Translations under genes and position numbers: made by a program
Part shown: in pieces, positions 1-64,000 of the stretch
How the letters are laid out: every line of letters begins with the position of its first letter
How positions within the stretch are numbered: the stretch's first letter is position 1
NCBI GenBank assembly: GCA_022843485.1
Contig: JALHNM010000002.1
Location: 344,238-408,237 of the forward strand
DNA: 64,000 nucleotides
Reading direction: 5' to 3'
DNA from: Fimbriimonadaceae bacterium
GTDB taxonomy: Bacteria; Armatimonadota; Fimbriimonadia; Fimbriimonadales; Fimbriimonadaceae
Notes under the pieces: model-generated
Databases searched by the model: none
What the model saw: only the letters and a program-made list of their open reading frames with translations
What the model was told of the DNA's origin: nothing

Positions 1-158
1 GAAGGGCGCTGGAGCGGATCCGGTCTGGGGAGTTCGCCCGGGGATGGGTGGCGGAGGCCGAGGCCGGAAAGCCGAGGCTGCTCGCGTTCCGGGAAGCCGA
101 CCGCTCCTCTCGCATCGAGGCCACACGGCGGAGACTCTTTCCAACGACCCCCGAGTAG
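1..158 (+). CDS. ilvC: Ketol-acid reductoisomerase, C-terminal end (partial)
   Basis: The frame entering from the left edge reads ALERIRSGEFARGW, then WVAEAEAGKPRLLAF, and stops with TAG at 156-158. This matches the extreme C-terminus of class I ketol-acid reductoisomerase (valine, leucine and isoleucine synthesis), where the family has an 'I..G.FA..W..E...G.P...A.R' pattern before its last few residues. Only about 51 codons are visible and no catalytic residue lies in this part, so the call rests on that tail pattern alone. The start and the NADP-binding domain lie outside the window. Confidence 0.6.
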   Translation, partial: RALERIRSGEFARGWVAEAEAGKPRLLAFREADRSSRIEATRRRLFPTTPE

Positions 159-170
159 CCCCCCCCTTCC

Positions 171-185
171 GGAGGGCGGCCCTCC
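171..185. terminator. Hairpin after the ilvC tail
   Basis: GGAGGG, CGG, CCCTCC forms a 6-bp perfect stem just after the ilvC stop, with a C-run before it. It could end ilvC transcription. There is no clear T-tract, so it may also be one of the many GC-rich palindromes of this genome. Confidence 0.4.
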
Positions 186-252
186 CGGGACGCTCGGTTA
201 CGCCCTGGGGATCGGCGTCGCAGAGCGCCGGGCTCCGCTATCGGAAGTGGGA

Positions 253-275
253 AGCCCGCCGCGGAGCGCCGGGCT
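253..275. repeat. REP-like hairpin, family 2, copy A (with a decayed copy at 223-237)
   Basis: AGCCCG (253-258) and CGGGCT (270-275) form a 6-bp stem around an 11-nt loop, CCGCGGAGCGC. A second copy at 50406-50428 has AGTCCG and CGGACT with the same loop length and nearly the same loop, so a C-G pair is replaced by T-A. The 15-mer GAGCGCCGGGCTCCG occurs twice, at 223-237 and 264-278. The second one lies 5 nt beyond the rpsT stop codon and could also act as the rpsT terminator. Confidence 0.6.
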
Positions 276-282
276 CCGGAGG

Positions 283-561
283 TTAGACGGCCTTGGCGGC
301 GAGGGCCTTGTGGGCGGCCTTCATCGCACGGCTCTTGCGTCGGGCGGCTTGGTTCGGGTGCAAGATGCCCTTCTGAGCGGCCTTGTCGAAGAACTTCTGT
401 ACGGCGGACGCCGCGGCCGTCACGGCCGTCTCCTGACCCGACTCACCGGCCTTCCGCGCCTTCTTGACGTACGTCTTGAGAGCGGTCTTCGCGCTCAGGT
501 TGCGAGCCCGGCGCTTCGTGATGCGGCGGATGTCTTTCTTCGACGACTTAAGGTTCGCCAT
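283..561 (-). CDS. rpsT: 30S ribosomal protein S20
   Basis: This 92-residue, strongly basic protein starts MANLKSSKKDIRRITKRRAR and ends in an Ala/Lys-rich helix, as S20 does. S20 binds 16S rRNA in the bottom of the small subunit body. The start is the ATG at 559-561: the family begins M-A-N-x-K-S-x-x-K, and the 51 codons upstream in the same frame are low-complexity and unlike S20. The gene stands alone on the minus strand, divergent from nothing close by, with a REP-like hairpin right behind its stop codon. Confidence 0.95.
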   Translation of the reverse strand: MANLKSSKKDIRRITKRRARNLSAKTALKTYVKKARKAGESGQETAVTAAASAVQKFFDKAAQKGILHPNQAARRKSRAMKAAHKALAAKAV

Positions 562-682
562 TCGTTCCTCGTTGCGGGGAGTGAGTATGGCACATCCCGC
601 CCCACCTCCGGGACCAGTACATAGGGACCAGCGTGGGGGACCCCCCGCCGAAGGGCGAGGGAGTCCCCGAGGAGTCCTCTCC

Positions 683-1546
683 TTATCGCCGGCGCCGTCG
701 GGCCGCGAGGGCACCGAGGGTCGCCAGCGTCAGGAGCGTCGCGGGCTCGGGCACCACAGCGATGCCCCGGACGAGCTCCGAGGTCCCGCCGATCGGCGCG
801 ACCGCCGTCGCCTTGCCGGTGGTGAGATCGATGCGGTTCAGCCACGTCCGGAAGTCGCCCTGGCGGGTGAGGGCGGCGAACGCCGTGTCGACCCCGATGA
901 TGTCGAACCCGACCAGGTTGGCCGCGTCCATGCCGAGTGAGCCGACCGTGTTGAGCACGCCGTTGTTCGGCGGGATCTGGGTCACGAGCGTGTCGGCGTC
1001 CGTGTCGATATTGTAGAGCACCGTCGAGCCGCCGCCCACGAAGTTGTTCGTGTAGGCTGAACCCGACACCCGCGGCGTGCGACCGAAGTTCGGGTCACCG
1101 GCAGCGTAGACGAGCGGGATGTCCACCGCGGCGACGGCGCCAGTGATCGGGTTGAGCCGCAGGTTCTGGCCCGTGTCGCTCACCACCCGGATCCGGTCGA
1201 CGGTGGGGTTAAAGTCGAAGCCGAACTCGACGCCGTTCAGGAGCGTCGAGAACTGCCCACCGACGGCCGTGGCCGCCGCCGTGTTGACGTCGATCTTGTA
1301 GAGCCGGCTCGAGCTGCCCATGGCGTAGAGCTCGCCCGTCGCCGGGCGGAAGTCGATGCCCAGCACGAGCTCGTTGGCTTGAAGGCCCGTGAACTGGGTC
1401 TTCATCGTGAGGTTGGTGGGGTCGCCCGCGTCGAACTTGATGAGGAAGTTCTCGTTGGTGACGCCGTAGACGGTCTGGGCCTGAACGGCCGCGACGAGGC
1501 AGAGGGCCACGAGGCCGAGGGTCGATCGGAATCGGGTGCGAATCAT
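683..1546 (-). CDS. PEP-CTERM surface protein with DUF4394 domain
   Basis: A 287-residue exported protein. It has an N-terminal signal peptide (MIRTRFRSTLGLVALCLVAA, cleavage probably after VQAQ). Its body has the DUF4394 pattern of short repeats (VYGVTNENFLIKFD, LVLGIDFRPATGELYAM, VEFGFDFNPTVDRIRVV). The C-terminus is a sorting tail, VPEPATLLTLATLGALAARR, with a Pro-Glu-Pro motif, a membrane segment and an Arg cluster. PEP-CTERM tails are processed by exosortase and mark proteins delivered to the cell surface or matrix; no exosortase gene is in this window. The start at 1546 was chosen because it gives a clean signal peptide. The ligand or role of DUF4394 is not known. Confidence 0.85.
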   Translation of the reverse strand: MIRTRFRSTLGLVALCLVAAVQAQTVYGVTNENFLIKFDAGDPTNLTMKTQFTGLQANELVLGIDFRPATGELYAMGSSSRLYKIDVNTAAATAVGGQFSTLLNGVEFGFDFNPTVDRIRVVSDTGQNLRLNPITGAVAAVDIPLVYAAGDPNFGRTPRVSGSAYTNNFVGGGSTVLYNIDTDADTLVTQIPPNNGVLNTVGSLGMDAANLVGFDIIGVDTAFAALTRQGDFRTWLNRIDLTTGKATAVAPIGGTSELVRGIAVVPEPATLLTLATLGALAARRRRR

Positions 1547-1677
1547 AGGGTTGAGTCCTCGACGAGGGCAGCCCGGTCGGGCCCCCGCGTCTCGACCATG
1601 ATCGGCCCTGAACCTGAACATAACCTGAACGCGGATTGAACGGTGGTTAGAATCGCGGGGCGTGTCACAATCCGGCC

Positions 1678-2619
1678 GTGATCGGCACGGTCAAGTCGAG
1701 GGAGCTCCGGGCAGCCCGGTTGCTCGAGCGAACGGTGGACCAGGTCGGGGTGGAGGAGCGGGCCGCCCGATTCCGGACCCGGAGCGTCAAGACCACCGCC
1801 AAGGCCGAGGGGCTCCGGCTCGCGGTCTCGATGTGCGACCTCACGACGCTGGAGGGTAAGGACACCCCGGGCAAGGTCGCCCAGCTCTGCCAGCGGGCGA
1901 GGTCGCCGATGGGCGGCTATCTGGGGCCGGGAGAAGGCTGGGACGTGCCGCCGGTGGCCGCCGTCTGCGTCTACCCGAACCGGGTCGCCGACGCCAAGCG
2001 GGCGCTGCACGGGAGCCCGGTCAAGGTCGCCGCGGTGGCCACCGGGTTCCCGAGCGGCCAGACTCCCCTCGGGCCCCGACTCGAGGAGACTCGGCAGGCC
2101 GTCGAGGAGGGTGCGGACGAGATCGACATCGTAATCAACCGCGAGGCCCTGCTCACCGGCGACACGGGGCGGGTCTACGACGAGATCGCCGCCGCAAAGG
2201 ACGCCTGCGGCCCCGCCCACCTCAAGGTCATCCTCGAGACGGGGGAGATCGGCTCGTACGACACCGTGCGCCGGGCGTCGCTCATCGCCATCGAGGCGGG
2301 GGCGGACTTCATCAAGACGTCGACCGGCAAGGTCCAGCCCGCCGCGACGATGCCCGTGACGCTGGTCATGCTCGAGGCGATCCGGGACACCTTCGACGAG
2401 ACGGGCGTGCGGATCGGCATGAAGCCGGCCGGGGGCATCCGCTCGGCGAAGGAGGCCCTGCACTACCTCGTGATGGTCAACGAGACCCTTGGCCCGGCCT
2501 GGCTCGACCCGGCCCTCTTCCGGTTCGGGGCCAGCGCCCTACTCACCGACCTCCTGATGCAGATCGTGAAGGAGCGGCTCGGCGTCTACCCCCGCCCCGA
2601 AGACTTCGGGGGATCGTAG
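1678..2619 (+). CDS. deoC: Deoxyribose-phosphate aldolase
   Basis: DERA splits 2-deoxyribose-5-phosphate into glyceraldehyde-3-phosphate and acetaldehyde (deoxynucleoside catabolism). The 313-residue protein shows the TIM-barrel landmarks: CDLTTLEGKDT near residues 53-63, DEIDIVIN around 147-154, the Schiff-base lysine K213 in FIKTSTGK, and the second active-site lysine K249 in GMKPAGGIR. It is longer than short bacterial DERAs and resembles the long form with an extra N-terminal segment. Translation probably starts at GTG 1678. The last codon and the TAG stop merge into a REP element (GTAG at 2616-2619), so the repeat supplies the stop codon. Confidence 0.92.
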   Translation: MIGTVKSRELRAARLLERTVDQVGVEERAARFRTRSVKTTAKAEGLRLAVSMCDLTTLEGKDTPGKVAQLCQRARSPMGGYLGPGEGWDVPPVAAVCVYPNRVADAKRALHGSPVKVAAVATGFPSGQTPLGPRLEETRQAVEEGADEIDIVINREALLTGDTGRVYDEIAAAKDACGPAHLKVILETGEIGSYDTVRRASLIAIEAGADFIKTSTGKVQPAATMPVTLVMLEAIRDTFDETGVRIGMKPAGGIRSAKEALHYLVMVNETLGPAWLDPALFRFGASALLTDLLMQIVKERLGVYPRPEDFGGS

Positions 2620-2660
2620 CATGGGCTTCCAGCCCATGGTGCCCCAGCCTTCCAGGCTGG
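2616..2660 (+). repeat. REP element, family 1, double hairpin with GTAG head
   Basis: GTAG is followed by two hairpins with identical TCC loops. The first is TGGGCT-TCC-AGCCCA (2622-2636). The second is CCAGCCT-TCC-AGGCTGG (2644-2660). They are joined by TGGTGCC. The other copy at 51201-51245 (inverted) has stems ATCGGCT/AGCCGAT and CCAGGCT/AGCCTGG, with loop and linker kept, so the stems covary. GTAG next to an imperfect palindrome is the classic REP layout recognised by REP-associated tyrosine transposases. The TAG of GTAG is the deoC stop codon. Confidence 0.8.
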
Positions 2661-2782
2661 CTCCCCCGAAATCCACGAAGTAGGGCGGTCCCCAACCCGC
2701 CCCCCGGACCGGGGGCCCCCGGCCAGTAACGTCCCCCCGAAGGCCAAACTGCCACGCCGATCATCGGTGCTACGATCCGACC

Positions 2783-3493
2783 GTGCGGATCGACTTCGTC
2801 ACGCTCTTCCCCGAGATGGTGCTCGGCGCGATGTCTCACAGCATCATGGGCCGGGCCCAGGCGTCGGGGGCGGTCGCGTTCGGGGCCGTCAACCCCCGTG
2901 ACTTCGCGCACGACAAGCACCGCTCGGTCGACGACGAGCCTTACGGCGGGGGCCCGGGCATGGTGATGATGGTTCCGCCCGTCGCCGAGGCGCTCGACAG
3001 CCTGGCCCCCGAGCCAGGGACGCCCGTCGTCCTCACCGACCCCGCCGGCCGTCCCTTCCGCCAGGCCGACGCCGAGGCCCTGAGCCAGGGGCCTCGCGTC
3101 GTCTTCCTGTGCGGGCACTACGAGGGGCTGGACGAGCGGGTCCGCACGCTCCTCGCCACCCACACCTTTACGACCGGGGACTATGTGCTCACCGGCGGGG
3201 AGCTCCCCGCCCTCGTCATGGCCGACGCCATCGTGCGGTTGCTCCCCGGCGTGCTCGGTGACCCCGAGAGCCACCGAGACGACTCCCACACCGCCGGGGG
3301 CCTCCTCGGCCACCCGCTCTACACCCGGCCCCCGAGCTACCGGGGGGCGGACGTCCCCGAGGTCCTCCTTAGCGGCCACCACGGCCAGATCGCCGCCTGG
3401 CGCCGTCGCGAGAGCCTTCGACGCACCCGAGACCACCGGCCCGACCTATTCGTGACCGCAGACCTAACCGCCGCCGACCTCGATCTGTTATAA
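2783..3493 (+). CDS. trmD: tRNA (guanine37-N1)-methyltransferase
   Basis: TrmD methylates G37 next to the anticodon with SAM and prevents +1 frameshifting. The 236-residue protein begins MRIDFVTLFPEMV and has the knot/SAM-binding stretches CGHYEGLDERV and GDYVLTGGELPALV, plus the C-terminal helical domain after a HTAGGLLGHPLYTRP region. The start is GTG at 2783, fixed by the conserved first residues. rplS follows 45 nt later, the usual order, but the normal upstream partners rpsP and rimM are missing here. Confidence 0.95.
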   Translation: MRIDFVTLFPEMVLGAMSHSIMGRAQASGAVAFGAVNPRDFAHDKHRSVDDEPYGGGPGMVMMVPPVAEALDSLAPEPGTPVVLTDPAGRPFRQADAEALSQGPRVVFLCGHYEGLDERVRTLLATHTFTTGDYVLTGGELPALVMADAIVRLLPGVLGDPESHRDDSHTAGGLLGHPLYTRPPSYRGADVPEVLLSGHHGQIAAWRRRESLRRTRDHRPDLFVTADLTAADLDLL

Positions 3494-3538
3494 TCCCGTC
3501 CCGCACGAGCCAGGGTCGCCTGGCTTTGGAGCCCCGTC

Positions 3539-3889
3539 ATGAACAAGCAGGCCATCCTCGAGAGCGTCGCCAAGCCCCACCTCCGTGAGGACTTGCCGGA
3601 CATGCGCCCCGGCGACACCGTTAAGGCGCACGTCAAGGTTCGCGAGGGCGGCAAGGAGCGCATCCAGATCTTCGAGGGCGTCGTGATCGCCGTCCGCTAC
3701 GGGGGCATCCAGAAGAACGTGACCGTCCGCAAGATCTCGAACGGGGTCGGCGTCGAGCGCACGTTCCCCGTCCACTCGCCGATGGTCTCGAAGTTCGAGG
3801 TCACCCGGCGCGGTAAGGTCCGGCGGGCCAAGCTCTACTACCTTCGCGACAAGGTCGGTAAGGACGCCCGGATCGAGGAAAAGCGCTAA
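3539..3889 (+). CDS. rplS: 50S ribosomal protein L19
   Basis: This 116-residue protein has the L19 signature [20 protein letters not shown] and the C-terminal [21 protein letters not shown]19 sits at the 30S-50S interface. It starts with ATG 3539 and stops at 3889. It is followed after only 3 nt by lepB and preceded by trmD, forming a trmD-rplS-lepB unit that couples ribosome and secretion genes. Confidence 0.96.
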
Positions 3890-3892
3890 GCC

Positions 3893-4801
3893 GTGCTCGG
3901 GCTCGAGCGACTTGTCGCCCAGGTTCAGCTGACCCCCTTCCAGGTCGCCGTCGAGAACCTGGCGAAGACGCCCCTCAGCGTCATCGTCGCGTTCGGCCTG
4001 GCGTGCACGGTCGTCCGGCTCGCCCTGTACGCCTACCTCAAGAACACGCCCCAACACCTGCGGACGGGCTTCTACCCCGTCGCTAAGGTCGTCAACGAAC
4101 TCGCCGACGCCCTGGTCTACGCCGGGCTCGTCGTGTTCATGATCATCCGGCCGTTCGCCATCCAGACCTTCTACATCCCCTCGCAGTCCATGGTCGGGAC
4201 GCTGCTCGTCGGCGACCTCATCGTCGCGAACAAGTGGGTCTACCGAGTCGAAGAGCCTAAGCGGGGCGACATCGTGGTGTTCAAGCCGCCGACCGTGGCC
4301 TTCCGCGGCGGCACCGCCCCCGGCAGCGACTTCATCAAGCGGCTCGTCGGCGTGCCGGGCGAGGTCGTCGAGTGGCGCGACCGCACCCTCTACGTCAACG
4401 GCAAGGCGATCGACGAGCCGTACAAGGACTTCACCGACCCCGCTACGATGAACTTCCGGGTCCTGCCGCCCGAGGACTGGGCCGGGGTTCCGCAGGCCAA
4501 CTTCAAGTTCGTCCAGGACGGCGAGCGCATCATCCCGCTGCTCTACGAAGGCCCCTTCGCGAACGCCGGGGGCAACACAATGAACTCGGTCAACGCCTAC
4601 GCGATCCGGGACCTCGCAGAGATGCAGCGCCTGATCGCCCTGCCCGCCGCCCCGATCCCGCCCGGCTACTACTTCATGATGGGCGACAACCGGAACGGCT
4701 CCGACGACAGCCGGTTCTGGGGGCTCGTGCCCAAGGCCAACATCGTGGGCAAGTCCGAGTTCATCTGGTTCCCGATCGGCCGGTGGGGCCAGACGCGCTG
4801 A
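3893..4801 (+). CDS. lepB: Signal peptidase I
   Basis: This membrane serine protease (302 aa) removes signal peptides of exported proteins. Two N-terminal hydrophobic segments (about residues 28-46 and 72-90) precede the catalytic domain. The nucleophile is S99 in YIPSQSM, the general base is K149 in GSDFIKRLVGVPGE, and the SPase box GDNRNGSDDSRFWG is near the C-terminus. A start at GTG 3893, 3 nt after rplS, keeps both membrane segments. The domain carries a longer than usual insert between the GDIVVF and GDNRNGS regions. Confidence 0.95.
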   Translation: MLGLERLVAQVQLTPFQVAVENLAKTPLSVIVAFGLACTVVRLALYAYLKNTPQHLRTGFYPVAKVVNELADALVYAGLVVFMIIRPFAIQTFYIPSQSMVGTLLVGDLIVANKWVYRVEEPKRGDIVVFKPPTVAFRGGTAPGSDFIKRLVGVPGEVVEWRDRTLYVNGKAIDEPYKDFTDPATMNFRVLPPEDWAGVPQANFKFVQDGERIIPLLYEGPFANAGGNTMNSVNAYAIRDLAEMQRLIALPAAPIPPGYYFMMGDNRNGSDDSRFWGLVPKANIVGKSEFIWFPIGRWGQTR

Positions 4802-4804
4802 GGC

Positions 4805-4880
4805 TGGTGGGCCCGGTGGGGATCGAACCCACGACCAAGCGGTTATGAGCCGCCCGCTCTAACCCCTGAGCTACGGGCCC
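4805..4880 (-). tRNA. tRNA-Ile2 (anticodon CAU, to be lysidine-modified)
   Basis: Read on the minus strand, GGGCCCG and CGGGCCC form the acceptor stem, followed by discriminator A and an encoded CCA. The anticodon arm is GGCGG-CTCATAA-CCGCT with CAU. The sequence follows bacterial tRNA-Ile2, which TilS converts from CAU to lysidine-AU to read AUA, rather than elongator or initiator Met. The resemblance is seen in the D-arm AGCTCAGGGGTTAGAGC and the CTTGGTCG variable region. An independent Met(CAU) tRNA lies at 19582. Confidence 0.85.
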
Positions 4881-4894
4881 GGACGCCCGGAAGT

Positions 4895-5674
4895 CTACCA
4901 GCCGCCCGGCTTCTTCGAGGTTCGCTCGTCGCGGACCTCGAGCCCCTTGGGGGGCGAGGGGTCGAAGACCCAATCCTCGAACCGGCGGACAGACTCCCAC
5001 TCGAGGACCTCGTCCCGGGTGATGAAAGCCCCGCCCCCGAACGAGACCGGGGCTGGGCCGCTTCCCCTCTGCGTCTCGACCCGCACGACCCGCAGCGCCC
5101 CACCAGAGCGACGTGCGAAGAACCGAACCGTGCCCACGGTGGATGCCGACTCGACCACGGTCAGCCCCTCGACGTCCGCTAGCCGCACGACCCGTTTGCC
5201 CTCCGGCGCGATGAGGGGCAACGAGGCCTCGCCGTCAAGTGCCCAGAGGATCACGCTCCCTATCTCTTCGATGCTCGGCCCCGAGCCCTTCTCAGCGAAG
5301 GACTTCAACGGGTCGCGCACACTCACGGATCGAGTTCCCATCGAATCGCGCAGCAACGATCGCCCGTCGGTCACCCAGAGCTGTGCATCGCCCATGACCT
5401 CGCTCCATTGAAGCCGGAACACCCCCGGCTCGCGGTACCAGACCCGGCTCACCGCGCTCTCGCTCACCCGGTCCCCCGGCGCGCCTAGGAAGTAGCGCCC
5501 GATCGTGAGCCGCACGTTCCGGACCTGACCCATCGAGGCGAGCATCTCCCGCAGCAACGGCTCCCCGCTCCGGTCGACCGAGGGCGCTGGGGGCGCCGTC
5601 GTGGTCCCATCCTGGGCGAGAACGATCCCGAACGTCGCGACGAAGAAGAGCGTGGCAGGGAGGCGGATGGCCAT
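4895..5674 (-). CDS. Exported protein of LolA/RseB-like size and style
   Basis: A 259-residue protein with a signal peptide (MAIRLPATLFFVATFGIVLA, cleavage near AQDG). A predicted mixed alpha/beta body follows: LLREMLASMGQVRNVRLTIG, YREPGVFRLQWSEVMGDAQL, WVTDGRSLLRDS. This 'substrate-averaging' pattern (residues read out after a helix, then WVTDGRSL-type turns) recalls the LolA/LppX lipoprotein-carrier superfamily. I cannot confirm it, because motifs in that superfamily are weak. It would act in the periplasm. The start at 5674 gives the signal peptide; the long upstream frame is antisense to the acyl-CoA dehydrogenase. Confidence 0.55.
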   Translation of the reverse strand: MAIRLPATLFFVATFGIVLAQDGTTTAPPAPSVDRSGEPLLREMLASMGQVRNVRLTIGRYFLGAPGDRVSESAVSRVWYREPGVFRLQWSEVMGDAQLWVTDGRSLLRDSMGTRSVSVRDPLKSFAEKGSGPSIEEIGSVILWALDGEASLPLIAPEGKRVVRLADVEGLTVVESASTVGTVRFFARRSGGALRVVRVETQRGSGPAPVSFGGGAFITRDEVLEWESVRRFEDWVFDPSPPKGLEVRDERTSKKPGGW

Positions 5675-5768
5675 CGCCTGCGTTCTACCTTCACCGAGGG
5701 CCCGAGACCCCCGACTAGGTAGACTCGCAGCGAGCTTGGGCGTCGTCGCCCGGCCTGGAGACACGACC

Positions 5769-7352
5769 GTGGCGACGCTGCCTTTCACTTCCCGCGAGAC
5801 GGGCTGTTCTTTCTTCGACCGCACCCCCGAGACCTGCTTCGTGCCCGAGGACTTCGCCGGGGACGAGCAGCTCATGGTCCAGCAGGCCGAGCAGTTCAGC
5901 CGCAAAGAGGTGCTCCCCCTCGCCGAGCGGCTCGACAAGCAAGAGGACGGCCTCATGCCCGACCTCATCCGCAAGGCGGGCGTACTTGGGTTTTGCGGCG
6001 TGGACACCTCCGACGCCTACGGCGGCCTCGGGCTCGGCAAGAACCTCGCCGCCCGCATCCTCGAGTACCTCAGCCTCAACGGCTCTTTCAGCGTCACCTA
6101 CGGCGTCACCAGCGGCATCAGCCAGCTCGGGCTCTCGCTGTTCGGCACCGAGGCCCAGAAAGCCCAGTACCTCCCCCACCTCGCGAGCGGCGAGTGGATC
6201 GGCGCCTATGCCCTCAGCGAGCCGAACTCGGGAAGCGACGCCCTCAGCATGTCCTGCCGGGCGGACGAGAGGGACGGCAAGTGGGTGCTCAACGGCACCA
6301 AGATGTGGATCAGCAACGCCAAGTGGGCCGAGACCTTCCTCGTCATGGCCAAGATCGGCGGCTCCGAGGTCTCGGCGTTCCTGGTCGAGCGGGGCATGCC
6401 CGGCGTCAGCGTCGCCCGCGAAGAGCACAAGATGGGGCTCAAGGGCTCCTCCACCGCCCGACTCGTGCTCGAGGACGCCGAAGTCCCGCTCGAAAACCTG
6501 CTGCACGAACCCGGGAAGGGCCACCAAGTCGCCTTCAACGCCCTCAACATCGGCCGCTTCAAGCTCGCCGCCATGTCTCTCGGCCCCGCCCGCGACGCCA
6601 TCTGGGAGTCCACCCAGTACGCCAAGGACCGCAAGCAGTTCGGCCAACCGATCAGCGACTTCGGCCTCGTCCGCCAGAAGTTCGCCGACATGGCCGCCCT
6701 CTACTTCGCCGTCGAGTCCGCGCTCTACCGCGTGGGGGCCAACATCGACGAGGCCTTCGCCGAATGGGGCGGCACCGTCGAGGGTAACCGGCGGGCGGCC
6801 GAGGAGTTCGCCGTCGAGTGCTCCGCCCTCAAGGTCCTCGCCACCGAGGCCGAAGCCCGGATCGTCGACGAGGCCCTCCAGGTCTACGGCGGCTATGGGT
6901 TCACCGAGGAGTTCCCCATCGCCCGCACCTACCGCGACGCCCGGGTGAGCCGCATCTACGAGGGCACCAACGAGATCAACCGCGTCTTCCTCGCCGACCG
7001 CCTCTGGCGCAGGGCCCAGGAAGGCCGCGCCCAGCTCGGCGGCCCCGGCGACTCCTTCGTGAGCGAGCTCGCCCACAAGGCCTTCGCCAAGTTCTCGAAG
7101 GACCAGGTCGTCGTCGGGGGCCTGAGCGACCTCGTGCTGCTCACCTACGCCGAACAGAGCGCCCGCCTCCGAGCCCAGCGCCTCGGGGGCCTCGCCCAGA
7201 TGGCCTACGAGCGGTTCGTGAACTGGGCGAACGTCCAAGCCGCCTTCGCCTACCAGACCGTCACCGGCGACCCCGTCACCCTCCCCACCCCCAACCCCGG
7301 CCACATCGACCCCCTCGCCACCGCCCTCCTAACCCACCGCTCCCCCCTCTGA
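5769..7352 (+). CDS. Acyl-CoA dehydrogenase (long form)
   Basis: This FAD enzyme carries out the first oxidation step of fatty-acid beta-oxidation. At 527 residues it has the three usual domains plus a C-terminal extension of about 110 residues, as in VLCAD-like bacterial enzymes. Landmarks are GAYALSEPNSGSDA and WISNAKWAETF (FAD/substrate), DRKQFGQPISDFGLVRQKFA, YGGYGFTEEFPIARTYRDAR, and the catalytic Glu398 in IYEGTNEIN. The start is GTG 5769, preceded by a TGGAG Shine-Dalgarno 8 nt upstream; the longer frame to 5601 lies antisense to the neighbouring signal peptide. A terminator-like palindrome follows the stop. Confidence 0.93.
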   Translation: MATLPFTSRETGCSFFDRTPETCFVPEDFAGDEQLMVQQAEQFSRKEVLPLAERLDKQEDGLMPDLIRKAGVLGFCGVDTSDAYGGLGLGKNLAARILEYLSLNGSFSVTYGVTSGISQLGLSLFGTEAQKAQYLPHLASGEWIGAYALSEPNSGSDALSMSCRADERDGKWVLNGTKMWISNAKWAETFLVMAKIGGSEVSAFLVERGMPGVSVAREEHKMGLKGSSTARLVLEDAEVPLENLLHEPGKGHQVAFNALNIGRFKLAAMSLGPARDAIWESTQYAKDRKQFGQPISDFGLVRQKFADMAALYFAVESALYRVGANIDEAFAEWGGTVEGNRRAAEEFAVECSALKVLATEAEARIVDEALQVYGGYGFTEEFPIARTYRDARVSRIYEGTNEINRVFLADRLWRRAQEGRAQLGGPGDSFVSELAHKAFAKFSKDQVVVGGLSDLVLLTYAEQSARLRAQRLGGLAQMAYERFVNWANVQAAFAYQTVTGDPVTLPTPNPGHIDPLATALLTHRSPL

Positions 7353-7369
7353 CCGAGCCAAAACGAACA

Positions 7370-7396
7370 CGGGCCCCCGCTCAAAGCAAGGGCCCG
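7370..7396. terminator. Bidirectional terminator-like inverted repeat
   Basis: CGGGCCC (7370-7376) and GGGCCCG (7390-7396) are separated by 13 nt. The repeat lies between the convergent ends of the acyl-CoA dehydrogenase (7352) and the minus-strand accessory gene (7424). It marks the left edge of the accessory island. Confidence 0.55.
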
Positions 7397-7423
7397 CGAC
7401 CATGGCAAACTCGCAAGAGGCCG

Positions 7424-8128
7424 TCAGGCCGACATCTTCTTGCGGCTCGAACCGCCCTCCTCGAGCACCAGCGAGACCTGGTTCACCCCGAGCGGCTGCA
7501 GCTCTGTCGCCTGGCCGGTGGTCTGGCGCACGAACCGGTAGCCCGCCGCGTACCAGCCCGGCGGCACCGTCACCTCCCGCGAGAGGTTCCCGGGGGCGAA
7601 CTTGTAGTACTGCGCGGTGCGGTAGAGCTCCGGCAGCGGCTTGCGGTTGCCGTTCACCAGCGGCTGGATGAGCAGCTCGGTGGTCACGCCCGTCCCGTTC
7701 GGGGCCGAAGCAGTAAAACTCAAACGGCCCGGGGTCGCCGTAACGGTGATCGTGATCGTGTCGCCCGTGAAGGGCGTCGAAGGCGGGTCCTGCGGCACCG
7801 TCCCCGTCGGCGAAGCGAGCAGGAAGCGGGTCGTCAGCTCGTTGAAGACCGCGATCCCCTCCCGCTTCCGGCGCTTGTTCCCTCGGCCGAGCACGGTCAG
7901 GTTCGAGGCATAGCGGTTCCAAAGGTCGACCTTCGCCTTCGGGAGGGTCGCGAACGTCGTCGTCGACTGGCGGAACTTGCCGCGAACGTTCTGTTGCTTG
8001 TCGGTGCGCGGGTTGGCAGGGACGACGAAGTCCCGCACCACCGTGCCGTTCTTGGTGTCCGCAAAGACCGTGTTCCCGGCCTTGCCGGAAAGAGCCTGAG
8101 CGAATGCCCCGAGCTTGAACAGGGCCAC
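7424..8128 (-). CDS. Accessory protein of unknown function, paralogue of the gene at 13487
   Basis: 234 residues, GTG start, no signal peptide. The N-terminal block LGAFAQALSGKAGNTVFAD, then VVRDFVVPANPRTDKQQN, matches the protein at 13487 (LGAFSASLSGSSGTTVFV and VVRDRVVPRNPRTADQ). The C-terminal blocks also match: GVTTELLIQPL versus GVVTELLLQPL, FAPGNLSREVTVPPGW versus FAPGSLSATVPALPGW, and VRQTTGQAT versus VNAATGQAT. Similar 'G.VGG..F......VR....P.NPRT..Q' proteins occur widely in environmental bacterial and viral sequences without an assigned role. The C-terminal half looks like a beta-sandwich. Function unknown; its position next to defence genes may only reflect a variable locus. Confidence 0.75.
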   Translation of the reverse strand: MALFKLGAFAQALSGKAGNTVFADTKNGTVVRDFVVPANPRTDKQQNVRGKFRQSTTTFATLPKAKVDLWNRYASNLTVLGRGNKRRKREGIAVFNELTTRFLLASPTGTVPQDPPSTPFTGDTITITVTATPGRLSFTASAPNGTGVTTELLIQPLVNGNRKPLPELYRTAQYYKFAPGNLSREVTVPPGWYAAGYRFVRQTTGQATELQPLGVNQVSLVLEEGGSSRKKMSA

Positions 8129-8396
8129 TAGCTGAGACCTCCGAGAGTGGGGGCGGTCGGGAGACCAGCCATCCGTTGCTGTTGGTTCGTCATGGGATAC
8201 TCCAAGACGGTCGACCTCCGGAGCCAGACCGAAGCCGCTTCCGCACCTCCGACAGAGCCATCCCTAGCCCCAACCCCGACCCTAGCTGAGTGACCATCCC
8301 TAAAATCCTCGGCCCCCACACGCCCCTTTCCTCACCGTGACCTGGGAAGTCCGGCACCAATGCCGGCCCCTTGCATTCCCCGGGTAGCATCCCTGT

Positions 8397-8891
8397 GTGC
8401 AGGCCCTGCGGGACTATCTTGCCGCCCTGACCCAAGCCCGTAGCGTCGGCACTGCCGAGACCAGCGGCTACCCAGCCCTCAAAGCCCTCTTCGACGCCGC
8501 CGGGGAGGCGCTCAACCCCAAGATCATCCTGATGGTCCATCCCCGCGGGGACGGAGCCGGGCTCCCGGATGGAGGGCTCTTCGAGGCCCGCCGCGGCCGT
8601 CAGCACGGCCAGGGGGAGTTCTTCGTCGACGATCAGACCCTCCCCGACCGCGGCGCCGTCGAGGTCAAGCCGACCTCCCACGACGTCTACGCCACCGCCC
8701 AGAGCCCCCAAGCCCGCAAGTACCTCCAGAAGTACGGGCACCTCCTCGTCACCAACTACTGGCACTTCGCGCTCTACCGCCTCGCCGACGGCCAGCCCGA
8801 GCTTCTCGACGAGTACCTGAGCACCGTCCGAGAAACAAAGGTGTCCGGACAGCCGCCCAGCCCCATTTGGCGGCATCCGTTGAACTCCTGA
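8397..8891 (+). pseudogene. Type ISP restriction-modification enzyme, N-terminal remnant
   Basis: 164 codons from GTG 8397. The blocks ALRDYLAALTQARSVGTAET, YPALKALFDAAGEAL, GAGLPDGGLF, RGAVEVKPTSHDVYATAQS and GHLLVTNYWHFALYRL reproduce the N-terminal (nuclease/head) domain of type ISP-like single-chain R-M proteins, which run to about 1000 residues and also carry an N6-adenine methyltransferase. Homology ends near residue 145 (about base 8830), and the frame closes with an unrelated tail. The helicase and methylase parts are absent. The matching C-terminal part reappears at 11048-11734. The enzyme is therefore split and almost certainly inactive. Confidence 0.8.
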
Positions 8892-9201
8892 TCGATACTT
8901 CAAGCATTGACCATGGGCGACCTCGAGAAAGAGACCATCGCGCACATAGACTAGGACAGCCTCCCTAGACCCCTGCCGGATCAGGCTGGTGCTGATGACT
9001 CTGCCCATCGCCTGAGTTCAGGGCCAGGGCACACCTAGCTCTCAAGCACCAACTCGACGGAGGGGGAAAAATCCAGCGCCACCGAGCCTCGTTGACCCGT
9101 CACTATGACAGGGGCAAGAGTGTCCGGTAGCTGCCCGAGGTGGTCGCTGACCTGGCACAGGTCGACCCCTGACAGGCAGAAGATACGGGCGGGAGCACAC
9201 G
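8892..9201 (+). other. Non-coding leader upstream of the reverse transcriptase, with a nested hairpin
   Basis: No convincing gene in these 310 nt, and base composition is less GC-rich than the core. A nested structure stands out: CAGGGG (9109-9114) pairs with CCCCTG (9166-9171) around an inner perfect hairpin GACCTG-GCA-CAGGTC (9149-9163). It ends about 30 nt before the RT start. Several defence RTs use a structured RNA encoded next to the RT gene, so this is a candidate template or effector RNA. I see no retron-type msr/msd layout. Confidence 0.35.
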
Positions 9202-10776
9202 ATGACCCTTTCCCGCCGCAAATCAACGACAGGCTCACTCCTAGGCATCGACCATCGCATGAACAAGCAGGCACTAGCACTCACGATCTACGATCTTAAT
9301 GAAACGACCTTCGCCCCGCGGCGAGCAGTCGCAAACGTCCTAAGCGCCTACCGTATGGACCTGGGCGTCGCGGATCTGTCCCTGGAGGGTGAACCCGAAC
9401 ATGAGTTCGTCTATCAGCCCAAGGCAAACGGTAAGTTGCGCCCGGGCTCGAACCTGTCACTAGCCGCGATCTATCAGTATAACGAGCTAGCGCTCGAGCT
9501 CTGGCCTATCGTCCACCCCGCTTTACCATCGGCCCCGGGTGTGCACTGTAACTGGGGAAGAAGGCCACGGTCGCAATTGAAGAAACTCGCGTCCACAGGC
9601 TTGTTCGAAGCCGATGATTGGCGTCGCAGCCGCAGATTCCTGGGTGCTTTGCACGCGAAGCACGGCCCTCATCTCCTCTGCGCCGATATCCAGTCATGCT
9701 TCGAGATGATTAGGGGCGAGCAGGTGAAGATCGTGCTCGACAACCTAGGGGTGCCGGCGTCGCTGATCGACAGGGCGACAGTCTATGCAGAGCTTACTGG
9801 AAGAGGCTTACCACAGGGACCATCACTAAGCTGGCTCCTCGCGCCACTCGTGGTGTCCCCGATCCTCATTGAGTTTGCTCGGTATGGGATCCCGGTCGTA
9901 GCCTTCATGGATGACTTCGCAATCCCCTGCGACTCCCGGTGGACTGGTGGTCGCTACCTAGCGCAGCTAACCGAGATGTGCGAGCAGCGTGGCTTCCTCA
10001 TCAACCCAGCTAAGTGGCGAATCTACGATGGGCTCAACGCCCAGTTTGCAGCCATGGGGGTCGAGCCAGGCGACGTCGAGATGGAGAACTATGTCGTCGA
10101 AGATTCAGAGGAGCATGAGGATCAGGAGCCGGAGCGAGATCAGAGTTATAGCGTTGTTGGAAAGTCGGGAGTGCTGCCCTGCTCCATCGACTGGTCCCGG
10201 CTCCATGACGATCTCAGAGCACGGGGCCCGGATGTCGGCACGGAGAAGCTTTTTCGGCAGACGATCCGCGAGACGGCTAAGATCGATCGCAGCAAAATCG
10301 TGGGCGATGTCCCCTGGTTCGCTTCGGGTTACCCGTCACTTCTACCGACAGCCATCAAGGCCGTCATCAACCCCGAGCTGAGCGGATGGGCACACAAGCT
10401 CGTAAAGGCCCCTTCCTCCTCAGAGTGGACTCGTGCTGAGGTCCTCAGGCGACATCGTCACTGGTCTAGTCGGCCGCCTGGGCAAGCGGCCATGAGCGTT
10501 CTTCAAACCGAGGGGGCTGCTAGTCACCTTGTATCTACGGCCTACGAGGTCGCCATTGCTTCGGGATCGGAACAGGCAGCCTACGCTTGCCTGTACCGGC
10601 TCCAGCAAGAAGTCCGCATGGATTGCCGGGTCGGCGCTGCGAGCGGGTTGGCTGCGCTCAAGCCGTCCGCTGCGCAGCACGCAAGGGCATTGCTCACCAG
10701 AGAGCCGAAGCTGGTGAGGTGTGCCGCGGATCTCGCGGTCCGAACTGCCCAACGGATCCATGATCAAGCGGCTTAG
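9202..10776 (+). CDS. Reverse transcriptase of Abi/UG (defence-associated) type
   Basis: 524 residues. The RT palm motifs are clear: motif A with D162 in CADIQSCFEMI, motif B GLPQGPSLSWLLAP (202-215), motif C FMDD (235-238, with F and M in place of YA), and motif D GFLINPAKWRI. An acidic linker (about 300-313) leads to a 200-residue helical C-terminus (AAYACLYRLQQEV, VGAASGLAALKPSAAQ) with HEAT-like helix pairs. That resembles the alpha-Rep region of Abi and UG-class RTs. There is no group II intron maturase or endonuclease domain. ATG 9202 has the better Shine-Dalgarno (GGGCGGGAG); ATG 9259 is an alternative. GC content and codon choice differ from the neighbours, which suggests transfer. 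Confidence 0.85.
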   Translation: MTLSRRKSTTGSLLGIDHRMNKQALALTIYDLNETTFAPRRAVANVLSAYRMDLGVADLSLEGEPEHEFVYQPKANGKLRPGSNLSLAAIYQYNELALELWPIVHPALPSAPGVHCNWGRRPRSQLKKLASTGLFEADDWRRSRRFLGALHAKHGPHLLCADIQSCFEMIRGEQVKIVLDNLGVPASLIDRATVYAELTGRGLPQGPSLSWLLAPLVVSPILIEFARYGIPVVAFMDDFAIPCDSRWTGGRYLAQLTEMCEQRGFLINPAKWRIYDGLNAQFAAMGVEPGDVEMENYVVEDSEEHEDQEPERDQSYSVVGKSGVLPCSIDWSRLHDDLRARGPDVGTEKLFRQTIRETAKIDRSKIVGDVPWFASGYPSLLPTAIKAVINPELSGWAHKLVKAPSSSEWTRAEVLRRHRHWSSRPPGQAAMSVLQTEGAASHLVSTAYEVAIASGSEQAAYACLYRLQQEVRMDCRVGAASGLAALKPSAAQHARALLTREPKLVRCAADLAVRTAQRIHDQAA

Positions 10777-11018
10777 CGGCGCGCGCACCAGCTTAGGTGA
10801 TGTCCGGGCAGAACCGGTCACCCCGCGGGCCTAAGGCGATACGAGCTAGACGGCTGAAGACAACCCTCCGTCGTTCCGCCTGGCGGTAGACCACTCTGAA
10901 GAGTCAGGCTACCTGCGCCGCTCGCGAACGAAGCTCGCGACACTGCTATGCCGAACCGTCCCATCGTGCTGCCCCAGGTGCGCTTCACAAGACTGGCCCC
11001 GCGTCCCCTTTCCGGGCT
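10777..11018 (+). other. Non-coding stretch after the reverse transcriptase, structured start
   Basis: Right after the RT stop, CTTAGG (10792-10797) pairs with CCTAAG (10830-10835). Inside it, GTGA pairs with TCAC, and CCGG (10804-10807) with CCGG (10814-10817), giving a three-tier stem-loop of about 45 nt. It could be a terminator or a functional RNA. The rest (10840-11018) shows smaller palindromes (CTCGCGA-ACGAAG-CTCGCGA type) and no gene I can support. Confidence 0.35.
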
Positions 11019-11047
11019 CCCCCTCTCCTTCCGCGAAGGAGAGGGGG
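11019..11047. repeat. REP-like palindrome at the island/R-M junction
   Basis: CCCCCTCTCCTT (11019-11030) and AAGGAGAGGGGG (11036-11047) make a perfect 12-bp stem with loop CCGCG. The R-M protein homology resumes about ten nucleotides after it. The palindrome therefore marks the right-hand boundary of the RT-bearing segment. Confidence 0.7.
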
Positions 11048-11734
11048 CTGGGGGGTGAGGTTCTCCGGGACGCCATCCTCGCCAGCGCCGAACTCGGCCG
11101 CCGGGTCGCCGCCCTCCTCGACCCCGAGACCCCCGTCCCCGGTGTCACCACCGGCACGATCGACCCCGAGCTCCGCTCCGTCGCCGCCTTCGTGACCCTC
11201 GACGGCAGCCCCGCCCGGCCAGAGGACTTCGAGCTCCGAGCCCGCTGGGGCTACCGGGGCCAAGGCGGCGTCGTCATGCCCGGCCCCGGGCGCGTCGTCG
11301 TCACCGGGTCGCTCTTCCCGCGAGCTGGCTACGACATCCGGGCGTCCCTCGAATCGCTCCCGCACCACCCCCCGTTCGACCGCTCGGACTTGACGGGCGA
11401 CGGGCACTTCCCCGATGCCAAGGGCAACGTCATTATCATCGACCCGCCCTTCCCACCCGACCCCGGCGAGGTGCTCAGCGTCCTCCTCAACGACCGCGCC
11501 GCCTGGACCGGCATCCCCCGGGCCGTCTGGGAGTACAAACTCGGCGGCTACCAAGTCCTCAAAAAGTGGCTCAGCTACCGCGAACACGACATCCTAACCC
11601 GCCCCCTCACCCCCGACGAGATCGCCCACTTCACCCAAACCGCCCGCCGAATAGCCACCCTCCTTGCCCTAGCCCCCACGCTAGACACCGCCCACCACAC
11701 CGTCTGCGCCGCCCTGATCCAGGGTCCCGGGTGA
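11048..11734 (+). pseudogene. Type ISP restriction-modification enzyme, C-terminal remnant
   Basis: The frame is open from 10850, but homology begins around EVLRDAILASAELGRRVAAL (from about 11057). It continues through PVPGVTTGTI, WGYRGQGGVVMPGPG, AVWEYKLGGYQVLKKWLSYR and RPLTPDEIAHFTQTARRIA. These are the C-terminal hallmarks of type ISP R-M enzymes (the region after the methylase that carries target recognition and coupling). The same gene's N-terminus is at 8397-8891. No start codon or ribosome site fits the beginning, so this is a relic unless it is expressed from the internal ATG/GTG near 11192. Confidence 0.75.
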
Positions 11735-11749
11735 CGGTTCGGGGTGCGG

Positions 11750-12271
11750 CTAGTCGCCTTTGGCCGGCCGCGTACGTTTGGAAGGCTTGGCCGGGGCGCC
11801 ACCGCGAGGCTTGCCGCTCGGCGCTGGGCCGGTCGGGAAGACCTCGAGGGGCATCACCAGCGGCGGCGCCCCCATCCTCGCGGCCAGGCTCCCGGTGAGC
11901 TCGCGGACGTAGGGGATCGTCAGGCGCGGGAGCACCGACTCCCGGAACCGCACGTCGAACCCCGGTGGCAAGGGCTCGGGAGCCTTGAACTCGACCCGGA
12001 ACTCGGCTTCGACCGACACCGACGAGCCCAGCGGCCCCATCGGGTGCAAGATGCGGTAGCGGATCGCAGGGGCGTACGTCCCCGGCCCGAGGTCGCAGCC
12101 CCGGGTGGCGGTCCCGATCACTGCCACGTCCTCGTCTTCCGTTTCCGAAGGGCCGACGAGCCCCGCCTGGAGCCCAATCAACCTCACCCGCTGAAGCCGG
12201 AGCGTAACAAGGAACGCGTTGAAGTCCTCGGGACTGATCGACGCTGTCTTTCCAGCGGCCTCACGCGCCAT
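11750..12271 (-). CDS. SecB-like chaperone of a toxin-antitoxin-chaperone module
   Basis: 173 residues with the SecB fold pattern. It has beta strands 'VTLRLQRVRLIGLQ' and 'SVEAEFRVEFKAPE', then the helix-rich end FRESVLPRLTIPYVRELTG and SLAARMGAPPLVMP. That end aligns by eye with the 'PYARE..S.L..R..FP.L.L.P' end of SecB. Its Lys/Pro-rich tail is extra. Solitary SecB-like proteins beside TA genes act as chaperones that fold and protect the antitoxin. The start at 12271 overlaps the upstream hicB-like stop (TGA at 12261-12263), indicating translational coupling in the order hicA-hicB-secB. Confidence 0.8.
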   Translation of the reverse strand: MAREAAGKTASISPEDFNAFLVTLRLQRVRLIGLQAGLVGPSETEDEDVAVIGTATRGCDLGPGTYAPAIRYRILHPMGPLGSSVSVEAEFRVEFKAPEPLPPGFDVRFRESVLPRLTIPYVRELTGSLAARMGAPPLVMPLEVFPTGPAPSGKPRGGAPAKPSKRTRPAKGD

Positions 12272-12845
12272 AAGCGAAAACCTCCAAAGTGAGGACTTGG
12301 GGATCGTAAGAACTTTCTCCTGCGCTTGACCGCGAAGTCTCGTCGATGGATCCACCCCACTTACTCGTGGGCTCTTCGGCCCGCCGTTCTATGGCACGAG
12401 CCGTGCGCTCCAAGGTCTCCTTGGCGAGTCGTTCCATCGCCTCTGTGCACGACCGGACGAGGTGCCCGCGTTCGAGGGCCGACTCGCAGTAGGAGTTGAA
12501 GCTGACCCCCTCCCGCTCGGCGGCCGATTTAAGCTCGGCGTGGAGCCGCTTGCTAGCGCGCATGAGCCAACGCCCGCTCGTTGCGGTTGTGTCGGTCACA
12601 TCGGCCGGGATGGGGATCGGGCGCCCGCTCTCCATCACCGTGTCGTAGAGTGAGCGACGGAGGGTCTCAAGCTGACTGACCGCCTCATCCGCAGTCTCGG
12701 CGTCGACCATGAACAGGCCTTGACCGAGCTGAGGGATCCAAGCCATCCAGCCGCCGCCCTCCTCTTCCGAGAGCTCCTGGATCTCGATGCGGTAGCGCAG
12801 CGCCTCCCACTCTTCACGCGTCATCTTCTTGTTCCTCGTCTTCAT
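12261..12845 (-). CDS. hicB: HicB-family antitoxin with C-terminal extension
   Basis: 194 residues. Residues 15-75 form a HicB-like degenerate RNase-H fold (YRIEIQELSEEEGGGWMAWI, LGQGLFMVDAETADEAVSQL). Residues 90-125 form a ribbon-helix-helix DNA-binding segment (SGRWLMRASKRLHAELKSAA, EGVSFNSYCESAL). A charged helix then leads to a hydrophobic tail, QVLTLEVFAYGA. In TAC systems a C-terminal 'chaperone addiction' segment makes the antitoxin depend on its SecB, and this tail is the natural candidate here (inference). It overlaps hicA by 32 nt and the SecB-like gene by 11 nt. Confidence 0.78.
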   Translation of the reverse strand: MKTRNKKMTREEWEALRYRIEIQELSEEEGGGWMAWIPQLGQGLFMVDAETADEAVSQLETLRRSLYDTVMESGRPIPIPADVTDTTATSGRWLMRASKRLHAELKSAAEREGVSFNSYCESALERGHLVRSCTEAMERLAKETLERTARAIERRAEEPTSKWGGSIDETSRSSAGESSYDPQVLTLEVFAYGA

Positions 12846-13137
12846 CGTCGTCAGCTTCTTCTAGGAGCCCAAGGAGCAAGGCCGCTTTGTGGGCCGTCTG
12901 GCAGTAGCGGGCCTTCACCTCGCGCCCACCCTTGAGCGGGATGCCGAAGTGTCCGAACTGGAACTCCACCGCATGCTCCACGAGTTCCGGCGTGCTCACC
13001 GTCCAGCGATGGCTCCCGCCTTCGTGGACGGTCACCCGGTCGCCGAACACTCGGTGGAGGATCGACTCGACCTCATCCCGGGCGATCGGTTGCTTGGCCG
13101 TCTCCCAGGCAAGGAATCGCTTCCTCCACTTCGCCAT
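12814..13137 (-). CDS. hicA: HicA-family toxin
   Basis: 107 residues. A small double-stranded-RNA-binding-like fold is expected, with the catalytic histidine H43 in the family motif GSHRWTV (HicA: 'G.SH....'). HicA proteins cleave mRNA and are neutralised by HicB. The N-terminus is basic (MAKWRKRFLAWETAK), and the C-terminus is an unusual acidic run, EEADDDEDEEQEDDA. It is longer than the common 60-80 residue HicA. First gene of the hicA-hicB-secB unit; a GATA/TATC inverted repeat (13151-13168) lies directly upstream. Confidence 0.7.
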   Translation of the reverse strand: MAKWRKRFLAWETAKQPIARDEVESILHRVFGDRVTVHEGGSHRWTVSTPELVEHAVEFQFGHFGIPLKGGREVKARYCQTAHKAALLLGLLEEADDDEDEEQEDDA

Positions 13138-13486
13138 TCGACTCCGTGGCGATACTACCCACGATATCAGTCTGAGTTCTAGGACGCTCTAGAGGCTTCT
13201 GAGGGGTCGCTCGTTAGGACGCTTCTCCGGGGCTCTGGCCGCCTGAAATTGGGGGGTGGGCCCCGCGTCGAGTGTGGCCGTGCCGCGGGCTCGGGGGCGG
13301 CGTGAGGCGCGGATCGCGCCGACTTGAACGACCCGAGGGGCGGCGGGGCGGAATTCCGTGTCTCCTCCTGTTCACCTCCTGTTCTCCTCCTGTTCACCGC
13401 CTGTCGTGACAAGGGGTGAGCTATGGGAAAGCAAGCGGGTGAGGGGTGGGGAGGCGGGGGTTTGGTGCCGATGATCTTGGGGGGCG
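13138..13486. promoter_or_regulatory. Divergent control region between the TAC module and the 13487 gene
   Basis: 349 nt without a gene. GATACTACCCACGATATC (13151-13168) is an inverted GATA/TATC repeat just upstream of hicA. It is AT-rich for this genome and a plausible promoter/operator for HicB autoregulation. At 13365-13397 CTCCTGTTC occurs three times at an exact 11-bp period (CTCCTGTTCAC, CTCCTGTTCTC, CTCCTGTTCAC), with a decayed fourth unit. Such one-turn spacing suits a protein bound on one face of the helix. No sequence test of either role is possible here. Confidence 0.4.
13365..13397. repeat. 11-bp tandem repeat, three units
   Basis: Starts at 13365, 13376 and 13387, unit CTCCTGTTC(A/T)C. 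It lies 90 bp before the start of the gene at 13487 and about 230 bp before hicA. Confidence 0.7.
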
Positions 13487-14269
13487 ATGGCTAAGTTCGT
13501 TTTGGGGGCCTTCTCGGCTTCTTTGAGTGGCTCGAGCGGGACGACGGTTTTCGTTCGGACGGCAGGGGGTGTGGTCGTGCGGGACCGGGTGGTGCCTCGG
13601 AACCCGCGGACGGCCGACCAGACGCGGCAGCGGAACCGGCTCGCGCGGGCGGTGGCGACGTGGTCGGGGTTGGACCCCGGGGTTCGGGCGGCGTGGGAGG
13701 CCTACGCCCGGTCGCTGGCGGTGACCGACCCGGAGTCGGGCCTGCCGCGGACGCCGCGGGCGATGAACCTCTTCACGGCGCAGTTCACGAAGCTCATGCA
13801 GCTCGACCCCGCTGCTGCGCCACCCCTTTCGCCCCCGGGCAACCCGTTCTTTGGGGACGCGGTGTCGGTAACAGTCGCGCCCATGTGGCTGGGGCGGCCC
13901 GCCCCTGGCCCCCAGGGCGGCCCGCCCTCTCCGGGCGGGGTCGGCGAAGGGCTGGACTCACCGTTCCGGGACCCGTTCGTGCCTGATGCCCCAGAGGGGA
14001 CGGGGGCGACGTTCACCGCCGACCGCGCCAACTCGGCGGGGGTGGTGACCGAGCTGCTGCTCCAGCCGCTCGCGACGGGGGCGCGCCGGGCGTACCGGGA
14101 CAAGTACCGCGCCCAGGGGTTCGTGGCGTTCGCGCCGGGGTCGCTCTCGGCGACGGTCCCCGCGCTGCCGGGGTGGCACGCCTGCGGGGTCCGCTTCGTC
14201 AACGCCGCCACCGGCCAGGCGACTCCGGTGGTCGAGCTTGGGACGGTGCTTGTGGGGGCGGGTGGGTAA
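13487..14269 (+). CDS. Accessory protein of unknown function, paralogue of the gene at 7424
   Basis: 260 residues, ATG start after GGGGGGCG. Its N-terminal blocks LGAFSASLSGSSGTTVFV and VVRDRVVPRNPRTADQ, and its C-terminal blocks GVVTELLLQPL, FAPGSLSATVPALPGW and AATGQAT, are shared with the 7424 protein. The main difference is an extra segment of about 36 residues (roughly 13880-14005; APGPQGGPPSPGG and following). It is encoded by two GC-rich hairpins, which indicates a palindromic repeat inserted in frame. No signal peptide. Function unknown; the two genes border the R-M/RT/TAC island on either side. Confidence 0.75.
   Translation: MAKFVLGAFSASLSGSSGTTVFVRTAGGVVVRDRVVPRNPRTADQTRQRNRLARAVATWSGLDPGVRAAWEAYARSLAVTDPESGLPRTPRAMNLFTAQFTKLMQLDPAAAPPLSPPGNPFFGDAVSVTVAPMWLGRPAPGPQGGPPSPGGVGEGLDSPFRDPFVPDAPEGTGATFTADRANSAGVVTELLLQPLATGARRAYRDKYRAQGFVAFAPGSLSATVPALPGWHACGVRFVNAATGQATPVVELGTVLVGAGG
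13891..13928. repeat. In-frame double hairpin inside the 13487 gene
   Basis: GGGGCG-GCC-CGCCCC (13891-13905) and AGGGCG-GCC-CGCCCT (13914-13928) share the GCC loop and differ by one compensated base pair. The paralogue at 7424 lacks the corresponding residues, so the repeat was probably inserted without breaking the frame. Confidence 0.7.
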
Positions 14270-14412
14270 GGGTCGGGGGTCGGGGAGCGGGGGTCGGGGG
14301 TCGGGGGTCGGGGGTCGGGGGTCGGGGAGCGGGGGTCGGGGGTCGGGGAGCGGGGGTCGGGGGTCGAGGGGCGGGGAGCGGGGGTCGGGGGGCCGGGAGC
14401 GGGGGTCGGGGG
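14266..14412 (+). repeat. G-rich heptamer minisatellite
   Basis: About 20 copies of a 7-mer GGGGGTC, mixed with GGGGAGC variants, on the plus strand. The array fills the whole gap between the stop of the 13487 gene and the murB stop on the other strand. Runs of 4-5 G every 7 nt could form G-quadruplexes. It sits exactly at the right edge of the accessory island and may mark a replication-slippage or recombination junction. Confidence 0.85.
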
Positions 14413-15378
14413 TTAGCGGGGGGGCCAGGGGGGCCAGGAGCCTAGGTAGAGGACCTCTTCTTCCAGGAGGGCGCCGAACTTGTCGGCTACCAGGGCCCGG
14501 ACGACGTCGGCGAGTTCGCGGACGTCGGTCGCGGTGGCGCCGGCGACGTTGAGCAGGAAGTTGGCGTGGCGGCGGGCGACCATGGCGCCGCCGTGGCGGT
14601 AGCCCATCAGCCCGCACCGTTCGATGAGGAACCCGGACGGCACGACCCCCGCGGCCCGGAAGCGTTCCGGGAAGTCGGGGAGCGAGTCGGCCAGGGCCTG
14701 GTCGTAGACGTTCTTGAAGAAGCTCCCGGCGCTGGCGGGGGCGGGTTGTTTGCCGATGCGCTGGCGTTGGTAGTCGCGGGCCTCGTCGTAGGCGGCCTTC
14801 GGGTCGCCGGGGGCCAGGCGCAAGCGCACCCGCAGCAGCGTCACGGCGGGCGGGTCCACCCGGCGCAGGATCGAGTCGCGGTAGGCGAACTCCATGAAGG
14901 CGGGCTCGACCCACTTCCGGGCGCCCTCGTGGACGACCTCGATCGCGGTGAGGAGTTCGGCGACGTTCGAGCGGTAGGCCCCGGCGTTGCTCACGAGGGC
15001 GCCGCCGAGGGTGCCGGGGATGCCGACAGCGAACTCGAGCCCCCGGAGCCGGGCCTGGGCGGTCTTGAGCCAGACCTCCTGGAAGCCGCAGCCGGAATCG
15101 GCCTCGACCTCGCCGTCCGGCCGCACCTCGATGCGCCGGGCCAGGTTCAGCACGACGAGCCCGGGGACGCCGCGGTCGGAGGGGAGCACGTTGCTGCCCC
15201 AGCCGAGGACGGTCGTGCGGAGGTCGTGCTCTTGCGCCCAGAGCGAGACCTCGGCGAGGTCGTCTACCGTGCGGGCGACGAAGAACGCCTCCGCCGGCCC
15301 CCCGGCCCGAAGCGTGGTGTAGGCCCGGAGCGGCACCCCGCGGGCGATGCGGGAGGCGTCGAACGCCAGGCCCTTCAG
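14413..15378 (-). CDS. murB: UDP-N-acetylenolpyruvoylglucosamine reductase
   Basis: MurB reduces UDP-GlcNAc-enolpyruvate to UDP-MurNAc with FAD and NADPH (peptidoglycan precursor). Motifs are YTTLRAGGPAEAFF, LGWGSNVLPSD, GLEFAVGIPGTLGGAL, SNAGAYRSNVAEL, the catalytic Ser in PASAGSFFKN, and GYRHGGAMVARRHANFLLN. The start is unclear. No ATG lies near the expected N-terminus. The best fit is CTG at 15376-15378, overlapping the tsaB stop as CTGA; the nearest GTG (V in RGVPLRAY) would be 14 codons later, just before the first conserved strand. Downstream gene of tsaB and a secreted protein, all overlapping. Confidence 0.9.
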   Translation of the reverse strand: MKGLAFDASRIARGVPLRAYTTLRAGGPAEAFFVARTVDDLAEVSLWAQEHDLRTTVLGWGSNVLPSDRGVPGLVVLNLARRIEVRPDGEVEADSGCGFQEVWLKTAQARLRGLEFAVGIPGTLGGALVSNAGAYRSNVAELLTAIEVVHEGARKWVEPAFMEFAYRDSILRRVDPPAVTLLRVRLRLAPGDPKAAYDEARDYQRQRIGKQPAPASAGSFFKNVYDQALADSLPDFPERFRAAGVVPSGFLIERCGLMGYRHGGAMVARRHANFLLNVAGATATDVRELADVVRALVADKFGALLEEEVLYLGSWPPWPPR

Positions 15379-15947
15379 CCAGCCCCCCCGAGCGCGTAGG
15401 GCTTCTTGGGCTGGGAGACGCTGGGCTCGGCGAGGTAGCGGGGCACGAGGAGGAAGGGGTCGGCAAACTCGAGGGTAGCGAGGAGGGGGGCCGCTCGGAA
15501 CGCCTCCGGCCAGACCGAGTCCTCGCGCCCGGGGCCATAGCCGACGGCGCCGGTCTCGGCGAGGTCGGTGACCCGCTCGGGCTCGCAGCCGGGGCGGCGG
15601 AGGAACCACTCGCCCTTGCGGACGGGGACGGCCACGGGGGCGCCGGGTTCGACGAGGTCGAAGGCCGTCGCGCCCGCCGCCGGGACACCGAGGGCGTAGG
15701 CCCAGGTCTTGGCCATGGTCACCCCGACCCGCACGCCCGAGAACCCGCCCGGCCCCACGTCCGCCACGACCTGGCTGACGTCCGCCCAGGTGTGGCGGGA
15801 CTCACGTAGGCAGGCCTCCACGAGCCGGGTGAGGGCCCCGCTCGCGTTGCCGGACGCCACCTCGGACGCCCGGGCGAGCACCTCGGAGCCGGGGCCGATG
15901 AGGGCGGCGCTGACGAGGGGGCTCGAGGTGCTGACGGCGAGCGTCAT
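15375..15947 (-). CDS. tsaB: tRNA threonylcarbamoyladenosine biosynthesis protein TsaB
   Basis: 190 residues. It begins MTLAVSTSSPLVSAALIG (the ASKHA N-terminal strand, as in 'L.IDTS....VAL') and carries DVGPGGFSGVRVGVTMAKTW, the hallmark 'GPGSFTGLRIG...AK' helix. TsaB forms a complex with TsaD and TsaE in t6A37 synthesis on ANN-decoding tRNAs. It overlaps the upstream gene by 4 nt (ATGA at 15944-15947) and the murB start region downstream. Confidence 0.9.
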   Translation of the reverse strand: MTLAVSTSSPLVSAALIGPGSEVLARASEVASGNASGALTRLVEACLRESRHTWADVSQVVADVGPGGFSGVRVGVTMAKTWAYALGVPAAGATAFDLVEPGAPVAVPVRKGEWFLRRPGCEPERVTDLAETGAVGYGPGREDSVWPEAFRAAPLLATLEFADPFLLVPRYLAEPSVSQPKKPYALGGAG

Positions 15948-16978
15948 CGTTCGGGGCTCACGTAGAGCGTGTCGAACAGCTCGTCGAGGAGGCGGAGCTC
16001 GGCCCGGGTGGGTGCGCCCGCCGCCGTCCAGCGCAGTTCGGCCAGCCAGTAGCACGTCTCGCAGAAGCCGAGGGCATGGCCGACGGCGAGGGGCGAGCCC
16101 GCGGCGGTGCCACGGCGCAGGACGGTCGCGACCTCGGCCCCCGAGCGCATCGCCTTGGGCGGGGCGTCGGAGCGGACGGCGACGGCCTGGAACTGGCCGA
16201 GGCTCTCGAGGACGCTCCGGTTGAACCGCTCGAGTGCGGCGGGGGCAGAGCCGGAAGCGACCGCGACCCGCACCGAGCCGGTGAGCCGGGGGTGGACGAC
16301 GGTGCCGTCCGCCCCGGAAGACCACCCGGCGGGCAGGAAGAGGGTGTAGGAGCCGTCCTCGGCCTTCCACGCGATGCGGACGGGCCCACGCAGGGCCCCT
16401 CGCTTGGCCTCGGGGCGGGCCCAGACCCGTTCGCGCTTGGGCGGTTCGATGACCTTGACCGGCTGGGCGGGGTCCTCGGCCGGCGGGAGGGTGCCGGAGA
16501 CCGTGCGCAGGGTGAGCATGGCCTCGCGCCACTGGGTCTCGGCTTGGTCGTAGACGGCCTGTTCGGCGACGAGGCGGAACTGGAACTTCTCGGCGGTGCG
16601 GGAATAGAGCAGGCCGATCAGGGCGGCAGTGGCCCGGCCCTCGTCGGAGTACTCGACCTTGGTGAGTAGCATCGGGACGCCAAGGATCTCCTCCTGCCAC
16701 TGGCGGGCGACCGTGCGGCCCATCGAGGTGTTGACCTCCTTGAGGACGGACTGCCACTCTTCGGCCTTCTGGCGGAAGACGGCGCTAAAGATCTGGACCT
16801 GGGCGGTCTTGCCCCCATCGAGGGGGAGGACGACGGTCGAGAAGAGCCGCTCGCGCCGGACTTGCCAGGCCTTGGGGTACTCGAACGAGACGCCCAGACG
16901 GTCGTCGCGGTAGACGGCCTTGTCGGAGACGTCTTGGGGGGTGGTCAACAGCGTCGCGGCGAGGAGTGCAAGGGCCAT
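15944..16978 (-). CDS. Exported protein with two related lipoprotein-like halves
   Basis: 344 residues with a short signal peptide (MALALLAATLLTTPQD). The first half (DDRLGVSFEYPKAWQVRRER, TAQVQIFSAVFRQKAEEW) and the second half (DGSYTLFLPAGWSSGADG, SVRVAVASGSAPAALERFNR) both show the pattern 'strand-aromatic-P.GW' followed by a helix. This is typical of PsbP/DUF1795-like periplasmic proteins. The family call is tentative. It heads a tight three-gene unit with tsaB and murB. Confidence 0.6.
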   Translation of the reverse strand: MALALLAATLLTTPQDVSDKAVYRDDRLGVSFEYPKAWQVRRERLFSTVVLPLDGGKTAQVQIFSAVFRQKAEEWQSVLKEVNTSMGRTVARQWQEEILGVPMLLTKVEYSDEGRATAALIGLLYSRTAEKFQFRLVAEQAVYDQAETQWREAMLTLRTVSGTLPPAEDPAQPVKVIEPPKRERVWARPEAKRGALRGPVRIAWKAEDGSYTLFLPAGWSSGADGTVVHPRLTGSVRVAVASGSAPAALERFNRSVLESLGQFQAVAVRSDAPPKAMRSGAEVATVLRRGTAAGSPLAVGHALGFCETCYWLAELRWTAAGAPTRAELRLLDELFDTLYVSPER

Positions 16979-17057
16979 GGTCGTGTTCCTGAAGGACGGC
17001 CGGGGCCCGCCCCGGGTGTCACCGTGAGGACGGTACCCGCCCCCTCGCCTAGGTAGG

Positions 17058-18008
17058 ATGGGCCCCGTGGCGCACGGGACCCTGATGGAGGCCGAGCTCC
17101 TGGCCCAAGCCCGGGTCTTGGCGGAGCGGGGCCCGGCCTACGCCGAGGCGGCGCGGGGCCTGCGGGGGGGTGGGTTCGAGATGGCGTTGCTCGTGGCCCG
17201 GGGCTCCTCCGACCATGCCGCGCTCTACGGCCGGTACCTCATCGAGGTCGTGCTGGGGTTGCCGGTCTCGTTGGCGGCCCCCTCGGTGCTGACCCGGTAC
17301 GGGCGGACGGTGCGCTACCCGCCGTGCCTGGCGATCGGGGTCTCGCAGAGCGGGGCGGCGCCGGACGTGAGCGAGACGCTCTCCGCACTGCGCAGGCAAG
17401 GGCACCGGACGCTCGCGATCACGAACCGCCCCGACTCGCCGGTCGGGGAGGCGGCGGAAACGGTGATCGACCTCGGGGTGGGGCCGGAGCACTCGGTGGC
17501 GGCCACGAAGACGTACACGGCCTCACTTCTGGCGCTCTACGAGACGGTGCGGGCGCTGGGGGGCGAGTTGCCCGACCCTTCCCTGCCGGACGAGGCCTGG
17601 GTGGCGCGGTGCCGGGAGGCGGCCGAGCGGGGGGTCGGCGCGGTGGTGCGGTCGGAGCGGTGGTTCGCGCTGGCCCGCGGGTTCGGGTTCGCTACGGCCC
17701 AGGAGACGGCCCTCAAGCTCATGGAGTGCGCCCTCCTTCCCTGCAAGGGGTATTCGACGGCGGACTTCCAACACGGGCCGCGGGCATTGGCCGGGCACGG
17801 GACGGTGGCGGTCGTCTACGGCGAGCCGCCTGCGGGGTTGGAGGCCCAGGGGTGCTTGGTCGAGCGGGCCCCGGAGACGCCGGACACCCCGGACGCCCCG
17901 ATCCGGCAGATCGTCTACGGTCAGTGGCTGGCCCTGCTCGCCGCCCGGGCCCGGGGGCTCGACCCCGACCGGCCGCCGCACATCGAGAAGGTGACGCGGA
18001 CGCTCTAA
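17058..18008 (+). CDS. SIS-domain sugar isomerase/deaminase (GlmS C-terminal / NagB-II type)
   Basis: 316 residues with two SIS domains. The first has ALLVARGSSDHAALYGRYLIE and AIGVSQSGAAPDVSETL (phosphosugar-binding SQSG). A linker EHSVAATKTYTASLLAL follows, and the second domain has LARGFGFATAQETALKLMEC and the GYSTADFQHGPRAL block. These match the isomerase half of glucosamine-6-phosphate synthase and stand-alone GlcN-6-P deaminases. There is no glutaminase domain. ATG 17058 keeps the conserved GTLMEAE near the N-terminus; ATG 17085 would cut it. Confidence 0.88.
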   Translation: MGPVAHGTLMEAELLAQARVLAERGPAYAEAARGLRGGGFEMALLVARGSSDHAALYGRYLIEVVLGLPVSLAAPSVLTRYGRTVRYPPCLAIGVSQSGAAPDVSETLSALRRQGHRTLAITNRPDSPVGEAAETVIDLGVGPEHSVAATKTYTASLLALYETVRALGGELPDPSLPDEAWVARCREAAERGVGAVVRSERWFALARGFGFATAQETALKLMECALLPCKGYSTADFQHGPRALAGHGTVAVVYGEPPAGLEAQGCLVERAPETPDTPDAPIRQIVYGQWLALLAARARGLDPDRPPHIEKVTRTL

Positions 18009-18919
18009 GGGGCCGCTTCGCCGGGGGGGAGGGCCGCGGCCTTGGTCGGCCAGGTCGCGAGGGCGACTCCGGCGATGGCGATCAGCAGCCCGACGCCCTC
18101 GGTGAACCGGAGGGGCTGGCCGAGCAGCAGCCAGGCGAAGAACGCCGCCGTCGGGGGGACGAAGTACTGCACCATGGTCGCCCGGGCGGGGCCGACGTCG
18201 GAGAGGCCCCGGTAGTAGGCGGTGAACGCCCCGACCCCGGCCACCGAGACCAGGTACGCCAGCGACAGCCACCCGACCGACGACACCGCGCCCCAGTCCG
18301 TCTCCGCCACCGCCCCCCACCCATACGGCACGAGCACGAGGGCGGCCCCAGGGAGGGAGAGCGTGAAGGCGGCCATAGGGTCGCGGGTCGCCACGAGCGG
18401 GCGCATCGCCACGACCGAGACTGACCAGACGACGGCCGACGCGAGGACGGTCAGGGTTCCGGTGAGCTCTCCCGAGAGCCCCGTCCCCCGGCCGAGGACA
18501 GCCACCGCGACCCCCGCGAAGCCGGTCAGGGAGCCGACGATGAGGCGGGCGGTCAGACGCTCCTGCCCCACGGCCGCTCCCATGAGCATGGTGAGGATCG
18601 GCACGGTGGCGAGGGCGATGGCCCCGAGCGCGGCCGGGGCCCCTTTCATGCCCTCAAGGAACAGGACCATATAGAGGCCGCTGCCCAGGAACCCGGCCAC
18701 GTTGAAGCGCCACGCCTCCCCGGGGCCATAGCGGAGGGGCCGGCGCAACCCCAGGCAGACCGCCACGAGGCAGACGACCATGAGGACATAGCGGGCGAGA
18801 CCGGTGGCGGCGGGGGTGAGGTCTCGGTAGAGGAGCTTGAGGACGCTGAAGTTGAGGCCCCAGGCGACCACGACGAAGACGAGCGCCGGGTGCACCTGGA
18901 GCCTCCGCGACGCCGCCAT
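18005..18919 (-). CDS. EamA-family (DMT) transporter
   Basis: 304 residues with ten hydrophobic segments in two EamA repeats: first VVVAWGLNFSVLKLLY to LMGAAVGQERL, second LTVLASAVVWSVSVVAMRPL to FFAWLLLGQPL. The typical ends 'P....L.......E.....G..L...G' appear twice. Drug/metabolite-type exporters of this kind move amino acids or small metabolites; the substrate cannot be read from sequence. It converges with the SIS gene, overlapping it by 4 nt. Confidence 0.85.
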   Translation of the reverse strand: MAASRRLQVHPALVFVVVAWGLNFSVLKLLYRDLTPAATGLARYVLMVVCLVAVCLGLRRPLRYGPGEAWRFNVAGFLGSGLYMVLFLEGMKGAPAALGAIALATVPILTMLMGAAVGQERLTARLIVGSLTGFAGVAVAVLGRGTGLSGELTGTLTVLASAVVWSVSVVAMRPLVATRDPMAAFTLSLPGAALVLVPYGWGAVAETDWGAVSSVGWLSLAYLVSVAGVGAFTAYYRGLSDVGPARATMVQYFVPPTAAFFAWLLLGQPLRFTEGVGLLIAIAGVALATWPTKAAALPPGEAAP

Positions 18920-18987
18920 ACGCTGGAGTGTAGCCAGGCCCGCGCCCGGCCCCCGGGCACGCCGCCGATCCGGGTAGAACGCTCGCT

Positions 18988-19533
18988 ATGGACGACCGCG
19001 TGCGCGGGCTCGAGACTCGCATCTACGAACTCAAGCAGGAACTGGCCGAGGCCCGCTTGCAGGCGCAGCCCGAGCCGGTCGAGGACGCCGCTTTCGAGAC
19101 CCTCGACGGGCCGGTGCGGCTGAGCGAGCTGTTCGGGGGCCATCGCGACCTGCTCCTCGTCCACAACATGGGTGAGCGGTGCTCCTATTGCACCCTTTGG
19201 GCCGACGGGCTGAACGCCTACCTGCCCGGGCTCGAGCGCAGGGCGGCGGTAGTGCTCGTCTCCCCGGACGCCCCGGCCGCCCAGGCCGCCCTCAAGGCGA
19301 AGCGGGGGTGGCGGGTGCGGACGGTCACCGACGCCGACGGCGGGTTCACCCGAGCGATGGGCTACCTCGACGGCGACGGTGACTGGGGGCCGGGCGTGAG
19401 CGGGTTCCGCAAGCTCGAGGACGGGTCGGTGGTCCGGACGGGGACGACGCCGTTCGGGCCGGGCGACGACTTCTGCGCGGTCTGGCCGCTGATGGAGCTG
19501 GTGGGTGGGACCGAGGGCTGGGAGCCGGAATAG
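18988..19533 (+). CDS. DUF899-family thioredoxin-like protein
   Basis: 181 residues. An N-terminal helix (LETRIYELKQELAEARL) precedes a thioredoxin-like domain with VHNMGERCSYCTLWADG, VLVSPDAPAAQAALKAKRGW and FTRAMGYLDGDGDWGPGVSG. CSYC stands where thioredoxins have CxxC, and this HNMG..C.YCT..A form is characteristic of DUF899. A dithiol or peroxiredoxin-like role is likely but untested. It is divergent from the EamA transporter. Confidence 0.75.
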   Translation: MDDRVRGLETRIYELKQELAEARLQAQPEPVEDAAFETLDGPVRLSELFGGHRDLLLVHNMGERCSYCTLWADGLNAYLPGLERRAAVVLVSPDAPAAQAALKAKRGWRVRTVTDADGGFTRAMGYLDGDGDWGPGVSGFRKLEDGSVVRTGTTPFGPGDDFCAVWPLMELVGGTEGWEPE

Positions 19534-19581
19534 GGCCTCCTACCCCGGCTCGGCGGGTCGTGCCACAATAGCGCTCCCGAC

Positions 19582-19658
19582 GGCGACGTAGCTCAGCTGG
19601 TTAGAGCGAGCGGTTCATACCCGCTAGGTCCGCGGTTCGAGTCCGCGCGTCGCTACCA
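19582..19658 (+). tRNA. tRNA-Met (CAU), elongator
   Basis: GGCGACG and CGTCGCT make the acceptor stem (first pair G-T), followed by A and an encoded CCA. The anticodon arm is AGCGG-TTCATAC-CCGCT with CAU. The paired first base and the absence of the three G-C pairs of initiator tRNA favour the elongator. 77 nt. Confidence 0.85.
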
Positions 19659-19723
19659 CCCCTCTCCTTCGGGCCCGTCCTCGCGGAAACGGTCGGCCCT
19701 CTGTGCGTAGAATAGGCACAGAC

Positions 19724-20494
19724 ATGCCGACGACGATCCGCCTCAAGGTCCGCCGCCAAGCCGCCAAGGACGCCCCCGCCCGATGGGACGTGTTCGAGAT
19801 CCCCTACCGCGAGCGGATGAACGTGATCTCGGCCCTGATGGAGGTGCGCAAGGCCCCGCGGACGGTGGAGGGCACGGACGTCGAGCCCCCGGCCTGGGAG
19901 GCGGCCTGCCTCGAGGAGGTCTGCGGCAGTTGCACGATGAACGTGAACGGCCAGGTGCGGCAGGCCTGCACCGCGCTCATCGACGCCGTTGGCGAGGAGG
20001 ACGGCGACACGATCGAGGTCGTGCTGGAGCCCATGAAGAAGTTCCCGCTCGTCAAGGACCTCGTCGTCGACCGCAGCAAGATGTTCGAGAACCTGATCAA
20101 GGTGAAGGGCTGGGTGCCGATCGACGGCTCGTTCGACCGAGGCATGGCCCCGCCCCAGGACGACCACGTCCGGCGGCTGCGGTACGAGCTTTCGCGGTGC
20201 ATGTCGTGCGGCTGCTGCCTCGAGGCGTGCCCGCAGGTGAACGAGAAGACGAACTTCGTCGGCCCCGCCGCCATCGGCCAGGCCCTGCTCTTCAACCTCC
20301 ACCCGGTCGGTAAGGCCCTCGAGAACGAGCGGCTCGAGTACCTCACGAGCGAGGAGGGGATCACGAACTGCGGCAACGCCCAGAACTGTGTGAAGGTCTG
20401 CCCCAAGGAAGTCCCCCTCACCCGCGCCATCGCCGAGATCAACCGGGCGACGACGGTCTACAAGATCAAACGCTGGCTCGGCCTGACGGCCTGA
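19724..20494 (+). CDS. sdhB: Succinate dehydrogenase/fumarate reductase iron-sulfur subunit
   Basis: 256 residues. The plant-type [2Fe-2S] ligands lie in CLEEVCGSCTMNVNG, the second cluster set in CMSCGCCLEACP and the third in CGNAQNCVKVCPKEVP. It passes electrons from FAD-SdhA to quinone. Starting at ATG 19724 gives MPTTIRLKVRRQ. No sdhA or sdhC is adjacent: a tRNA lies upstream and a relic downstream, so the complex genes are split or the operon has been rearranged. Confidence 0.92.
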   Translation: MPTTIRLKVRRQAAKDAPARWDVFEIPYRERMNVISALMEVRKAPRTVEGTDVEPPAWEAACLEEVCGSCTMNVNGQVRQACTALIDAVGEEDGDTIEVVLEPMKKFPLVKDLVVDRSKMFENLIKVKGWVPIDGSFDRGMAPPQDDHVRRLRYELSRCMSCGCCLEACPQVNEKTNFVGPAAIGQALLFNLHPVGKALENERLEYLTSEEGITNCGNAQNCVKVCPKEVPLTRAIAEINRATTVYKIKRWLGLTA

Positions 20495-20513
20495 GCGCTG
20501 CCCCTCGCATAGG

Positions 20514-20993
20514 GTGGCCCGGCCTGACCCGGGGGGCGGGCCGGGAGTAGGGGCGCCTCCGTCCCCGTCCCATCCCTTCGCAACTAGGCGGGGCCACCCC
20601 TCCGCTAGCGCCTACGACCTCCAGACAGGCGAAGTCTATTGGGACGACTGGCAGAAGGCCATGATGGCGTTCGACTCCGTCGGGGGATGGTACGTCGTTA
20701 GCCAGCCAGAAAGGCTTCTGAAGGATCCAGCTGACGCCTTCACGTGGCGCACAGGGATGCAGCAGAACGTGGTCTATACGGTGACTACGGGCCGGACGCT
20801 CACGTTGGACACGGATCCGGCCAAGGTGGCACCGGGCACGACGGTTCGGGTCGCGTGGCACCCCACGGGGCCTGCGACGGGGAACATCACGGTCAACTGC
20901 GGGCAGACCAGTGCAGTGACAATCGCGTCGAACACCGGGCGGACGTTCGTCTTCTACGTGGACGGCACGACCGGTCGCTGGCTGGCTTGCTAA
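20514..20993 (+). pseudogene. Probable fragment of an unrecognised gene
   Basis: 159 codons from a GTG. The first 30 are low-complexity, without a ribosome site. The remainder (YDLQTGEVYWDDWQKAMMAF, YTVTTGRTLTLDTDPAKVAP, TSAVTIASNTGRTFVFYVDG) looks like a real beta-rich protein but matches nothing I know. GC content is lower than the neighbours. It ends 4 nt inside the stop of the opposite PEP-CTERM gene. It is either a truncated gene or a relic of an imported one. Confidence 0.4.
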
Positions 20994-21664
20994 CGGCGCC
21001 TGCGGTGGCGGGCCGCAAGGCCCGCCGCCGCGACTAGCCCGAGCCCCAAGGTGCCCGGCTCGGGAACGGCGTAGATCCGCTGGACGCCGTAGGCCAACGG
21101 GTGCACCCCCGAATCCCGGGTGTACCGGGATTCGAAGCTGACGAAGTCGATCCGCGACCAGTCGACGGCACGGGAGAAGTTCTGCCGGCGGAAGCGGATG
21201 CCCCCGTCCCGTAGGATCCAGCTGTTGTTCGTCGCCGTGAGCCCACTACGGTCGCGCACGAAGAGGGTGTGGAAGTCGGCGAGCCGGCCGACCGGGTCCT
21301 CTGTGTACAGATCGACCCAGAACTCGGTCTCGACAGTGAGGTCGAGTTCGTTCGTCCTCGTGTTCCCATAGTCGAACCGCAGGATCGACGAGAGCTCGTC
21401 GGTGTCCGAGGACACCCTGGTCTCCCCTGCTCCGAGCCGGAGATCGACCGGTCGTTGGAAAAAGTTGCCGCCGACCTCGAGGGCGGTGCTCCGCTCCCCG
21501 AGGGCTACGCGGGAGCGGTCGAGGTCGAACTGGGAGAACTCCCACGATCCGTTGCCGACGATCCTCCTATCAAACGGCCCGACCGTGAAGTCGTCGATGA
21601 GGACGAAGGCGTGGGCCGCCGGGGCGGCGGCGAGGGCGAGGGCGAGGAGGGCGGATCGGCTCAT
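20990..21664 (-). CDS. PEP-CTERM surface protein
   Basis: 224 residues with a signal peptide (MSRSALLALALAAAPAAHA) and a C-terminal sorting tail, VPEPGTLGLGLVAAAGLAAR, plus HRRRR. The body is beta-rich (VLIDDFTVGPFDRRIVGNGS, TVETEFWVDLYTEDP) and resembles other single-domain PEP-CTERM proteins. Function unknown. This is the second exosortase substrate in the window. Confidence 0.8.
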   Translation of the reverse strand: MSRSALLALALAAAPAAHAFVLIDDFTVGPFDRRIVGNGSWEFSQFDLDRSRVALGERSTALEVGGNFFQRPVDLRLGAGETRVSSDTDELSSILRFDYGNTRTNELDLTVETEFWVDLYTEDPVGRLADFHTLFVRDRSGLTATNNSWILRDGGIRFRRQNFSRAVDWSRIDFVSFESRYTRDSGVHPLAYGVQRIYAVPEPGTLGLGLVAAAGLAARHRRRR

Positions 21665-21750
21665 AGAAACAGTCTACAACACTCTTCGGGTCGTTCCAAC
21701 GCACAGAGTGAAAATCCCGTAGCGACTCTCGGGTTGCCCGGCCTGCCCCC

Positions 21751-22551
21751 TTAGCCGTCGGTCTTGATCTCTTGGACGTACCGGTTCTCGACGTAGAGCC
21801 CTTGTTCGTCCTGGGTGTTCAGCATATCGACCTTCACGATCCGGCCGTTCGTGGGATCGACCCAGATGTTGAGGACGTCCTTGGACGACGGGAACGCCCC
21901 GGGGAGGTCGACCTTGATGTGGAGCGCCTTGCGGCCCGCGACCTCTTCTGCGCCGACCAGGGTGGCCTTGGCGTCCTTGGCCTGGGGGAACGGCTTGTAG
22001 GTCCAGCTGTCGCCGACCTTGACCGGCTTCTCCGGGAACAGCCGGTGGAAGGAGTTGGTGAGCGGGTCGTAGAAGTCGTCCTCGCTCGGCTTGGTCCAGC
22101 GCTCGTTGACCTTGATGGTCTGCGGGGTCGGGGCGCGGTCGACGTACTCCTTGGCCTGTTCCACGCCGTGGCCCACGCCGGTGCCTTCGGTGGTGTCGCT
22201 CACGCTCTTGAAGGTGTAGACCCCGTCCTTGACGTCCGCCACCTCCCAGGTCAGCGTGCCCTGGACGTTCATCGAGCCGGGCTTGTTATAGGGCGCGGGG
22301 AGCTTCTTCTCCCACTCGGCGTCCGAGGGGCGGGACGAGGCGTCGTTCGTCCACTTGTAGGTGAACTTCGTGCCCTTGGTCTCCTTGACCCGCAGGAGGT
22401 AGCCCTCGGGCGGGGCGGGGGGCAACGCGGTCGGCTTCCGGGTCGCGGTCTGGCCGGACGTCGGTTTGCCCTCGACGGTCGGGGCCGGGGCACAGCCGGC
22501 GGTCAACAGGGCGATCAGGAGGCTCAGGGCGGCTACGGGCTTCGTCGGCAT
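21751..22551 (-). CDS. Lipoprotein of unknown function
   Basis: 266 residues with a lipobox: MPTKPVAALSLLIALLTAGC, cysteine at 20, so it is a lipidated envelope protein. The body (YLLRVKETKGTKFTYKWTND, TLTWEVADVKDGVYTFKSVS, FPEKPVKVGDSWTYKPF) resembles DUF6263-like proteins that have a 'W.....V..GDSW' step. The family call is tentative. It lies at the 3' end of the sigma/TrkA/ABC-2 gene string. Confidence 0.7.
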   Translation of the reverse strand: MPTKPVAALSLLIALLTAGCAPAPTVEGKPTSGQTATRKPTALPPAPPEGYLLRVKETKGTKFTYKWTNDASSRPSDAEWEKKLPAPYNKPGSMNVQGTLTWEVADVKDGVYTFKSVSDTTEGTGVGHGVEQAKEYVDRAPTPQTIKVNERWTKPSEDDFYDPLTNSFHRLFPEKPVKVGDSWTYKPFPQAKDAKATLVGAEEVAGRKALHIKVDLPGAFPSSKDVLNIWVDPTNGRIVKVDMLNTQDEQGLYVENRYVQEIKTDG

Positions 22552-22606
22552 GGGGGGAGCGTCCACCCTAGATTGTGCCACCGGCCCGCCGTTGGCCCCG
22601 GGCAAG

Positions 22607-23386
22607 TCACATCCCGACGCCGGTGTACCGCCTGGTCCCCGCCCGGAACAGGACGCTCGCGAGGACCCCGAACACGACGATCCAGGCCAGCTGCATCCCG
22701 AACCCACCCACCGCCTCCTCCGGCCCGAGCCGCCCGAGCAGCAGGTCGACCGGGAAGGCGATCGTGTACTTGAAGTGGGTCCAGTCCGCCAGGCCCTGCG
22801 CCCAGAGCGGGAAGGCGGCGAGGGGCACGATCCGGCCGGAGAGCAGGCTCTCGGGCACATAGAACAGCCGGAACACGCTCACGAACTCGGTCGTCCAGAA
22901 GGTCACCATCGCCAGGCAGTAAGCGGCGAGGAAGGAGACGGTGTGGGCAAGCGCGAGGCTCAGCAAGAACGCGGGCCCGAAGTCCAGCCGCACCCCTGCC
23001 GGCCAACCATACGCCAGGCCGACCACGGCGAGCACGGGGAGGAAGAGCACGGTCTTCCCCACTCTCCACGACATGTTCCGTGCGGCCGTGGCCCAGAAGT
23101 AGGGGATCGGGCGCAGGAGGTGGGCGCTCACGGCCCCTTCGCGGACGTCCATCCCGATGTCCCACATGAGGTGGCAGACCGTGAACTGGGCGACCGTCAT
23201 GCTCGCGAGGTAGTACGCCACGAGCGTGCCGGAATCGTAGCCGGGCAGACCGCCGGCGGCCAGCCAGACGAACGGGAGGACGAGGGCGCTCTGGACGTCG
23301 GCCAGGACCCAGATCCAGGCCGCCCCCGGGTAGGCGAGCATCTCGGCGAGGTAGACGCCGAACACCGAGCGCAACTTGCGGGTCAA
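22607..23386 (-). CDS. ABC-2 family permease (DUF990-like)
   Basis: 259 residues with six hydrophobic segments. The signature block VREGAVSAHLLRPIPYFWAT resembles the 'G.L...LL.P.....' cytoplasmic coupling region of PF06182 permeases. Its start is TTG at 23384-23386, overlapping the upstream trkA stop (TTGA). No ATP-binding subunit or second permease is in the window, so the transporter must use a partner encoded elsewhere or be incomplete. Confidence 0.75.
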   Translation of the reverse strand: MTRKLRSVFGVYLAEMLAYPGAAWIWVLADVQSALVLPFVWLAAGGLPGYDSGTLVAYYLASMTVAQFTVCHLMWDIGMDVREGAVSAHLLRPIPYFWATAARNMSWRVGKTVLFLPVLAVVGLAYGWPAGVRLDFGPAFLLSLALAHTVSFLAAYCLAMVTFWTTEFVSVFRLFYVPESLLSGRIVPLAAFPLWAQGLADWTHFKYTIAFPVDLLLGRLGPEEAVGGFGMQLAWIVVFGVLASVLFRAGTRRYTGVGM

Positions 23387-24048
23387 CTCGGGGCGGCGAG
23401 GACGTCCCGCAGGGCGCCCGCTTGGTTGATGGGCACGAGGGCCAGCACCATGTCCCCGGCCCTGAAGACGGTGTCGCCGTCCACGGTCGCCCCGTTCCCG
23501 TCCCGCATGTAGTAGACGAAGAACGTCCCGACGGGCAACTGGATGTCGCGGACGGCCCGGCCGACCACGGGCGAGCGGGAGCTCAGGACGCTCTCGACGA
23601 CCTCGACGTGGCCGCGGTGGAGCGCGCCGACCGGCACAAGCTCGTCCCCGCCGATCTGCTGCTCGATGAGGCTATGGATGATGCCGGTGGCGCTGACGGT
23701 CTCGTCGATACCGATCTGGCGGAAGATCTCCTCGTGCCCGGGGTCGTTCACCCGGGCCAGGACCCTCTCGACCTGCCAGATGCTCTTGGCGAGCTGGCAC
23801 ACGACCAGGTTGTCCTCGTCCTCGCCGGTGACGGCCACGACGACGTCGGCCCTGTTGAACCCTGCGGTCTTCTGGGTGTGGAGCTCGCACCCGTCGCCGT
23901 GCATGACGAACTCGTCTCCGAGCAGGTTGGCCAAGCGCTGGTTCTGGGCGGGGTTCTTTTCAAGGATCAGAACCTCGTGGCCGCTGGCGATGAGTCGCTT
24001 CGCGAGGTTAGTCCCGACGTTCCCGCCGCCGACGAGGATGAGGTACAC
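23383..24048 (-). CDS. TrkA-like K+ uptake regulatory subunit (RCK N and C domains)
   Basis: 221 residues with a GTG start. Residues 1-120 form the NAD-binding RCK_N fold (LILVGGGNVGTNLAKRL, acidic LILEKN at the ribose site, GDGCELHTQKTAGFNRADVV). Residues about 140-221 form the TrkA_C domain. It gates a K+ channel or transporter in response to nucleotide. It sits 3 nt after the shorter TrkA_N gene, and the two likely form one hetero- or sequential complex. No TrkH/KtrB channel gene is nearby. Confidence 0.88.
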   Translation of the reverse strand: MYLILVGGGNVGTNLAKRLIASGHEVLILEKNPAQNQRLANLLGDEFVMHGDGCELHTQKTAGFNRADVVVAVTGEDEDNLVVCQLAKSIWQVERVLARVNDPGHEEIFRQIGIDETVSATGIIHSLIEQQIGGDELVPVGALHRGHVEVVESVLSSRSPVVGRAVRDIQLPVGTFFVYYMRDGNGATVDGDTVFRAGDMVLALVPINQAGALRDVLAAPS

Positions 24049-24051
24049 GGC

Positions 24052-24513
24052 TTAGTTCACCTCGAATTGGAACTCGGGGGCGAGGACGTTGTACTGGTCG
24101 ATCGGCTTGTAGGGCTCGCCCATGAGCCAGTCGATGCACATGCCCGCGATGAGGGCGCTGGCGTTGATACAGGTGAGCCCGAGTCGGCGGTAGGCCTCCG
24201 CCCGCATCGGGTCCGCGACTTTGACGACGATCCGGTCGACGCCGTACTTACGTTGGACGATCTGTGCGGCCATGAGGTTGGTGTTGTCGCCCCGGGTGAC
24301 GGCCATGAAGGCATCGGCGGACTGGACACCGGCCTTCTGGAGGATGTCGTCGTCGAGCCCGTTCCCGATCACGATGCGGCAGGGGTAGCTCTTCCCGAGC
24401 CGGCGGAGCGCCTCCGGACTCTTTTCGATCAGGGTCACTTGGTGACCTTGTGCGGAGAGTTGAAGGGCGATCGTCGCCCCGCTCCGTCCGCACCCCAGGA
24501 TGACGACGTTCAT
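24052..24513 (-). CDS. TrkA_N-domain protein (no C domain)
   Basis: 153 residues covering only the RCK_N fold: VVILGCGRSGATIALQL, IEKSPEALRRL, GNGLDDDILQKAGVQSADAF, TRGDNTNLMAAQIVQRKYGV. The tail (EPYKPIDQYNVLAPEFQFEV) is short, without TrkA_C. It is paired with the two-domain TrkA downstream. Such pairs are known for CglK/Ktr-type regulators. Confidence 0.85.
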   Translation of the reverse strand: MNVVILGCGRSGATIALQLSAQGHQVTLIEKSPEALRRLGKSYPCRIVIGNGLDDDILQKAGVQSADAFMAVTRGDNTNLMAAQIVQRKYGVDRIVVKVADPMRAEAYRRLGLTCINASALIAGMCIDWLMGEPYKPIDQYNVLAPEFQFEVN

Positions 24514-24570
24514 AGCGGGCCGGGCGGGATCATACCAGCGGCCCCGACCCTCGGCTTGGGCGGGTGGGGC

Positions 24571-26136
24571 TCACCGCAGAAGGTAAGTGTTGCCTTCGTT
24601 GCGCACCAGCCGGGTCAGATGGTCGCCCAGGTTTCGGTCTACCGCGACGCTGACGGGCGTCGCGACGACCGCCCCGACGAGCCCGACGATCCCGAGCCCC
24701 GCCCCGAAGACTCGGATGGCGGGCGCCAAGACCTTCTCCGCCGGGTAGCGGTTGAAGTAGGCGAAGTGCCAGGCGACGCAGGCGGCGACGAGGAAGGCGA
24801 CGAGCGCCACCTGGAGGCCGAGGGTGTTCCCGGGCTGGATCGGCACGAGCGGGGCGACCCACGGGCCCAGCGCGAACGAGGCCGTGGACGAGGCGAGCAG
24901 GAACAGGGTCGCCCCGGCGGCCGCGAGCAGCACCATCGCCCAGACCGCGACGACGTGGGCCTTCGGGAGGGGCGGCAGAGGGCCTTCCTTAACCCAGCTG
25001 TCTCGGACTCGGAGTAACGCCAGGACGACGGCCAAGAACACGGCGGGGGTCTGGAGGTGGGCCCATACGAACGCGGCCGCCGCCAGACCGATGCCCAAGA
25101 GCGGAGCGGCCGGAGATTGCAAGTGCCGGAGGAGGAACGGGGCCCGCTCGAGGCCCAAGGCCATGGCCCAGAGCAGGCCCCCCGCCGCCCCGACCAACAG
25201 GAGCGCGGCGGGCAGGCCCGCCGAAACGATCGACGCGAGCCCTGTCCGTCGGGCCTGGTCGGCGGCGGTCGCGAGAGGCACCAGGGCGAGCCAGGCGTCG
25301 TTCGTCACGAACGCTCGGGAGGCCGCGAGGGCGGCGTCGTTGCCCACGGTCGCCCGAACCTGCTCGATGAATCGTCCCCGGGCGAGGGCGCCCGCCCGCA
25401 GGTTGTTCCCTTCGCCGCCCGGCCGCACCCGCCCGATCGCGGCCGCTTCGATCATGTCGATCCCCTCGCTCGAGTTCCCTGCGCTCCGGCCCCCGTCCCG
25501 TAGGAGGACCCCGTTCCTGAGCGCCTCGTACCGGGCACGGATCGGATCGGCGGGGCTCGAGGTCATGAGCTTCACCGCCTGCTGGGAGACCCGTTCGGCG
25601 GCGTAGGTGGTTTTGCGGCTATAGGCGAGGGCCCGGTGCCAGGCGAAGGGTGCCCCCGCCTCCTGGGCGAGACCTTCGACGACCTTGGCCAAGCGCTCGC
25701 CCTGGCGGTCGTTCCAGCTCACCGCCAGGGCGCCGCGGCTCCAGGCCCGCTCGACCGCCTCACTCCCGCCGGGCTGCCCCTGGAGACCTTCGTCCACCCA
25801 CACCGCCTCCATCTGGTGCCAAAAAGCGTTGTCGGGCTCCTCTCCTGCCCCGATCTGGGCGATCTCGGCGAGCGAGAGGGCGTCGTCGGTGCTGACCCCG
25901 CCTTGGGCCCGGTCGATCTCGGCGCCGACCTGGAGCCAGAAGGCGGCCTCGTCGAGGGAGGCAGGGACGGGAAGCCCTTTCACGTTCTCCGGGAGGCTGC
26001 GCGTCTGGCCAAGGTACACGGACGGCTGAAAGCCCGCGAAGCCCCGCAACAGGTACGGGCGTGACGACGGGTGGGCGAGGAGGACGGCGAGGGCCCCGAT
26101 CAACGCCCCGAGGAAGGCCCTCGCCGCGAGGCTCAT
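24571..26136 (-). CDS. Large membrane protein of a sigma-factor operon
   Basis: 521 residues. An N-terminal anchor (FLGALIGALAVLLAHPS) is followed by a helical soluble region of about 280 residues (FWLQVGAEIDRAQGG, SLAEIAQIGAGEEPDNAFWH; TPR-like spacing) and six or more membrane segments in the C-terminal 240 residues (IVSAGLPAALLLVGAAGGLL, HVVAVWAMVLLAAAGATLFL). Not a family I recognise. It overlaps the anti-sigma-like gene by 4 nt (ATGA), so the three are co-translated and the membrane protein may sense or respond to envelope state. Confidence 0.6.
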   Translation of the reverse strand: MSLAARAFLGALIGALAVLLAHPSSRPYLLRGFAGFQPSVYLGQTRSLPENVKGLPVPASLDEAAFWLQVGAEIDRAQGGVSTDDALSLAEIAQIGAGEEPDNAFWHQMEAVWVDEGLQGQPGGSEAVERAWSRGALAVSWNDRQGERLAKVVEGLAQEAGAPFAWHRALAYSRKTTYAAERVSQQAVKLMTSSPADPIRARYEALRNGVLLRDGGRSAGNSSEGIDMIEAAAIGRVRPGGEGNNLRAGALARGRFIEQVRATVGNDAALAASRAFVTNDAWLALVPLATAADQARRTGLASIVSAGLPAALLLVGAAGGLLWAMALGLERAPFLLRHLQSPAAPLLGIGLAAAAFVWAHLQTPAVFLAVVLALLRVRDSWVKEGPLPPLPKAHVVAVWAMVLLAAAGATLFLLASSTASFALGPWVAPLVPIQPGNTLGLQVALVAFLVAACVAWHFAYFNRYPAEKVLAPAIRVFGAGLGIVGLVGAVVATPVSVAVDRNLGDHLTRLVRNEGNTYLLR

Positions 26137-26465
26137 CGATCGGTCGGGATCGAGGAGTCCGTGAAGTCCCGGATCACCGGGATGTCGAGCCTGGCCTCTT
26201 CGCCACGAAGCTGGGTCGGCTGGATCGTGGGGGCGGAGAGGAGGATCTGGAGGAGGGCGAGGACCGCGAGGCCCCCGACGGCGGCGCTCAGGATCATCGG
26301 CGACCAGTACCGGATCGTCCGGCTCTTGGCGTCGAGCCGAACCTTTCGGAGGGTGTCGGCGACGAACCGCTCGTCGGTGTGGTCGTCGAAGGCGCACTCT
26401 CGCAGCACCTGCCCGACGAACGGGTCGTCGGGGGTCTGCTCGCGGCGGAAGAGGGACTTGAACAT
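26133..26465 (-). CDS. Anti-sigma-factor-like single-pass membrane protein
   Basis: 110 residues. A cytoplasmic N-terminus (FKSLFRREQTPDDPFVGQVL, then FVADTLRKVRLDAKSRTIRY) precedes one membrane helix (WSPMILSAAVGGLAVLALLQ) and a short outside tail. The layout matches small anti-sigma factors. No zinc HxxxCxxC motif is present. The ATG at 26463-26465 shares bases with the sigma-factor stop (TGATG), the usual coupling of a sigma with its regulator. Confidence 0.65.
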   Translation of the reverse strand: MFKSLFRREQTPDDPFVGQVLRECAFDDHTDERFVADTLRKVRLDAKSRTIRYWSPMILSAAVGGLAVLALLQILLSAPTIQPTQLRGEEARLDIPVIRDFTDSSIPTDR

Positions 26466-27034
26466 CAGGCCTCCACCGTCGCTTGAATCCACATCTCTCG
26501 GAACCTCTCACGGGCGGTGTGGAGTCGGGACCGGACGGTGCCGACCGGAACCCCCATCACGACCGCGACCTCCTCGTAGCTCAGCTGCTCCATCTCTCGG
26601 AGCACCAGGGTCATCTTGAGGTCGGGCGAGAGTCGGTCGAGCAGGTCGTGGGCGAGGATCTTGGTCTCGACCTCTCGTTCGCCCGAGGCTTGCGGCGAAT
26701 CGACGATCGCCGGTTGCGCCCGGCGGCCACGGAGCTTGTCCATGCACAGCCGCACGGTGATCCGGTAGAGGAAGCTGGCAAAGGCCCGGTCGTCGCGGAG
26801 CCGACCGAGCTGGCGGAAGCCCTTGATGAACGCTTCCTGGGCGACGTCCTCGGCTTCGTGCCGGTCGCGAAGTACGTTCGCGGCGATCCGGATCAGCCGG
26901 CGCCGGTGCTTGGCGATGACGATCGCCATCGCGTCCTCGTTCCCGGCGCGGCACCGGGCCAAGACCTGGAGGTCTTCGGCGAGCGCTTCTGGGTTCAGGA
27001 AGGCGGATGTCTCGGACATGGTCGTCGCGTACAT
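26465..27034 (-). CDS. ECF-type RNA polymerase sigma factor
   Basis: About 189 residues. Region 2: RHEAEDVAQEAFIKGFRQLG and AFASFLYRITVRLCMDKLRG (core binding, -10 recognition). Region 4: LREMEQLSYEEVAVVMGVPV and GTVRSRLHTARERFREMW (-35 recognition helix-turn-helix). The start is uncertain: ATG 27034, ATG 27019 or TTG 27046 are all possible, none with a strong ribosome site. First gene of a string that runs through the anti-sigma-like, membrane, TrkA and ABC-2 genes. Confidence 0.9.
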   Translation of the reverse strand: MYATTMSETSAFLNPEALAEDLQVLARCRAGNEDAMAIVIAKHRRRLIRIAANVLRDRHEAEDVAQEAFIKGFRQLGRLRDDRAFASFLYRITVRLCMDKLRGRRAQPAIVDSPQASGEREVETKILAHDLLDRLSPDLKMTLVLREMEQLSYEEVAVVMGVPVGTVRSRLHTARERFREMWIQATVEA

Positions 27035-27131
27035 AGTATGACGCAAAGACGGCCAAGGAGTTCCTGTTCGTTCGACCCGTTCTACAAGCCCGCCGGTGTG
27101 CCGGGGCCAGGGGTACAGTCGTCAGACCCGC

Positions 27132-28667
27132 ATGCTCCCTGGCCCCGTCCCCGTGCCGGACGCCGTCCTGGCCTTGCTCCGGCCGTCCGAGTCGGTCGTC
27201 CGGCAGGATCGCCAGACCGCTCAAGTCCCCGGCGGGCTCACCGTGACGTTCGAGGAGAGCGAGACCGACCAGGAGACCGGGCGGGTCGTGTTCCGTGGAC
27301 GGGTCGAGGCGGTCTACGACCAGACCCGAGTCCAGTGCGACGAGCTTACAGTCGATTCGTTCGACCGACGCGGAGAGGCAAAGGGCGGGGTGCGGGTCGT
27401 CGATCCCGAGGGCGAAATCTCGGCCCAGTCGCTCACCTTCGATTGGGGCGCCAAAACGGGGGTGGCGTTCGGGGCGGTGCTACAGGCCCCGAACGTCTGG
27501 ATCGCGGCCGAGCGGCTCGATGTGGCCCCCGGGCTCTGGACGGTCACGCGAGGGCGAGGCTCCTTGAGTCGGACCGGCGACACACCGGTGACCTTCGAGG
27601 CCGACAGTGCCGAGATCGTCCCCGGCCAGCGAGCGCTCCTTCGGAACGTGTACTTCAAGGTCTTTGGGACACGGCTGGGCCCGATCCCGCGGATCCCGTT
27701 CAGCCTGGATCGACGGGTCGCCGGCCTCAAGGCTCCCGAGATAGCCAACCGGAAAGGTGTCGGGCTTGGCGTGTCCTGGCGGAGCGGGTTCCGAGTCGGG
27801 AGCGGGGGCGTCACCGACTTCGCCGTCGAGAGCTTCCCGAAGCGCCTGCCGGGGTTGGCCCTCCAGTACGCCTACAGCCCACTCGACCCGGACTCACCCA
27901 CGGCCATCGCCCCCCGTGGCGACCTCGACGAGCGGTTCGCCGACGGGTGGTTCGACAACGTCAGCGTGGCGAGTCCGGCCAGCGAGGAGGCCGACATCGG
28001 GGCGAGGCGGTCCAGCTTCGGGGTCGCTACCGGCTGGAACCGGGGCACCACTGCCCGTCCGGAGGACAGCACCGAAGTCAGTAAGGCGCTCGAACTGAGC
28101 ATGGAGCAGGGCGGGCGCCGAGGAGGCATGGCCTGGCGAGGGGCGGTCCGGCTCCAGAGCCAGCGCGACGGGGCGAACCAGGGGTTCCTCGGTCGGACAG
28201 TCGCTGAGCTGACCGTGTTGCCGAGACCAGTGCCGGTCGGCCGCGGACTCTACCTCCGAGCCCGGGGAGACCTGTTCGGGACGGCGAGCGGGTCGGGGCT
28301 CTATGGCTGGGCCCGGGGTCAGGTCGGCGTGTTCGCCGAGCCGGTCGAGGGGGTGACGCTGGGGGCGGCGTACCAAATGGGGACGGGACGCGGGCGGCCG
28401 GACTTCCGCTTCGACCCGCTCGTCGGCGGGGACGCGGTCCACCTCCGGGTGGACTATGTCCGGGGTCCGTTCACGGCCCGCTACCTCCGCAAGTACGACC
28501 TTGGACGGAACACGTGGTATGACCAGGAGTACGAGCTCGCCGTGGTGGCGGGGGCGTTCCAGCCGTTCCTAGTCTTCCGAGAGTTCCCGAGCGAGACGAG
28601 GATTGGAGTACGGTTCCGGATCGACTCGTTCCGCGACCGGGTGTCGTCGCGGCAGCAGAGGCGCTAG
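27132..28667 (+). CDS. OstA/LptD-like outer-membrane assembly protein
   Basis: 511 residues. The first 130 residues show the OstA beta-taco pattern (GGLTVTFEESETDQETGRVV, FRGRVEAVYDQTRVQCDELT, GEISAQSLTFDWGAKTGVAF). The remainder is beta-barrel-like with alternating aromatic strands (YLRARGDLFGTASGSGLYGW, RVDYVRGPFTARYLRKYDLG). LptD inserts lipopolysaccharide into the outer membrane, so the gene suggests a diderm envelope. It is shorter than Proteobacterial LptD and has no obvious signal peptide with the ATG at 27132, so a start further upstream is possible. Confidence 0.65.
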   Translation: MLPGPVPVPDAVLALLRPSESVVRQDRQTAQVPGGLTVTFEESETDQETGRVVFRGRVEAVYDQTRVQCDELTVDSFDRRGEAKGGVRVVDPEGEISAQSLTFDWGAKTGVAFGAVLQAPNVWIAAERLDVAPGLWTVTRGRGSLSRTGDTPVTFEADSAEIVPGQRALLRNVYFKVFGTRLGPIPRIPFSLDRRVAGLKAPEIANRKGVGLGVSWRSGFRVGSGGVTDFAVESFPKRLPGLALQYAYSPLDPDSPTAIAPRGDLDERFADGWFDNVSVASPASEEADIGARRSSFGVATGWNRGTTARPEDSTEVSKALELSMEQGGRRGGMAWRGAVRLQSQRDGANQGFLGRTVAELTVLPRPVPVGRGLYLRARGDLFGTASGSGLYGWARGQVGVFAEPVEGVTLGAAYQMGTGRGRPDFRFDPLVGGDAVHLRVDYVRGPFTARYLRKYDLGRNTWYDQEYELAVVAGAFQPFLVFREFPSETRIGVRFRIDSFRDRVSSRQQRR

Positions 28668-28670
28668 GTC

Positions 28671-28700
28671 GGCCCCCGTCCCCATGGGCGGACGGGGGCC
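28671..28700. terminator. Rho-independent-like terminator hairpin
   Basis: GGCCCCCGTCC (28671-28681) and GGACGGGGGCC (28690-28700) form an 11-bp perfect stem with an 8-nt loop. It lies between the convergent ends of the LptD-like gene and the small gene at 28717, and there is no T-run. It probably serves both strands. Confidence 0.7.
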
Positions 28701-28716
28701 GTGGACTGGACCCGCG

Positions 28717-28929
28717 TCAGGCGGCGACGCGGGACGACTCGATGCGGCGGCAGGCGACGATCCGGTCGAGTCGCACCTCGCCGATGTCGGTGATCAGGCA
28801 CGGTCCGTAAAGCGGGACGAACCCGACGTCGTACACCTCGGCGAGCTTCTCGTGGCTTTCACCCGAGCGGTCGCGGTAGCTGAGGCAGACGAAGTCTCCG
28901 ACGAACGATTTAGCCTGGGTCAACAACAT
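28717..28929 (-). CDS. Small conserved-looking protein of unknown function
   Basis: 70 residues: MLLTQAKSFVGDFVCLSYRD, then KLAEVYDVGFVPLYGPCLIT and DIGEVRLDRIVACRRI. It looks like a compact SH3-like beta barrel and reads as a well-kept protein (no low complexity, normal codon use). The start at 28929 is the first ATG of that conserved-looking part. It is divergent from the debranching enzyme. I do not recognise a family. Confidence 0.6.
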   Translation of the reverse strand: MLLTQAKSFVGDFVCLSYRDRSGESHEKLAEVYDVGFVPLYGPCLITDIGEVRLDRIVACRRIESSRVAA

Positions 28930-29104
28930 GGGTTCACTCCGCCCCTTGGCCGGGGCGAGGCACGAGGGGCTCGCCCCCGTGTCACTGTCTTTCCGGGTCT
29001 TCGACCCTCCTCCGACCCGTAAGCGTTCCGGAGTCACCGAAAGCCGAGGGACTTGCGGGCCCGGCGGCATCTTCGGCCAGGCCGACCCAGTAGAATCCCG
29101 GTCG

Positions 29105-31003
29105 ATGCACTACCGAGTCGGGGAGGCGCGGTGCCGGGACTACGCGGTGTCGTCGCGGCTGGAGTGGATGCTGCCGAACGGCCGCGGGGGCTTCGCGATG
29201 GGCACCGTCGCCGGGGCGAACTCCCGGCGGTACCACGGCCACCTCGTCGCGGCCGTGCGGCCCCCCACCGAACGGCTCGTGCTGCTCGCTGCGGTCGAAG
29301 CGTACGTCACCATCGACGGTCAGGTCTTCGGGATCAGCTGCAACCAGTACGTCGGGGCGGTCCACCCGGTGGGCTACGGCCTGCTCGAGTCGTTCGGCGT
29401 GGGCGAGTGGGCGGAGTGGGTGTACCGGATGAACGGGCACCGCGTCCGCAAGCGCCTGCTGGTCCACCCGGGCGAAGACGCCTGCACGATCGAGTACGCG
29501 AACCTGGGCGACGAACCGGTCCAGCTCACCCTCCGTCCGTTGGCAAGCCACAAGTTCTACCACGACAACTTTCGAGTGACCGACTTCTACCCCCAGTTCC
29601 TGCTCTTTCCCGATGGGGCGACGGTGTTGGTCCACAACGAGGTCAAGCTCGTCATCCAGCACCCCGACGCCGAACGGACGCCGACGACCGGCTGGTACTA
29701 CCGGTTCGAGCACGCTCGCGAGATCGAGAGGGGGCTCGACCCGATCGATGACCTCTACTGCCCGTGCGAGCTCCGGTACTACCTGCTCCCGGGCGAGACC
29801 GCGACGCTAATCGCCTCTACCGACGAAGCTACGACCGCCGCAGCGTTCCCAGACGACCAGGAGGGCGAGCCGGACACGGTGACGCTCCTTGAGGAGGCCG
29901 CCCGCAAGTTCCTCGTCCAGGCCCCGGACCGCACGACGATCATCGCCGGGTATCCCTGGTTCACCGACTGGGGTCGGGACACCATGATCTCCCTCCCGGG
30001 CGTGTGCCTGCACACCGGACACGTCGAGGAGGCTCGGTCGATCCTTCGCGGCTATGCCGGTGCGATGTTCCAGGGGCTCGTGCCGAACCGGTTCGCCGAC
30101 CGGGGCGGGAAGCCCGAGTACAACACCGTCGACGCGACGCTCTGGTTCGCCAACGCCGTCTATCTGACCCTCGAGGCCGAGTGGGACGAGGGGTTCGCCG
30201 AAGAGGCGGCCGGATGGCTCGGCGAGAGCCTGGAGTGGCACATGAAGGGCACGCTCTACGGCATCGCCATGGATAAGGAGGACGGACTCCTGGAGCAGGG
30301 GGTGCGGGGGGTCCAACTCACGTGGATGGACGCAAAGGTGGGGGACTGGGTCGTCACCCCCCGGCACGGCAAGCCGATCGAGGTGAACGGGCTCTGGGTG
30401 AACGCGCTACGGATCGCAGAGTGGCTCGCGGGCCGACTCGGGCGCGATCCGGGCGAGGTACGAGCGGCCGCCGACCGCGCCGAGGCCAGCGTCCAGGAAA
30501 AGTACTGGAAGGAGTCGCTCGGGCACTATCTCGACACGGTCGACCCGGACGATGCGAGCCTGCGGCCTAACCAACTCGTCGCGATGGGCCTCCCGTTCGC
30601 TCCGCTGAAGGGTCCCCGTGCCAAGCGGGCGCTCGCTAAGGTCAAAGCGCAGCTCCTCACGGACTGCGGTCTGCGGACACTTGGGCCTCAGGAGCCGGGC
30701 TACAAGGGCCGGTTCGAAGGGCCTCTCGCCGACCGCGACGCGGCCTACCACCAAGGGACGGTCTGGCCGTGGCTGTTGGGGCCGTACGTCTCCGCGGTCC
30801 TGCGCGTGGACGGTGACCGGGAGGAAGCGATGCGGGCCCTGGAGGCCGCCCAGTGCTGGCTGGAGGAGTATGGCCTCGGGGGGATCGCGGAGGTCTACGA
30901 CGGCGACAAACCCCATCGCCCGGGCGGCTGCCCGTGGCAGGCCTGGGGAGCGGCCGAGCTCCTCCGAGCCTGGCGCGAGACCGAAGCCTTCCCCACCCCG
31001 TAA
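29105..31003 (+). CDS. Amylo-alpha-1,6-glucosidase / glycogen debranching enzyme
   Basis: 632 residues. The N-terminal beta domain (EWMLPNGRGGFAMGTVAGAN, SRRYHGHLVA) and the catalytic (alpha/alpha)6 barrel (AGYPWFTDWGRDTMISLPG, GLVPNRFADRGGKPEYNTVD, TWMDAKVGDWVVTPRHGKP, YHQGTVWPWLLGPY) match the GDE C-terminal family. These bacterial enzymes hydrolyse alpha-1,6 branches of glycogen. The catalytic acids are expected around GRDT and in the later DAKVGD/AEVYDGD regions. The start at 29105 begins the conserved N-terminus. Confidence 0.88.
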   Translation: MHYRVGEARCRDYAVSSRLEWMLPNGRGGFAMGTVAGANSRRYHGHLVAAVRPPTERLVLLAAVEAYVTIDGQVFGISCNQYVGAVHPVGYGLLESFGVGEWAEWVYRMNGHRVRKRLLVHPGEDACTIEYANLGDEPVQLTLRPLASHKFYHDNFRVTDFYPQFLLFPDGATVLVHNEVKLVIQHPDAERTPTTGWYYRFEHAREIERGLDPIDDLYCPCELRYYLLPGETATLIASTDEATTAAAFPDDQEGEPDTVTLLEEAARKFLVQAPDRTTIIAGYPWFTDWGRDTMISLPGVCLHTGHVEEARSILRGYAGAMFQGLVPNRFADRGGKPEYNTVDATLWFANAVYLTLEAEWDEGFAEEAAGWLGESLEWHMKGTLYGIAMDKEDGLLEQGVRGVQLTWMDAKVGDWVVTPRHGKPIEVNGLWVNALRIAEWLAGRLGRDPGEVRAAADRAEASVQEKYWKESLGHYLDTVDPDDASLRPNQLVAMGLPFAPLKGPRAKRALAKVKAQLLTDCGLRTLGPQEPGYKGRFEGPLADRDAAYHQGTVWPWLLGPYVSAVLRVDGDREEAMRALEAAQCWLEEYGLGGIAEVYDGDKPHRPGGCPWQAWGAAELLRAWRETEAFPTP

Positions 31004-31042
31004 CCGAACCCGACCGGGCCCGTCCGAACTCGAGTCCGAACC

Positions 31043-33361
31043 ATGAACGCCCTCCTCGCCCTCCTCGCCCTCTGGCCGACGCCCCAATGGTCGGTCAACC
31101 CTCGCCATACGCTCGTCTGGGAGGGCGAGCCTTACCTTCCGGTGGGCCTGCGGGTGGAGGGGTCGGTCGATGCGGTGAGGTTGGCGGCGGAGGCGGGCGT
31201 TAGCGACCTGGTGGTGGAGCTACCCGCGGACGGGACCGGCTGGAAGTCGGTCGTGCAAGAACTCGAAGAGCGGGGGATGCGGTACGCCGTGGCGCTCACG
31301 TCGGCCGCACCGACCGCCCCCGCCGTCGTCGTGGAACCGGACGGCTATCGGCTGCCGGGGATCGAGCGGAAGACCTCGGTCCGGCTCCGGCTCGAGGGGG
31401 CGAGCGAAGCCCTCCTCGTCCTCGCCAAAGCGAGCGACGGGTCCGTGCGCTGGAGCCGACGGGTCGTGGTCACGGACGGGGTCGTCGAGAGCGAGATCGA
31501 CCCGCTCGTCCAAGTCTCGCACGTGCTCCTCGTCTACCCAGTGGTGGCGGATCTCCGGGCGCCTGACTTCGGCCAGGCGTACGACGCCCACCGGGACACG
31601 CTGCTCGAAGCCCTCGAGTCGACGCCGCTCGGGCCTGGGGCACGGGCGATCCTCGACGTCGGAGGGGCGGGCGCGACTCAGCCGGGCCCTGAGACGACCG
31701 CCGTGCCGACCTCGACGGTGTTCCGGCTAGAGATGGCGGACTTCCTCGAGCGCAAGTACGCGACCCTCCCAACCGCCCTCAAGGCGTGGGGGGTCTCGAC
31801 GAACGACGTGTCGAACTTCGCCCAGCTCGCCCGCACGGTCCCGCTCTGGTCGCAGGCTCGCGGCGTGGCCCAGCTTTGGGACCCCGTCGGCGACCGGCTC
31901 TACCCGGTCGAGACCCGGTCCTCGGTGGCTTGGAGCGACATCCGGGCCTGCCTCCGCGACTTGGCGACTCGTCGGACCGCGCGCCTCGCCGAGGCGGTCA
32001 AAGCAAAGACGGGGTTACCCCTCGTGCGGACCTGGTCCTCCTGGGCGAGCGGCTTCCCGGCCTCGACGGACGGCCTCGGGTTCCGACCGACTGGGCCTGG
32101 CCTCCCGGACGCGGTCGAAGCAGGCGCAGGGCCAATGAGCGAGGCCCTGCGCCGGGCCGAGCCGGGGTTCGTTTGGGCCCTCGACGTGCCCGTATCGACC
32201 CTCACCCCCGAGACGGCGGTGGCCGAGCTCGAAGGGATGGGCGTACGGGGCTGGTTCTTCCGGGCCGCGAACCGCGAGGAGGCGGCGGCCGTCGGGAGGC
32301 TCGTGGCCACACGGAAGGGTGACGTGAGCGCGGCCGAATGGACGGTGAAGGCGCTCTTCTTCCCTGACGCCGCCCGGGACCCGGCGGTGCCCGCCCGGCT
32401 TCGAGGCGGCACCTGGTGGCTCCCCACGCCTTACCCTGGGGAGCGGCTCGACCTCGGCCCTGGGTTCGAGGGGTACCGGATCGAAGCCCCAGAAGGCACG
32501 TCGATCGCAGTCTGGGCGACCGAACCCGCCCCGCGGACGCGGTTCCTGACACCGGAGGCGTCGAAGGTCCAGGCGACTGACCTCGACGGTCAGCCCATCG
32601 AAGTCCGGCGGCGCCGGGACGCTTTCGAGCTCGACCTGACCCAGGAGCCTGTCGTGTTGCGGGGCGTGGGCGAGCAGATCGTGCCCGAGCGCTCGCTCGC
32701 CGAGACCGCCGGGATGCTCACCGCCCTCTTCGACACGATGGAAAACCGGGTCGACCCTACGGGCCAGGAGAAGTTCGCCTTCCTCGATACGTTGCAGGCG
32801 AGCAAGTCCCGGCCCGCGGAAGCGTTCAAGGCGATGCGGGCACAGTTGACGAAGGTCGTGCCGCGGGTCGCCCCATACGTCTGGCTCTCGGCGGCCCGTC
32901 CCCGGGCGACGAACCTAGGGGCGCCGGTGCGGATCCCGGGGTCGGCCTTCGAGCAGTCGCTCGTCCTCAACACCCGGCTCGACCCAGCGGCGGGCGTGTT
33001 CTACGCCGAGTACCAAGGGAACGTGCGGAACGAGGGGGAGTACGAGGTCTGGGTCTCGGGGCGGATCCCGGACGCCGCCCGGGAAGGGTGGCGGGTGCGG
33101 ATCGGGGCAAAGACGTTCACGCCGGAGCCGCCGGTCAGCGTCTACGGGCCGGGGTTCGCGTGGTCCCGGTTCGGCACGCTGAACCTTCCTCGGGGGCTCA
33201 TCGACCTGCGGCTCGAGTTGAGCGGCCAGAGGGGGGTGGAGGCGGTGTTCGACGTGGTTGCGCTGATGCCGGTCGGGTTCCGCCCGTCGGGTCCGCGAGT
33301 CCCAACCGAGTTCCTCAGATCCTTGCCCCCTCCTAAGCGGACGGGGGACGGAAGGGGTTAG
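31043..33361 (+). CDS. Exported large protein, glycoside-hydrolase-like
   Basis: 772 residues with a very short hydrophobic N-terminus (MNALLALLALWPTPQWS). It then has a region with the style of a TIM-barrel glycosidase (PYLPVGLRVEGSVDAVRLAA, KYATLPTALKAWGVSTNDVS, LPLVRTWSSWASGFPAS). The C-terminal 150 residues are beta-rich, carbohydrate-binding-like (GVFYAEYQGNVRNEGEYEVW, LPRGLIDLRLELSGQRG). The catalytic pair cannot be placed. It follows the debranching enzyme by 39 nt on the same strand, so a polysaccharide role is plausible. Confidence 0.55.
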   Translation: MNALLALLALWPTPQWSVNPRHTLVWEGEPYLPVGLRVEGSVDAVRLAAEAGVSDLVVELPADGTGWKSVVQELEERGMRYAVALTSAAPTAPAVVVEPDGYRLPGIERKTSVRLRLEGASEALLVLAKASDGSVRWSRRVVVTDGVVESEIDPLVQVSHVLLVYPVVADLRAPDFGQAYDAHRDTLLEALESTPLGPGARAILDVGGAGATQPGPETTAVPTSTVFRLEMADFLERKYATLPTALKAWGVSTNDVSNFAQLARTVPLWSQARGVAQLWDPVGDRLYPVETRSSVAWSDIRACLRDLATRRTARLAEAVKAKTGLPLVRTWSSWASGFPASTDGLGFRPTGPGLPDAVEAGAGPMSEALRRAEPGFVWALDVPVSTLTPETAVAELEGMGVRGWFFRAANREEAAAVGRLVATRKGDVSAAEWTVKALFFPDAARDPAVPARLRGGTWWLPTPYPGERLDLGPGFEGYRIEAPEGTSIAVWATEPAPRTRFLTPEASKVQATDLDGQPIEVRRRRDAFELDLTQEPVVLRGVGEQIVPERSLAETAGMLTALFDTMENRVDPTGQEKFAFLDTLQASKSRPAEAFKAMRAQLTKVVPRVAPYVWLSAARPRATNLGAPVRIPGSAFEQSLVLNTRLDPAAGVFYAEYQGNVRNEGEYEVWVSGRIPDAAREGWRVRIGAKTFTPEPPVSVYGPGFAWSRFGTLNLPRGLIDLRLELSGQRGVEAVFDVVALMPVGFRPSGPRVPTEFLRSLPPPKRTGDGRG

Positions 33362-34067
33362 GCCGGTCGGCCATCGCGGTGACCCAGGCGTCCTGCTTGG
33401 CCCGCCAGTGGACCTCGTCCAGAGAGGCGAGCCCGTAGTCGCAGGAATCCCGGCCAGTGCGGACGGCCCAGCCGGCGTCCCCGAAGCTGTAGTGCCAGAA
33501 CTCGTCCCGGCAGTTCGAGAACCCTGCGGCGAGCATCGATTCGACGAGGAGGGCCCGGTTGCGTGAGGCTTCTTCGGTGAGGCCGAACACGTAGGTCGGG
33601 GCGCCGAAGAGGCGGTCGTACGGGGAGACGAGGTCGAGTGGCTCGCCGTCCGGCCCGATGAGCACGACGTCAAGGGCGGCTCCGGTGCAGTGGCCAGGCG
33701 GGGCCTTCTGGTCGAACGGGGCGACGAAGCGGCAGAGCACCCGGCGGCGAGCGGCGGGGCTGAGCTCCGGCCGGGCCGCGACCAAGTTGGCCTCCATCCA
33801 CCGGTAGATCGCTTGCTGGCGTTCGAGCGGCCGCCACGCGTCGGTCACTCCGAGCCGGACCCCCGGCGGCAGGCCCTGCGCGGCGACCTCGGCCATCGCC
33901 GCGACCCGGGCGCGACAGAAGGGGATCGTGGCCTCGCGGACGATCACGACGGTCGGGGCCGCCTCACGGAGATCGACGAGGGGCTCGCCGGTCTCGACTT
34001 CCCTCACCCGGTTCAGGGCCCGGATCGGCTCGGGACGACCCTTCGAGCGATCCCACTTGGCGGTCAT
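33333..34067 (-). CDS. D-alanyl-D-alanine dipeptidase (VanX/DdpX, peptidase M15D)
   Basis: 244 residues. The zinc-site motifs are PPGHCTGAALDVVL (His and Asp ligands of 'SxHxxGxAxD') and DEFWHYSFGD (catalytic Glu and third His ligand). The substrate-binding region is GVTDAWRPLERQQAIYRWM. It cleaves D-Ala-D-Ala during wall recycling. The ATG overlaps the upstream SLBB-gene stop by 4 nt. Its 3' end overlaps the converging gene by 29 nt. Confidence 0.85.
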   Translation of the reverse strand: MTAKWDRSKGRPEPIRALNRVREVETGEPLVDLREAAPTVVIVREATIPFCRARVAAMAEVAAQGLPPGVRLGVTDAWRPLERQQAIYRWMEANLVAARPELSPAARRRVLCRFVAPFDQKAPPGHCTGAALDVVLIGPDGEPLDLVSPYDRLFGAPTYVFGLTEEASRNRALLVESMLAAGFSNCRDEFWHYSFGDAGWAVRTGRDSCDYGLASLDEVHWRAKQDAWVTAMADRPNPFRPPSA

Positions 34068-35284
34068 CGGCCGAGGAACGCCCAGAGCGCGGCGACCCCG
34101 ACGGCCGTAGTCGCTGAAACGGCTCGACGCCCGCCGCGGCCAGGGACTTCGATCCGGTCGCCGGGCTGAAGGGGGACGTCGCCGGCGAACCCTCGCTCGA
34201 TGTCCTCGAAATCGACGACCAACGGGCGCTTTTCGGCCCCTTCCCGGAAGACTCGGACACGGCGGAGGCTAGCCCCGGGGCCCGGCCCACCGGCGGCCCG
34301 GACGGCGTCGGCCAGGCGCATGCCCGGTGTAAAGAGGAAGTAGCCCTCGCTCCGAACCGCCCCAAAGACCTGGACGTACCCGCGACCCTCCCGAACCCCG
34401 ACGACCACGCGGTCGTCCGGCTCGAGGGCGGCATCCACGCCGTCTTGGGCGAGATCGAGGGATTGGCGCTGGCTCCCCCTTTCGACGAACGTTTGGCTTA
34501 GGAGACCGAAGCTGGAGACACCGCCGGACAGGTCGATCGCCCGGCGGACGGTGAGGCCCGGTGTGAAGACCACGGGTCCGGGGCGGACCACTCCCCCCAT
34601 GACCATCACGACCCGGAGCGGCTCGGGCTCGGCGGGCCCCTGGAAAGGGGGGCTCTGGGCCTCTGGCTGCGTCCGGGCGCGGTCGGGAACGCTCCCGGGC
34701 AAGGGCGTCAGAGTGAAGCGGGGGGCTCCGGTCGGGCCGAAGAAGACGCGGTCGCCCGGGTTGAGTTCGGGGTTGCCGGCGGGGCCGGGGTCGGTGAAGT
34801 CGACCGTGCGTTCGGCGCCGTCGGTGCCTACGAGCCTGACTCGGCGGAGGTCGGAGCCAGCGAGGGGCCGGGCGTCCCGGACGACGTCGCTCAGACGCAT
34901 CCCGGGGCGGTGCGGGAGGGTCGACGCCACCTCGACCGCTCCTTCGACCCGGACTCCAGTCTCGGTCGCGGGGGTGGGTGCTGGTCCGGCGTCAGACTCC
35001 AGCAGCGCGACCGTGACGGTCGCCGTAGGCGCCACGCCGTTCGCGGTAACAAGGCCCGCGATGCGGTCGGCGGCCTGGTCAGTGGTAAGCCCTTCGACGG
35101 CGACGGCGCCAAGGTACTCAAGGAGGATCGTGCCGAACCGGGAGACCGAGGTAGCTTTGGTGAGGGCAGGGGCCTCGGCGCAAGTGACCTTGAGGCGGTC
35201 GCCCGGACGGATCGCCCGGTCACCCGCCCAGGCGAAAGCGGCCGCGAACAGCGCTATGAGAACTAGGGTGAGTCGAACGGCCAT
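34064..35284 (-). CDS. Polysaccharide-export SLBB protein (Wza/Poly_export type)
   Basis: 406 residues with a signal peptide (MAVRLTLVLIALFAAAFAWA). A Poly_export domain (IRPGDRLKVTCAEAPALTKA, TILLEYLGAVAVEGLTTDQA) is followed by three SLBB repeats (VRVEGAVEVASTLPHRPGMR, VVMGGVVRPGPVVFTPGLTV, YVQVFGAVRSEGYFLFTPGM). The C-terminal hydrophobic segment AVSATTAVGVAALWAFL may anchor it. No lipobox. Proteins of this type form the outer-membrane exit of capsule or exopolysaccharide systems; no chain-length kinase or synthase is adjacent. Confidence 0.85.
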   Translation of the reverse strand: MAVRLTLVLIALFAAAFAWAGDRAIRPGDRLKVTCAEAPALTKATSVSRFGTILLEYLGAVAVEGLTTDQAADRIAGLVTANGVAPTATVTVALLESDAGPAPTPATETGVRVEGAVEVASTLPHRPGMRLSDVVRDARPLAGSDLRRVRLVGTDGAERTVDFTDPGPAGNPELNPGDRVFFGPTGAPRFTLTPLPGSVPDRARTQPEAQSPPFQGPAEPEPLRVVMVMGGVVRPGPVVFTPGLTVRRAIDLSGGVSSFGLLSQTFVERGSQRQSLDLAQDGVDAALEPDDRVVVGVREGRGYVQVFGAVRSEGYFLFTPGMRLADAVRAAGGPGPGASLRRVRVFREGAEKRPLVVDFEDIERGFAGDVPLQPGDRIEVPGRGGRRAVSATTAVGVAALWAFLGR

Positions 35285-35341
35285 GGCGTCACTAGGAAAG
35301 ACGTCCAGGGAACTCCTTTCGCCGCGGGATGGGAGGAAGGG

Positions 35342-35417
35342 TGGTGCCACCGGCCGGACTTGAACCGGCGACCCTAGCATTTTCAGTGCTATGCTCTACC
35401 AACTGAGCTACAGTGGC
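35342..35417 (-). tRNA. tRNA-Phe (GAA)
   Basis: GCCACTG pairs with CGGTGGC, then A and an encoded CCA. The anticodon arm is TAGCA-CTGAAAA-TGCTA with GAA. It is 5 nt from tRNA-Asp on the same strand. Confidence 0.93.
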
Positions 35418-35422
35418 ACATA

Positions 35423-35499
35423 TGGCGAGGATGACGGGGCTCGAACCCGCGACCTTCGGCGTGACAGGCCGACGCTCTAACCGACTGAGCTACACCCTC
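35423..35499 (-). tRNA. tRNA-Asp (GUC)
   Basis: GAGGGTG pairs with CATCCTC, then discriminator G and an encoded CCA. The anticodon loop is CTGTCAC with GUC. First of a tRNA-Asp/tRNA-Phe pair downstream of the PYP locus. Confidence 0.92.
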
Positions 35500-35541
35500 G
35501 CGTTGGGACACGTATGATACTCGGAGTGGGGCGTCCTGTCG

Positions 35542-38436
35542 CTAGGTCGCCGGGCCCTGCCACCCCTCAAGCCCCAACTGCCCGGCCATCGCCGTGACGT
35601 ACCCGAGCTCAAGCAGCCCCTGACCCAAGAGGCGGACGTCGCAGGCGAGGGGCCTGTCCTCCGTCAGTGCAGGCACGGAGCAGAGGAGCGGCCACAGAGC
35701 CGTTCCGCCGAGACACCGAGGCTCCCGACCGACAAGGTGGAAGGCCTGGCGCAGGGCGAACGCGAGGCTCCCCAGTAGCCAGGTGAACCGTTCGGTCTGG
35801 CGAAGGGCGGCTTGGGCCGCGTGGGTGCCCATCGGCACGACGTCCTGGTTCGAGCCGTTCGTGGGGATGCTCTGGACCGAGGCGGGCACACACTCGCGGC
35901 GCATTTCGGCGAGGACGGCGGTCGCCGCCAACTGGATCCCAGCGAGGCCGCTGTCCAAACCGGGCCGGGGACTGAGCAGGGGGGGGAGGCCGTCGGTCCT
36001 GGCGGGGTCGCAGAGGAGGGCGAGTTGGCGCTCGGCGAGGTTGGCGGACTGGACGACGGCGGTCGAGAGGGAGTCCATCGCGAAGGCGGTCTCCTGACCG
36101 AAGAAGTTGCCGCCGTGGACGACTTCCTCGGCCTCGACGTCGAATAGGGGGTTGTCGGACACGCCGTTGAGTTCGTCGGTCACGACCGACCAGGCGTGGC
36201 GAAGCGTGCGGAGGGCGGCACCGAGGAGTTGGGGGGTGCAGCGGAGGGAGTACGGCTCCTGCAGGGGGCGGTCGGCGTTGAGCACCCTCCCCTCGGCGGC
36301 TTGGCCGATCAGTGCCGCGACGGTCTCGTGGGCGGGGTGGCCGCTCGACCGGTGAAGGACAGGGCGTAGCGGCTGGCCATGGGCGCCGAGCAGATCGTAG
36401 AGCAGGCCGGTGAGCGCGGCCGTTGCGGCGAGTTGCCGGCTGTACGCCTCGAGGGCCAGGGCGGCCGTGGCCCCCATGAGGGCCGTGCCGTTCACCAGGG
36501 CGAGGGAGTCGCGGCCTTGGAGCACTAACGGCGACACCCCGCGGGCTTCGAGGGCCTGGCGGGCATGGACGTTACGGTCGCCGTCCCAGACATAACCGTC
36601 CCCGGTCAGGGCGGCCACGGCGTGGGCCATGGGGATGAGATCCCCGCTTGCGCCGACCGATCCGTAGGTCGGCACAACGGGCACGACCCCGGCCGATAGG
36701 AGCCGGGCCAGGCTCTCCGCGCAGTCCTCTGACACACCGGAAAGCCCCTGCGAGAGGGTGTGCAGCCGGAGTAGGAGCATCCCCCGGACCACTAAGGGGG
36801 CAAGCGGAGGACCTTGACCTGCCTGCAAGTGGGCGACCAAGCCTCGGCCCTGGTCCTCCGGCGAGCACCGAGCGCCGAACCCGACGAGCGGCCCAAACCC
36901 CGTGGTCCAGCCGTAGACCGCTTCCCCACTGGCAGCGCGGGCAACGGCGAACTCGTGCCCTCGGCGCAGGAGTCGCCGGGTCGCCGTGGGCAGACTCGCC
37001 GCTCGGTCAGGGTCACGCGCCCAGGCCGCCAGCAACGAGGGGGTGAGCCGAGTTGCCGGGCCCACCTCGAGGGGTCCCTTCTCTGCCGCCCACTCCCGCA
37101 CCTTTCGGCGGCACCACTTGCCGTTCGTGCGGAACTCACGGGCAGCGACCGTCGGGCTGACGGTGACCGGGTCCTCGAAGGGCAGTTCGGAGGGGAGGTC
37201 GAGGTCAAAGGCGCGGTCTGTGACCACGATCGGCCGAACCCGGCCCCCGTTCCCTTCGACGAGGAGGACCGCACGGCCCGGGCTCGAGAGGGACTGCTCC
37301 AGCCCCTCGGGGAAGAAGAGGCGACCGTTCGGGAGCTTCCAGGTGGAGTCGCGTCGACCGAGGTAGGTGTACGAGCCGTCGAGCTCCTGTCGGGCGAGGT
37401 CGCCGGTCGCGTGCCAGCCGTCAGTGGCCGAGGCCACTGCGTCAGGAGAGAGGTTTGGACCCCGCACCAGGAGTTCGCCTTCGCCCGACAGCCGCACCTC
37501 GCAGCCCACCGGACGACCCAGCCCGCCGGGGCGGAAGACGCCGGGTTCGCCCAGGGTCACTCCAGGGGAGCACTCGGTCTGGCCGTAGCCGACTCGGAGC
37601 CGGGGGGCGTCTCGGGTGAGCGCTGCGGCGAGTTCGGGCCCGATGGCCGAGCCGCCTACGATCCCCCCTTCGAGCCGACCGAACCACTCCCCCCCGCGGT
37701 CGGTGGCAAGGGCAGCCTCGGCCACGGCGGGGACGGTGAACACGTGGGGGTGCGGCAGGGTTCTCCCAAGGTCGATCCAGCGCCTGAGGTCGAACCGGTC
37801 GGGGCACGGGAGGTGGATCTCGAGGCCCGCCTCCAGTGAGCAGAGCAGCTCGAGCACCCCTCCGAACGCGTGCCCCCAGCTCAGGTAGCTACAGACCGAG
37901 CCCTGGGGGCGGAGGGCGAGGAGGGGGGCGTGGGACTCGACCTGACCGAGCACGTTCGCGGTGGTGAGGCCGACGAGCTTCTCATGGCCGGTGGTGCCGC
38001 TCGTCGCGAACACGACGGCCAATGAGGGGTCGGGGGGCCTGAGGGGGGCGAGGAGTTCCGGAGGACGGGCCTCGTACAGGTCATCCATCGGAACCCCGTG
38101 CGGACCGCCGACGATCAGCCGGGGCTCGTAGGCGGCGGGGTCGAGGGCTCGGTTGGGAGCGCACGGACAGAACGTGGCACCGAGCCTTGCGCACGCAGCG
38201 AGGACGGCGATGAAGTCGACCCCGTTTGCCAGTTGAGCGACGACGCGATCCCCGGGGGCTACCCCTGCCCGGTCGAGGATCTCCGAGACGGCCCGGCCGC
38301 TCGTGAGGATCGAGGCCCCTGGACAGGCTCGGGAGGGCCCGGTCTCGCCGTACTCGTACACGACCGGGTAGGAGCCACCGGCGAGCCACTCCTTGAGTCG
38401 GTCGTAGAGGGGGCTGAGGAGGGCGGTCCGATCCAT
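35542..38436 (-). CDS. Fused p-coumarate:CoA ligase-like and tyrosine ammonia-lyase-like protein
   Basis: 964 residues. Residues 1-450 form an ANL adenylating domain: TSGTTG at 145-150, YGQTE at 284-288, TGDL at 344-347, C-terminal catalytic Lys440. Residues 455-964 form an aromatic amino-acid ammonia-lyase: Y508 in YGWTTGFGPL, the MIO triad Ala596-Ser597-Gly598 in GSVGASGDL, GVSDNPLFD, GNFFGQ and GSNQDVVPMG. The His536-Leu537 pair in LVAHLQAG matches the tyrosine-selecting His-Leu of TAL (Phe-Leu in PAL). Together: tyrosine to p-coumarate to activated thioester, the precursor of the PYP chromophore. The PYP gene lies 62 nt upstream. TAL and ligase are normally separate proteins. Confidence 0.9.
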   Translation of the reverse strand: MDRTALLSPLYDRLKEWLAGGSYPVVYEYGETGPSRACPGASILTSGRAVSEILDRAGVAPGDRVVAQLANGVDFIAVLAACARLGATFCPCAPNRALDPAAYEPRLIVGGPHGVPMDDLYEARPPELLAPLRPPDPSLAVVFATSGTTGHEKLVGLTTANVLGQVESHAPLLALRPQGSVCSYLSWGHAFGGVLELLCSLEAGLEIHLPCPDRFDLRRWIDLGRTLPHPHVFTVPAVAEAALATDRGGEWFGRLEGGIVGGSAIGPELAAALTRDAPRLRVGYGQTECSPGVTLGEPGVFRPGGLGRPVGCEVRLSGEGELLVRGPNLSPDAVASATDGWHATGDLARQELDGSYTYLGRRDSTWKLPNGRLFFPEGLEQSLSSPGRAVLLVEGNGGRVRPIVVTDRAFDLDLPSELPFEDPVTVSPTVAAREFRTNGKWCRRKVREWAAEKGPLEVGPATRLTPSLLAAWARDPDRAASLPTATRRLLRRGHEFAVARAASGEAVYGWTTGFGPLVGFGARCSPEDQGRGLVAHLQAGQGPPLAPLVVRGMLLLRLHTLSQGLSGVSEDCAESLARLLSAGVVPVVPTYGSVGASGDLIPMAHAVAALTGDGYVWDGDRNVHARQALEARGVSPLVLQGRDSLALVNGTALMGATAALALEAYSRQLAATAALTGLLYDLLGAHGQPLRPVLHRSSGHPAHETVAALIGQAAEGRVLNADRPLQEPYSLRCTPQLLGAALRTLRHAWSVVTDELNGVSDNPLFDVEAEEVVHGGNFFGQETAFAMDSLSTAVVQSANLAERQLALLCDPARTDGLPPLLSPRPGLDSGLAGIQLAATAVLAEMRRECVPASVQSIPTNGSNQDVVPMGTHAAQAALRQTERFTWLLGSLAFALRQAFHLVGREPRCLGGTALWPLLCSVPALTEDRPLACDVRLLGQGLLELGYVTAMAGQLGLEGWQGPAT

Positions 38437-38498
38437 CGGGCATTGGCGGGGTCGGTTCGCTGAGGCGCGGGTGCGCGCCGGGCCCACCCCGTTGGCGC

Positions 38499-38870
38499 TT
38501 AGGCGGCTCTCTTAACGAAGACCCAGTTCGTGTTGTCGGTCGGGTTGCGGAAGAGGTGGACGTTGACGTTCGTCGGCCTCATCTTGTACGTGAAGGTATA
38601 GACGAACTGCTCGTCGAGCCGGCCGTTCGCGACGCCCTCCTTGAACTTGCCGAAGAAGAGCCGGTTGTTGGAGCAGGGGGCCACCTGGGTGAAGAAGTTG
38701 CGCCCCTCGGCGTCGCTCGGGGCGACCCCGGCCAACTCGGACTCGTAGCGGTTGTACAAGATGACAGTGCCCTCGTCGTCGACCTTGACGACGCCGTACT
38801 CTTCCCTATCGACGGCCTCGCGGTCGACGTTGCTGAGGTTGTTCAGAAGTTTCGGGGAAACGAAGCTCAT
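38499..38870 (-). CDS. pyp: Photoactive yellow protein
   Basis: 123 residues, PAS fold. The stretch NFFTQVAPCSNNRLFFGKFK, then EGVANGRLDEQFVYTFTYKM, and the end WVFVKRAA follow Halorhodospira PYP closely. The chromophore cysteine is Cys66 (Cys69 in PYP), and Tyr39 and Glu43 stand for Tyr42 and Glu46, which hydrogen-bond the phenolate. Met97 matches Met100. Thr50 and Arg52 are replaced by Ala and Val, which should shift colour and photocycle. This is a blue-light sensor whose p-coumaryl thioester chromophore the adjacent fused enzyme could supply. Shine-Dalgarno TAAGGA lies just before the ATG. Confidence 0.95.
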   Translation of the reverse strand: MSFVSPKLLNNLSNVDREAVDREEYGVVKVDDEGTVILYNRYESELAGVAPSDAEGRNFFTQVAPCSNNRLFFGKFKEGVANGRLDEQFVYTFTYKMRPTNVNVHLFRNPTDNTNWVFVKRAA

Positions 38871-38896
38871 GGGGTTCCTTAGTTTTGGGGTCGGGC

Positions 38897-39331
38897 TCAG
38901 GCGGCGTCGGAGCAGAGCCGCTCGAGGCGTTCGATCTTGGCCTTGATCTCGGCGACGACCTCTTCGATCTCAAGCCCAGGCCACTGTTCGGCGATCTGTC
39001 GTTTCTCGTCGTAGAGCTCGATGAGTTGGGCCTCGAGCGAGCTGGCCTGGTCGGTCGGGTCGGGGGGAGTGACCCGAGAGGTCTTGGCCCCCTGGCGGGC
39101 GAGCTCGATGACCTCGTCGATCGTGAGGCCGGGGAACGCTGCGGCGAGGCGGGCCCGGTCGCTCTCGAGGGCGTCGAACCGCTCCTGGATCAGGCGGTTG
39201 AGTTCGTCGTCGACGCTCCGGACGAGCGTCACGATCTCCTGGGCGCTCTTCCCGGGGAAGTTGGCGTCGAGGAGTTCCTTGTCCCGGTAGAGCTCGGCCA
39301 GTTGACGCTCCATGTTCTCGATGTCGCCCAT
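38897..39331 (-). CDS. Three-repeat helical (coiled-coil) protein, first gene of the PYP operon
   Basis: 144 residues, acidic, wholly helical by eye. One motif occurs three times: LAELYRDKELLDANFPGKSA-QEIVTLV, FDALESDRARLAAAFPGLTI-DEVIELA, and LIELYDEKRQIAEQWPGLEI-EEVVAEI. It reads 'L..LY..K..L...FPG....E(I/V)(V/I)', with a coiled-coil linker between units. Not a family I recognise. It sits 26 nt upstream of pyp in the same direction, so a role as PYP partner or output module is a reasonable guess, not shown by the sequence. Confidence 0.75.
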   Translation of the reverse strand: MGDIENMERQLAELYRDKELLDANFPGKSAQEIVTLVRSVDDELNRLIQERFDALESDRARLAAAFPGLTIDEVIELARQGAKTSRVTPPDPTDQASSLEAQLIELYDEKRQIAEQWPGLEIEEVVAEIKAKIERLERLCSDAA

Positions 39332-39522
39332 GTTGTCTTCTCGTCTTGCGGGCGTGTCCCCGTCGGACTCGAACCCTCTGGAGAAAATGGTCGGTCGCGC
39401 CCCGGAAAAGTCGAGCCTCCCCTCGCCCCCAGTGGGCTCTTCCGGGCGAAAGTCGGGGCGTGGCGAGACTTTCGTTCCCGGTACCCTGTGGGTCTCACGG
39501 TCATCGGCCGATACGACCCGAT

Positions 39523-39891
39523 ATGGGCGGACAGGGACTCGACCTGCAGCCGACGCTCTTGGAACGGGCGCAGGCGGTCTTGGCGGCGTGTAAGGCGCTT
39601 CGGGCCGGTGCCGATGCCTCAGGCAACCTCTCTGGTCAGGGTGTCCCAACGAACCAGGAGACCGGGCTCGACGCGCCCGCCGCTCCGGTCAAGCCTCCCT
39701 TGCTCCGTCGCGTCGACGGGCCCGCTGCAAACCCGGGGCTGACTGTGCTCCAGGGCGAGACTCGGGCCGTTCCGATGAGCTCGGCGCGGGACGAGATCGA
39801 GCAGTTCGGCGGGGCGGCGGAATCCCCTAGCCGCCCCCGGTTCCTCGACCGTGTCTGGCGGCGGGACCCGGACGACGAGCGAGGGTGGTAA
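39523..39891 (+). CDS. Hypothetical protein
   Basis: 122 residues from ATG 39523 (MGGQGLDLQPTLLERAQAVL). A short N-terminal helix (AQAVLAACKALRAGADA) is followed by a Pro/Gly/charged, probably disordered stretch, ending FLDRVWRRDPDDERGW. It is divergent from the PYP operon and converges with pilT 6 nt away. No homology that I recognise; coding potential is moderate. Confidence 0.45.
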   Translation: MGGQGLDLQPTLLERAQAVLAACKALRAGADASGNLSGQGVPTNQETGLDAPAAPVKPPLLRRVDGPAANPGLTVLQGETRAVPMSSARDEIEQFGGAAESPSRPRFLDRVWRRDPDDERGW

Positions 39892-39897
39892 CCCCCG

Positions 39898-41076
39898 TCA
39901 GCCGCGGTTGAAGCCGGGTCGGTTGGGCTGTCCTCGGACTCCGGCGGCGGGCGGCGGGGCGGGAGACCCGGGCGCACCAGGGGCCCCCGAGGCGCTACCG
40001 GCGGCCCGTTGAGCGAGTTCCACCAGGCGACCGAACTCGCCGGGGTCCTTCGCTTTGCTTGCGGCGTCCTCGACGGAGACGAGGCCCTTCTCGACGAGCT
40101 TGGCGAGCGACTGGTCGAGCGTCTGCATGCCCTGCCTGGAGCCGGTCTGGATGATCGAGCTTAGCTGGTAGGTCTTGTTCTCGCGGATCTGGTTGCGGAT
40201 GGCGCCGGTGGCGTTGAGGACCTCGAACGCGGCGACGCGGCCCCGGCCGTCCTTGCGCTTGACGAGGCTCTGCGAGATCACGCCGAGCAGGTTGACGGAG
40301 AGCTGCATCCGGACCTGCTGCTGGGCGTGGAGCGGGAAGACGTCGACGACGCGGTCGACGGTCTGGACGGCGTCGACCGTGTGGAGCGTGGCGAAGACGA
40401 GGTGCCCGGTCTCGGCGGCGGTGATCGCGAGGTGGATGGTCTCGAGGTCGCGCATTTCGCCCACGAGGATGACGTCCGGGTCCTGACGCAGGACGTACTT
40501 GAGGGCGTTGGCGAAGCTGAGGGTGTCGACGTCGAGCTCGCGCTGGTTGATGAGGGCCATGTGGTCGTCGTGGACGAACTCGATCGGGTCCTCGACGGTC
40601 ATGATGTGGCACTTCTGCGTCCGGTTGACCCGGTCGACCATCGCCGCGAGGGTCGTCGACTTTCCGCTGCCGGCCGGCCCGGTCACGAGGACGAGGCCAC
40701 GGGGGCGCTCGATGAACTCATAGCAGACCTTCGGGAGGGAGAGGTCCTCCATGTTCGTGATCTCGTAGGGGATCACGCGGAAGGCGGCTTGGTGGTGCTC
40801 GCGCTGGACGTAGAGGTTGCCGCGGAAGCGGGAGACGCCAGTGATCTCGAGGGCGAAGTCGAGCTCCATCTCCTTCTCGAACCGGACCATCTGCTCCGGC
40901 CGAAGGAGGTCTCGCATGGCGGCGAGGAAGTCGTCGTCGGAGAAGCTCGGGACGTCGTCGAGCGGCAGGAGGTCGCCGAACACGCGGACGTACACCTTGC
41001 CGGTGTCGGACTTGATGTGGAGGTCGCTCCCTTGCATCTCCACGGTGCGCCGAAGGAGCCCTTGGACGTCGAGCAT
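39898..41076 (-). CDS. pilT: Type IV pilus twitching ATPase PilT (copy 1)
   Basis: 392 residues. Walker A GPAGSGKST, Asp box VEDPIEFVHDD, Walker B region DVILVGEMRDLET, His box FATLHTVDA, and the PilT-specific AIRNQIRENK. It powers pilus retraction as a hexamer. The C-terminal 50 residues (GSASGAPGAPGSPAPPPAAG) are a Pro/Gly/Ala tail not found in short PilTs. ATG 41076 gives the normal N-terminus, MLDVQGLLRRTVEMQGSDLH. Confidence 0.93.
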   Translation of the reverse strand: MLDVQGLLRRTVEMQGSDLHIKSDTGKVYVRVFGDLLPLDDVPSFSDDDFLAAMRDLLRPEQMVRFEKEMELDFALEITGVSRFRGNLYVQREHHQAAFRVIPYEITNMEDLSLPKVCYEFIERPRGLVLVTGPAGSGKSTTLAAMVDRVNRTQKCHIMTVEDPIEFVHDDHMALINQRELDVDTLSFANALKYVLRQDPDVILVGEMRDLETIHLAITAAETGHLVFATLHTVDAVQTVDRVVDVFPLHAQQQVRMQLSVNLLGVISQSLVKRKDGRGRVAAFEVLNATGAIRNQIRENKTYQLSSIIQTGSRQGMQTLDQSLAKLVEKGLVSVEDAASKAKDPGEFGRLVELAQRAAGSASGAPGAPGSPAPPPAAGVRGQPNRPGFNRG

Positions 41077-41120
41077 GGCCAGAGTGTAGCCGAGCCGAGT
41101 GGACTGGCACACGGAGGGGT

Positions 41121-41146
41121 CGAGGGCCCGGGGGGCCGGGCCCTCG
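41121..41146 (-). terminator. Hairpin terminator behind the 41159 gene
   Basis: CGAGGGCCCGG (41121-41131) and CCGGGCCCTCG (41136-41146) form an 11-bp stem with a GGGG loop, 12 nt past the minus-strand stop at 41159. Confidence 0.65.
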
Positions 41147-41158
41147 GAGGGGATCGGG

Positions 41159-42067
41159 TTAGCCGCCCTTGACGCTTGTGACGCCGAACTCGGTCACGAT
41201 GCCGCCCTTTTGTTCCCAGCGGTTCTCGCTCGGGTTCCAGTAGGGGGCGCTGCCCATGATCGTGTCGGTGTTCTGCTTCATGAAGTTGAGCTGGTTCGAC
41301 ATCATCTGATGGTTGTGCTGGCTCATCATCTGGCGCGCCTGCATGACGGTCTGCTGCTCTTGGGGCGTGAGCTTCGCGCCGAGGTCGGCGCGCACCAGGA
41401 GCCGGTCGAGTTCGTCCATGTTCGGCCATTGGATCATGTGCCCCATCACCTTTGCGACGTTCTCCTGGAACTGCTCGCGCTGTTCCTTTTCTGCCTTGGC
41501 GAAGTCCCGGGCGAGTTGGACGCGCAGCTTCTGCCGGCTCGCCTCGCTCAGTTTGGGTTCGGGTTTGCCGCTCTGCACAGAGCCGAGGAAGAGGAAGGCA
41601 TCGATATAGGCGTCTGCCAGGGCCTTGCTGAAGAGGGGAGCCTCAGGGACGAGGGCCGGGTTGCTTTGTCGGTAGACCTCGAGCATGAGGATGCTGCTCT
41701 CGTCGCCCTGCTTGACCGCCTCGTCCGCCCGGATCAGAAACCCCATGATGTTCGACGTCAGAGCCAGCCGCTGCGTCCGGGCCGGGAGGGCGCGCAGCTG
41801 CCTCATGCCGTCGACCGTCCCGACCACGGCCCGTGGAGTCGTGCCGTCCGACCAGTACTTGATGAGGATCGTCCGCATGCGCTCGGTTTGCTGGGGAGTG
41901 AACTTGCCGAGCGTCGTGAACTCGGTCGCCTTCACGAACTCGGCCACGATCTCCTGAGTCAACGGCGGATCCCCATCGGCGAGGACCTGGGCCACGGCAC
42001 CGACCGGAGTGAGCAAGGCGGCGGTGGCGACGGCGAGCAGGGCGAGTGGGTTGCGGGATCTGTGCAT
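41159..42067 (-). CDS. Exported helical protein of unknown function in the pilT cluster
   Basis: 302 residues with a signal peptide (MHRSRNPLALLAVATAALLT, cleavage near VGAVAQ). A helical body has many Gln/Met (FAKAEKEQREQFQENVAKVM, QARQMMSQHNHQMMSNQLNF). The family is not known to me. It lies between two pilT genes on the same strand and could be a periplasmic part of the pilus system, though that is only suggested by position. Confidence 0.65.
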   Translation of the reverse strand: MHRSRNPLALLAVATAALLTPVGAVAQVLADGDPPLTQEIVAEFVKATEFTTLGKFTPQQTERMRTILIKYWSDGTTPRAVVGTVDGMRQLRALPARTQRLALTSNIMGFLIRADEAVKQGDESSILMLEVYRQSNPALVPEAPLFSKALADAYIDAFLFLGSVQSGKPEPKLSEASRQKLRVQLARDFAKAEKEQREQFQENVAKVMGHMIQWPNMDELDRLLVRADLGAKLTPQEQQTVMQARQMMSQHNHQMMSNQLNFMKQNTDTIMGSAPYWNPSENRWEQKGGIVTEFGVTSVKGG

Positions 42068-42223
42068 GCTTCCTTACCTTCGGCCCGCGCTTGCCCGGGG
42101 GGGCCGTAAGAGGGATACCGACCAGGGCGGCCCGGGTTGGGCCCTTGGAACCGGGGGCGGCCCCGCCCGATGGGCCCTCAGCCCCGGTTGATGGGAGCGG
42201 CCGGAGGTCTCCGCGGCCCTCCG

Positions 42224-43318
42224 CTACGCAGTCACGCCCGCGGGGATGGCGATGCCTTGGTGGGCGGCGCGGCTGGTGAACTCTTGGACGTTCGAGCACT
42301 TGCTGACGGCGTGTTCCCAGTCGATCGCGCCTTCCTTGAGCAGCGTGAGGAGGGAGCCGTCCAGGGTCTGCATCCCGTGCTCGACGCCGGTCTGGATGTC
42401 GTGGTAGAGGGCGTGGGTCTTCCCTTCCCGGATCATCGTGCGGATGGCGGGGGTCGCGGTCATGACCTCGAAGGCGGCGACGCGGCCCTTGCCGTTCCGA
42501 AGCGGCAGCAGGGTCTGGCTCACGATCGCTTGGATCGTGACGGAGAGCTGGGTCCGGATCTGCTCCTGCTGGTCGGGCTCGAACACGTCGACGATGCGGT
42601 CGATGGTCTGGGCGGCGTCGACGGTGTGGAGGGTCGAGAAGACGAGGTGCCCGGTCTCGGCGGCGGTGATGGCGAGCTGGATGGTTTCGAGGTCCCGCAT
42701 CTCGCCGACGAGGATGACGTCCGGGTTCTGGCGCATGACGTGGCGCAGAGCGTCGGAGAAGCTATGGGTGTCCGTGCCGAGTTCGCGCTGGTTGACGATC
42801 GACATCTTGTCCTGGTGGACGTACTCGATCGGGTCCTCGATCGTCATGATGTGCTTGCGCACGTTCACGTTGATGTGGTCGATGAGGGCGGCGAGGGAGG
42901 TCGACTTGCCGGACCCGGTCGGCCCGGTGACGAGCACAAGCCCGCGGGGCATGAGTGCGATCCGCTTGGTCGAGGGCGGGAGGCGGAGTTCGTCGATCGT
43001 CCGGATCTTGTAGGGGATGAGGCGGAAGACGGCCCCCACGTGGCGACGCTGCCAGAACATGTTGACCCGGAACCGGGCGAGGCCGGGGATGGCGTAGCTG
43101 AGGTCGCACTCGCGGAAGTTGTCGAGCCGGTGGCGGCGCTCGTCGTTCAGGATCGCGAAGAGCATCTCCTCGGTCTCGGCGTCGCCCCAGGGCTGTTCGT
43201 CGAGGCGCCGCAGGTCGCCGTGGACCCTCATGATCGGCGGGTTGTTCGCCTTGACGTGCAGGTCGCTCCCGTCGAGTTCGACGAGCTTGTGGAGGAGGGT
43301 GTCGAGTCGTCCGGGCAT
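42224..43318 (-). CDS. pilT: Type IV pilus twitching ATPase PilT (copy 2)
   Basis: 364 residues. Walker A GPTGSGKST, Asp box IEDPIEYVHQDK, DVILVGEMRDLET, His box FSTLHTVDA, and AIRTMIREGK in place of AIRNLIRE. N-terminal PAS-like domain (LVELDGSDLHVKANNPPIMR). Close in sequence to copy 1 and of canonical length. Retraction motor; two similar motors may work on different pili or surfaces. Confidence 0.93.
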   Translation of the reverse strand: MPGRLDTLLHKLVELDGSDLHVKANNPPIMRVHGDLRRLDEQPWGDAETEEMLFAILNDERRHRLDNFRECDLSYAIPGLARFRVNMFWQRRHVGAVFRLIPYKIRTIDELRLPPSTKRIALMPRGLVLVTGPTGSGKSTSLAALIDHINVNVRKHIMTIEDPIEYVHQDKMSIVNQRELGTDTHSFSDALRHVMRQNPDVILVGEMRDLETIQLAITAAETGHLVFSTLHTVDAAQTIDRIVDVFEPDQQEQIRTQLSVTIQAIVSQTLLPLRNGKGRVAAFEVMTATPAIRTMIREGKTHALYHDIQTGVEHGMQTLDGSLLTLLKEGAIDWEHAVSKCSNVQEFTSRAAHQGIAIPAGVTA

Positions 43319-43460
43319 CGTTGCCCCTCATTGTCGCACATCGGTCCGGAGCGCTGTCCCGGGGCCGACTCCCCATCAATGAAGAACCGCAAGCATCAAG
43401 TCTAGAGAATGGGATCCGGGTCGCCAATGATCCCTTCCAGACAGTGGATCGGAGATCAGG

Positions 43461-45395
43461 ATGACCATCAAGCAGCGACTCTTCGGCGGCTTCACTCTCG
43501 TGGCCCTCTTGGCCGTACTCATGTGGTGGATCGGAGCCAGCAACCTTTCGTCGGTGGGTGTCCGGGCGACGAGCCTGTTCGAGGAGTCTGCCACTCCTCT
43601 GGGGATCACGGGGGAGATCGGCGAGGAGGCTGGGAAGATCCGGATCGCGATTCGCGAGACGATCATCGCCCGAGACGCCGCGACGACCGAGGTTCGCGTC
43701 GAGCGCATCGACGTCGCCTTTGCCAAGCTTGCCGAGGCCACGGCCCGGCTGGAAAAGGTCCTGCCCGAGAATCCGTCTGTTCAGGCCTCTTTCGCGGAGT
43801 ACAGCGAGGTCCTCGCGGGGTATGTCCCGATCGTAGACCGGATGCAGGCCCTGGCTCGAGCCCAGAACTACAACGAGATGGATCGTTACCTCTGGGACGT
43901 CTGCATCCAACAACAGGCGAAGTTCGAGCCTGCCTTGACCGCCTTGCGTCAGGGTGTGCTAGAGTCGGCGCAAAGGGGCCTGTCGGCGACGCAACACGAG
44001 GTGACGCTCGCCCAGACGAAGCTGACGATCGGGGGCGTGGTAGCAGTCTTGCTCGCCGCAATCTTCAGTTCGGTCGTCACGCTCTCGTTCTCTCGACGGG
44101 TCGATTCTGTTCGGAACGCGATGGAGCTTGCCGCTAAGGACGTCATCGACGTCTCGATCCGGCTCCCGGTCACGGGTCGTGACGAGCTCTCGGCACTGAC
44201 GTTGGCGATGAACGGCCTCATGGAGAGCGTGGAGGCGACGGTCGCCAAGGTGCGGCGCAACACGCGTGAGACCCACAGACAGACGACTACTGTTTCGACG
44301 TCGGTGGGCCTCGCCTTGACGGAGACAGAGCGAATCAGCGCCAACTTCGACGAAGTCTCCCGGGGAGCGACCCAGTCGGCGGAGAACGTCGCTCGGGCGT
44401 CCCGGTCCATGGACAGTCTGAACGACGCGATCCGCCGGGTCAACGGGGTCGCCGCCTCGGTAAAGGATGAGACCGACGACGCCGCAGGCCAGGTGCGAGA
44501 GATCGCGTCGGCGTTGTCGGAGAGCGCGCGGTTCGCTAACGAGGCCGGTGCCCTTTCAAACCAGGCTGTGGAGAGTGCGTCCCGGGGCAAAGTCGGGGTT
44601 GAGGAGTGTGCGAACGGCATGGGCCGGATTCTCGGGGCGACCCAGTCGGCAGCCTCTGCAATCGACGAGCTCGGTCAGGCGAGCACGAAGATCGGTTCGA
44701 TCGTCGAGGCGATCAGCGACATCGCGGAGCAGACGAACCTTCTGGCCCTCAACGCGGCCATCGAGGCGGCTCGGGCCGGGGAGCACGGGAAGGGTTTCGC
44801 CGTCGTGGCCGACGAGGTTCGCAAGCTCGCTGAGCGCTCGAGTGAGCAGACCAAGGAGATTGGTGGGATCATTTCTCAGGTGCGCGAGTTGACAGCCAGG
44901 GCGGTTTCGGCGATGGAATCGAGCATGGGCGAGGTTAAGGAGGGGTCGGAACTGGTCGCGGACGCGACCTCCACCCTTGGCGAGATCGAGAGGAACGTGG
45001 CGGCGGTCGTTCAGGCCATCCAGGGCGTAGAGTCGCTCACAGGGCGGATCGACCACGCCGCTCAAGGGCTGTTGACCATGACGGTCCGGCTCGGCGACTT
45101 GGCGAACGAGACGAACGATTCGACCGAGTCGATGCTCGAGAGCAGCAGCAACCTAGCCAGCTTGCTGTCTGACGTCGCCGCCGTCTCGCAGCAGAGCGTG
45201 GCGTCGGTGGAGCAGGTCGCCCAGGCGAGCCATAGTCAGACTCACCACCTGCGCGAGGTCGAGGACTCAATGAAAGTGGCCCAGGCTACTTGCGAGTCAC
45301 TGCTGGAAACCCTCGACGGCCTCAAGTCTTCGGTCGAACCCGGCCGTAACCCCCTGGCCCCGCGGTCAGCGAAGCCGGTTCAGCGGGCGGCCTAG
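43461..45395 (+). CDS. Methyl-accepting chemotaxis protein
   Basis: 644 residues. First membrane helix [20 protein letters not shown], a four-helix-bundle-like sensor (residues about 35-180), second helix [24 protein letters not shown], then a long signalling coiled coil. The kinase-contact tip is [19 protein letters not shown], followed by [18 protein letters not shown]. It relays a periplasmic signal to CheA. Its place among pilT genes suggests control of twitching motility (inference). No CheW/CheA is in the window. Confidence 0.93.
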
Positions 45396-45420
45396 CGGCC
45401 GCCTCCGCCCTCTCCACTCT

Positions 45421-46500
45421 TCAGCGCCGCAGCATCTGCTTCAGCTCGGAGACGATGCCGGCATAGTTGAGGGCGACCTCTTCGGCGATGATCCCGGCCT
45501 TGACGTAGCGCGCGAGGCCCTGGTTCATGGTCTGCATCCCCCAGAAGCCGCCTTCGTTCATGAGGTGGTAGAGGTCGCCGAAGTGGCCGTCCTCGATCGC
45601 CTTGCTGACGGTGGGCGTGCAGATGAGGATCTCTGGCACGACGACGCGGCCTTGGCCGTCGGCGCGGGGCACGAGCTTCTGGGCGATGATGCCGCGGAGC
45701 GAGTTGGCCAGGCGCTGGCAGAGGTGGACCTTCTCGTGCGGCGGGAACATGTTGATGATCCGGTCCAGGGTCTCGTAGGCGCTCGCGGTGTGGACGGTCG
45801 AGAAGACGAGGTGTCCGGTCTCACCGGCCTGGAGGGCGGCGTTCATCGTGACCGTGTCGCGCATCTCGCCGATGAGGATCACGTCGGGGGCCTCCCGGAC
45901 GACGGCGCGGAGGGCGGGCATGAAGTCGCTCGTGTCCATGCCGATCTCCCGTTGGCTCACATAGCCGACTTTGTCCGGGTGCTCGATCTCCAGCGGGTCC
46001 TCGATCGTGACGATGTGGACGGGCCGGGTCGAGTTGATGATGTCGATGAGGGCGGCGAGGGTCGTCGTTTTTCCGGACCCGGTCGGCCCGGTACAGAGGA
46101 TCAGGCCCTGGCGGTGCTTGGTCTGCTCGGCCAGGACGCTGGGGAGGCCGAGTTCTTCAAGGTTCTTGATCCGGCTCGGGATGATGCGCATGACGGCGGC
46201 GGGGCCGCCCCGTTGGCGATAGAGGTTCGTACGGATGCGGCACTTCCCTTCTAGCTTGAAAGCGAGGTCCATCTCGTTCGTGTCCTCGTACTTCCGTCGC
46301 TGCCGGTCGTTCATGACCGAACCGATCATGCGCGTGATGTGCTCGTCCTCGAGCACGGGCCACTCCCCCGGGAGCGGCTTCATCGCGGAGAACTGCTTCA
46401 TCGAGGGCCGCTGGCCACACTTGATCATGACGTCGGACGCACCGACTTCGAAACCGACCTCGATCAACTCCCGGATATCAAGACTCGACGCATCGCGCAT
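45421..46500 (-). CDS. PilT/PilU-type ATPase (copy 3)
   Basis: 359 residues. Walker A GPTGSGKTT, IEDPLEIEHPDK, DVILIGEMRDTVT, His box FSTVHTASA. The PilT retraction signature AIRNLIRE is replaced by TVSKAIEDGHF, as happens in PilU and other accessory motors. It diverges from copies 1 and 2 (different N-terminus, SLDIRELIEVGFEVGASDVM). Probably a PilU-like helper. Confidence 0.9.
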   Translation of the reverse strand: MRDASSLDIRELIEVGFEVGASDVMIKCGQRPSMKQFSAMKPLPGEWPVLEDEHITRMIGSVMNDRQRRKYEDTNEMDLAFKLEGKCRIRTNLYRQRGGPAAVMRIIPSRIKNLEELGLPSVLAEQTKHRQGLILCTGPTGSGKTTTLAALIDIINSTRPVHIVTIEDPLEIEHPDKVGYVSQREIGMDTSDFMPALRAVVREAPDVILIGEMRDTVTMNAALQAGETGHLVFSTVHTASAYETLDRIINMFPPHEKVHLCQRLANSLRGIIAQKLVPRADGQGRVVVPEILICTPTVSKAIEDGHFGDLYHLMNEGGFWGMQTMNQGLARYVKAGIIAEEVALNYAGIVSELKQMLRR

Positions 46501-46518
46501 AAGTGTATCAACCTCTCG

Positions 46519-47229
46519 TCAGCGTCCGGAACGGTGTCGCCGACCTGAGCTTCTGACAAGGAGCGAGTATACCAAGGCGCCCGCCGCGAGCCCCGCGAGC
46601 ACGAGCAGGCCCACCAAGACCGGGTTCGGCCCCGGGGGGGTGCCGCGCTCCACCCGAGTCCCTTCGTCCGGGACGAAGCGGGACGGGATCGTGAGGAGTG
46701 CGGGGTCCTGGGTTCCGACGACGATGCGGCACTCGATCCCTGGGGGCGAGGCGACCGCCCGGGCCTTCAGCGAGACGACGTCGGACCGGTAATCCTGGAG
46801 CGTCTTCCCTTCGACCGGCTGTTCGCCTGGGAAGAGGACGAGGAACGAAGTCACCGTGTGCGGGGCGGGGGCACCGAGGAAGGCTCGGACGAGCGGCTCT
46901 AGTCGGAGCTCCCCCTCAAGCCGGTCGATGAGGCCGTCCGTGGCGAAGGACGCCCGGACGATGCGGAGGCCTTCGCGCGGGCCCTCGAGCCGGACTTCGA
47001 GCCCCCGCACGGGCGAGCCGGTCGCCTGGCCTACTCGTTCGCACTGGGCGCGCAGGAGTTCGGGCGGGTAATCGGCCGACACCATCGCCACGGACACGAG
47101 GTCCGCCCCCATGGAGTGCTTGCGGACGGCCACCGTCACTTGCGGCGCGACGAGTTCGGGATCCGCCGCGGGCTGGGGCAGGGCCAGCAGCGGCGCTAGG
47201 GCCGCGACCAGGGCGAGAGCGTGCCGCAC
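46519..47229 (-). CDS. Exported protein with C-terminal membrane anchor
   Basis: 236 residues with a signal peptide (MRHALALVAALAPLLALPQP). A mixed alpha/beta domain (VSVAMVSADYPPELLRAQCE, LRIVRASFATDGLIDRLEGE) and an extended Pro-rich stretch precede one anchor helix (VLVGLLVLAGLAAGALVYSL) with a basic tail. No known family. Downstream of it on the same strand is pilT copy 3, 18 nt away, so the two may be co-expressed. Confidence 0.6.
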   Translation of the reverse strand: MRHALALVAALAPLLALPQPAADPELVAPQVTVAVRKHSMGADLVSVAMVSADYPPELLRAQCERVGQATGSPVRGLEVRLEGPREGLRIVRASFATDGLIDRLEGELRLEPLVRAFLGAPAPHTVTSFLVLFPGEQPVEGKTLQDYRSDVVSLKARAVASPPGIECRIVVGTQDPALLTIPSRFVPDEGTRVERGTPPGPNPVLVGLLVLAGLAAGALVYSLLVRSSGRRHRSGR

Positions 47230-47373
47230 AGGTTCACGATACCCAGGCCGTCCCCACTCGAAACGGCCGCGACGGAACCAATCCGGAACCTCCGCCGTCT
47301 AGAAGTGGTCAGGCCCCCCTGGAGTTTTCGAGAGGGGCTTGGATAAGATAGCTCGCCTGTCCCCTACGCACCT

Positions 47374-47871
47374 ATGGAAGAAGATCTCAGTTTAGACGTC
47401 CAGCCGATGCGGCTCACGCCTGAGGGCCACAAGCGCCTGCAGGACGAGTTGACCCGTCTCACTGTCGTGAAGCGGGCCGAGATCGCCGAGCGCCTCCGGG
47501 CGAGCATGGACCACGGCGAGTTCAGCGAGGACAACAGCGAACTCGACGAGGTGAAGCTCGAACAAGCGATCGTCGAGAATCGGATCAATGACCTGCGGAC
47601 TATTTTTTCGAACTCGGAGATCCTTGAGATCGACCAGATCCCGACGGATCGCGTCGGTCTGGGCTCGCTTGTGAGGGTCAAGGATCCCGAGCGCGGGGTC
47701 GAGTTCGCGGTCCGGCTCGTGGCGACGGTCGAGGCGAACCCTGACGAGGACCTGATCAGCGAGGAATCGCCGATGGGCCAGGCGCTGGTGGGGCTCAAGG
47801 TCGGCGACACGGCGGAGTTCGAGGCGCCCCAGGGCCAGATCCGCTACAACGTCTTGGAGATCGGTCGATAG
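47374..47871 (+). CDS. greA: Transcription elongation factor GreA
   Basis: 165 residues. N-terminal coiled coil (RLTPEGHKRLQDELTRLTVV, RASMDHGEFSEDNSELDEVK) with the acidic tip 'GD.SEN.E' represented by HGEFSEDNSELDE. C-terminal FKBP-like domain ending MGQALVGLKVGDTAEFEAP. It rescues backtracked RNA polymerase by stimulating transcript cleavage. It precedes secE-nusG by about 95 nt. Confidence 0.9.
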   Translation: MEEDLSLDVQPMRLTPEGHKRLQDELTRLTVVKRAEIAERLRASMDHGEFSEDNSELDEVKLEQAIVENRINDLRTIFSNSEILEIDQIPTDRVGLGSLVRVKDPERGVEFAVRLVATVEANPDEDLISEESPMGQALVGLKVGDTAEFEAPQGQIRYNVLEIGR

Positions 47872-47965
47872 CGACCGGGTCCCTTTTCGGGGTGGGGTAA
47901 AGTGGCCGCATCCCCTTTCGCGACGGTGCGTCAGCGTACCTGCGACCCCGCGGAGGTCTAGAACT

Positions 47966-48205
47966 ATGAGCGAACGACCGAACTCCCCGGCGATCCCGAA
48001 CATCGGCAAGCGAGGCATCGGGGGCTTCTATCGGGACGTGACCCGCGAGATGCGGCACGTCACGTGGCCCTCCCGCAGCGAGACGACCCGTCTGACCGGG
48101 GTCGTGCTCGGCGTGTGCCTGCTGATCGCGATCATGCTCACGGCGCTCTCGTTCGGGTTCGATCTGTTCCTTCGAATGATCGGGATCGGTGGAGGCACGG
48201 CGTAA
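47966..48205 (+). CDS. secE: Preprotein translocase subunit SecE
   Basis: 79 residues: a basic start, the amphipathic helix GFYRDVTREMRHVTWPSRSE (signature 'E...V.WP...E'), and one membrane helix (LTGVVLGVCLLIAIMLTALS). Part of SecYEG. nusG follows after 3 nt. Confidence 0.93.
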   Translation: MSERPNSPAIPNIGKRGIGGFYRDVTREMRHVTWPSRSETTRLTGVVLGVCLLIAIMLTALSFGFDLFLRMIGIGGGTA

Positions 48206-48208
48206 GCG

Positions 48209-48736
48209 ATGGCCCGGGCTTGGTACGCCGTCCACACGATCTCCGGTCACGAGAACAAGGTCCGGGAGCTGTTGACCCGCCGCGCGACCGTCCAGGGGGC
48301 GTGGAACCTCGACATCTTCGAGATCCTCATCCCGACGGAGCAGGAGCTCACGACGAGGGCCGGTAAGCGGGTGACCCGTGAGCGGAAGGTCTTCCCCGGC
48401 TACATCCTCGTCCGGATGAACCTGACCGACGACACGTTCAAGCTGGTGAAGGGAACGTCCGGTGTGACGGGGTTCGTCCAGAGCGGCAACCGTCCCGTCC
48501 CGCTCGAGCAGTACGAGGTGGACCGCATCATGCGGAACCTCGAGTCGAGCAAGGAAGCCCCCCGGGTCGCCTACTCGAAGAACGACGTCATTCGGGTCGT
48601 CGAGGGCCCCTTCGCGGACTACACCGGCAAGATCGAAGAGGTCAACGCCGAGCGCGAGCGGCTCAAGGTGCTCATCTCGATCTTCGGCCGAGACACCCCG
48701 GTCGAACTCGAGTTCACCCAAGTCGAGAAGATGTGA
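48209..48736 (+). CDS. nusG: Transcription termination/antitermination factor NusG
   Basis: 175 residues. NGN domain (WYAVHTISGHENKVRELLTR, KVFPGYILVRMNLTDDTFKL) and KOW domain (DVIRVVEGPFADYTGKIEEV). It binds the clamp of RNA polymerase and couples to Rho or ribosomes. The usual next genes rplK-rplA do not follow; a PBP4 gene does, so the secE-nusG-rpl operon is broken here. Confidence 0.95.
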   Translation: MARAWYAVHTISGHENKVRELLTRRATVQGAWNLDIFEILIPTEQELTTRAGKRVTRERKVFPGYILVRMNLTDDTFKLVKGTSGVTGFVQSGNRPVPLEQYEVDRIMRNLESSKEAPRVAYSKNDVIRVVEGPFADYTGKIEEVNAERERLKVLISIFGRDTPVELEFTQVEKM

Positions 48737-48775
48737 CGCCCCGGGGCCCGGCCCGACGTCTTTGGTGACAGACCC

Positions 48776-50023
48776 GTGTTGCCCCTCCTCCTCGGGATCG
48801 CCCAGCAGACGATCGCGCTCGACCGGATCCTCGATAGCCCTTCGCTGAAGGGGTCGGTGGTCGGTGTCTACGTCAGTGACGTCGAGGGGAGGACCCTGTA
48901 CGCCCGGGAGCCCGACGTCCGGCTCGTCCCCGCGAGCAACCAGAAGGTCTTCACCGCGCTCTACGCCCTCTCGCGGATCCCGCTTGAGGAGCGGTCCACC
49001 ACCCGGTTCTGGCGAATCGAAGACCGGGTGTACGTCGATGCCCCGGGAGACCCGACGCTCACCCGGGCCCAGCTCACGGGGGTCCACGAGGCCCTCGGCA
49101 AACCGGCGTTGCCGGTCGCGGTCCGGCAGGCGTACCTTCCCGGCATCGGGCCGGACTGGGAGTTCGACGACCTCCCCTTCGGCTATGCGGCCCCGACGTT
49201 CGCCTTTGGGTTCGACCGCGGGGCGTTCGAGTTCGTCGTGGACGGGGGCGAGGTCAAGGTTCCGTTCGAGCAGCGTCTCTCCGTGATCGTCGACGGTGGG
49301 CCAGGACGCTTCGTCGCGGCCTACCAGCCGACAGCCCGCACGCTCCGGCTCTCCGGGGCGCTACCCAGGGGAAGGCGGGGGTTCGGGCGGTACGCCATGG
49401 CCGAGCCCGACGCCGCAGCGGCCCGGCTGCTAGGGGGTGAGATCGAGCGGACGGACGCACCGCCGCCCGATCGGCCCGCAGACTCCGAGCTCACCGGGCC
49501 CTCCCTCGCCGAGCGGCTCCGGCCAGTCCTGGTGGATAGCGACAACGTCCTCGCAGAGCACCTGCTTATGGTCGCGGCCCTGAAGGAGGGGCCGCTCCCG
49601 GCGGACGCGTACCCGGTGGCGGCGGGGCGGATGCGGTCCTTCTTCGTGGACACGGTCCGGCTGGACCGAACCGGGTTCTTGCCTAGAGACGGCAGCGGGC
49701 TAAGCCGGCAGAACCTGGTGACGGCCCGGGCACTCGCCGAGGCCCTACGCTGGGGCCTTCGACAACCCTTCGCGGACGTCTTCCGGGCAAGCCTTCCGAA
49801 GCCGGGTGAGGGGACGCTCCGCCAAAGGCTCCAGTCCAGTCAGTTCGCCGGGAAGACTGGCACGCTCAATGCGGTGACCTCGCTATCGGGTTACTTGACC
49901 GCCTCGGACGGACGTACGGTGGTCGTGAGCCTGATCGTGAACCACAGCGCGACTCCTGCCTCCGAGGTCCGACCGGTGATCGACCGGTTCGTGCGGAGAC
50001 TGGAGCAGGCCCCGCCGCAATGA
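48776..50023 (+). CDS. dacB: D-Ala-D-Ala carboxypeptidase/endopeptidase (PBP4, peptidase S13)
   Basis: 415 residues. Active-site motifs: SxxK in PASNQKVFTALYAL, SxN in LVDSDNVLAEHLL, KTG in FAGKTGTLNAVTSLSGYL. It trims peptidoglycan peptides in the periplasm. The N-terminus (MLPLLLGIAQQTIALDRILD, GTG start) is only a weak signal sequence. The last 4 nt overlap the next gene (ATGA). Confidence 0.88.
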   Translation: MLPLLLGIAQQTIALDRILDSPSLKGSVVGVYVSDVEGRTLYAREPDVRLVPASNQKVFTALYALSRIPLEERSTTRFWRIEDRVYVDAPGDPTLTRAQLTGVHEALGKPALPVAVRQAYLPGIGPDWEFDDLPFGYAAPTFAFGFDRGAFEFVVDGGEVKVPFEQRLSVIVDGGPGRFVAAYQPTARTLRLSGALPRGRRGFGRYAMAEPDAAAARLLGGEIERTDAPPPDRPADSELTGPSLAERLRPVLVDSDNVLAEHLLMVAALKEGPLPADAYPVAAGRMRSFFVDTVRLDRTGFLPRDGSGLSRQNLVTARALAEALRWGLRQPFADVFRASLPKPGEGTLRQRLQSSQFAGKTGTLNAVTSLSGYLTASDGRTVVVSLIVNHSATPASEVRPVIDRFVRRLEQAPPQ

Positions 50024-50364
50024 CCGCCACCACCCCCACCCTCGAACCCCGGCCGTTCTGGCGCAGCGTGATGCCCACCCGTGCGATCGGGCTCCTCATG
50101 GCCATCGGCTTCGTCGACCTCGTCGCGACGGCCGTGCTCCACCACCATGGCCTCATCGTGGAGCTGAATCCCCTCATGAAGCCCCTGATCGAGCGGGACG
50201 AATGGCTCTTCGTCTTGGTCAAGGGGATGACCTTGGTGGGGGCTTGGGCGGCGATGGCGGCCTACGCCCGGGTCAACCGGGACTTCGTCCGAAAGGCCGC
50301 CCTTGCCGGGGCTGGGGTCTACACCCTCGTCTGGACGGTTTGGTTCATCGTGGGTTCGCTCTAG
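50020..50364 (+). CDS. Small membrane protein (DUF5658-like)
   Basis: 114 residues with three or four membrane segments (AIGLLMAIGFVDLVATAVLH, VKGMTLVGAWAAMAAYARV, GAGVYTLVWTVWFIVGSL). The pattern 'D...T......G...E.NP.M', seen in IVELNPLMKPLIERDEW, is typical of DUF5658 proteins. Function unknown. Translationally coupled to dacB. Confidence 0.65.
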   Translation: MTATTPTLEPRPFWRSVMPTRAIGLLMAIGFVDLVATAVLHHHGLIVELNPLMKPLIERDEWLFVLVKGMTLVGAWAAMAAYARVNRDFVRKAALAGAGVYTLVWTVWFIVGSL

Positions 50365-50405
50365 ACGCTATCCCGCCGGCGAGCAGCGGGTTCCGGTCGG
50401 AGGCG

Positions 50406-50428
50406 AGTCCGGCGCGGAGCGTCGGACT
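50406..50428. repeat. REP-like hairpin, family 2, copy B
   Basis: AGTCCG (50406-50411) and CGGACT (50423-50428) flank the 11-nt loop GCGCGGAGCGT. Copy A at 253-275 has C-G in place of the T-A pair. It sits in the 98-nt gap between two same-strand genes. Confidence 0.6.
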
Positions 50429-50462
50429 CCGGTGCGGGGCGGCGCCGGTGTAACCTACGGGG

Positions 50463-51182
50463 GTGATCGACGTGAGCCGTCCACCCTGTCCGTTGCTCGC
50501 CCGGCTGCTAGGCGGCCACCCTCGGGTTCGACTATCGGACGAGGAAGGCCCCGAGACGGGCCTCTCCTTCCGCCAAGGCGACTGGCGGCGGTCGCTCACG
50601 GTCGGGGACCCGGCGGCTGAGGTGTTCGGCCTAGTCGAACTCGCCGACAACAACCCCATGGTGTGCGCAGACTGGGTGTCGGTGCCAGGGGCGGAGGGGA
50701 CGCTCGCGCTGCTCGCGCTCGGGCCGGTCGTCCGAGCGGGGATGGCGGTCGAGGAGCCGAGCCTGGTGTTCTCGTGGGAGCCGGACGTCGAGGCAGTCGA
50801 ATCGGCCCTGGCGACCGAGGGGACGGGCGGGGCGCTGGTGGCCGTGGATCCGGCCGAGCTCGGAACGGTACGTGCGGTCAAGGCGCTGGCCGTCATCTCG
50901 ACCCCGGACGATTGGCGGGATGTGGACGACCTCTACGCCGAAGCCTACGGGCGGTCGTTCTACGTTCGAGAGGCTCCGGCCGGGGTCTGGGACACCGAGC
51001 TCGTCGCGGGGACGCCAAGGGCGGTCTACCGGCTCGGTTACACCCTAGGGGACGGCACCTCCCTCCTGACGATCGACGCCATGGCGGACGTCGAAGGCAA
51101 ACTTGGCCCGGCCCAGTGGGTGCACGCGATGAACGTGATGGCGGGGTTCGAGGAGAGCCTCGGGATCCCGGATCGGCTCTAG
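50463..51182 (+). CDS. Protein resembling the C-terminal half of ArgC-like reductases
   Basis: 239 residues, GTG start. The C-terminal part (YAEAYGRSFYVREAPAGVWD, TELVAGTPRAVYRLGYTLGD, MADVEGKLGPAQWVHAMNVM) follows the N-acetyl-gamma-glutamyl-phosphate reductase style, where 'Y...F..V' and 'DNL.KG.AGQA....N...G..E' close the enzyme. The NAD-binding N-terminus and the catalytic Cys (NPGCYPT) are not seen, so this is at best a divergent, probably non-reductase relative. Could be involved in arginine or lysine synthesis, but that is unproven. Confidence 0.45.
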   Translation: MIDVSRPPCPLLARLLGGHPRVRLSDEEGPETGLSFRQGDWRRSLTVGDPAAEVFGLVELADNNPMVCADWVSVPGAEGTLALLALGPVVRAGMAVEEPSLVFSWEPDVEAVESALATEGTGGALVAVDPAELGTVRAVKALAVISTPDDWRDVDDLYAEAYGRSFYVREAPAGVWDTELVAGTPRAVYRLGYTLGDGTSLLTIDAMADVEGKLGPAQWVHAMNVMAGFEESLGIPDRL

Positions 51183-51200
51183 GCGGGGGCGGGGCGGGGG

Positions 51201-51245
51201 CCAGGCTGGAAGCCTGGGGCACCATCGGCTGGAAGCCGATTCTAC
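51201..51245 (-). repeat. REP element, family 1, second copy
   Basis: Read on the minus strand: GTAG (51242-51245), then hairpin ATCGGCT-TCC-AGCCGAT, TGGTGCC, then hairpin CCAGGCT-TCC-AGCCTGG. The copy at 2616-2660 has the same order and loops with covarying stems. Here again the TAG in GTAG is the stop codon of the preceding gene. Confidence 0.8.
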
Positions 51246-51964
51246 GTCGGGCCCACGAAGTCGAACCAGCCCCAGCGCTCGGGCTGGTGCATATCGACCA
51301 CGCCCTGGGGTGACCAGACCCAGTTGTGCTCCGCTCGCCCCTCGACCTTGCGGTACCGGCCGCCCACAACCTCGAGGTCCCAGTGGACGCGAGAGAAGTT
51401 GACCCTCCACGCGTCGCCGGGCCGGGGTGGGGATGGGCAGCCGGCGAAGTCGGCGATGCCATCCCAGGCCATCCGGATGACGACCGTCCACCCTTCGTCG
51501 AGGTCGGTCGGGTCGTTCAGCGTGCCCCGGAGGGTCACCAGAGGCTCGTCGGGCACCCAGGGCCAGGGATCCACGACGGGGCCACCCTCGCGGTAGGGAC
51601 GGACCAGCCGCAGCCCCCACCCTACGCCGCGGGCGTTCACCTCGTACTCGAGGTACTGGCCGGCGTCACCGTCCGGGTCGAGGAAGACCTCGAAGTCGTT
51701 GTCGTGGAAGACGACCTCGCCCGGCTGAGAGGTCTCGGCCCAGAGGTGCGGGTCGTCGAGTTCGGCGAGCACGAATAGCGCGGCGTCGTCCCAGAGCGCC
51801 TTGAACCGGGTGCGGTGGCGGGGGGCGGGGCGCAGAGACCCTTCGATATCGACGAAGTCCTCGCTCCAAGAGGCTGCCGCCCAATCCTCGGTCTGTGGCC
51901 AGGCCTGGCCTGAGAGGGACCGTCGGCAGGCGTAGCGGCGCGGCTCGGGGAGCACGGGGGCCAC
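51242..51964 (-). CDS. CBM9-like carbohydrate-binding protein
   Basis: 240 residues. The beta-sandwich pattern of CBM9-like proteins is seen in FKALWDDAALFVLAELDDPH, VVFHDNDFEVFLDPDGDAGQ, YLEYEVNARGV and WRVNFSRVHWDLEVVGGRYR. It binds sugars in related proteins. No signal peptide is visible with the start at 51964. Its stop codon TAG is part of a family 1 REP element. It is divergent from the polysaccharide deacetylase. Confidence 0.8.
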   Translation of the reverse strand: MAPVLPEPRRYACRRSLSGQAWPQTEDWAAASWSEDFVDIEGSLRPAPRHRTRFKALWDDAALFVLAELDDPHLWAETSQPGEVVFHDNDFEVFLDPDGDAGQYLEYEVNARGVGWGLRLVRPYREGGPVVDPWPWVPDEPLVTLRGTLNDPTDLDEGWTVVIRMAWDGIADFAGCPSPPRPGDAWRVNFSRVHWDLEVVGGRYRKVEGRAEHNWVWSPQGVVDMHQPERWGWFDFVGPT

Positions 51965-51990
51965 TCTACCCGGGTGGGTAGAGTCCCCCC

Positions 51991-52719
51991 GTGCGTGTGC
52001 CGCTCCTGATGTACCACAAGGTCGCCCCGCGGCCGGCGGGGAGCCTCGTGCCGATGCACTACGTCCACCCCCGGCGCTTCCGTTCCCACGTGCGGGCGCT
52101 CGTCCGGTTCGGCTTCACCGCTGTCACGTTCGGCCAGGCGTTCGACATCGTCCACAGTCGGGCCGCACCGGTCCCGAGGCCGATCGCCCTGACGTTCGAC
52201 GACGGATACGAGAATTTCGCGACCGAGGCGGTGCCGGCGATGCTTGCGGACGGGGCTCGGGGCACCGTGTTCGTGGTCACGGACCTCTTAGGAGCGCAGA
52301 ACGCGTGGGACACCGTCCGCGGTGACGTCGCCGAGCCCTTGATGTCGTCCGAGACCGTCCGCCGCGTGTTCGAACAGGGGTTCGAGGTCGGGAGCCACAC
52401 CGCCACCCACGCCCGACTGACTGAGTGCGCACCGGACCAACTGGAGCGCGAGCTCGTTTCCTCGCGGGAGGCGATCGAGACTTTGTGCGGGGTCGTGGCC
52501 CCGAGCTTCTGTTATCCTTACGGAGCAGTGGACGATCGAGTCGCCCAGGCGGTTTCAGCCGCCGGCTACCGAGTCGCCTGCACGGTGGAGAAAGGGTGGA
52601 ACGATCGGAGCACGGACGCCTTCCGATGGAAGCGGGTGAACGTCAGGGGGGACACCTCGACGCCAATCCTCTTCTGGAAGCTTTGGACGCAGGCCAGGAA
52701 GAGCGCCACCGCCCCCTGA
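51991..52719 (+). CDS. Polysaccharide deacetylase (NodB homology)
   Basis: 242 residues, GTG start. Family CE4 motifs: TFDDGYEN (catalytic Asp, metal Asp) and SHTATHARL (metal His pair), with SFCYPYGAVDDRV (motif 3). It removes N- or O-acetyl groups from an exported polysaccharide. It overlaps the glycosyltransferase frame, suggesting a two-gene unit for polymer synthesis or modification. Confidence 0.88.
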   Translation: MRVPLLMYHKVAPRPAGSLVPMHYVHPRRFRSHVRALVRFGFTAVTFGQAFDIVHSRAAPVPRPIALTFDDGYENFATEAVPAMLADGARGTVFVVTDLLGAQNAWDTVRGDVAEPLMSSETVRRVFEQGFEVGSHTATHARLTECAPDQLERELVSSREAIETLCGVVAPSFCYPYGAVDDRVAQAVSAAGYRVACTVEKGWNDRSTDAFRWKRVNVRGDTSTPILFWKLWTQARKSATAP

Positions 52720-53786
52720 CGGTCTTGCACTTCTGCTCGGCCCGGCGCGCGACGTACGGTGCGGTGGCGAGCATGCTCACTCTGACGGACGAGTTGCGAC
52801 GCCAGGGGCACAGGGTGCAGTTCGGCACGTTCGCCCGTCGCGGGCTCGGGGAGCACGTGCGCCGCCTCGGCTATGAGACGAAGGAGTTCCGCGTGCGGGC
52901 GAAGATCGACCCGCTCGCGATCGTCGGTCTCGCCCGCTTCCTTCGACGAGGCGGGTTCGACCTGTTACACGCCCACCTATCGACTTCGGCGGTGAACGGG
53001 TCGCTCGCGGCCCGGCTCGCCCGAGTGCCGAGCGTGGCCTCGGTGCACGGGCTCAGCGGGAAGCTGTCCTTCTCGGCGTGCGACCACCTGATCGCGGTCT
53101 CGGGCGACGTCCGCCGTCACCTGGTGGCTCAGGGGGTCGGCGAGGCGAGGGTCTCGATCGTGCCGAACGGTCTCGTGCTGCCGTCCCCTGCCCCGGGGGC
53201 TCGCGAACGCGCCCGGGCCGACCTCGGGGTACCGCCGGACGCCCCGGTGATGGGAACGGTCGCCCGCCTGACCCCGCTCAAGGGCGTTGACCACGCCCTT
53301 CACGCGTTCCGGCGGGTGCTGGACGACATGCCCGACGCCCGGTACGTCGTGCTCGGCGACGGCGAGCAGGCAGCCGACCTCAAGACGCTGGCAGACCGAC
53401 TGGGGATCGCGGGGAGCGTCGTCTTCGCGGGGTATCGCTCCGGGGTCGTGGGCTTGCTGCCCGGCCTGGACGTCTTCCTCTTCCCCACCTTGCGCGAGGC
53501 CATGGGTATCGCGATCGTCGAGGCGATGGCGGTCGGCTTACCGGTCGTGGCCTCGGACACGGGCGGGGTCCCCGAGGTCGTCACGGCCGAGACCGGGCTG
53601 CTCGTACCCCCTGCGGACCCGGTGGCAATGGCCGAGGCCTTGCTCGTCCTCCTTCGTGACCCGGCTCGGCGAGCGGCGATGGGAGAGGCGGCCCGGGCCC
53701 GCGTCGAATCGGAGTACACGGTCCAGCGGATGGCGGCGAGGACGGTCGGCGTCTACAGGTCGATCCTCGCCCGCCGCGACCCGTAG
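52626..53786 (+). CDS. GT4-family glycosyltransferase
   Basis: About 386 residues from ATG 52626. GT-B fold: N-terminal TVLHFCSARRATYGAVASML and DLLHAHLSTSAVNGSLAARL; C-terminal GTVARLTPLKGVDHALHAFR, FPTLREAMGIAIVEAMAVGL and PVVASDTGGVPEVVTAETGL (the E-x7-E-like donor site). The real start is uncertain. ATG 52626 overlaps the deacetylase by 94 nt and adds a poor N-terminus. CTG at 52716-52718, overlapping its stop as CTGA, would begin exactly at the first beta strand. A terminator follows. Confidence 0.88.
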   Translation: MEAGERQGGHLDANPLLEALDAGQEERHRPLTVLHFCSARRATYGAVASMLTLTDELRRQGHRVQFGTFARRGLGEHVRRLGYETKEFRVRAKIDPLAIVGLARFLRRGGFDLLHAHLSTSAVNGSLAARLARVPSVASVHGLSGKLSFSACDHLIAVSGDVRRHLVAQGVGEARVSIVPNGLVLPSPAPGARERARADLGVPPDAPVMGTVARLTPLKGVDHALHAFRRVLDDMPDARYVVLGDGEQAADLKTLADRLGIAGSVVFAGYRSGVVGLLPGLDVFLFPTLREAMGIAIVEAMAVGLPVVASDTGGVPEVVTAETGLLVPPADPVAMAEALLVLLRDPARRAAMGEAARARVESEYTVQRMAARTVGVYRSILARRDP

Positions 53787-53798
53787 GCAAACGTGGGG

Positions 53799-53824
53799 GG
53801 GCCCGTCCCTCGGGACGGGCCCCT
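53799..53824 (+). terminator. Rho-independent terminator after the glycosyltransferase
   Basis: GGGGCCCGTCC and GGACGGGCCCC form an 11-bp stem with a CTCG loop, followed by TTTGTG. It lies 13 nt past the stop. Confidence 0.8.
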
Positions 53825-53892
53825 TTGTGCCCCTACGCGGCGGTTCCGGTCTGGGGGTAAGGATCACGTCGCCCCCAGCGTTCGCGGCCGGC

Positions 53893-55116
53893 TCAGCGCG
53901 GCGTCTCGGCGATGAGCTGGAGCGCTCCGGCCCACGCCTCGTCCTGGGTGGGTCGGATCTGATCCGCCGGGAGCTCGAACCCGAACGTGCCGTCGTCGCG
54001 CAGCTCGATCGTGTAGGCGGAGGCTCGGAACCGGTCGTAGAACCAGTCCGGCGTGACGCCGCTCGCTTGGTAGATCGTCTGGAAGCCTTGACCTTGGGTG
54101 TAGGTCACTCCCCACGGCTGGCGGATGGCGGTCTGCATACGTCGGCCCTGGGCGTCGAAGGCCTGCCAGTCGGCGGCGCGGTTCGAGGTGTAGCTCCACG
54201 GCCAGAGGATGAGCTGGGAGAAGCTGTGGAAGTCGATGTAGGCGCCGACGCGACCGAGGCTGATCGCGAAGTCGCGGATGGCCACCGACTCGGGCTCGCT
54301 GAAGGCGGCGGTTCCGCGGTAGATCAACGAGCTCTGGTTGCCGCTGCTGCCTCCGCCTCCCCAGCCGGTGCCGAAGTTGCGGTTCAGATCGACGCCGAAG
54401 CTGCCACCACTGTTGCGGCGCCGGTTCTTGCGCCAATAGCGGTCGTTCGTCCAGCTGAACCGGTACCCGTCCGGGTTCGTGATCGGGACGATCCAGAGCG
54501 CTTGGTTGGGAAGGAACGGCGTCTGCTGGGGCGCGGAGAGGGTTTGGGCGGCCCGCAGACCGATGTGCATCCCGACGCTGCCCGACACCCATTCACGGGC
54601 GTGGATGAGGTTGATGAAGACGATGTTGTTCTCCGGCTGGCCCCCGGTGCGGAGCGGTCGGCCGAAGCGGTAGGCCCAGATCGGCTCGCTGTTGATCGAG
54701 GTCCCGATCTGACGCCGGGTCACGAACACGGGGTAGGTGGTGCGGAGGTTCTCGAAGAACGTGAGGATCTCGTCGGCGGTGAAGTAGCGGTTCCGGTACT
54801 CGTCGCTCTGGATCGAGGCGTTCGCCGCGGTGCGGTTGATCTGGCTCTTGGCCCAGGCGTCCGGCGCCGCCATCGGGCCGACGTAGGTGAAGTCGAAACC
54901 GAGCATGCGGAGCTTGAACTCGTCGCCGGGGCCCGCGATCACGTCCGTGCCGCCGCAGCCGGGGTGGCACTGCATGATGTTGAGGTCGGAGTCGAGCAGC
55001 CGCTGCATCGCGGCGTCGTCAGGGACGTGGACGTGGAGGCGGCTCCAGTCCGAGGCGGTGGCCCAGGCCGTGGCGGCCGCGGCGAGGACGAAGACGGTTG
55101 CAAGGCGATGACGCAT
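53893..55116 (-). CDS. M14 zinc carboxypeptidase (copy 1)
   Basis: 407 residues with a signal peptide (MRHRLATVFVLAAAATAWAT). A propeptide-like region (residues about 25-110; HVHVPDDAAMQRLLDSDLNI) precedes the metallocarboxypeptidase domain. Zinc ligands lie in LIHAREWVSG (His, Glu) and YIDFHSFSQLILWP (His). Substrate residues are in NPDGYRFSWTNDRYWRKNRR and GVDLNRNF, and the catalytic Glu in YTIELRDDG. It resembles the carboxypeptidase A/T group and would be secreted. A second paralogue lies at 55645. Confidence 0.92.
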   Translation of the reverse strand: MRHRLATVFVLAAAATAWATASDWSRLHVHVPDDAAMQRLLDSDLNIMQCHPGCGGTDVIAGPGDEFKLRMLGFDFTYVGPMAAPDAWAKSQINRTAANASIQSDEYRNRYFTADEILTFFENLRTTYPVFVTRRQIGTSINSEPIWAYRFGRPLRTGGQPENNIVFINLIHAREWVSGSVGMHIGLRAAQTLSAPQQTPFLPNQALWIVPITNPDGYRFSWTNDRYWRKNRRRNSGGSFGVDLNRNFGTGWGGGGSSGNQSSLIYRGTAAFSEPESVAIRDFAISLGRVGAYIDFHSFSQLILWPWSYTSNRAADWQAFDAQGRRMQTAIRQPWGVTYTQGQGFQTIYQASGVTPDWFYDRFRASAYTIELRDDGTFGFELPADQIRPTQDEAWAGALQLIAETPR

Positions 55117-55644
55117 AGGCACTGGGATCTTACACCGCACGGTGTCGAATTGCCAACGGCGACCGTACGGGTTCTCGTAGGATTTCCGGGCCCTTCCCAT
55201 TTTCCGCAACGGCTTTCGCCCAATGCCGGCGAGGCTACCGGAGTTCGGGCTTCACATTAGGCGTCGGGCTGACTCGATGGAGAGACCATGAATACCCACC
55301 CGCAAACGATCCGTGGCTGCCTTCTGCGACGCGGAGCCGCGTCTCGGAGGCGTCTTGGGCTCGTCGAGATCGACCTCGTGCTCGCAGAGAACCCACCCCC
55401 GTTCTCGAACCTCGCTGCCTAGTGGGCGTGGCAACGGCGCGGGCTGACGATGGTCGAAGGAGAGGAAGGCTGGACGACGGAGGTGCGGGGCGTGGAGATG
55501 GGGGCCGAAGACACCGCCAGGCTCGCTGTCGGCACACCGGTCACGCTCGACCGCGTCCGGACGCTCCTGGGTGCTCGGTGGCGAGTCAGCAAAGGGCACC
55601 CGAGGTCGGCCTTCGTCTCGGGCGCCCTGTCGGTCTAGTCAGCC
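55117..55644. other. Intergenic stretch between the two carboxypeptidase genes
   Basis: 528 nt. It contains only short frames (for example 55450-55638 plus, 62 codons; 55252-55599 minus, 115 codons) with no ribosome site or family resemblance I can support. The region could be a decayed gene. The 3' part, with QRAPEVGLRLGRPV-like frames, gives no usable clue. Confidence 0.4.
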
Positions 55645-56847
55645 CTAGCCTGGGAACTGGCCGAGCAGGACTCGGACGGCTTCCCAGGCTTCGTCTTGCG
55701 TCGGGGAGATTTGGTTCTCGGGGAGCGCGAAGCCGAACGCGCCGGTGTCGCGCAGTTCTAGGGTGCAGGAGGGCGCGTTGCCGTTCGCGTCGTAGAAGTA
55801 GTCCTTGCTCGACCCGGCGGCGAAGGAGTTCAGCTCCCAGGCCGGCCCTTGGCGGTACGTCTGGCCTCGGACCGCGAGCCCGGTGACCATGAGCCGGCCG
55901 ATCCGGTCGAGTTCGGCGGCGGTGGGGGGCGGGGTCGTGATATGGCTCCATGGCCAGAGCACGAGCTGCCCGAAGCTGTGCCAGTCGACGCAAGCGACCA
56001 TCCCCGGCATGAGCATGTTGAAGCTCCGGACGGCCTGGGTCTCGGGTTCGCTGAAGGGGGCGGTGCCGCGGTAGGTCTGGGACGAGCCGTTGCCGCTGCT
56101 CCCCGCCCCGCCCCAGCCCACCGAGTAGTTCCGGTTGAGGTCCACTCCGAACGTGCCGTTCCCGTTGTTGCGGCGGTTCTTGCGCCAGAAGCGGTCGTTC
56201 GTCCAGGTGAACCGGTAGCCGTCCGGGTTGAGGATGGGGACGATGTACATGCCCTGGTTGTTCAGGAACGGCCGGGTCTGGGGTGTCGTGAGGCCCTCGA
56301 TCGTTTTGGCGAGGATGTGCATGACGACCGATCCGCTGACCCACTCGCGGGAGTGGGTGAGCCCGATCATGAGGAAGCCCTTCTCGCGGCCTGAGTTGGC
56401 GGCGGGACGGCGGATGCGGTAGCCCCAGATCGTCTCGCCGTTGATGCTCGTCCCGATCGCGAACCGGTTGATGAGGGCCGGGAAGCGGCTGCGGTAGTCC
56501 TCGAAGAAGGCGAGGATCTGGTCGGCGGTGAAGTAGGCGGTGCGGTAGTCGCTCGACGTGAGCCCGACATTCTCGCGCCCTTTCCAGGCGTCCGGGGGTG
56601 GGACGGGGCCGAGGCGGTGGTAGTCGAGCCCCAGGAGGGCGAGCTTGAACTCCTCCCCCGGCCCGAGGATCGCGTCGACGTGCCCGAGGCCCGGGGTGCA
56701 GGGCATCACGTTCACGTCGCTGTCGAGCAGGCGCTGGAGGGCGGCTTGGTCGGGGACGTGGATGTGCACCCGCCACCACCCGGTCGCGGCGGAGGCGAGG
56801 CCCGCCAGACAGGCGAGGACGACGGAGAAGAGGGCACGGCACCGCAT
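55645..56847 (-). CDS. M14 zinc carboxypeptidase (copy 2)
   Basis: 400 residues with a signal peptide (MRCRALFSVVLACLAGLASA). Same architecture as copy 1: HIHVPDQAALQRLLDSDVNV propeptide, LTHSREWVSG and CVDWHSFGQLVLWP zinc ligands, NPDGYRFTWTNDRFWRKNRR, GVDLNRNY, and catalytic Glu in CTLELRDTG. It keeps all catalytic residues. The pair is probably a tandem duplication with divergence (only moderate identity by eye), so substrate preference may differ. Confidence 0.92.
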   Translation of the reverse strand: MRCRALFSVVLACLAGLASAATGWWRVHIHVPDQAALQRLLDSDVNVMPCTPGLGHVDAILGPGEEFKLALLGLDYHRLGPVPPPDAWKGRENVGLTSSDYRTAYFTADQILAFFEDYRSRFPALINRFAIGTSINGETIWGYRIRRPAANSGREKGFLMIGLTHSREWVSGSVVMHILAKTIEGLTTPQTRPFLNNQGMYIVPILNPDGYRFTWTNDRFWRKNRRNNGNGTFGVDLNRNYSVGWGGAGSSGNGSSQTYRGTAPFSEPETQAVRSFNMLMPGMVACVDWHSFGQLVLWPWSHITTPPPTAAELDRIGRLMVTGLAVRGQTYRQGPAWELNSFAAGSSKDYFYDANGNAPSCTLELRDTGAFGFALPENQISPTQDEAWEAVRVLLGQFPG

Positions 56848-56920
56848 AGGGACCGTTAGTCTACACGACCGAGGTCGCGAAAACAACCGGTAACGACGGG
56901 GGCCTTTCGACTCGAGGCGG

Positions 56921-58276
56921 TTAAACCAGGCGTAGCGGGGCGAGCAGCTTCGGTTTCTCCCCGGGCTCGATCCAGACGCCGTCCTCCTTCAGGAGGTTCA
57001 CGAGCTCCTCGACGCCTCGCTCTTGGGGGATGCCGTGCTTGACCGGGTCGCGCTTGCGGTAGAGGGTGATCTTCCCTCCCGCCGCGCCGACGTAGCCGTA
57101 GTCGGCGTCGGCCATCTCGCCCGGGCCGTTGACGATGCAGCCCATGACGGCGATGTCGAGCCCCACGAGGTGCTTGGTCGCCTCGCGGACCTGGTTGAGC
57201 ACGATCGGTAGGTTGAACTTGGTGCGGCCGCAGCTCGGGCAGGCGATGTACTCGACCTGGGTCTTGCGAAGCCCGAGGGCTTGGAGGATCTCGTAGCAGA
57301 CGGGGATCTCGTGTACGGGGTCTTCGGCGAGGCTGACGCGGATGGTGTCGCCGATTCCCTCCATGAGGAGGGTCGCGATACCGGCGGTCGACTTGACCCG
57401 GGCGTACTGGCCGTCGCCCGCCTCGGTTACGCCCAGGTGGAGCGGGAAGTTGAGGCCCTCGGCGTCCATCCGCTCGGCCATGAGGCGGTTCGCGGCGACC
57501 ATCACCGGCACCCGGCTGGCTTTGGCGCTCACGTTGAGGTTCTCGAAGCCGTGCTTGACGCAGACGCGGAGGTACTCGAGGGCGCTCTCGACCAGTCCGA
57601 GCGGGGTGTCGCCATGGGTCACGAGGAGCCGCTCGGCCAGGGATCCGTGGTTGACGCCCACCCGCATGGCCCGGTCGTGCCGCTTGCAGGCCTCAACGAC
57701 GGGCACGAAGCTCTCTTCCAGCTCGGCCAGCTCCTCGGCCCACTCGTCGGGGGTGTAGGCCAGGTCAGCGCGGAGGCGGTCGATCTCGTCCTCGTTGCGG
57801 CCACGCAGGTCGACTCCGGAAGCCCCTCCCTCGGCCTTGGAGGGATGGTTCGTGCCCTCCGAAACTGAGGGCGGGGTTGGGGAGGGAGCTTTCTCTTTCG
57901 CCCGGCTCCCGTGGCGCTTGAACACGAACAGCCCCGGGTTGACCCGAATCTCGTCCACGTACTTCGCCGCTAGGACCGCGATATCGGTGCCTTGGTGGTG
58001 GACGTCGGCTGTCATCGGGACGTCCTGGTAAACTTGCTTGACCTTTGCCTTGATCTCCTCGAGGCACTGGGCTTCGCTGAGGGTGGGGGTGGTGACCCGG
58101 ACGATCTCGGACCCGGCGCGGTGGAGGGCGACGATCTGCTCGACGCAGGCCTCGACGTTTCGAGTCTCCTCGGTGATCATGGACTGGACCACCACCGGGT
58201 AGCCGCTCCCCATCGTGACCGGGCCGATCCGGCAGGGCTTGGTCGTGCGGCGTGGGTAGGTGGTCTCAAGGGCCAT
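56921..58276 (-). CDS. ispG: 4-hydroxy-3-methylbut-2-enyl-diphosphate synthase
   Basis: 451 residues. It starts [20 protein letters not shown] and continues with [14 protein letters not shown]. The iron-sulfur cysteines are in [10 protein letters not shown] and the conserved [19 protein letters not shown]. It performs the penultimate step of the MEP isoprenoid pathway. It belongs to the longer plant/cyanobacterial-like form ([10 protein letters not shown], then an inserted region before [12 protein letters not shown]). Within that region, residues about 125-158 are encoded by a GC-rich palindromic repeat ([20 protein letters not shown]) that looks like an in-frame insertion. Confidence 0.93.
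57803..57904 (-). repeat. In-frame palindromic repeat inside ispG
   Basis: Two stems are visible on the plus strand: CCCTCC (57824-57829) with GGAGGG (57839-57844), and GCCCTC (57854-57859) with GAGGGC (57867-57872). The encoded low-complexity Pro/Ser stretch interrupts an otherwise well-conserved IspG. Length fits the reading frame. Confidence 0.65.
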
Positions 58277-58415
58277 CGTCACCTCGATTCTACGGTCGGA
58301 GGGGATTCGGGTGAGGGACACGGGGCGGAGAAACACGTATCACGATCCGGGCGGAGTTGTGATATAGTCCATCAGGCCCACCTGCTGGGTCGCCTTGATC
58401 ATACGGGACTGCCCC

Positions 58416-59279
58416 ATGAAACGTGCATTCACCCTCATCGAACTCCTTGTCGTGATCGCCATCATCGCGATTCTCGCGGCGATCCTGTTCCCGGTCTTCG
58501 CCCAAGCCAAGACGGCGGCGAAGGGAGCGGCGAGCATCTCCAACATCAGCCAGATCGGCCGGGCCTGGATCCTGTACGCCGGTGACTACGAAGACCGGGC
58601 GGTACCCGTCTGGGCGCTGGTCCCGGGCCCGCTCGAGTTCGGGCGTCTGCCGGGCGTCCCATACTCGCCGTGGGCGCAGTTGCTCAAGGCGTACCTGAAG
58701 GACGGCACCGTGACCCAAGATCCGGTGACGGCCCCGAACGCGACCGAGAACAACATCCCGACCGGAATCCTGTGGCCCTACCGGCCGCAGTACGGCTATG
58801 CCTATACGGCGTGGAGCCCGTTGCGGAACCACAACACCATCGACGGCCAGCCGGACCCGCAGAGCCTGACGCAGGCGGCCAACCCCAGCGAGACCGTGGC
58901 CTTCGTCAGTCGCAAGGATCGCCGGACCCTCGACTGGTTCATCAACGGCACCCTCATCTGGATGGCCCCGATCGTCGCGCCGCCTTTCTGTCAGGGGAGC
59001 CGGACAGGGACTAACCCGGACGGCATGTGCCCGCTCGTCTACCGCTGGGGCATTGGGGGGATGGGCGGCTTGAACCCCGACCCATCGGACTCAGAGGGCG
59101 CCCGTACCGGCGCCGTCGCCATCCGCAAGGGCGGACAGGCCGTCACGATCATGTCCGACACGAGCGCGAAGTACCGACAGCCCGGGAACCTCGCTCGGGG
59201 CACGAACTGGACATGGAACTCCCGGGCCAACACCGTTCGTCTGACGGACGTCAACGAGTACATGTGGGACCTGGACTGA
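58416..59279 (+). CDS. Type IV prepilin-like secreted protein (Armatimonadota style)
   Basis: 287 residues. It starts [20 protein letters not shown] and continues with [25 protein letters not shown] is the prepilin methylation motif and the next segment the hydrophobic helix that anchors it. The LFPVFAQAK follow-on is characteristic of Armatimonadota pseudopilins. The C-terminal domain ([34 protein letters not shown]) is DUF1559-like, without the usual H-x9-DG repeat seen in Planctomycetes. A lipoprotein gene overlaps its stop (TGATG). Confidence 0.88.
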
Positions 59280-59446
59280 TGAGGGTCTGCCTCTTCGCCT
59301 TGGGCGTGCTCGCCCTGAGCCTCCTCGTCGGGTGCCAGCCCGCCGAGCAGGGCACCGACCCGGCGGCCAAGCCCGCCACGAGCAAGGAAGGCGGCCAGAC
59401 AGGGAGCGGCTCGGACCTCAAGGTCAACCCCAACTACGGCGGCTGA
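59279..59446 (+). CDS. Small lipoprotein
   Basis: 55 residues: [20 protein letters not shown] with lipobox LVGC, then AEQGTDPAAKPATSKEGGQT, a short charged tail that ends NPNYGG. Its ATG shares the A with the prepilin stop TGA, so translation is coupled. Role unknown; it could be a lipidated partner of the pilin. A strong hairpin terminator follows. Confidence 0.7.
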   Translation: MRVCLFALGVLALSLLVGCQPAEQGTDPAAKPATSKEGGQTGSGSDLKVNPNYGG

Positions 59447-59464
59447 CCCCCGGGACACGAGAAA

Positions 59465-59492
59465 GGGCCCGCGCCATAACCGGCGCGGGCCC
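59465..59492. terminator. Bidirectional rho-independent terminator
   Basis: GGGCCCGCGCC (59465-59475) and GGCGCGGGCCC (59482-59492) form an 11-bp stem with loop ATAACC. It serves the prepilin-lipoprotein unit and the minus-strand gene ending at 59519. Confidence 0.85.
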
Positions 59493-59518
59493 CCGAACCC
59501 ACAGCAAGATGAGGAGGC

Positions 59519-60514
59519 TTAGGCGGCCTTCGTCGTGCTGATCGAGAAGTGGCTGGTGGCGCTCCACGGGCCCTTCTTGTTACCGAAGATCCAGCAGGCG
59601 CGGTAGATGACCTTGTTGGCGTCGATGCCGGTCAGGTTGTGGTTGAACGGGACGTTGCTGCCCTGGTTGAGCTTGCGCCAGCTCACCTTGCCGTAGCGGT
59701 ACTGCACCATCGCAGCGGTGGCGCCGGTCGGGAGGTGGAACGAGCCGTTCTTGGTACCGCCGACGTAGACGTTGACGCTGCCCGACTTGTTCGAGCTGAA
59801 CCACACGAACGGGGCGTTGTTCGGGACCGGCGTGCCGTTGTTCGTGAGGATGGTGGTCTTGATGCCGTTGTTGTTGACGTTGCGGACGTTCGTGCGCTTG
59901 GCCGTCGTCTTGCTGACGGTGGTCTTGCTGACGGTGGTCTTGCGGGCGGTCGTCTTGCGGGCGGTCGTCTTGGCGATCGGAGTGGCCTTGCTGGTCGACG
60001 TCCGAGTGCTGTTGGTGCGCGACTTGTTGACGGTCGTCTTCGAGGTCGACGGGCGAGCGGTCGACTTCGTCGAAGTGGTCGGGCGGTTCCGGGTGGTCGA
60101 AGTCGTGCGGCCCGTGGTCGAGCGGCCGGTGGTCGTGCGGCTCGTCGTGCTGCGGCCGGTCGTCTTCTTCGAGCGGGCCGGGGTGGCGACTTTCTTCGGG
60201 GCGCTCGGGCCGAACCAGGCCTGAGCGTTGCCGTTGAAGTTCGGGTTCGCGACGATCTGGTTCCAGTAGTTCTGGACGAAGCCCTGGAAGAGGGCGAACT
60301 GGGCGTTGAAGAAGGTCTCGAAGGCCTTCTCGAACTGGTTGAACTCGTTGTAGCTGGTGAACGACGTGCGCCAGGTCTTGAAGAACTGGTTGACGTTCTT
60401 GATGTCGGTGGCCGTGAAGCCGAACTCACGGGCATGGGCGTTGAACGCCTTCTGGAAGTTCGTGAACCAGGCGTCGAAGTTCGACGCGTTCTTCGGGAAG
60501 TTGATTTTAGCCAA
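59519..60514 (-). CDS. Three-part protein with Lys/Arg/Thr/Ser repeat linker
   Basis: 331 residues, TTG start (60512-60514) after an AGGGG ribosome site. Part 1 (1-105) is helical and aromatic-rich (FDAWFTNFQKAFNAHAREFG, NQFEKAFETFFNAQFALFQG). Part 2 (about 110-235) is low complexity with pentapeptide-like repeats (TTGRSTTSRTTTGRSTTGR, TTARKTTARKTTVSKTTVSK), histone-H1-like in charge. Part 3 (236-331) is a beta-sandwich, fibronectin-like (VWFSSNKSGSVNVYVGGTKN, MVQYRYGKVSWRKLNQGS). No signal peptide. Similar helical-plus-FN3 layouts occur in many bacteria, with no function known to me. The upstream region is unusually AT-rich, suggesting strong expression. Confidence 0.75.
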   Translation of the reverse strand: MAKINFPKNASNFDAWFTNFQKAFNAHAREFGFTATDIKNVNQFFKTWRTSFTSYNEFNQFEKAFETFFNAQFALFQGFVQNYWNQIVANPNFNGNAQAWFGPSAPKKVATPARSKKTTGRSTTSRTTTGRSTTGRTTSTTRNRPTTSTKSTARPSTSKTTVNKSRTNSTRTSTSKATPIAKTTARKTTARKTTVSKTTVSKTTAKRTNVRNVNNNGIKTTILTNNGTPVPNNAPFVWFSSNKSGSVNVYVGGTKNGSFHLPTGATAAMVQYRYGKVSWRKLNQGSNVPFNHNLTGIDANKVIYRACWIFGNKKGPWSATSHFSISTTKAA

Positions 60515-60708
60515 GTTGGTATCCCCTGTACTTGAGCCCTGTGTACGATTTGTGCCGTACCGGGCCGTCCACCGATCAGCGTCGGTCTGGGGTTCGCGGC
60601 TCTTTAGGTTTGAAAGCTTAAAAAGCTCTCAGAGCGTGCGTTTCGAGAGGGTACGGGGGCCCGCGAAGCGCGAAAGCGGGACTTATGTCCCGTCATTTCG
60701 CCGGGGGT

Positions 60709-61170
60709 CTAGCCGCACCAGAGCGTCGCGTAATCCCCTTCCGCGTCGGCCAACCCGAGGGTCTGCGGCGCCTGCGCGATCTCGTTCGCGAACCGCTCGA
60801 ACTCCTCGTCGTCGCGCACGATTCGGTCGTAGCTCTCGCCGTAGAACGGGGGCCAGCGCTCGCCCGACGCCTTGACGATCTCCTTCCCCGCCTTGGCCTT
60901 CGCCCGTTCGACGATGTCGCTCAGTTCGTGGGGCTCGCCGGGGCGGCGCTCGACGACGCGGACGAGGAGTTCGGTCTTCTCGGGCAGGACGCAGAGGAGG
61001 TCGATCTGCCACTGGGTTCCGGACCGTTTGAGCAGCGCGGCGAAGAGGAGCCCACGTTCGCGTTCGTCGAGCGGGCGCCGGTGGCGGAAGGTGAGGTAGT
61101 AGACCACGTCGTCCGCCCGCCAATGCGGCAGCCTCCCTCTCCAGATCGAGAAGTTGCGCCACCGGGCCAT
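60709..61170 (-). CDS. RAYT-like protein lacking the HUH histidines (domesticated transposase)
   Basis: 153 residues. The blocks RLPHWRADDVVYYLTFRHRR, LLCVLPEKTELLVRVVE and FYGESYDRIVRDDEEFERFA correspond to RAYT (Y1_Tnp) segments seen in the metH-embedded domain: YLPHWRVAGGTYFVTYR, AVMPNHVHILVRP and FYDHIVRDEEEF. The HxH metal site is replaced by PEKTELL, so the cleavage chemistry should be lost, while the tyrosine and its flanks remain. Its ATG lies 2 nt after the metH stop, so it is co-expressed with metH. Retained without the active site, it probably has a host or regulatory role. Confidence 0.7.
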   Translation of the reverse strand: MARWRNFSIWRGRLPHWRADDVVYYLTFRHRRPLDERERGLLFAALLKRSGTQWQIDLLCVLPEKTELLVRVVERRPGEPHELSDIVERAKAKAGKEIVKASGERWPPFYGESYDRIVRDDEEFERFANEIAQAPQTLGLADAEGDYATLWCG

Positions 61171-61172
61171 GG

Positions 61173-63536
61173 TCAGCGCACGTTGAAGTACTTAGCGTCC
61201 GGGTGGTGGACGACGATGGCGCTCGTCGATTGCTCGGGGACCAGCATGAACTCCTCGCTCAGCTCGATCCCGATGTCCTGCGGTTGGAGCAGGTCCATGA
61301 GCATCACTTGGTCCTCGAGGTTGGGGCATGCCGGGTAGCCGAACGAGTAGCGCGCCCCGTGGTACTTCGCGCTGAAGAGGAGGCGCACGTCGTCAGGCTC
61401 CTGGTCGGCGATACCCATCTCTTGGCGGATCTGCTTGTGCCAGTACTCGGCGAGCGCCTCGGCGGTCTCGACGCCCATGCCGTGGGTGTAGAGGTACTCC
61501 TGGAAGTCCCCGTCCGCGAACTGCTTGCGCTCGAGCTCGCTCACGTCGTGGCCGACGGTGACGATGTGGAAGCCGGCTACGTCCATCGTGCCCGACTCGA
61601 CGCTCTTGAAGAAGTCGGAGAGGCAGAGGCGGCGGCCGTCTCGCTGGCGCGGGAAGGTGAAGCGGCACCGCTCGGTCTTGGCGTCCTCATGGTAGACGAT
61701 CAGGTCGTTCCCTTGGCTCTGGACCCAGAAGTAGCCCCACTTGACGGCGGGCTTGAGGACACGGGCAAGTTCGCGCTGCTTCCGTTCGAAGACGGGGCGG
61801 ACGTTCTCCTCGAGCCATGCTGCGAAGTCGGGGTTGGACATGCCGTCGGGCTTGCGGTACTGCCACTGCCCGCGCCAGAGGGCGACGGGGTTGACGTACT
61901 TGTAGAGTTCGAAGACGTCGAACTTGGTTGCGCGGCGGGCCCCGTAGAAGGGGAGTTCGGGGATGGGGACGTCGTTGCGGACGTCGGACTTCGTGCCGTC
62001 GAAGACGTAGAGGTCCGGGTCGACGACGCCGACCCTATGGCTCGCGACGCGCGGCGGGATCGGATCCTGTGGCAGGCCCGGCTCGGGCCTGGTCCCCCGG
62101 GCGGCTCGCCCGGACTCGGTGCGGTCAGAAACGAACTCCCACGGCGACAACCCAGCGTTCGCGGGGTTCCCCTCGATGTACTCCACGATCGACCAAAACT
62201 CCTCTTCGTCACGGACGATGTGGTCATAGAATTCTGCCTGCCAAAGCCGCTCTCCCTTCGGCAACTGACCCCTGAGCTTGTGGCTCGTGTAGGACTTCCA
62301 GGCGTGCACGATCTCCTCCAGCCGGTGACCTTCATTCGGCCGCACCAGAATATGGACATGGTTCGGCATTACCGCGTAGGCGAGCAGGGCGTAGCGCTCC
62401 CCATCGAAGTGGTGGAGGTTCTCTCGTATAACTGAGGCCACTTCGGACGATCGGAACAGGCACCGACCGACGCCTTTGTCAAGGTAAGCGTCGACCGCCT
62501 TAGCGCGCCCCCAACGGTTCTTCTGGACTTCCCACGCGCCGATTTCGGCTCCCTCGGCTCGCTCCGCGTCCAGATCCCTCTCCTTCTTCAAGCGGTCGAG
62601 GAACTCCTTCGGCAGGCTGTCCGCCGTTCGGTAGGTGACGAAGTAGGTGCCCCCCGCAACGCGCCAATGGGGGAGGTATGTGCCCTGGTACTTCTCCACG
62701 GGGGCTTCGGGGTCATGGGGGACCCATAGCCCGTCCTCAGACTCGGGGCGAGCCGCCCCGGGGACCATGGCCGAGCCGGCCATGCCACGATTTTCGTCAC
62801 CGAGCCCCTCCATCAGCCGCAGGCCTTCGAAGGCGTCCTGGGCGTAGAACACGCGGCCTTTGTAGATCGCTCGGAGATCCTCTTCGACGTAGCCGCGGGT
62901 GAGGGCCGCGCCGCCGAGGATGACGGGGAACCGGTCCAGGCCCCGGGAGTTCAGTTCGAGCAGGTTGTCGCGCATGATGACCGTGCTCTTGACGAGCAGC
63001 CCGCTCATGCCGATCGCGTCCACCTTGTGCTCGAGCGCCCCGTCGATGATCGCGTTGATCGGCTGCTTGATCCCGATGTTCACGACCCGGTAACCATTGT
63101 TCGAGAGGATGATGTCGACGAGGTTCTTGCCGATGTCGTGGACGTCCCCGGCGACCGTGGCGAGGAGGATCGACCCGCGCTCGCTGCCCTCGACCTTCTC
63201 CATGTGCGGCTCGAGGTACCGCACCGCCGCCTTCATCACCTCGGCGCTTTGGAGCACGAACGGAAGCTGCATCTTCCCTGCCCCGAACAGCTCGCCGACG
63301 GTCTTCATCCCGTCCAGCAGGATCTGGTTGATGATGGTCAGCGGGGGGTGAACCTCCATCGCCGCCGCAAGCCGGGTCTCGAGGCTCTTCTTAACCCCGT
63401 CGACGATGTGCTTCTTGAGTTGGTCCTCGATCGTGAGGCCCTCGAATGGGTCGCCCACCACGTCGGTGGCCCGGACGTTCTCGAACCGGGCCATCAACTC
63501 GATCAATGGGTCGTACGTGCAGGTCGTCCCCTCCAT
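61173..63536 (-). CDS. metH: Methionine synthase, cobalamin-binding and activation half, with an inserted RAYT domain
   Basis: 787 residues. 1-120: B12-binding cap. 121-245: cobalamin domain with DVHDIGKNLVD (D131, H133, G136: base-off B12 ligand). 246-500: foreign segment, a REP-associated tyrosine transposase (HVH at 393-395, FYDHIVRD at 436-443). 501-787: activation domain, ending with YSFGYPACPNLEDQ (SAM binding). MetH transfers methyl from methyltetrahydrofolate to homocysteine; the homocysteine/folate half must be encoded elsewhere. Without the insert it would be about 530 residues. The insert keeps the frame and lies in the linker between domains, so the enzyme may still work. Confidence 0.9.
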   Translation of the reverse strand: MEGTTCTYDPLIELMARFENVRATDVVGDPFEGLTIEDQLKKHIVDGVKKSLETRLAAAMEVHPPLTIINQILLDGMKTVGELFGAGKMQLPFVLQSAEVMKAAVRYLEPHMEKVEGSERGSILLATVAGDVHDIGKNLVDIILSNNGYRVVNIGIKQPINAIIDGALEHKVDAIGMSGLLVKSTVIMRDNLLELNSRGLDRFPVILGGAALTRGYVEEDLRAIYKGRVFYAQDAFEGLRLMEGLGDENRGMAGSAMVPGAARPESEDGLWVPHDPEAPVEKYQGTYLPHWRVAGGTYFVTYRTADSLPKEFLDRLKKERDLDAERAEGAEIGAWEVQKNRWGRAKAVDAYLDKGVGRCLFRSSEVASVIRENLHHFDGERYALLAYAVMPNHVHILVRPNEGHRLEEIVHAWKSYTSHKLRGQLPKGERLWQAEFYDHIVRDEEEFWSIVEYIEGNPANAGLSPWEFVSDRTESGRAARGTRPEPGLPQDPIPPRVASHRVGVVDPDLYVFDGTKSDVRNDVPIPELPFYGARRATKFDVFELYKYVNPVALWRGQWQYRKPDGMSNPDFAAWLEENVRPVFERKQRELARVLKPAVKWGYFWVQSQGNDLIVYHEDAKTERCRFTFPRQRDGRRLCLSDFFKSVESGTMDVAGFHIVTVGHDVSELERKQFADGDFQEYLYTHGMGVETAEALAEYWHKQIRQEMGIADQEPDDVRLLFSAKYHGARYSFGYPACPNLEDQVMLMDLLQPQDIGIELSEEFMLVPEQSTSAIVVHHPDAKYFNVR
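62037..62801 (-). mobile_element. REPtron-like insertion: RAYT gene with inverted double-hairpin ends, inside metH
   Basis: Coding part: Y1_Tnp/RAYT (MPNHVHILV, FYDHIVRDEEEF, EGNPANAGL). Left end, plus strand: CGGGGCG-AGC-CGCCCCG, GGGAC, CATGGCCG-AGC-CGGCCATG (62744-62784). Right end: CAGGCCCG-GCT-CGGGCCTG, GTCCC, CCGGGCG-GCT-CGCCCGG (62073-62113). The right end, reverse-complemented, repeats the left: same loops AGC, same linker GGGAC, stems changed but still paired. Thus the RAYT is flanked by inverted REP pairs, as in REPtrons. The insertion length is a multiple of three with no stop codon. Confidence 0.85.
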
Positions 63537-63573
63537 CGGCGGGTTCAGGGTACCTGGCCGCCGTCGGGCCGGG

Positions 63574-64000
63574 TCAGGAAGCGGACCTGAGCGCCTTGGG
63601 CCTGCGCGCGAAGGCCCAGACGTTTTGGGTGAGGTGGCATCGGAACCTGCCCGTCTCGGCCGCATAGAGAAGGCGCACCGGGAGCGTGCCGACGGTCCAG
63701 ACCACAAGTCTCGCCCACGACTTGGGCCCGTGGGCTACCGGGGCGTCCTCCGTGACTTCGACGTCTCGAAAGCCGATCGTGTTGAGTAACTGCCGCAGCG
63801 ATGAGTCTGTGAACGCCCACTCGTGGGTCATGTCCCCGTACCGGACGACCCCCGAGAACAGCCCGCCCGCGTTCGGGACGTGGATCAGGATCCCCCCACC
63901 CGGGATCAGCACGCGCTGGACCTGGTCCAAGACGTCCATCATGAGGTCGGGTTCGAAGTGCTCCAGGACGTCGAGCGCAGCCACAAGCTCATAGGTCGCG
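63574..64000 (-). CDS. SAM-dependent methyltransferase (partial, runs off the window)
   Basis: The visible part begins ATYELVAALDVLEHFEPDLM (the frame continues beyond base 64000) and contains VLIPGGGILIHVPNAGGLFS and GDMTHEWAFTDSSLRQLLNT, the typical 'D.LEH' and 'L.PGG.....P' steps of class I methyltransferases. The N-terminal SAM glycine loop is outside. It often works in cell-surface polysaccharide synthesis. It is on the same strand as metH, 37 nt upstream of it. Confidence 0.75.
   Translation of the reverse strand, partial: ATYELVAALDVLEHFEPDLMMDVLDQVQRVLIPGGGILIHVPNAGGLFSGVVRYGDMTHEWAFTDSSLRQLLNTIGFRDVEVTEDAPVAHGPKSWARLVVWTVGTLPVRLLYAAETGRFRCHLTQNVWAFARRPKALRSAS

Follow-up and report, generated by a model that had tools for sequence, protein, structure and literature searches.

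The 64,000-nucleotide stretch of DNA analysed here (the window), from a Fimbriimonadaceae bacterium of the phylum Armatimonadota, carries, on its minus strand, three closely spaced genes encoding, in that order, a coiled-coil protein, a photoactive yellow protein (PYP) and a protein in which an ANL-type ligase is joined to an aromatic ammonia-lyase (Table 1). The coiled-coil stop codon is separated by 26 nt from the pyp start codon, and pyp is followed after 62 nt by the ATG of the fused gene, or after 11 nt if an upstream GTG is the start. A tRNA-Asp and a tRNA-Phe gene come next. The region directly upstream of the three genes (39898-45395 of the window) encodes two ATPases of the PilT type (T2SSE), as well as a methyl-accepting chemotaxis protein. 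These neighbours were considered as a possible output of the system, and dropped as unsupported; they are absent from the ORFs read around the related locus of genome G135 (see below).

Table 1. Positions of the features discussed, in window coordinates or by locus.
Feature	Position	Strand	Evidence or remark
Coiled-coil protein, 144 aa, first gene of the putative operon	38897..39331	-	ORF; adjacency, fusion and co-occurrence statistics; AlphaFold2 model
Photoactive yellow protein, 123 aa	38499..38870	-	TIGR02373 E 1.9e-34; PDB PYP chains E 2.5e-30; Halorhodospira halophila PYP alignment
Codon of Cys66, predicted chromophore-binding cysteine (H. halophila C69)	38673..38675	-	Alignment
Fused ANL ligase and predicted tyrosine ammonia-lyase (TAL), 964 aa	35542..38436	-	Single open frame; Pfam AMP-binding and Lyase_aromatic; AlphaFold2 mean pLDDT 79
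ANL (p-coumarate ligase-like) half, residues 1-451	37084..38436	-	Pfam AMP-binding; PYP-type ligase clade; structural match, Z 23.4
Codon of Lys440, putative adenylation lysine, A10-like motif RTNGKWCRR	37117..37119	-	Motif alignment; inside low-confidence model segment 379-451
Predicted TAL half, residues 452-964	35542..37083	-	Pfam Lyase_aromatic; tree; Foldseek best match 2o6y
Ala-Ser-Gly 596-598, MIO-forming triad	36643..36651	-	Sequence motif, alignment
His536-Leu537 selectivity pair, as in TAL	36826..36831	-	Sequence motif, alignment
G135 fusion, 1029 aa	L062:9693-12782		Two further genes between pyp and fusion
G068 fusion, 941 aa	L063:8385-11210		1 nt after pyp
G078 fusion, 1001 aa	L066:2478-5483		pyp C-terminal fragment just upstream, at contig end
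'Blind' PYP fusions	L093:5435-9112; L100:2-979 and 8083-9726; L101:6995-9841; L106:7397-9748; L108:7330-9750; L113:7302-9842; L115:6805-9612		

The initial annotation, made from the letters of the window, had described the last two of these genes, and its reading of their size, spacing and key residues was borne out by the ORF coordinates and by alignment with H. halophila PYP. Tyr39, Glu43 and Cys66 fall at the positions of Tyr42, Glu46 and Cys69, the residues that define the PYP family through p-coumarate binding (PMC9664959). Other residues of the H. halophila protein are conserved (P68, F62, Y94, F96, Y98, M100 and W119), with departures at T50 (Ala) and R52 (Val). Profile searches gave TIGR02373 (photo_yellow) as the best NCBIfam match, although the score of 118.4 bits is below the curated cut-off of 143, and PDB PYP chains were also matched. 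Since this model was built on four seeds, according to the published survey (PMC9664959), and since none of 291 Armatimonadota genomes reaches its cut-off, we take the latter as an annotation threshold and not as a defining feature. The PYP tree had too few columns for deep-branch resolution, and a scan of viral contigs with the window PYP found no relative.

The fused gene has no internal stop, and encodes 964 residues from its ATG or 981 from the alternative GTG at 38487. Pfam domains AMP-binding (PF00501, 118 bits, residues 66-347) and Lyase_aromatic (420 bits, residues 482-921, both in the 981-residue numbering) were found in the same frame, in agreement with the claim that a single protein holds an ANL enzyme and an MIO-type lyase, and the Ala-Ser-Gly triad and the His-Leu pair are where they had been placed. 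In the AlphaFold2 model of the fusion, built on an 18-row alignment, confidence is good over most of the lyase half and of the ANL core, and the ANL C-terminal subdomain (residues 379-451) has mostly pLDDT <50.

For the lyase half, several lines of evidence speak for the prediction of a tyrosine ammonia-lyase: sequence, phylogeny, fold and genomic neighbourhood. Its His-Leu pair, the counterpart of His89-Leu90 in Rhodobacter sphaeroides TAL, and its NQD motif are those of the latter enzyme, whereas the histidine ammonia-lyases (HALs) of relatives have Ser-His and (K/Q)EDH. The lyase tree puts it among 11 rows, mostly PYP-linked TALs, which form a clade (100/100) distinct from that of the HALs (100/100). 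The top Foldseek match of the fusion model is R. sphaeroides TAL itself (PDB 2o6y, 36% identity), which has the MIO triad and fold in common with the window half, but is a stand-alone enzyme from a different TAL clade. Structural realignment gave similar Z values, about 40, for TAL, aminomutases and HAL; the fold alone therefore leaves the substrate unfixed, and the argument for tyrosine rests on the His-Leu and NQD residues as opposed to Ser-His and (K/Q)EDH. The initial annotation had envisaged that the lyase half might turn out to be a HAL, and hutH is indeed its best-scoring NCBIfam model; nevertheless, the HutH cut-offs are missed (332 of 539 bits for TIGR01225, 344 of 524 bits for NF006871), which, together with the TAL-type residues, the separate clade and the presence of a distinct HutH-type gene elsewhere in the window genome, makes a HAL hardly credible. 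That HutH-type gene (G000:C1:818305-819672, L001) contains a TAG and a TAA two codons apart amid good homology, and is either broken or affected by a sequencing error. Lyases found beside pyp in Bdellovibrionota, Idiomarina and others (L070, L076, L077, L099, L116, L120, L145) carry the pairs Tyr-Leu, Phe-His or Tyr-His, and form separate clades.

The ANL half clusters with PYP-linked ligases (support 99/97), and a 4-coumarate:CoA ligase with coumaroyl adenylate is, among other ANL enzymes, a structural match; the C-terminal part, poorly modelled, gave no outstanding match upon realignment. With 4-coumarate:CoA ligase and feruloyl-CoA synthetase (PDB 5bst, 8wev) it shares the ANL fold (Z about 23), but at about 20-24% identity, with a divergent C-terminal subdomain and a lyase attached. 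The core motifs SGT/SGS, GYGQTE and TGD, invariant or nearly so across the PYP-type ligase family, are intact, and an A10-like lysine is present in the usual G-K order in the window (Lys440, RTNGK) and in G135. In several PYP-type ligases this motif reads T-x-K-G instead, and the usual catalytic lysine seems displaced. Given this K-G order in related enzymes and the low pLDDT of residues 379-451, full ligase activity is not assured. It could be that the TAL half is active next to a degenerate or partly active ANL half, which would form the adenylate without CoA transfer or serve as a scaffold, PYP being loaded from coumaroyl-AMP or by another ligase. The low-confidence subdomain, the unusual motif of related ligases and the two other ANL proteins encoded by the window genome would fit such a situation, which we nevertheless find unlikely in view of the G-K lysine and the intact core motifs; moreover, a shallow alignment of 18 mixed rows may explain the low pLDDT.

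A search of 291 Armatimonadota genomes gave clear PYP matches in seven. Ligase and TAL are encoded as one ORF in three genomes besides that of the window (G135, G068 and G078), with 44-55% identity to the window protein in the lyase halves and 34-38% in the ANL halves, and in these three the fused gene is the sole aromatic lyase found. This recurrence bears on the possibility, raised from the outset, that assembly or sequencing errors merged two genes into one long frame. Unfused, overlapping ligase and TAL ORFs do exist, in a Leptospiraceae MAG, but an architecture that is found again in three other assemblies, at no more than 55% identity and in two families of the phylum, is not an artefact, and we give the error practically no weight. 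In two further genomes, G076 and G077, the ligase adjoining pyp is unfused, and the TAL lies on another contig.

The PYP-type ANL is present in six of the seven pyp-positive genomes and in none of the 284 others (Fisher p about 1e-12). Five of these six show the PYP cysteine, and in the remaining one, G078, the part with the Cys lies between contigs. The seventh pyp-positive genome, G081, encodes a PYP (L064:7741-8118) in which Cys69 is replaced by Ser and Glu46 by Ala, and has the coiled-coil gene; neither a PYP-type ANL nor any lyase at all was found in it. The grouping of the test by Cys was made after G081 had been seen. A different role for the fusion would be to feed p-coumaroyl-CoA to an unrelated pathway, its position beside pyp being incidental. 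In other bacteria, flexirubin biosynthesis draws on pairs of a TAL and a CoA ligase (PMC3992019), and a TAL sister sits on a plasmid of Streptomyces clavuligerus. Such a role is very improbable, however, as each of the four genomes with the fused gene has it within or next to the pyp locus, and as the PYP-type ANL tracks PYP across the 291 genomes.

Outside the phylum, a genome-wide scan with a PYP alignment gave 80 named loci from many phyla (the best 80 of 120). Among these best 80, a lyase is found near pyp in 37; the sole fused one (L067) is that of G135 itself, and all other lyase ORFs are at most 700 aa long. Fusions of rarer occurrence may have escaped the scan, because the set is restricted to the best 80 of 120 loci and because the ligase profile misses very divergent gammaproteobacterial ligases. 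In Leptospiraceae bacterium SKYG28 (L075), the four parts seen in the window (coiled coil, pyp, ligase and TAL) occur in the same order, but its ligase and TAL occupy two ORFs in different frames with a 23-nt overlap, which is a plausible pre-fusion state.

The question arises as to how often the fusion occurred. In the lyase tree, the window and G135 group with S. clavuligerus TAL, and G068 and G078 with the unfused G076 and G077; placing the four fused lyases in one clade is rejected by the AU test (p 5e-5), and a single fused clade is likewise rejected in the ANL tree (p 7e-4). The trees of both halves suggest two fusions as the simplest reading, with the reservation that they contain long branches; alternatively, one old fusion may have been followed by several later splits. 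The apparent double origin suggests that coupling of the two steps is favoured. A plasmid search found no ligase-TAL fusion: the S. clavuligerus TAL, 48% identical, is a separate ORF, and a ligase and an aminomutase of S. zaomyceticus are annotated as separate genes. The open-access literature yielded engineered cases or unrelated work and no natural TAL-ligase fusion, which is weak evidence, and the fusion appears to be undescribed.

In the pyp-pCL-TAL operon of H. halophila, PYP, ligase and TAL are encoded in this order as separate proteins (PMC12826048). Gene order and inferred chemistry are the same in the window, but ligase and TAL make up one polypeptide there, and a coiled-coil gene precedes pyp. 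This operon type is thus already published, as is PYP in Armatimonadota (PMC9664959, PMC12826048), so that the expectation of novelty expressed in the initial annotation stands for the fused architecture and not for PYP in this phylum; what looks new is limited to that architecture and to the coiled-coil partner.

The coiled-coil gene is the one element that had been overlooked. The family is characterized by a motif close to S(M/L)ExQLxxLYxEKExLxxxxGxSxAxxxIxMxRS(L/M)ExQLxxLY, of which the shortest members (57-61 aa) have two QLxxLY core copies, and AlphaFold2 models the protein as a succession of helix-turn-helix units (pLDDT 85). None of the members tested passed the cut-off of any Pfam or NCBIfam family, a word search of two PYP surveys found no coiled-coil partner, and the family is apparently unnamed and undescribed. 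It is present in all seven pyp-positive Armatimonadota genomes and in one of the 284 others (Fisher p 2.5e-13, 291 genomes); in this one, G107, the contig stops inside the gene or shortly beyond it. A profile built on the pyp-adjacent Armatimonadota members, and applied unchanged to other phyla, located the family, among the 8100 ORFs of the PYP loci (best 80 of 120), next to pyp in 34 of the 80, joined to a PYP domain in nine, and only four times elsewhere. Such a near-exclusive position beside pyp counters the idea that the matches are low-complexity noise. The loci concerned (L067-L133, from the same 80) belong to Bdellovibrionota, Ignavibacteria/Kapabacteria, spirochaetes, Gemmatimonadota, Planctomycetota, Myxococcota and Sphaerotilus, and the gammaproteobacterial loci among the 80 have no member of the family.

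A particular class comprises the fusions of Bacteroidota, in which the coiled-coil repeats are joined to a PYP domain devoid of Tyr42, Glu46 and Cys69 ('blind' PYP), with an intact PYP encoded a short distance downstream. Overall, 8 of the 10 fused copies lack the pigment residues, and the Cys is kept in all 82 free PYPs of the set (best 80 of 120 loci). The coiled-coil protein is a strong candidate for a signal partner of PYP, which it would dock and whose signal it would relay. A second PYP-neighbour family is common to many loci (L062:7744-8358, L060:5626-7065, L110:7644-9701, L078:7077-8537); its L110 member lies within an Hpt and HATPase_c protein (CheA-like), the L078 member has a weak CheW match, and no match was found in the window.

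What is observed is the sequence itself with its conserved residues, the linkage kept between the genes, the repeated appearance of the fusion, and the families into which the two halves fall. On this basis we consider it likely that the three genes constitute one light-sensing operon, encoding the coiled coil, PYP and a chromophore enzyme with two activities; its co-transcription, the substrates, both activities, the attachment to Cys66 and the coiled-coil function are inferred. The C-terminal half would convert tyrosine to p-coumarate with removal of ammonia, the N-terminal half would turn p-coumarate and ATP into the adenylate and probably then into the CoA thioester, and the activated group would be transferred to Cys66 of the PYP encoded next door. 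The most likely function of the coiled-coil protein is to dock PYP and to pass on its light-triggered change. Direct channelling is possible, between the two halves or from enzyme to PYP. A broader proposal, that the enzyme makes, activates and hands over the chromophore within a complex organized by the coiled coil, and that this coiled-coil family is a general signal-relay subunit of PYP across many phyla, is more speculative, and we advance it as tentative.

A natural ligase-TAL fusion would allow a single gene to take tyrosine to activated p-coumarate, with possible uses in holo-PYP production, in PYP-based tags, or as a building block in phenylpropanoid engineering. Of the two leads, the coiled-coil family is the one with the larger consequences: signal transmission by PYP has been singled out as a point on which important knowledge is lacking (PMC12826048), and the family offers a concrete protein with which to study it.
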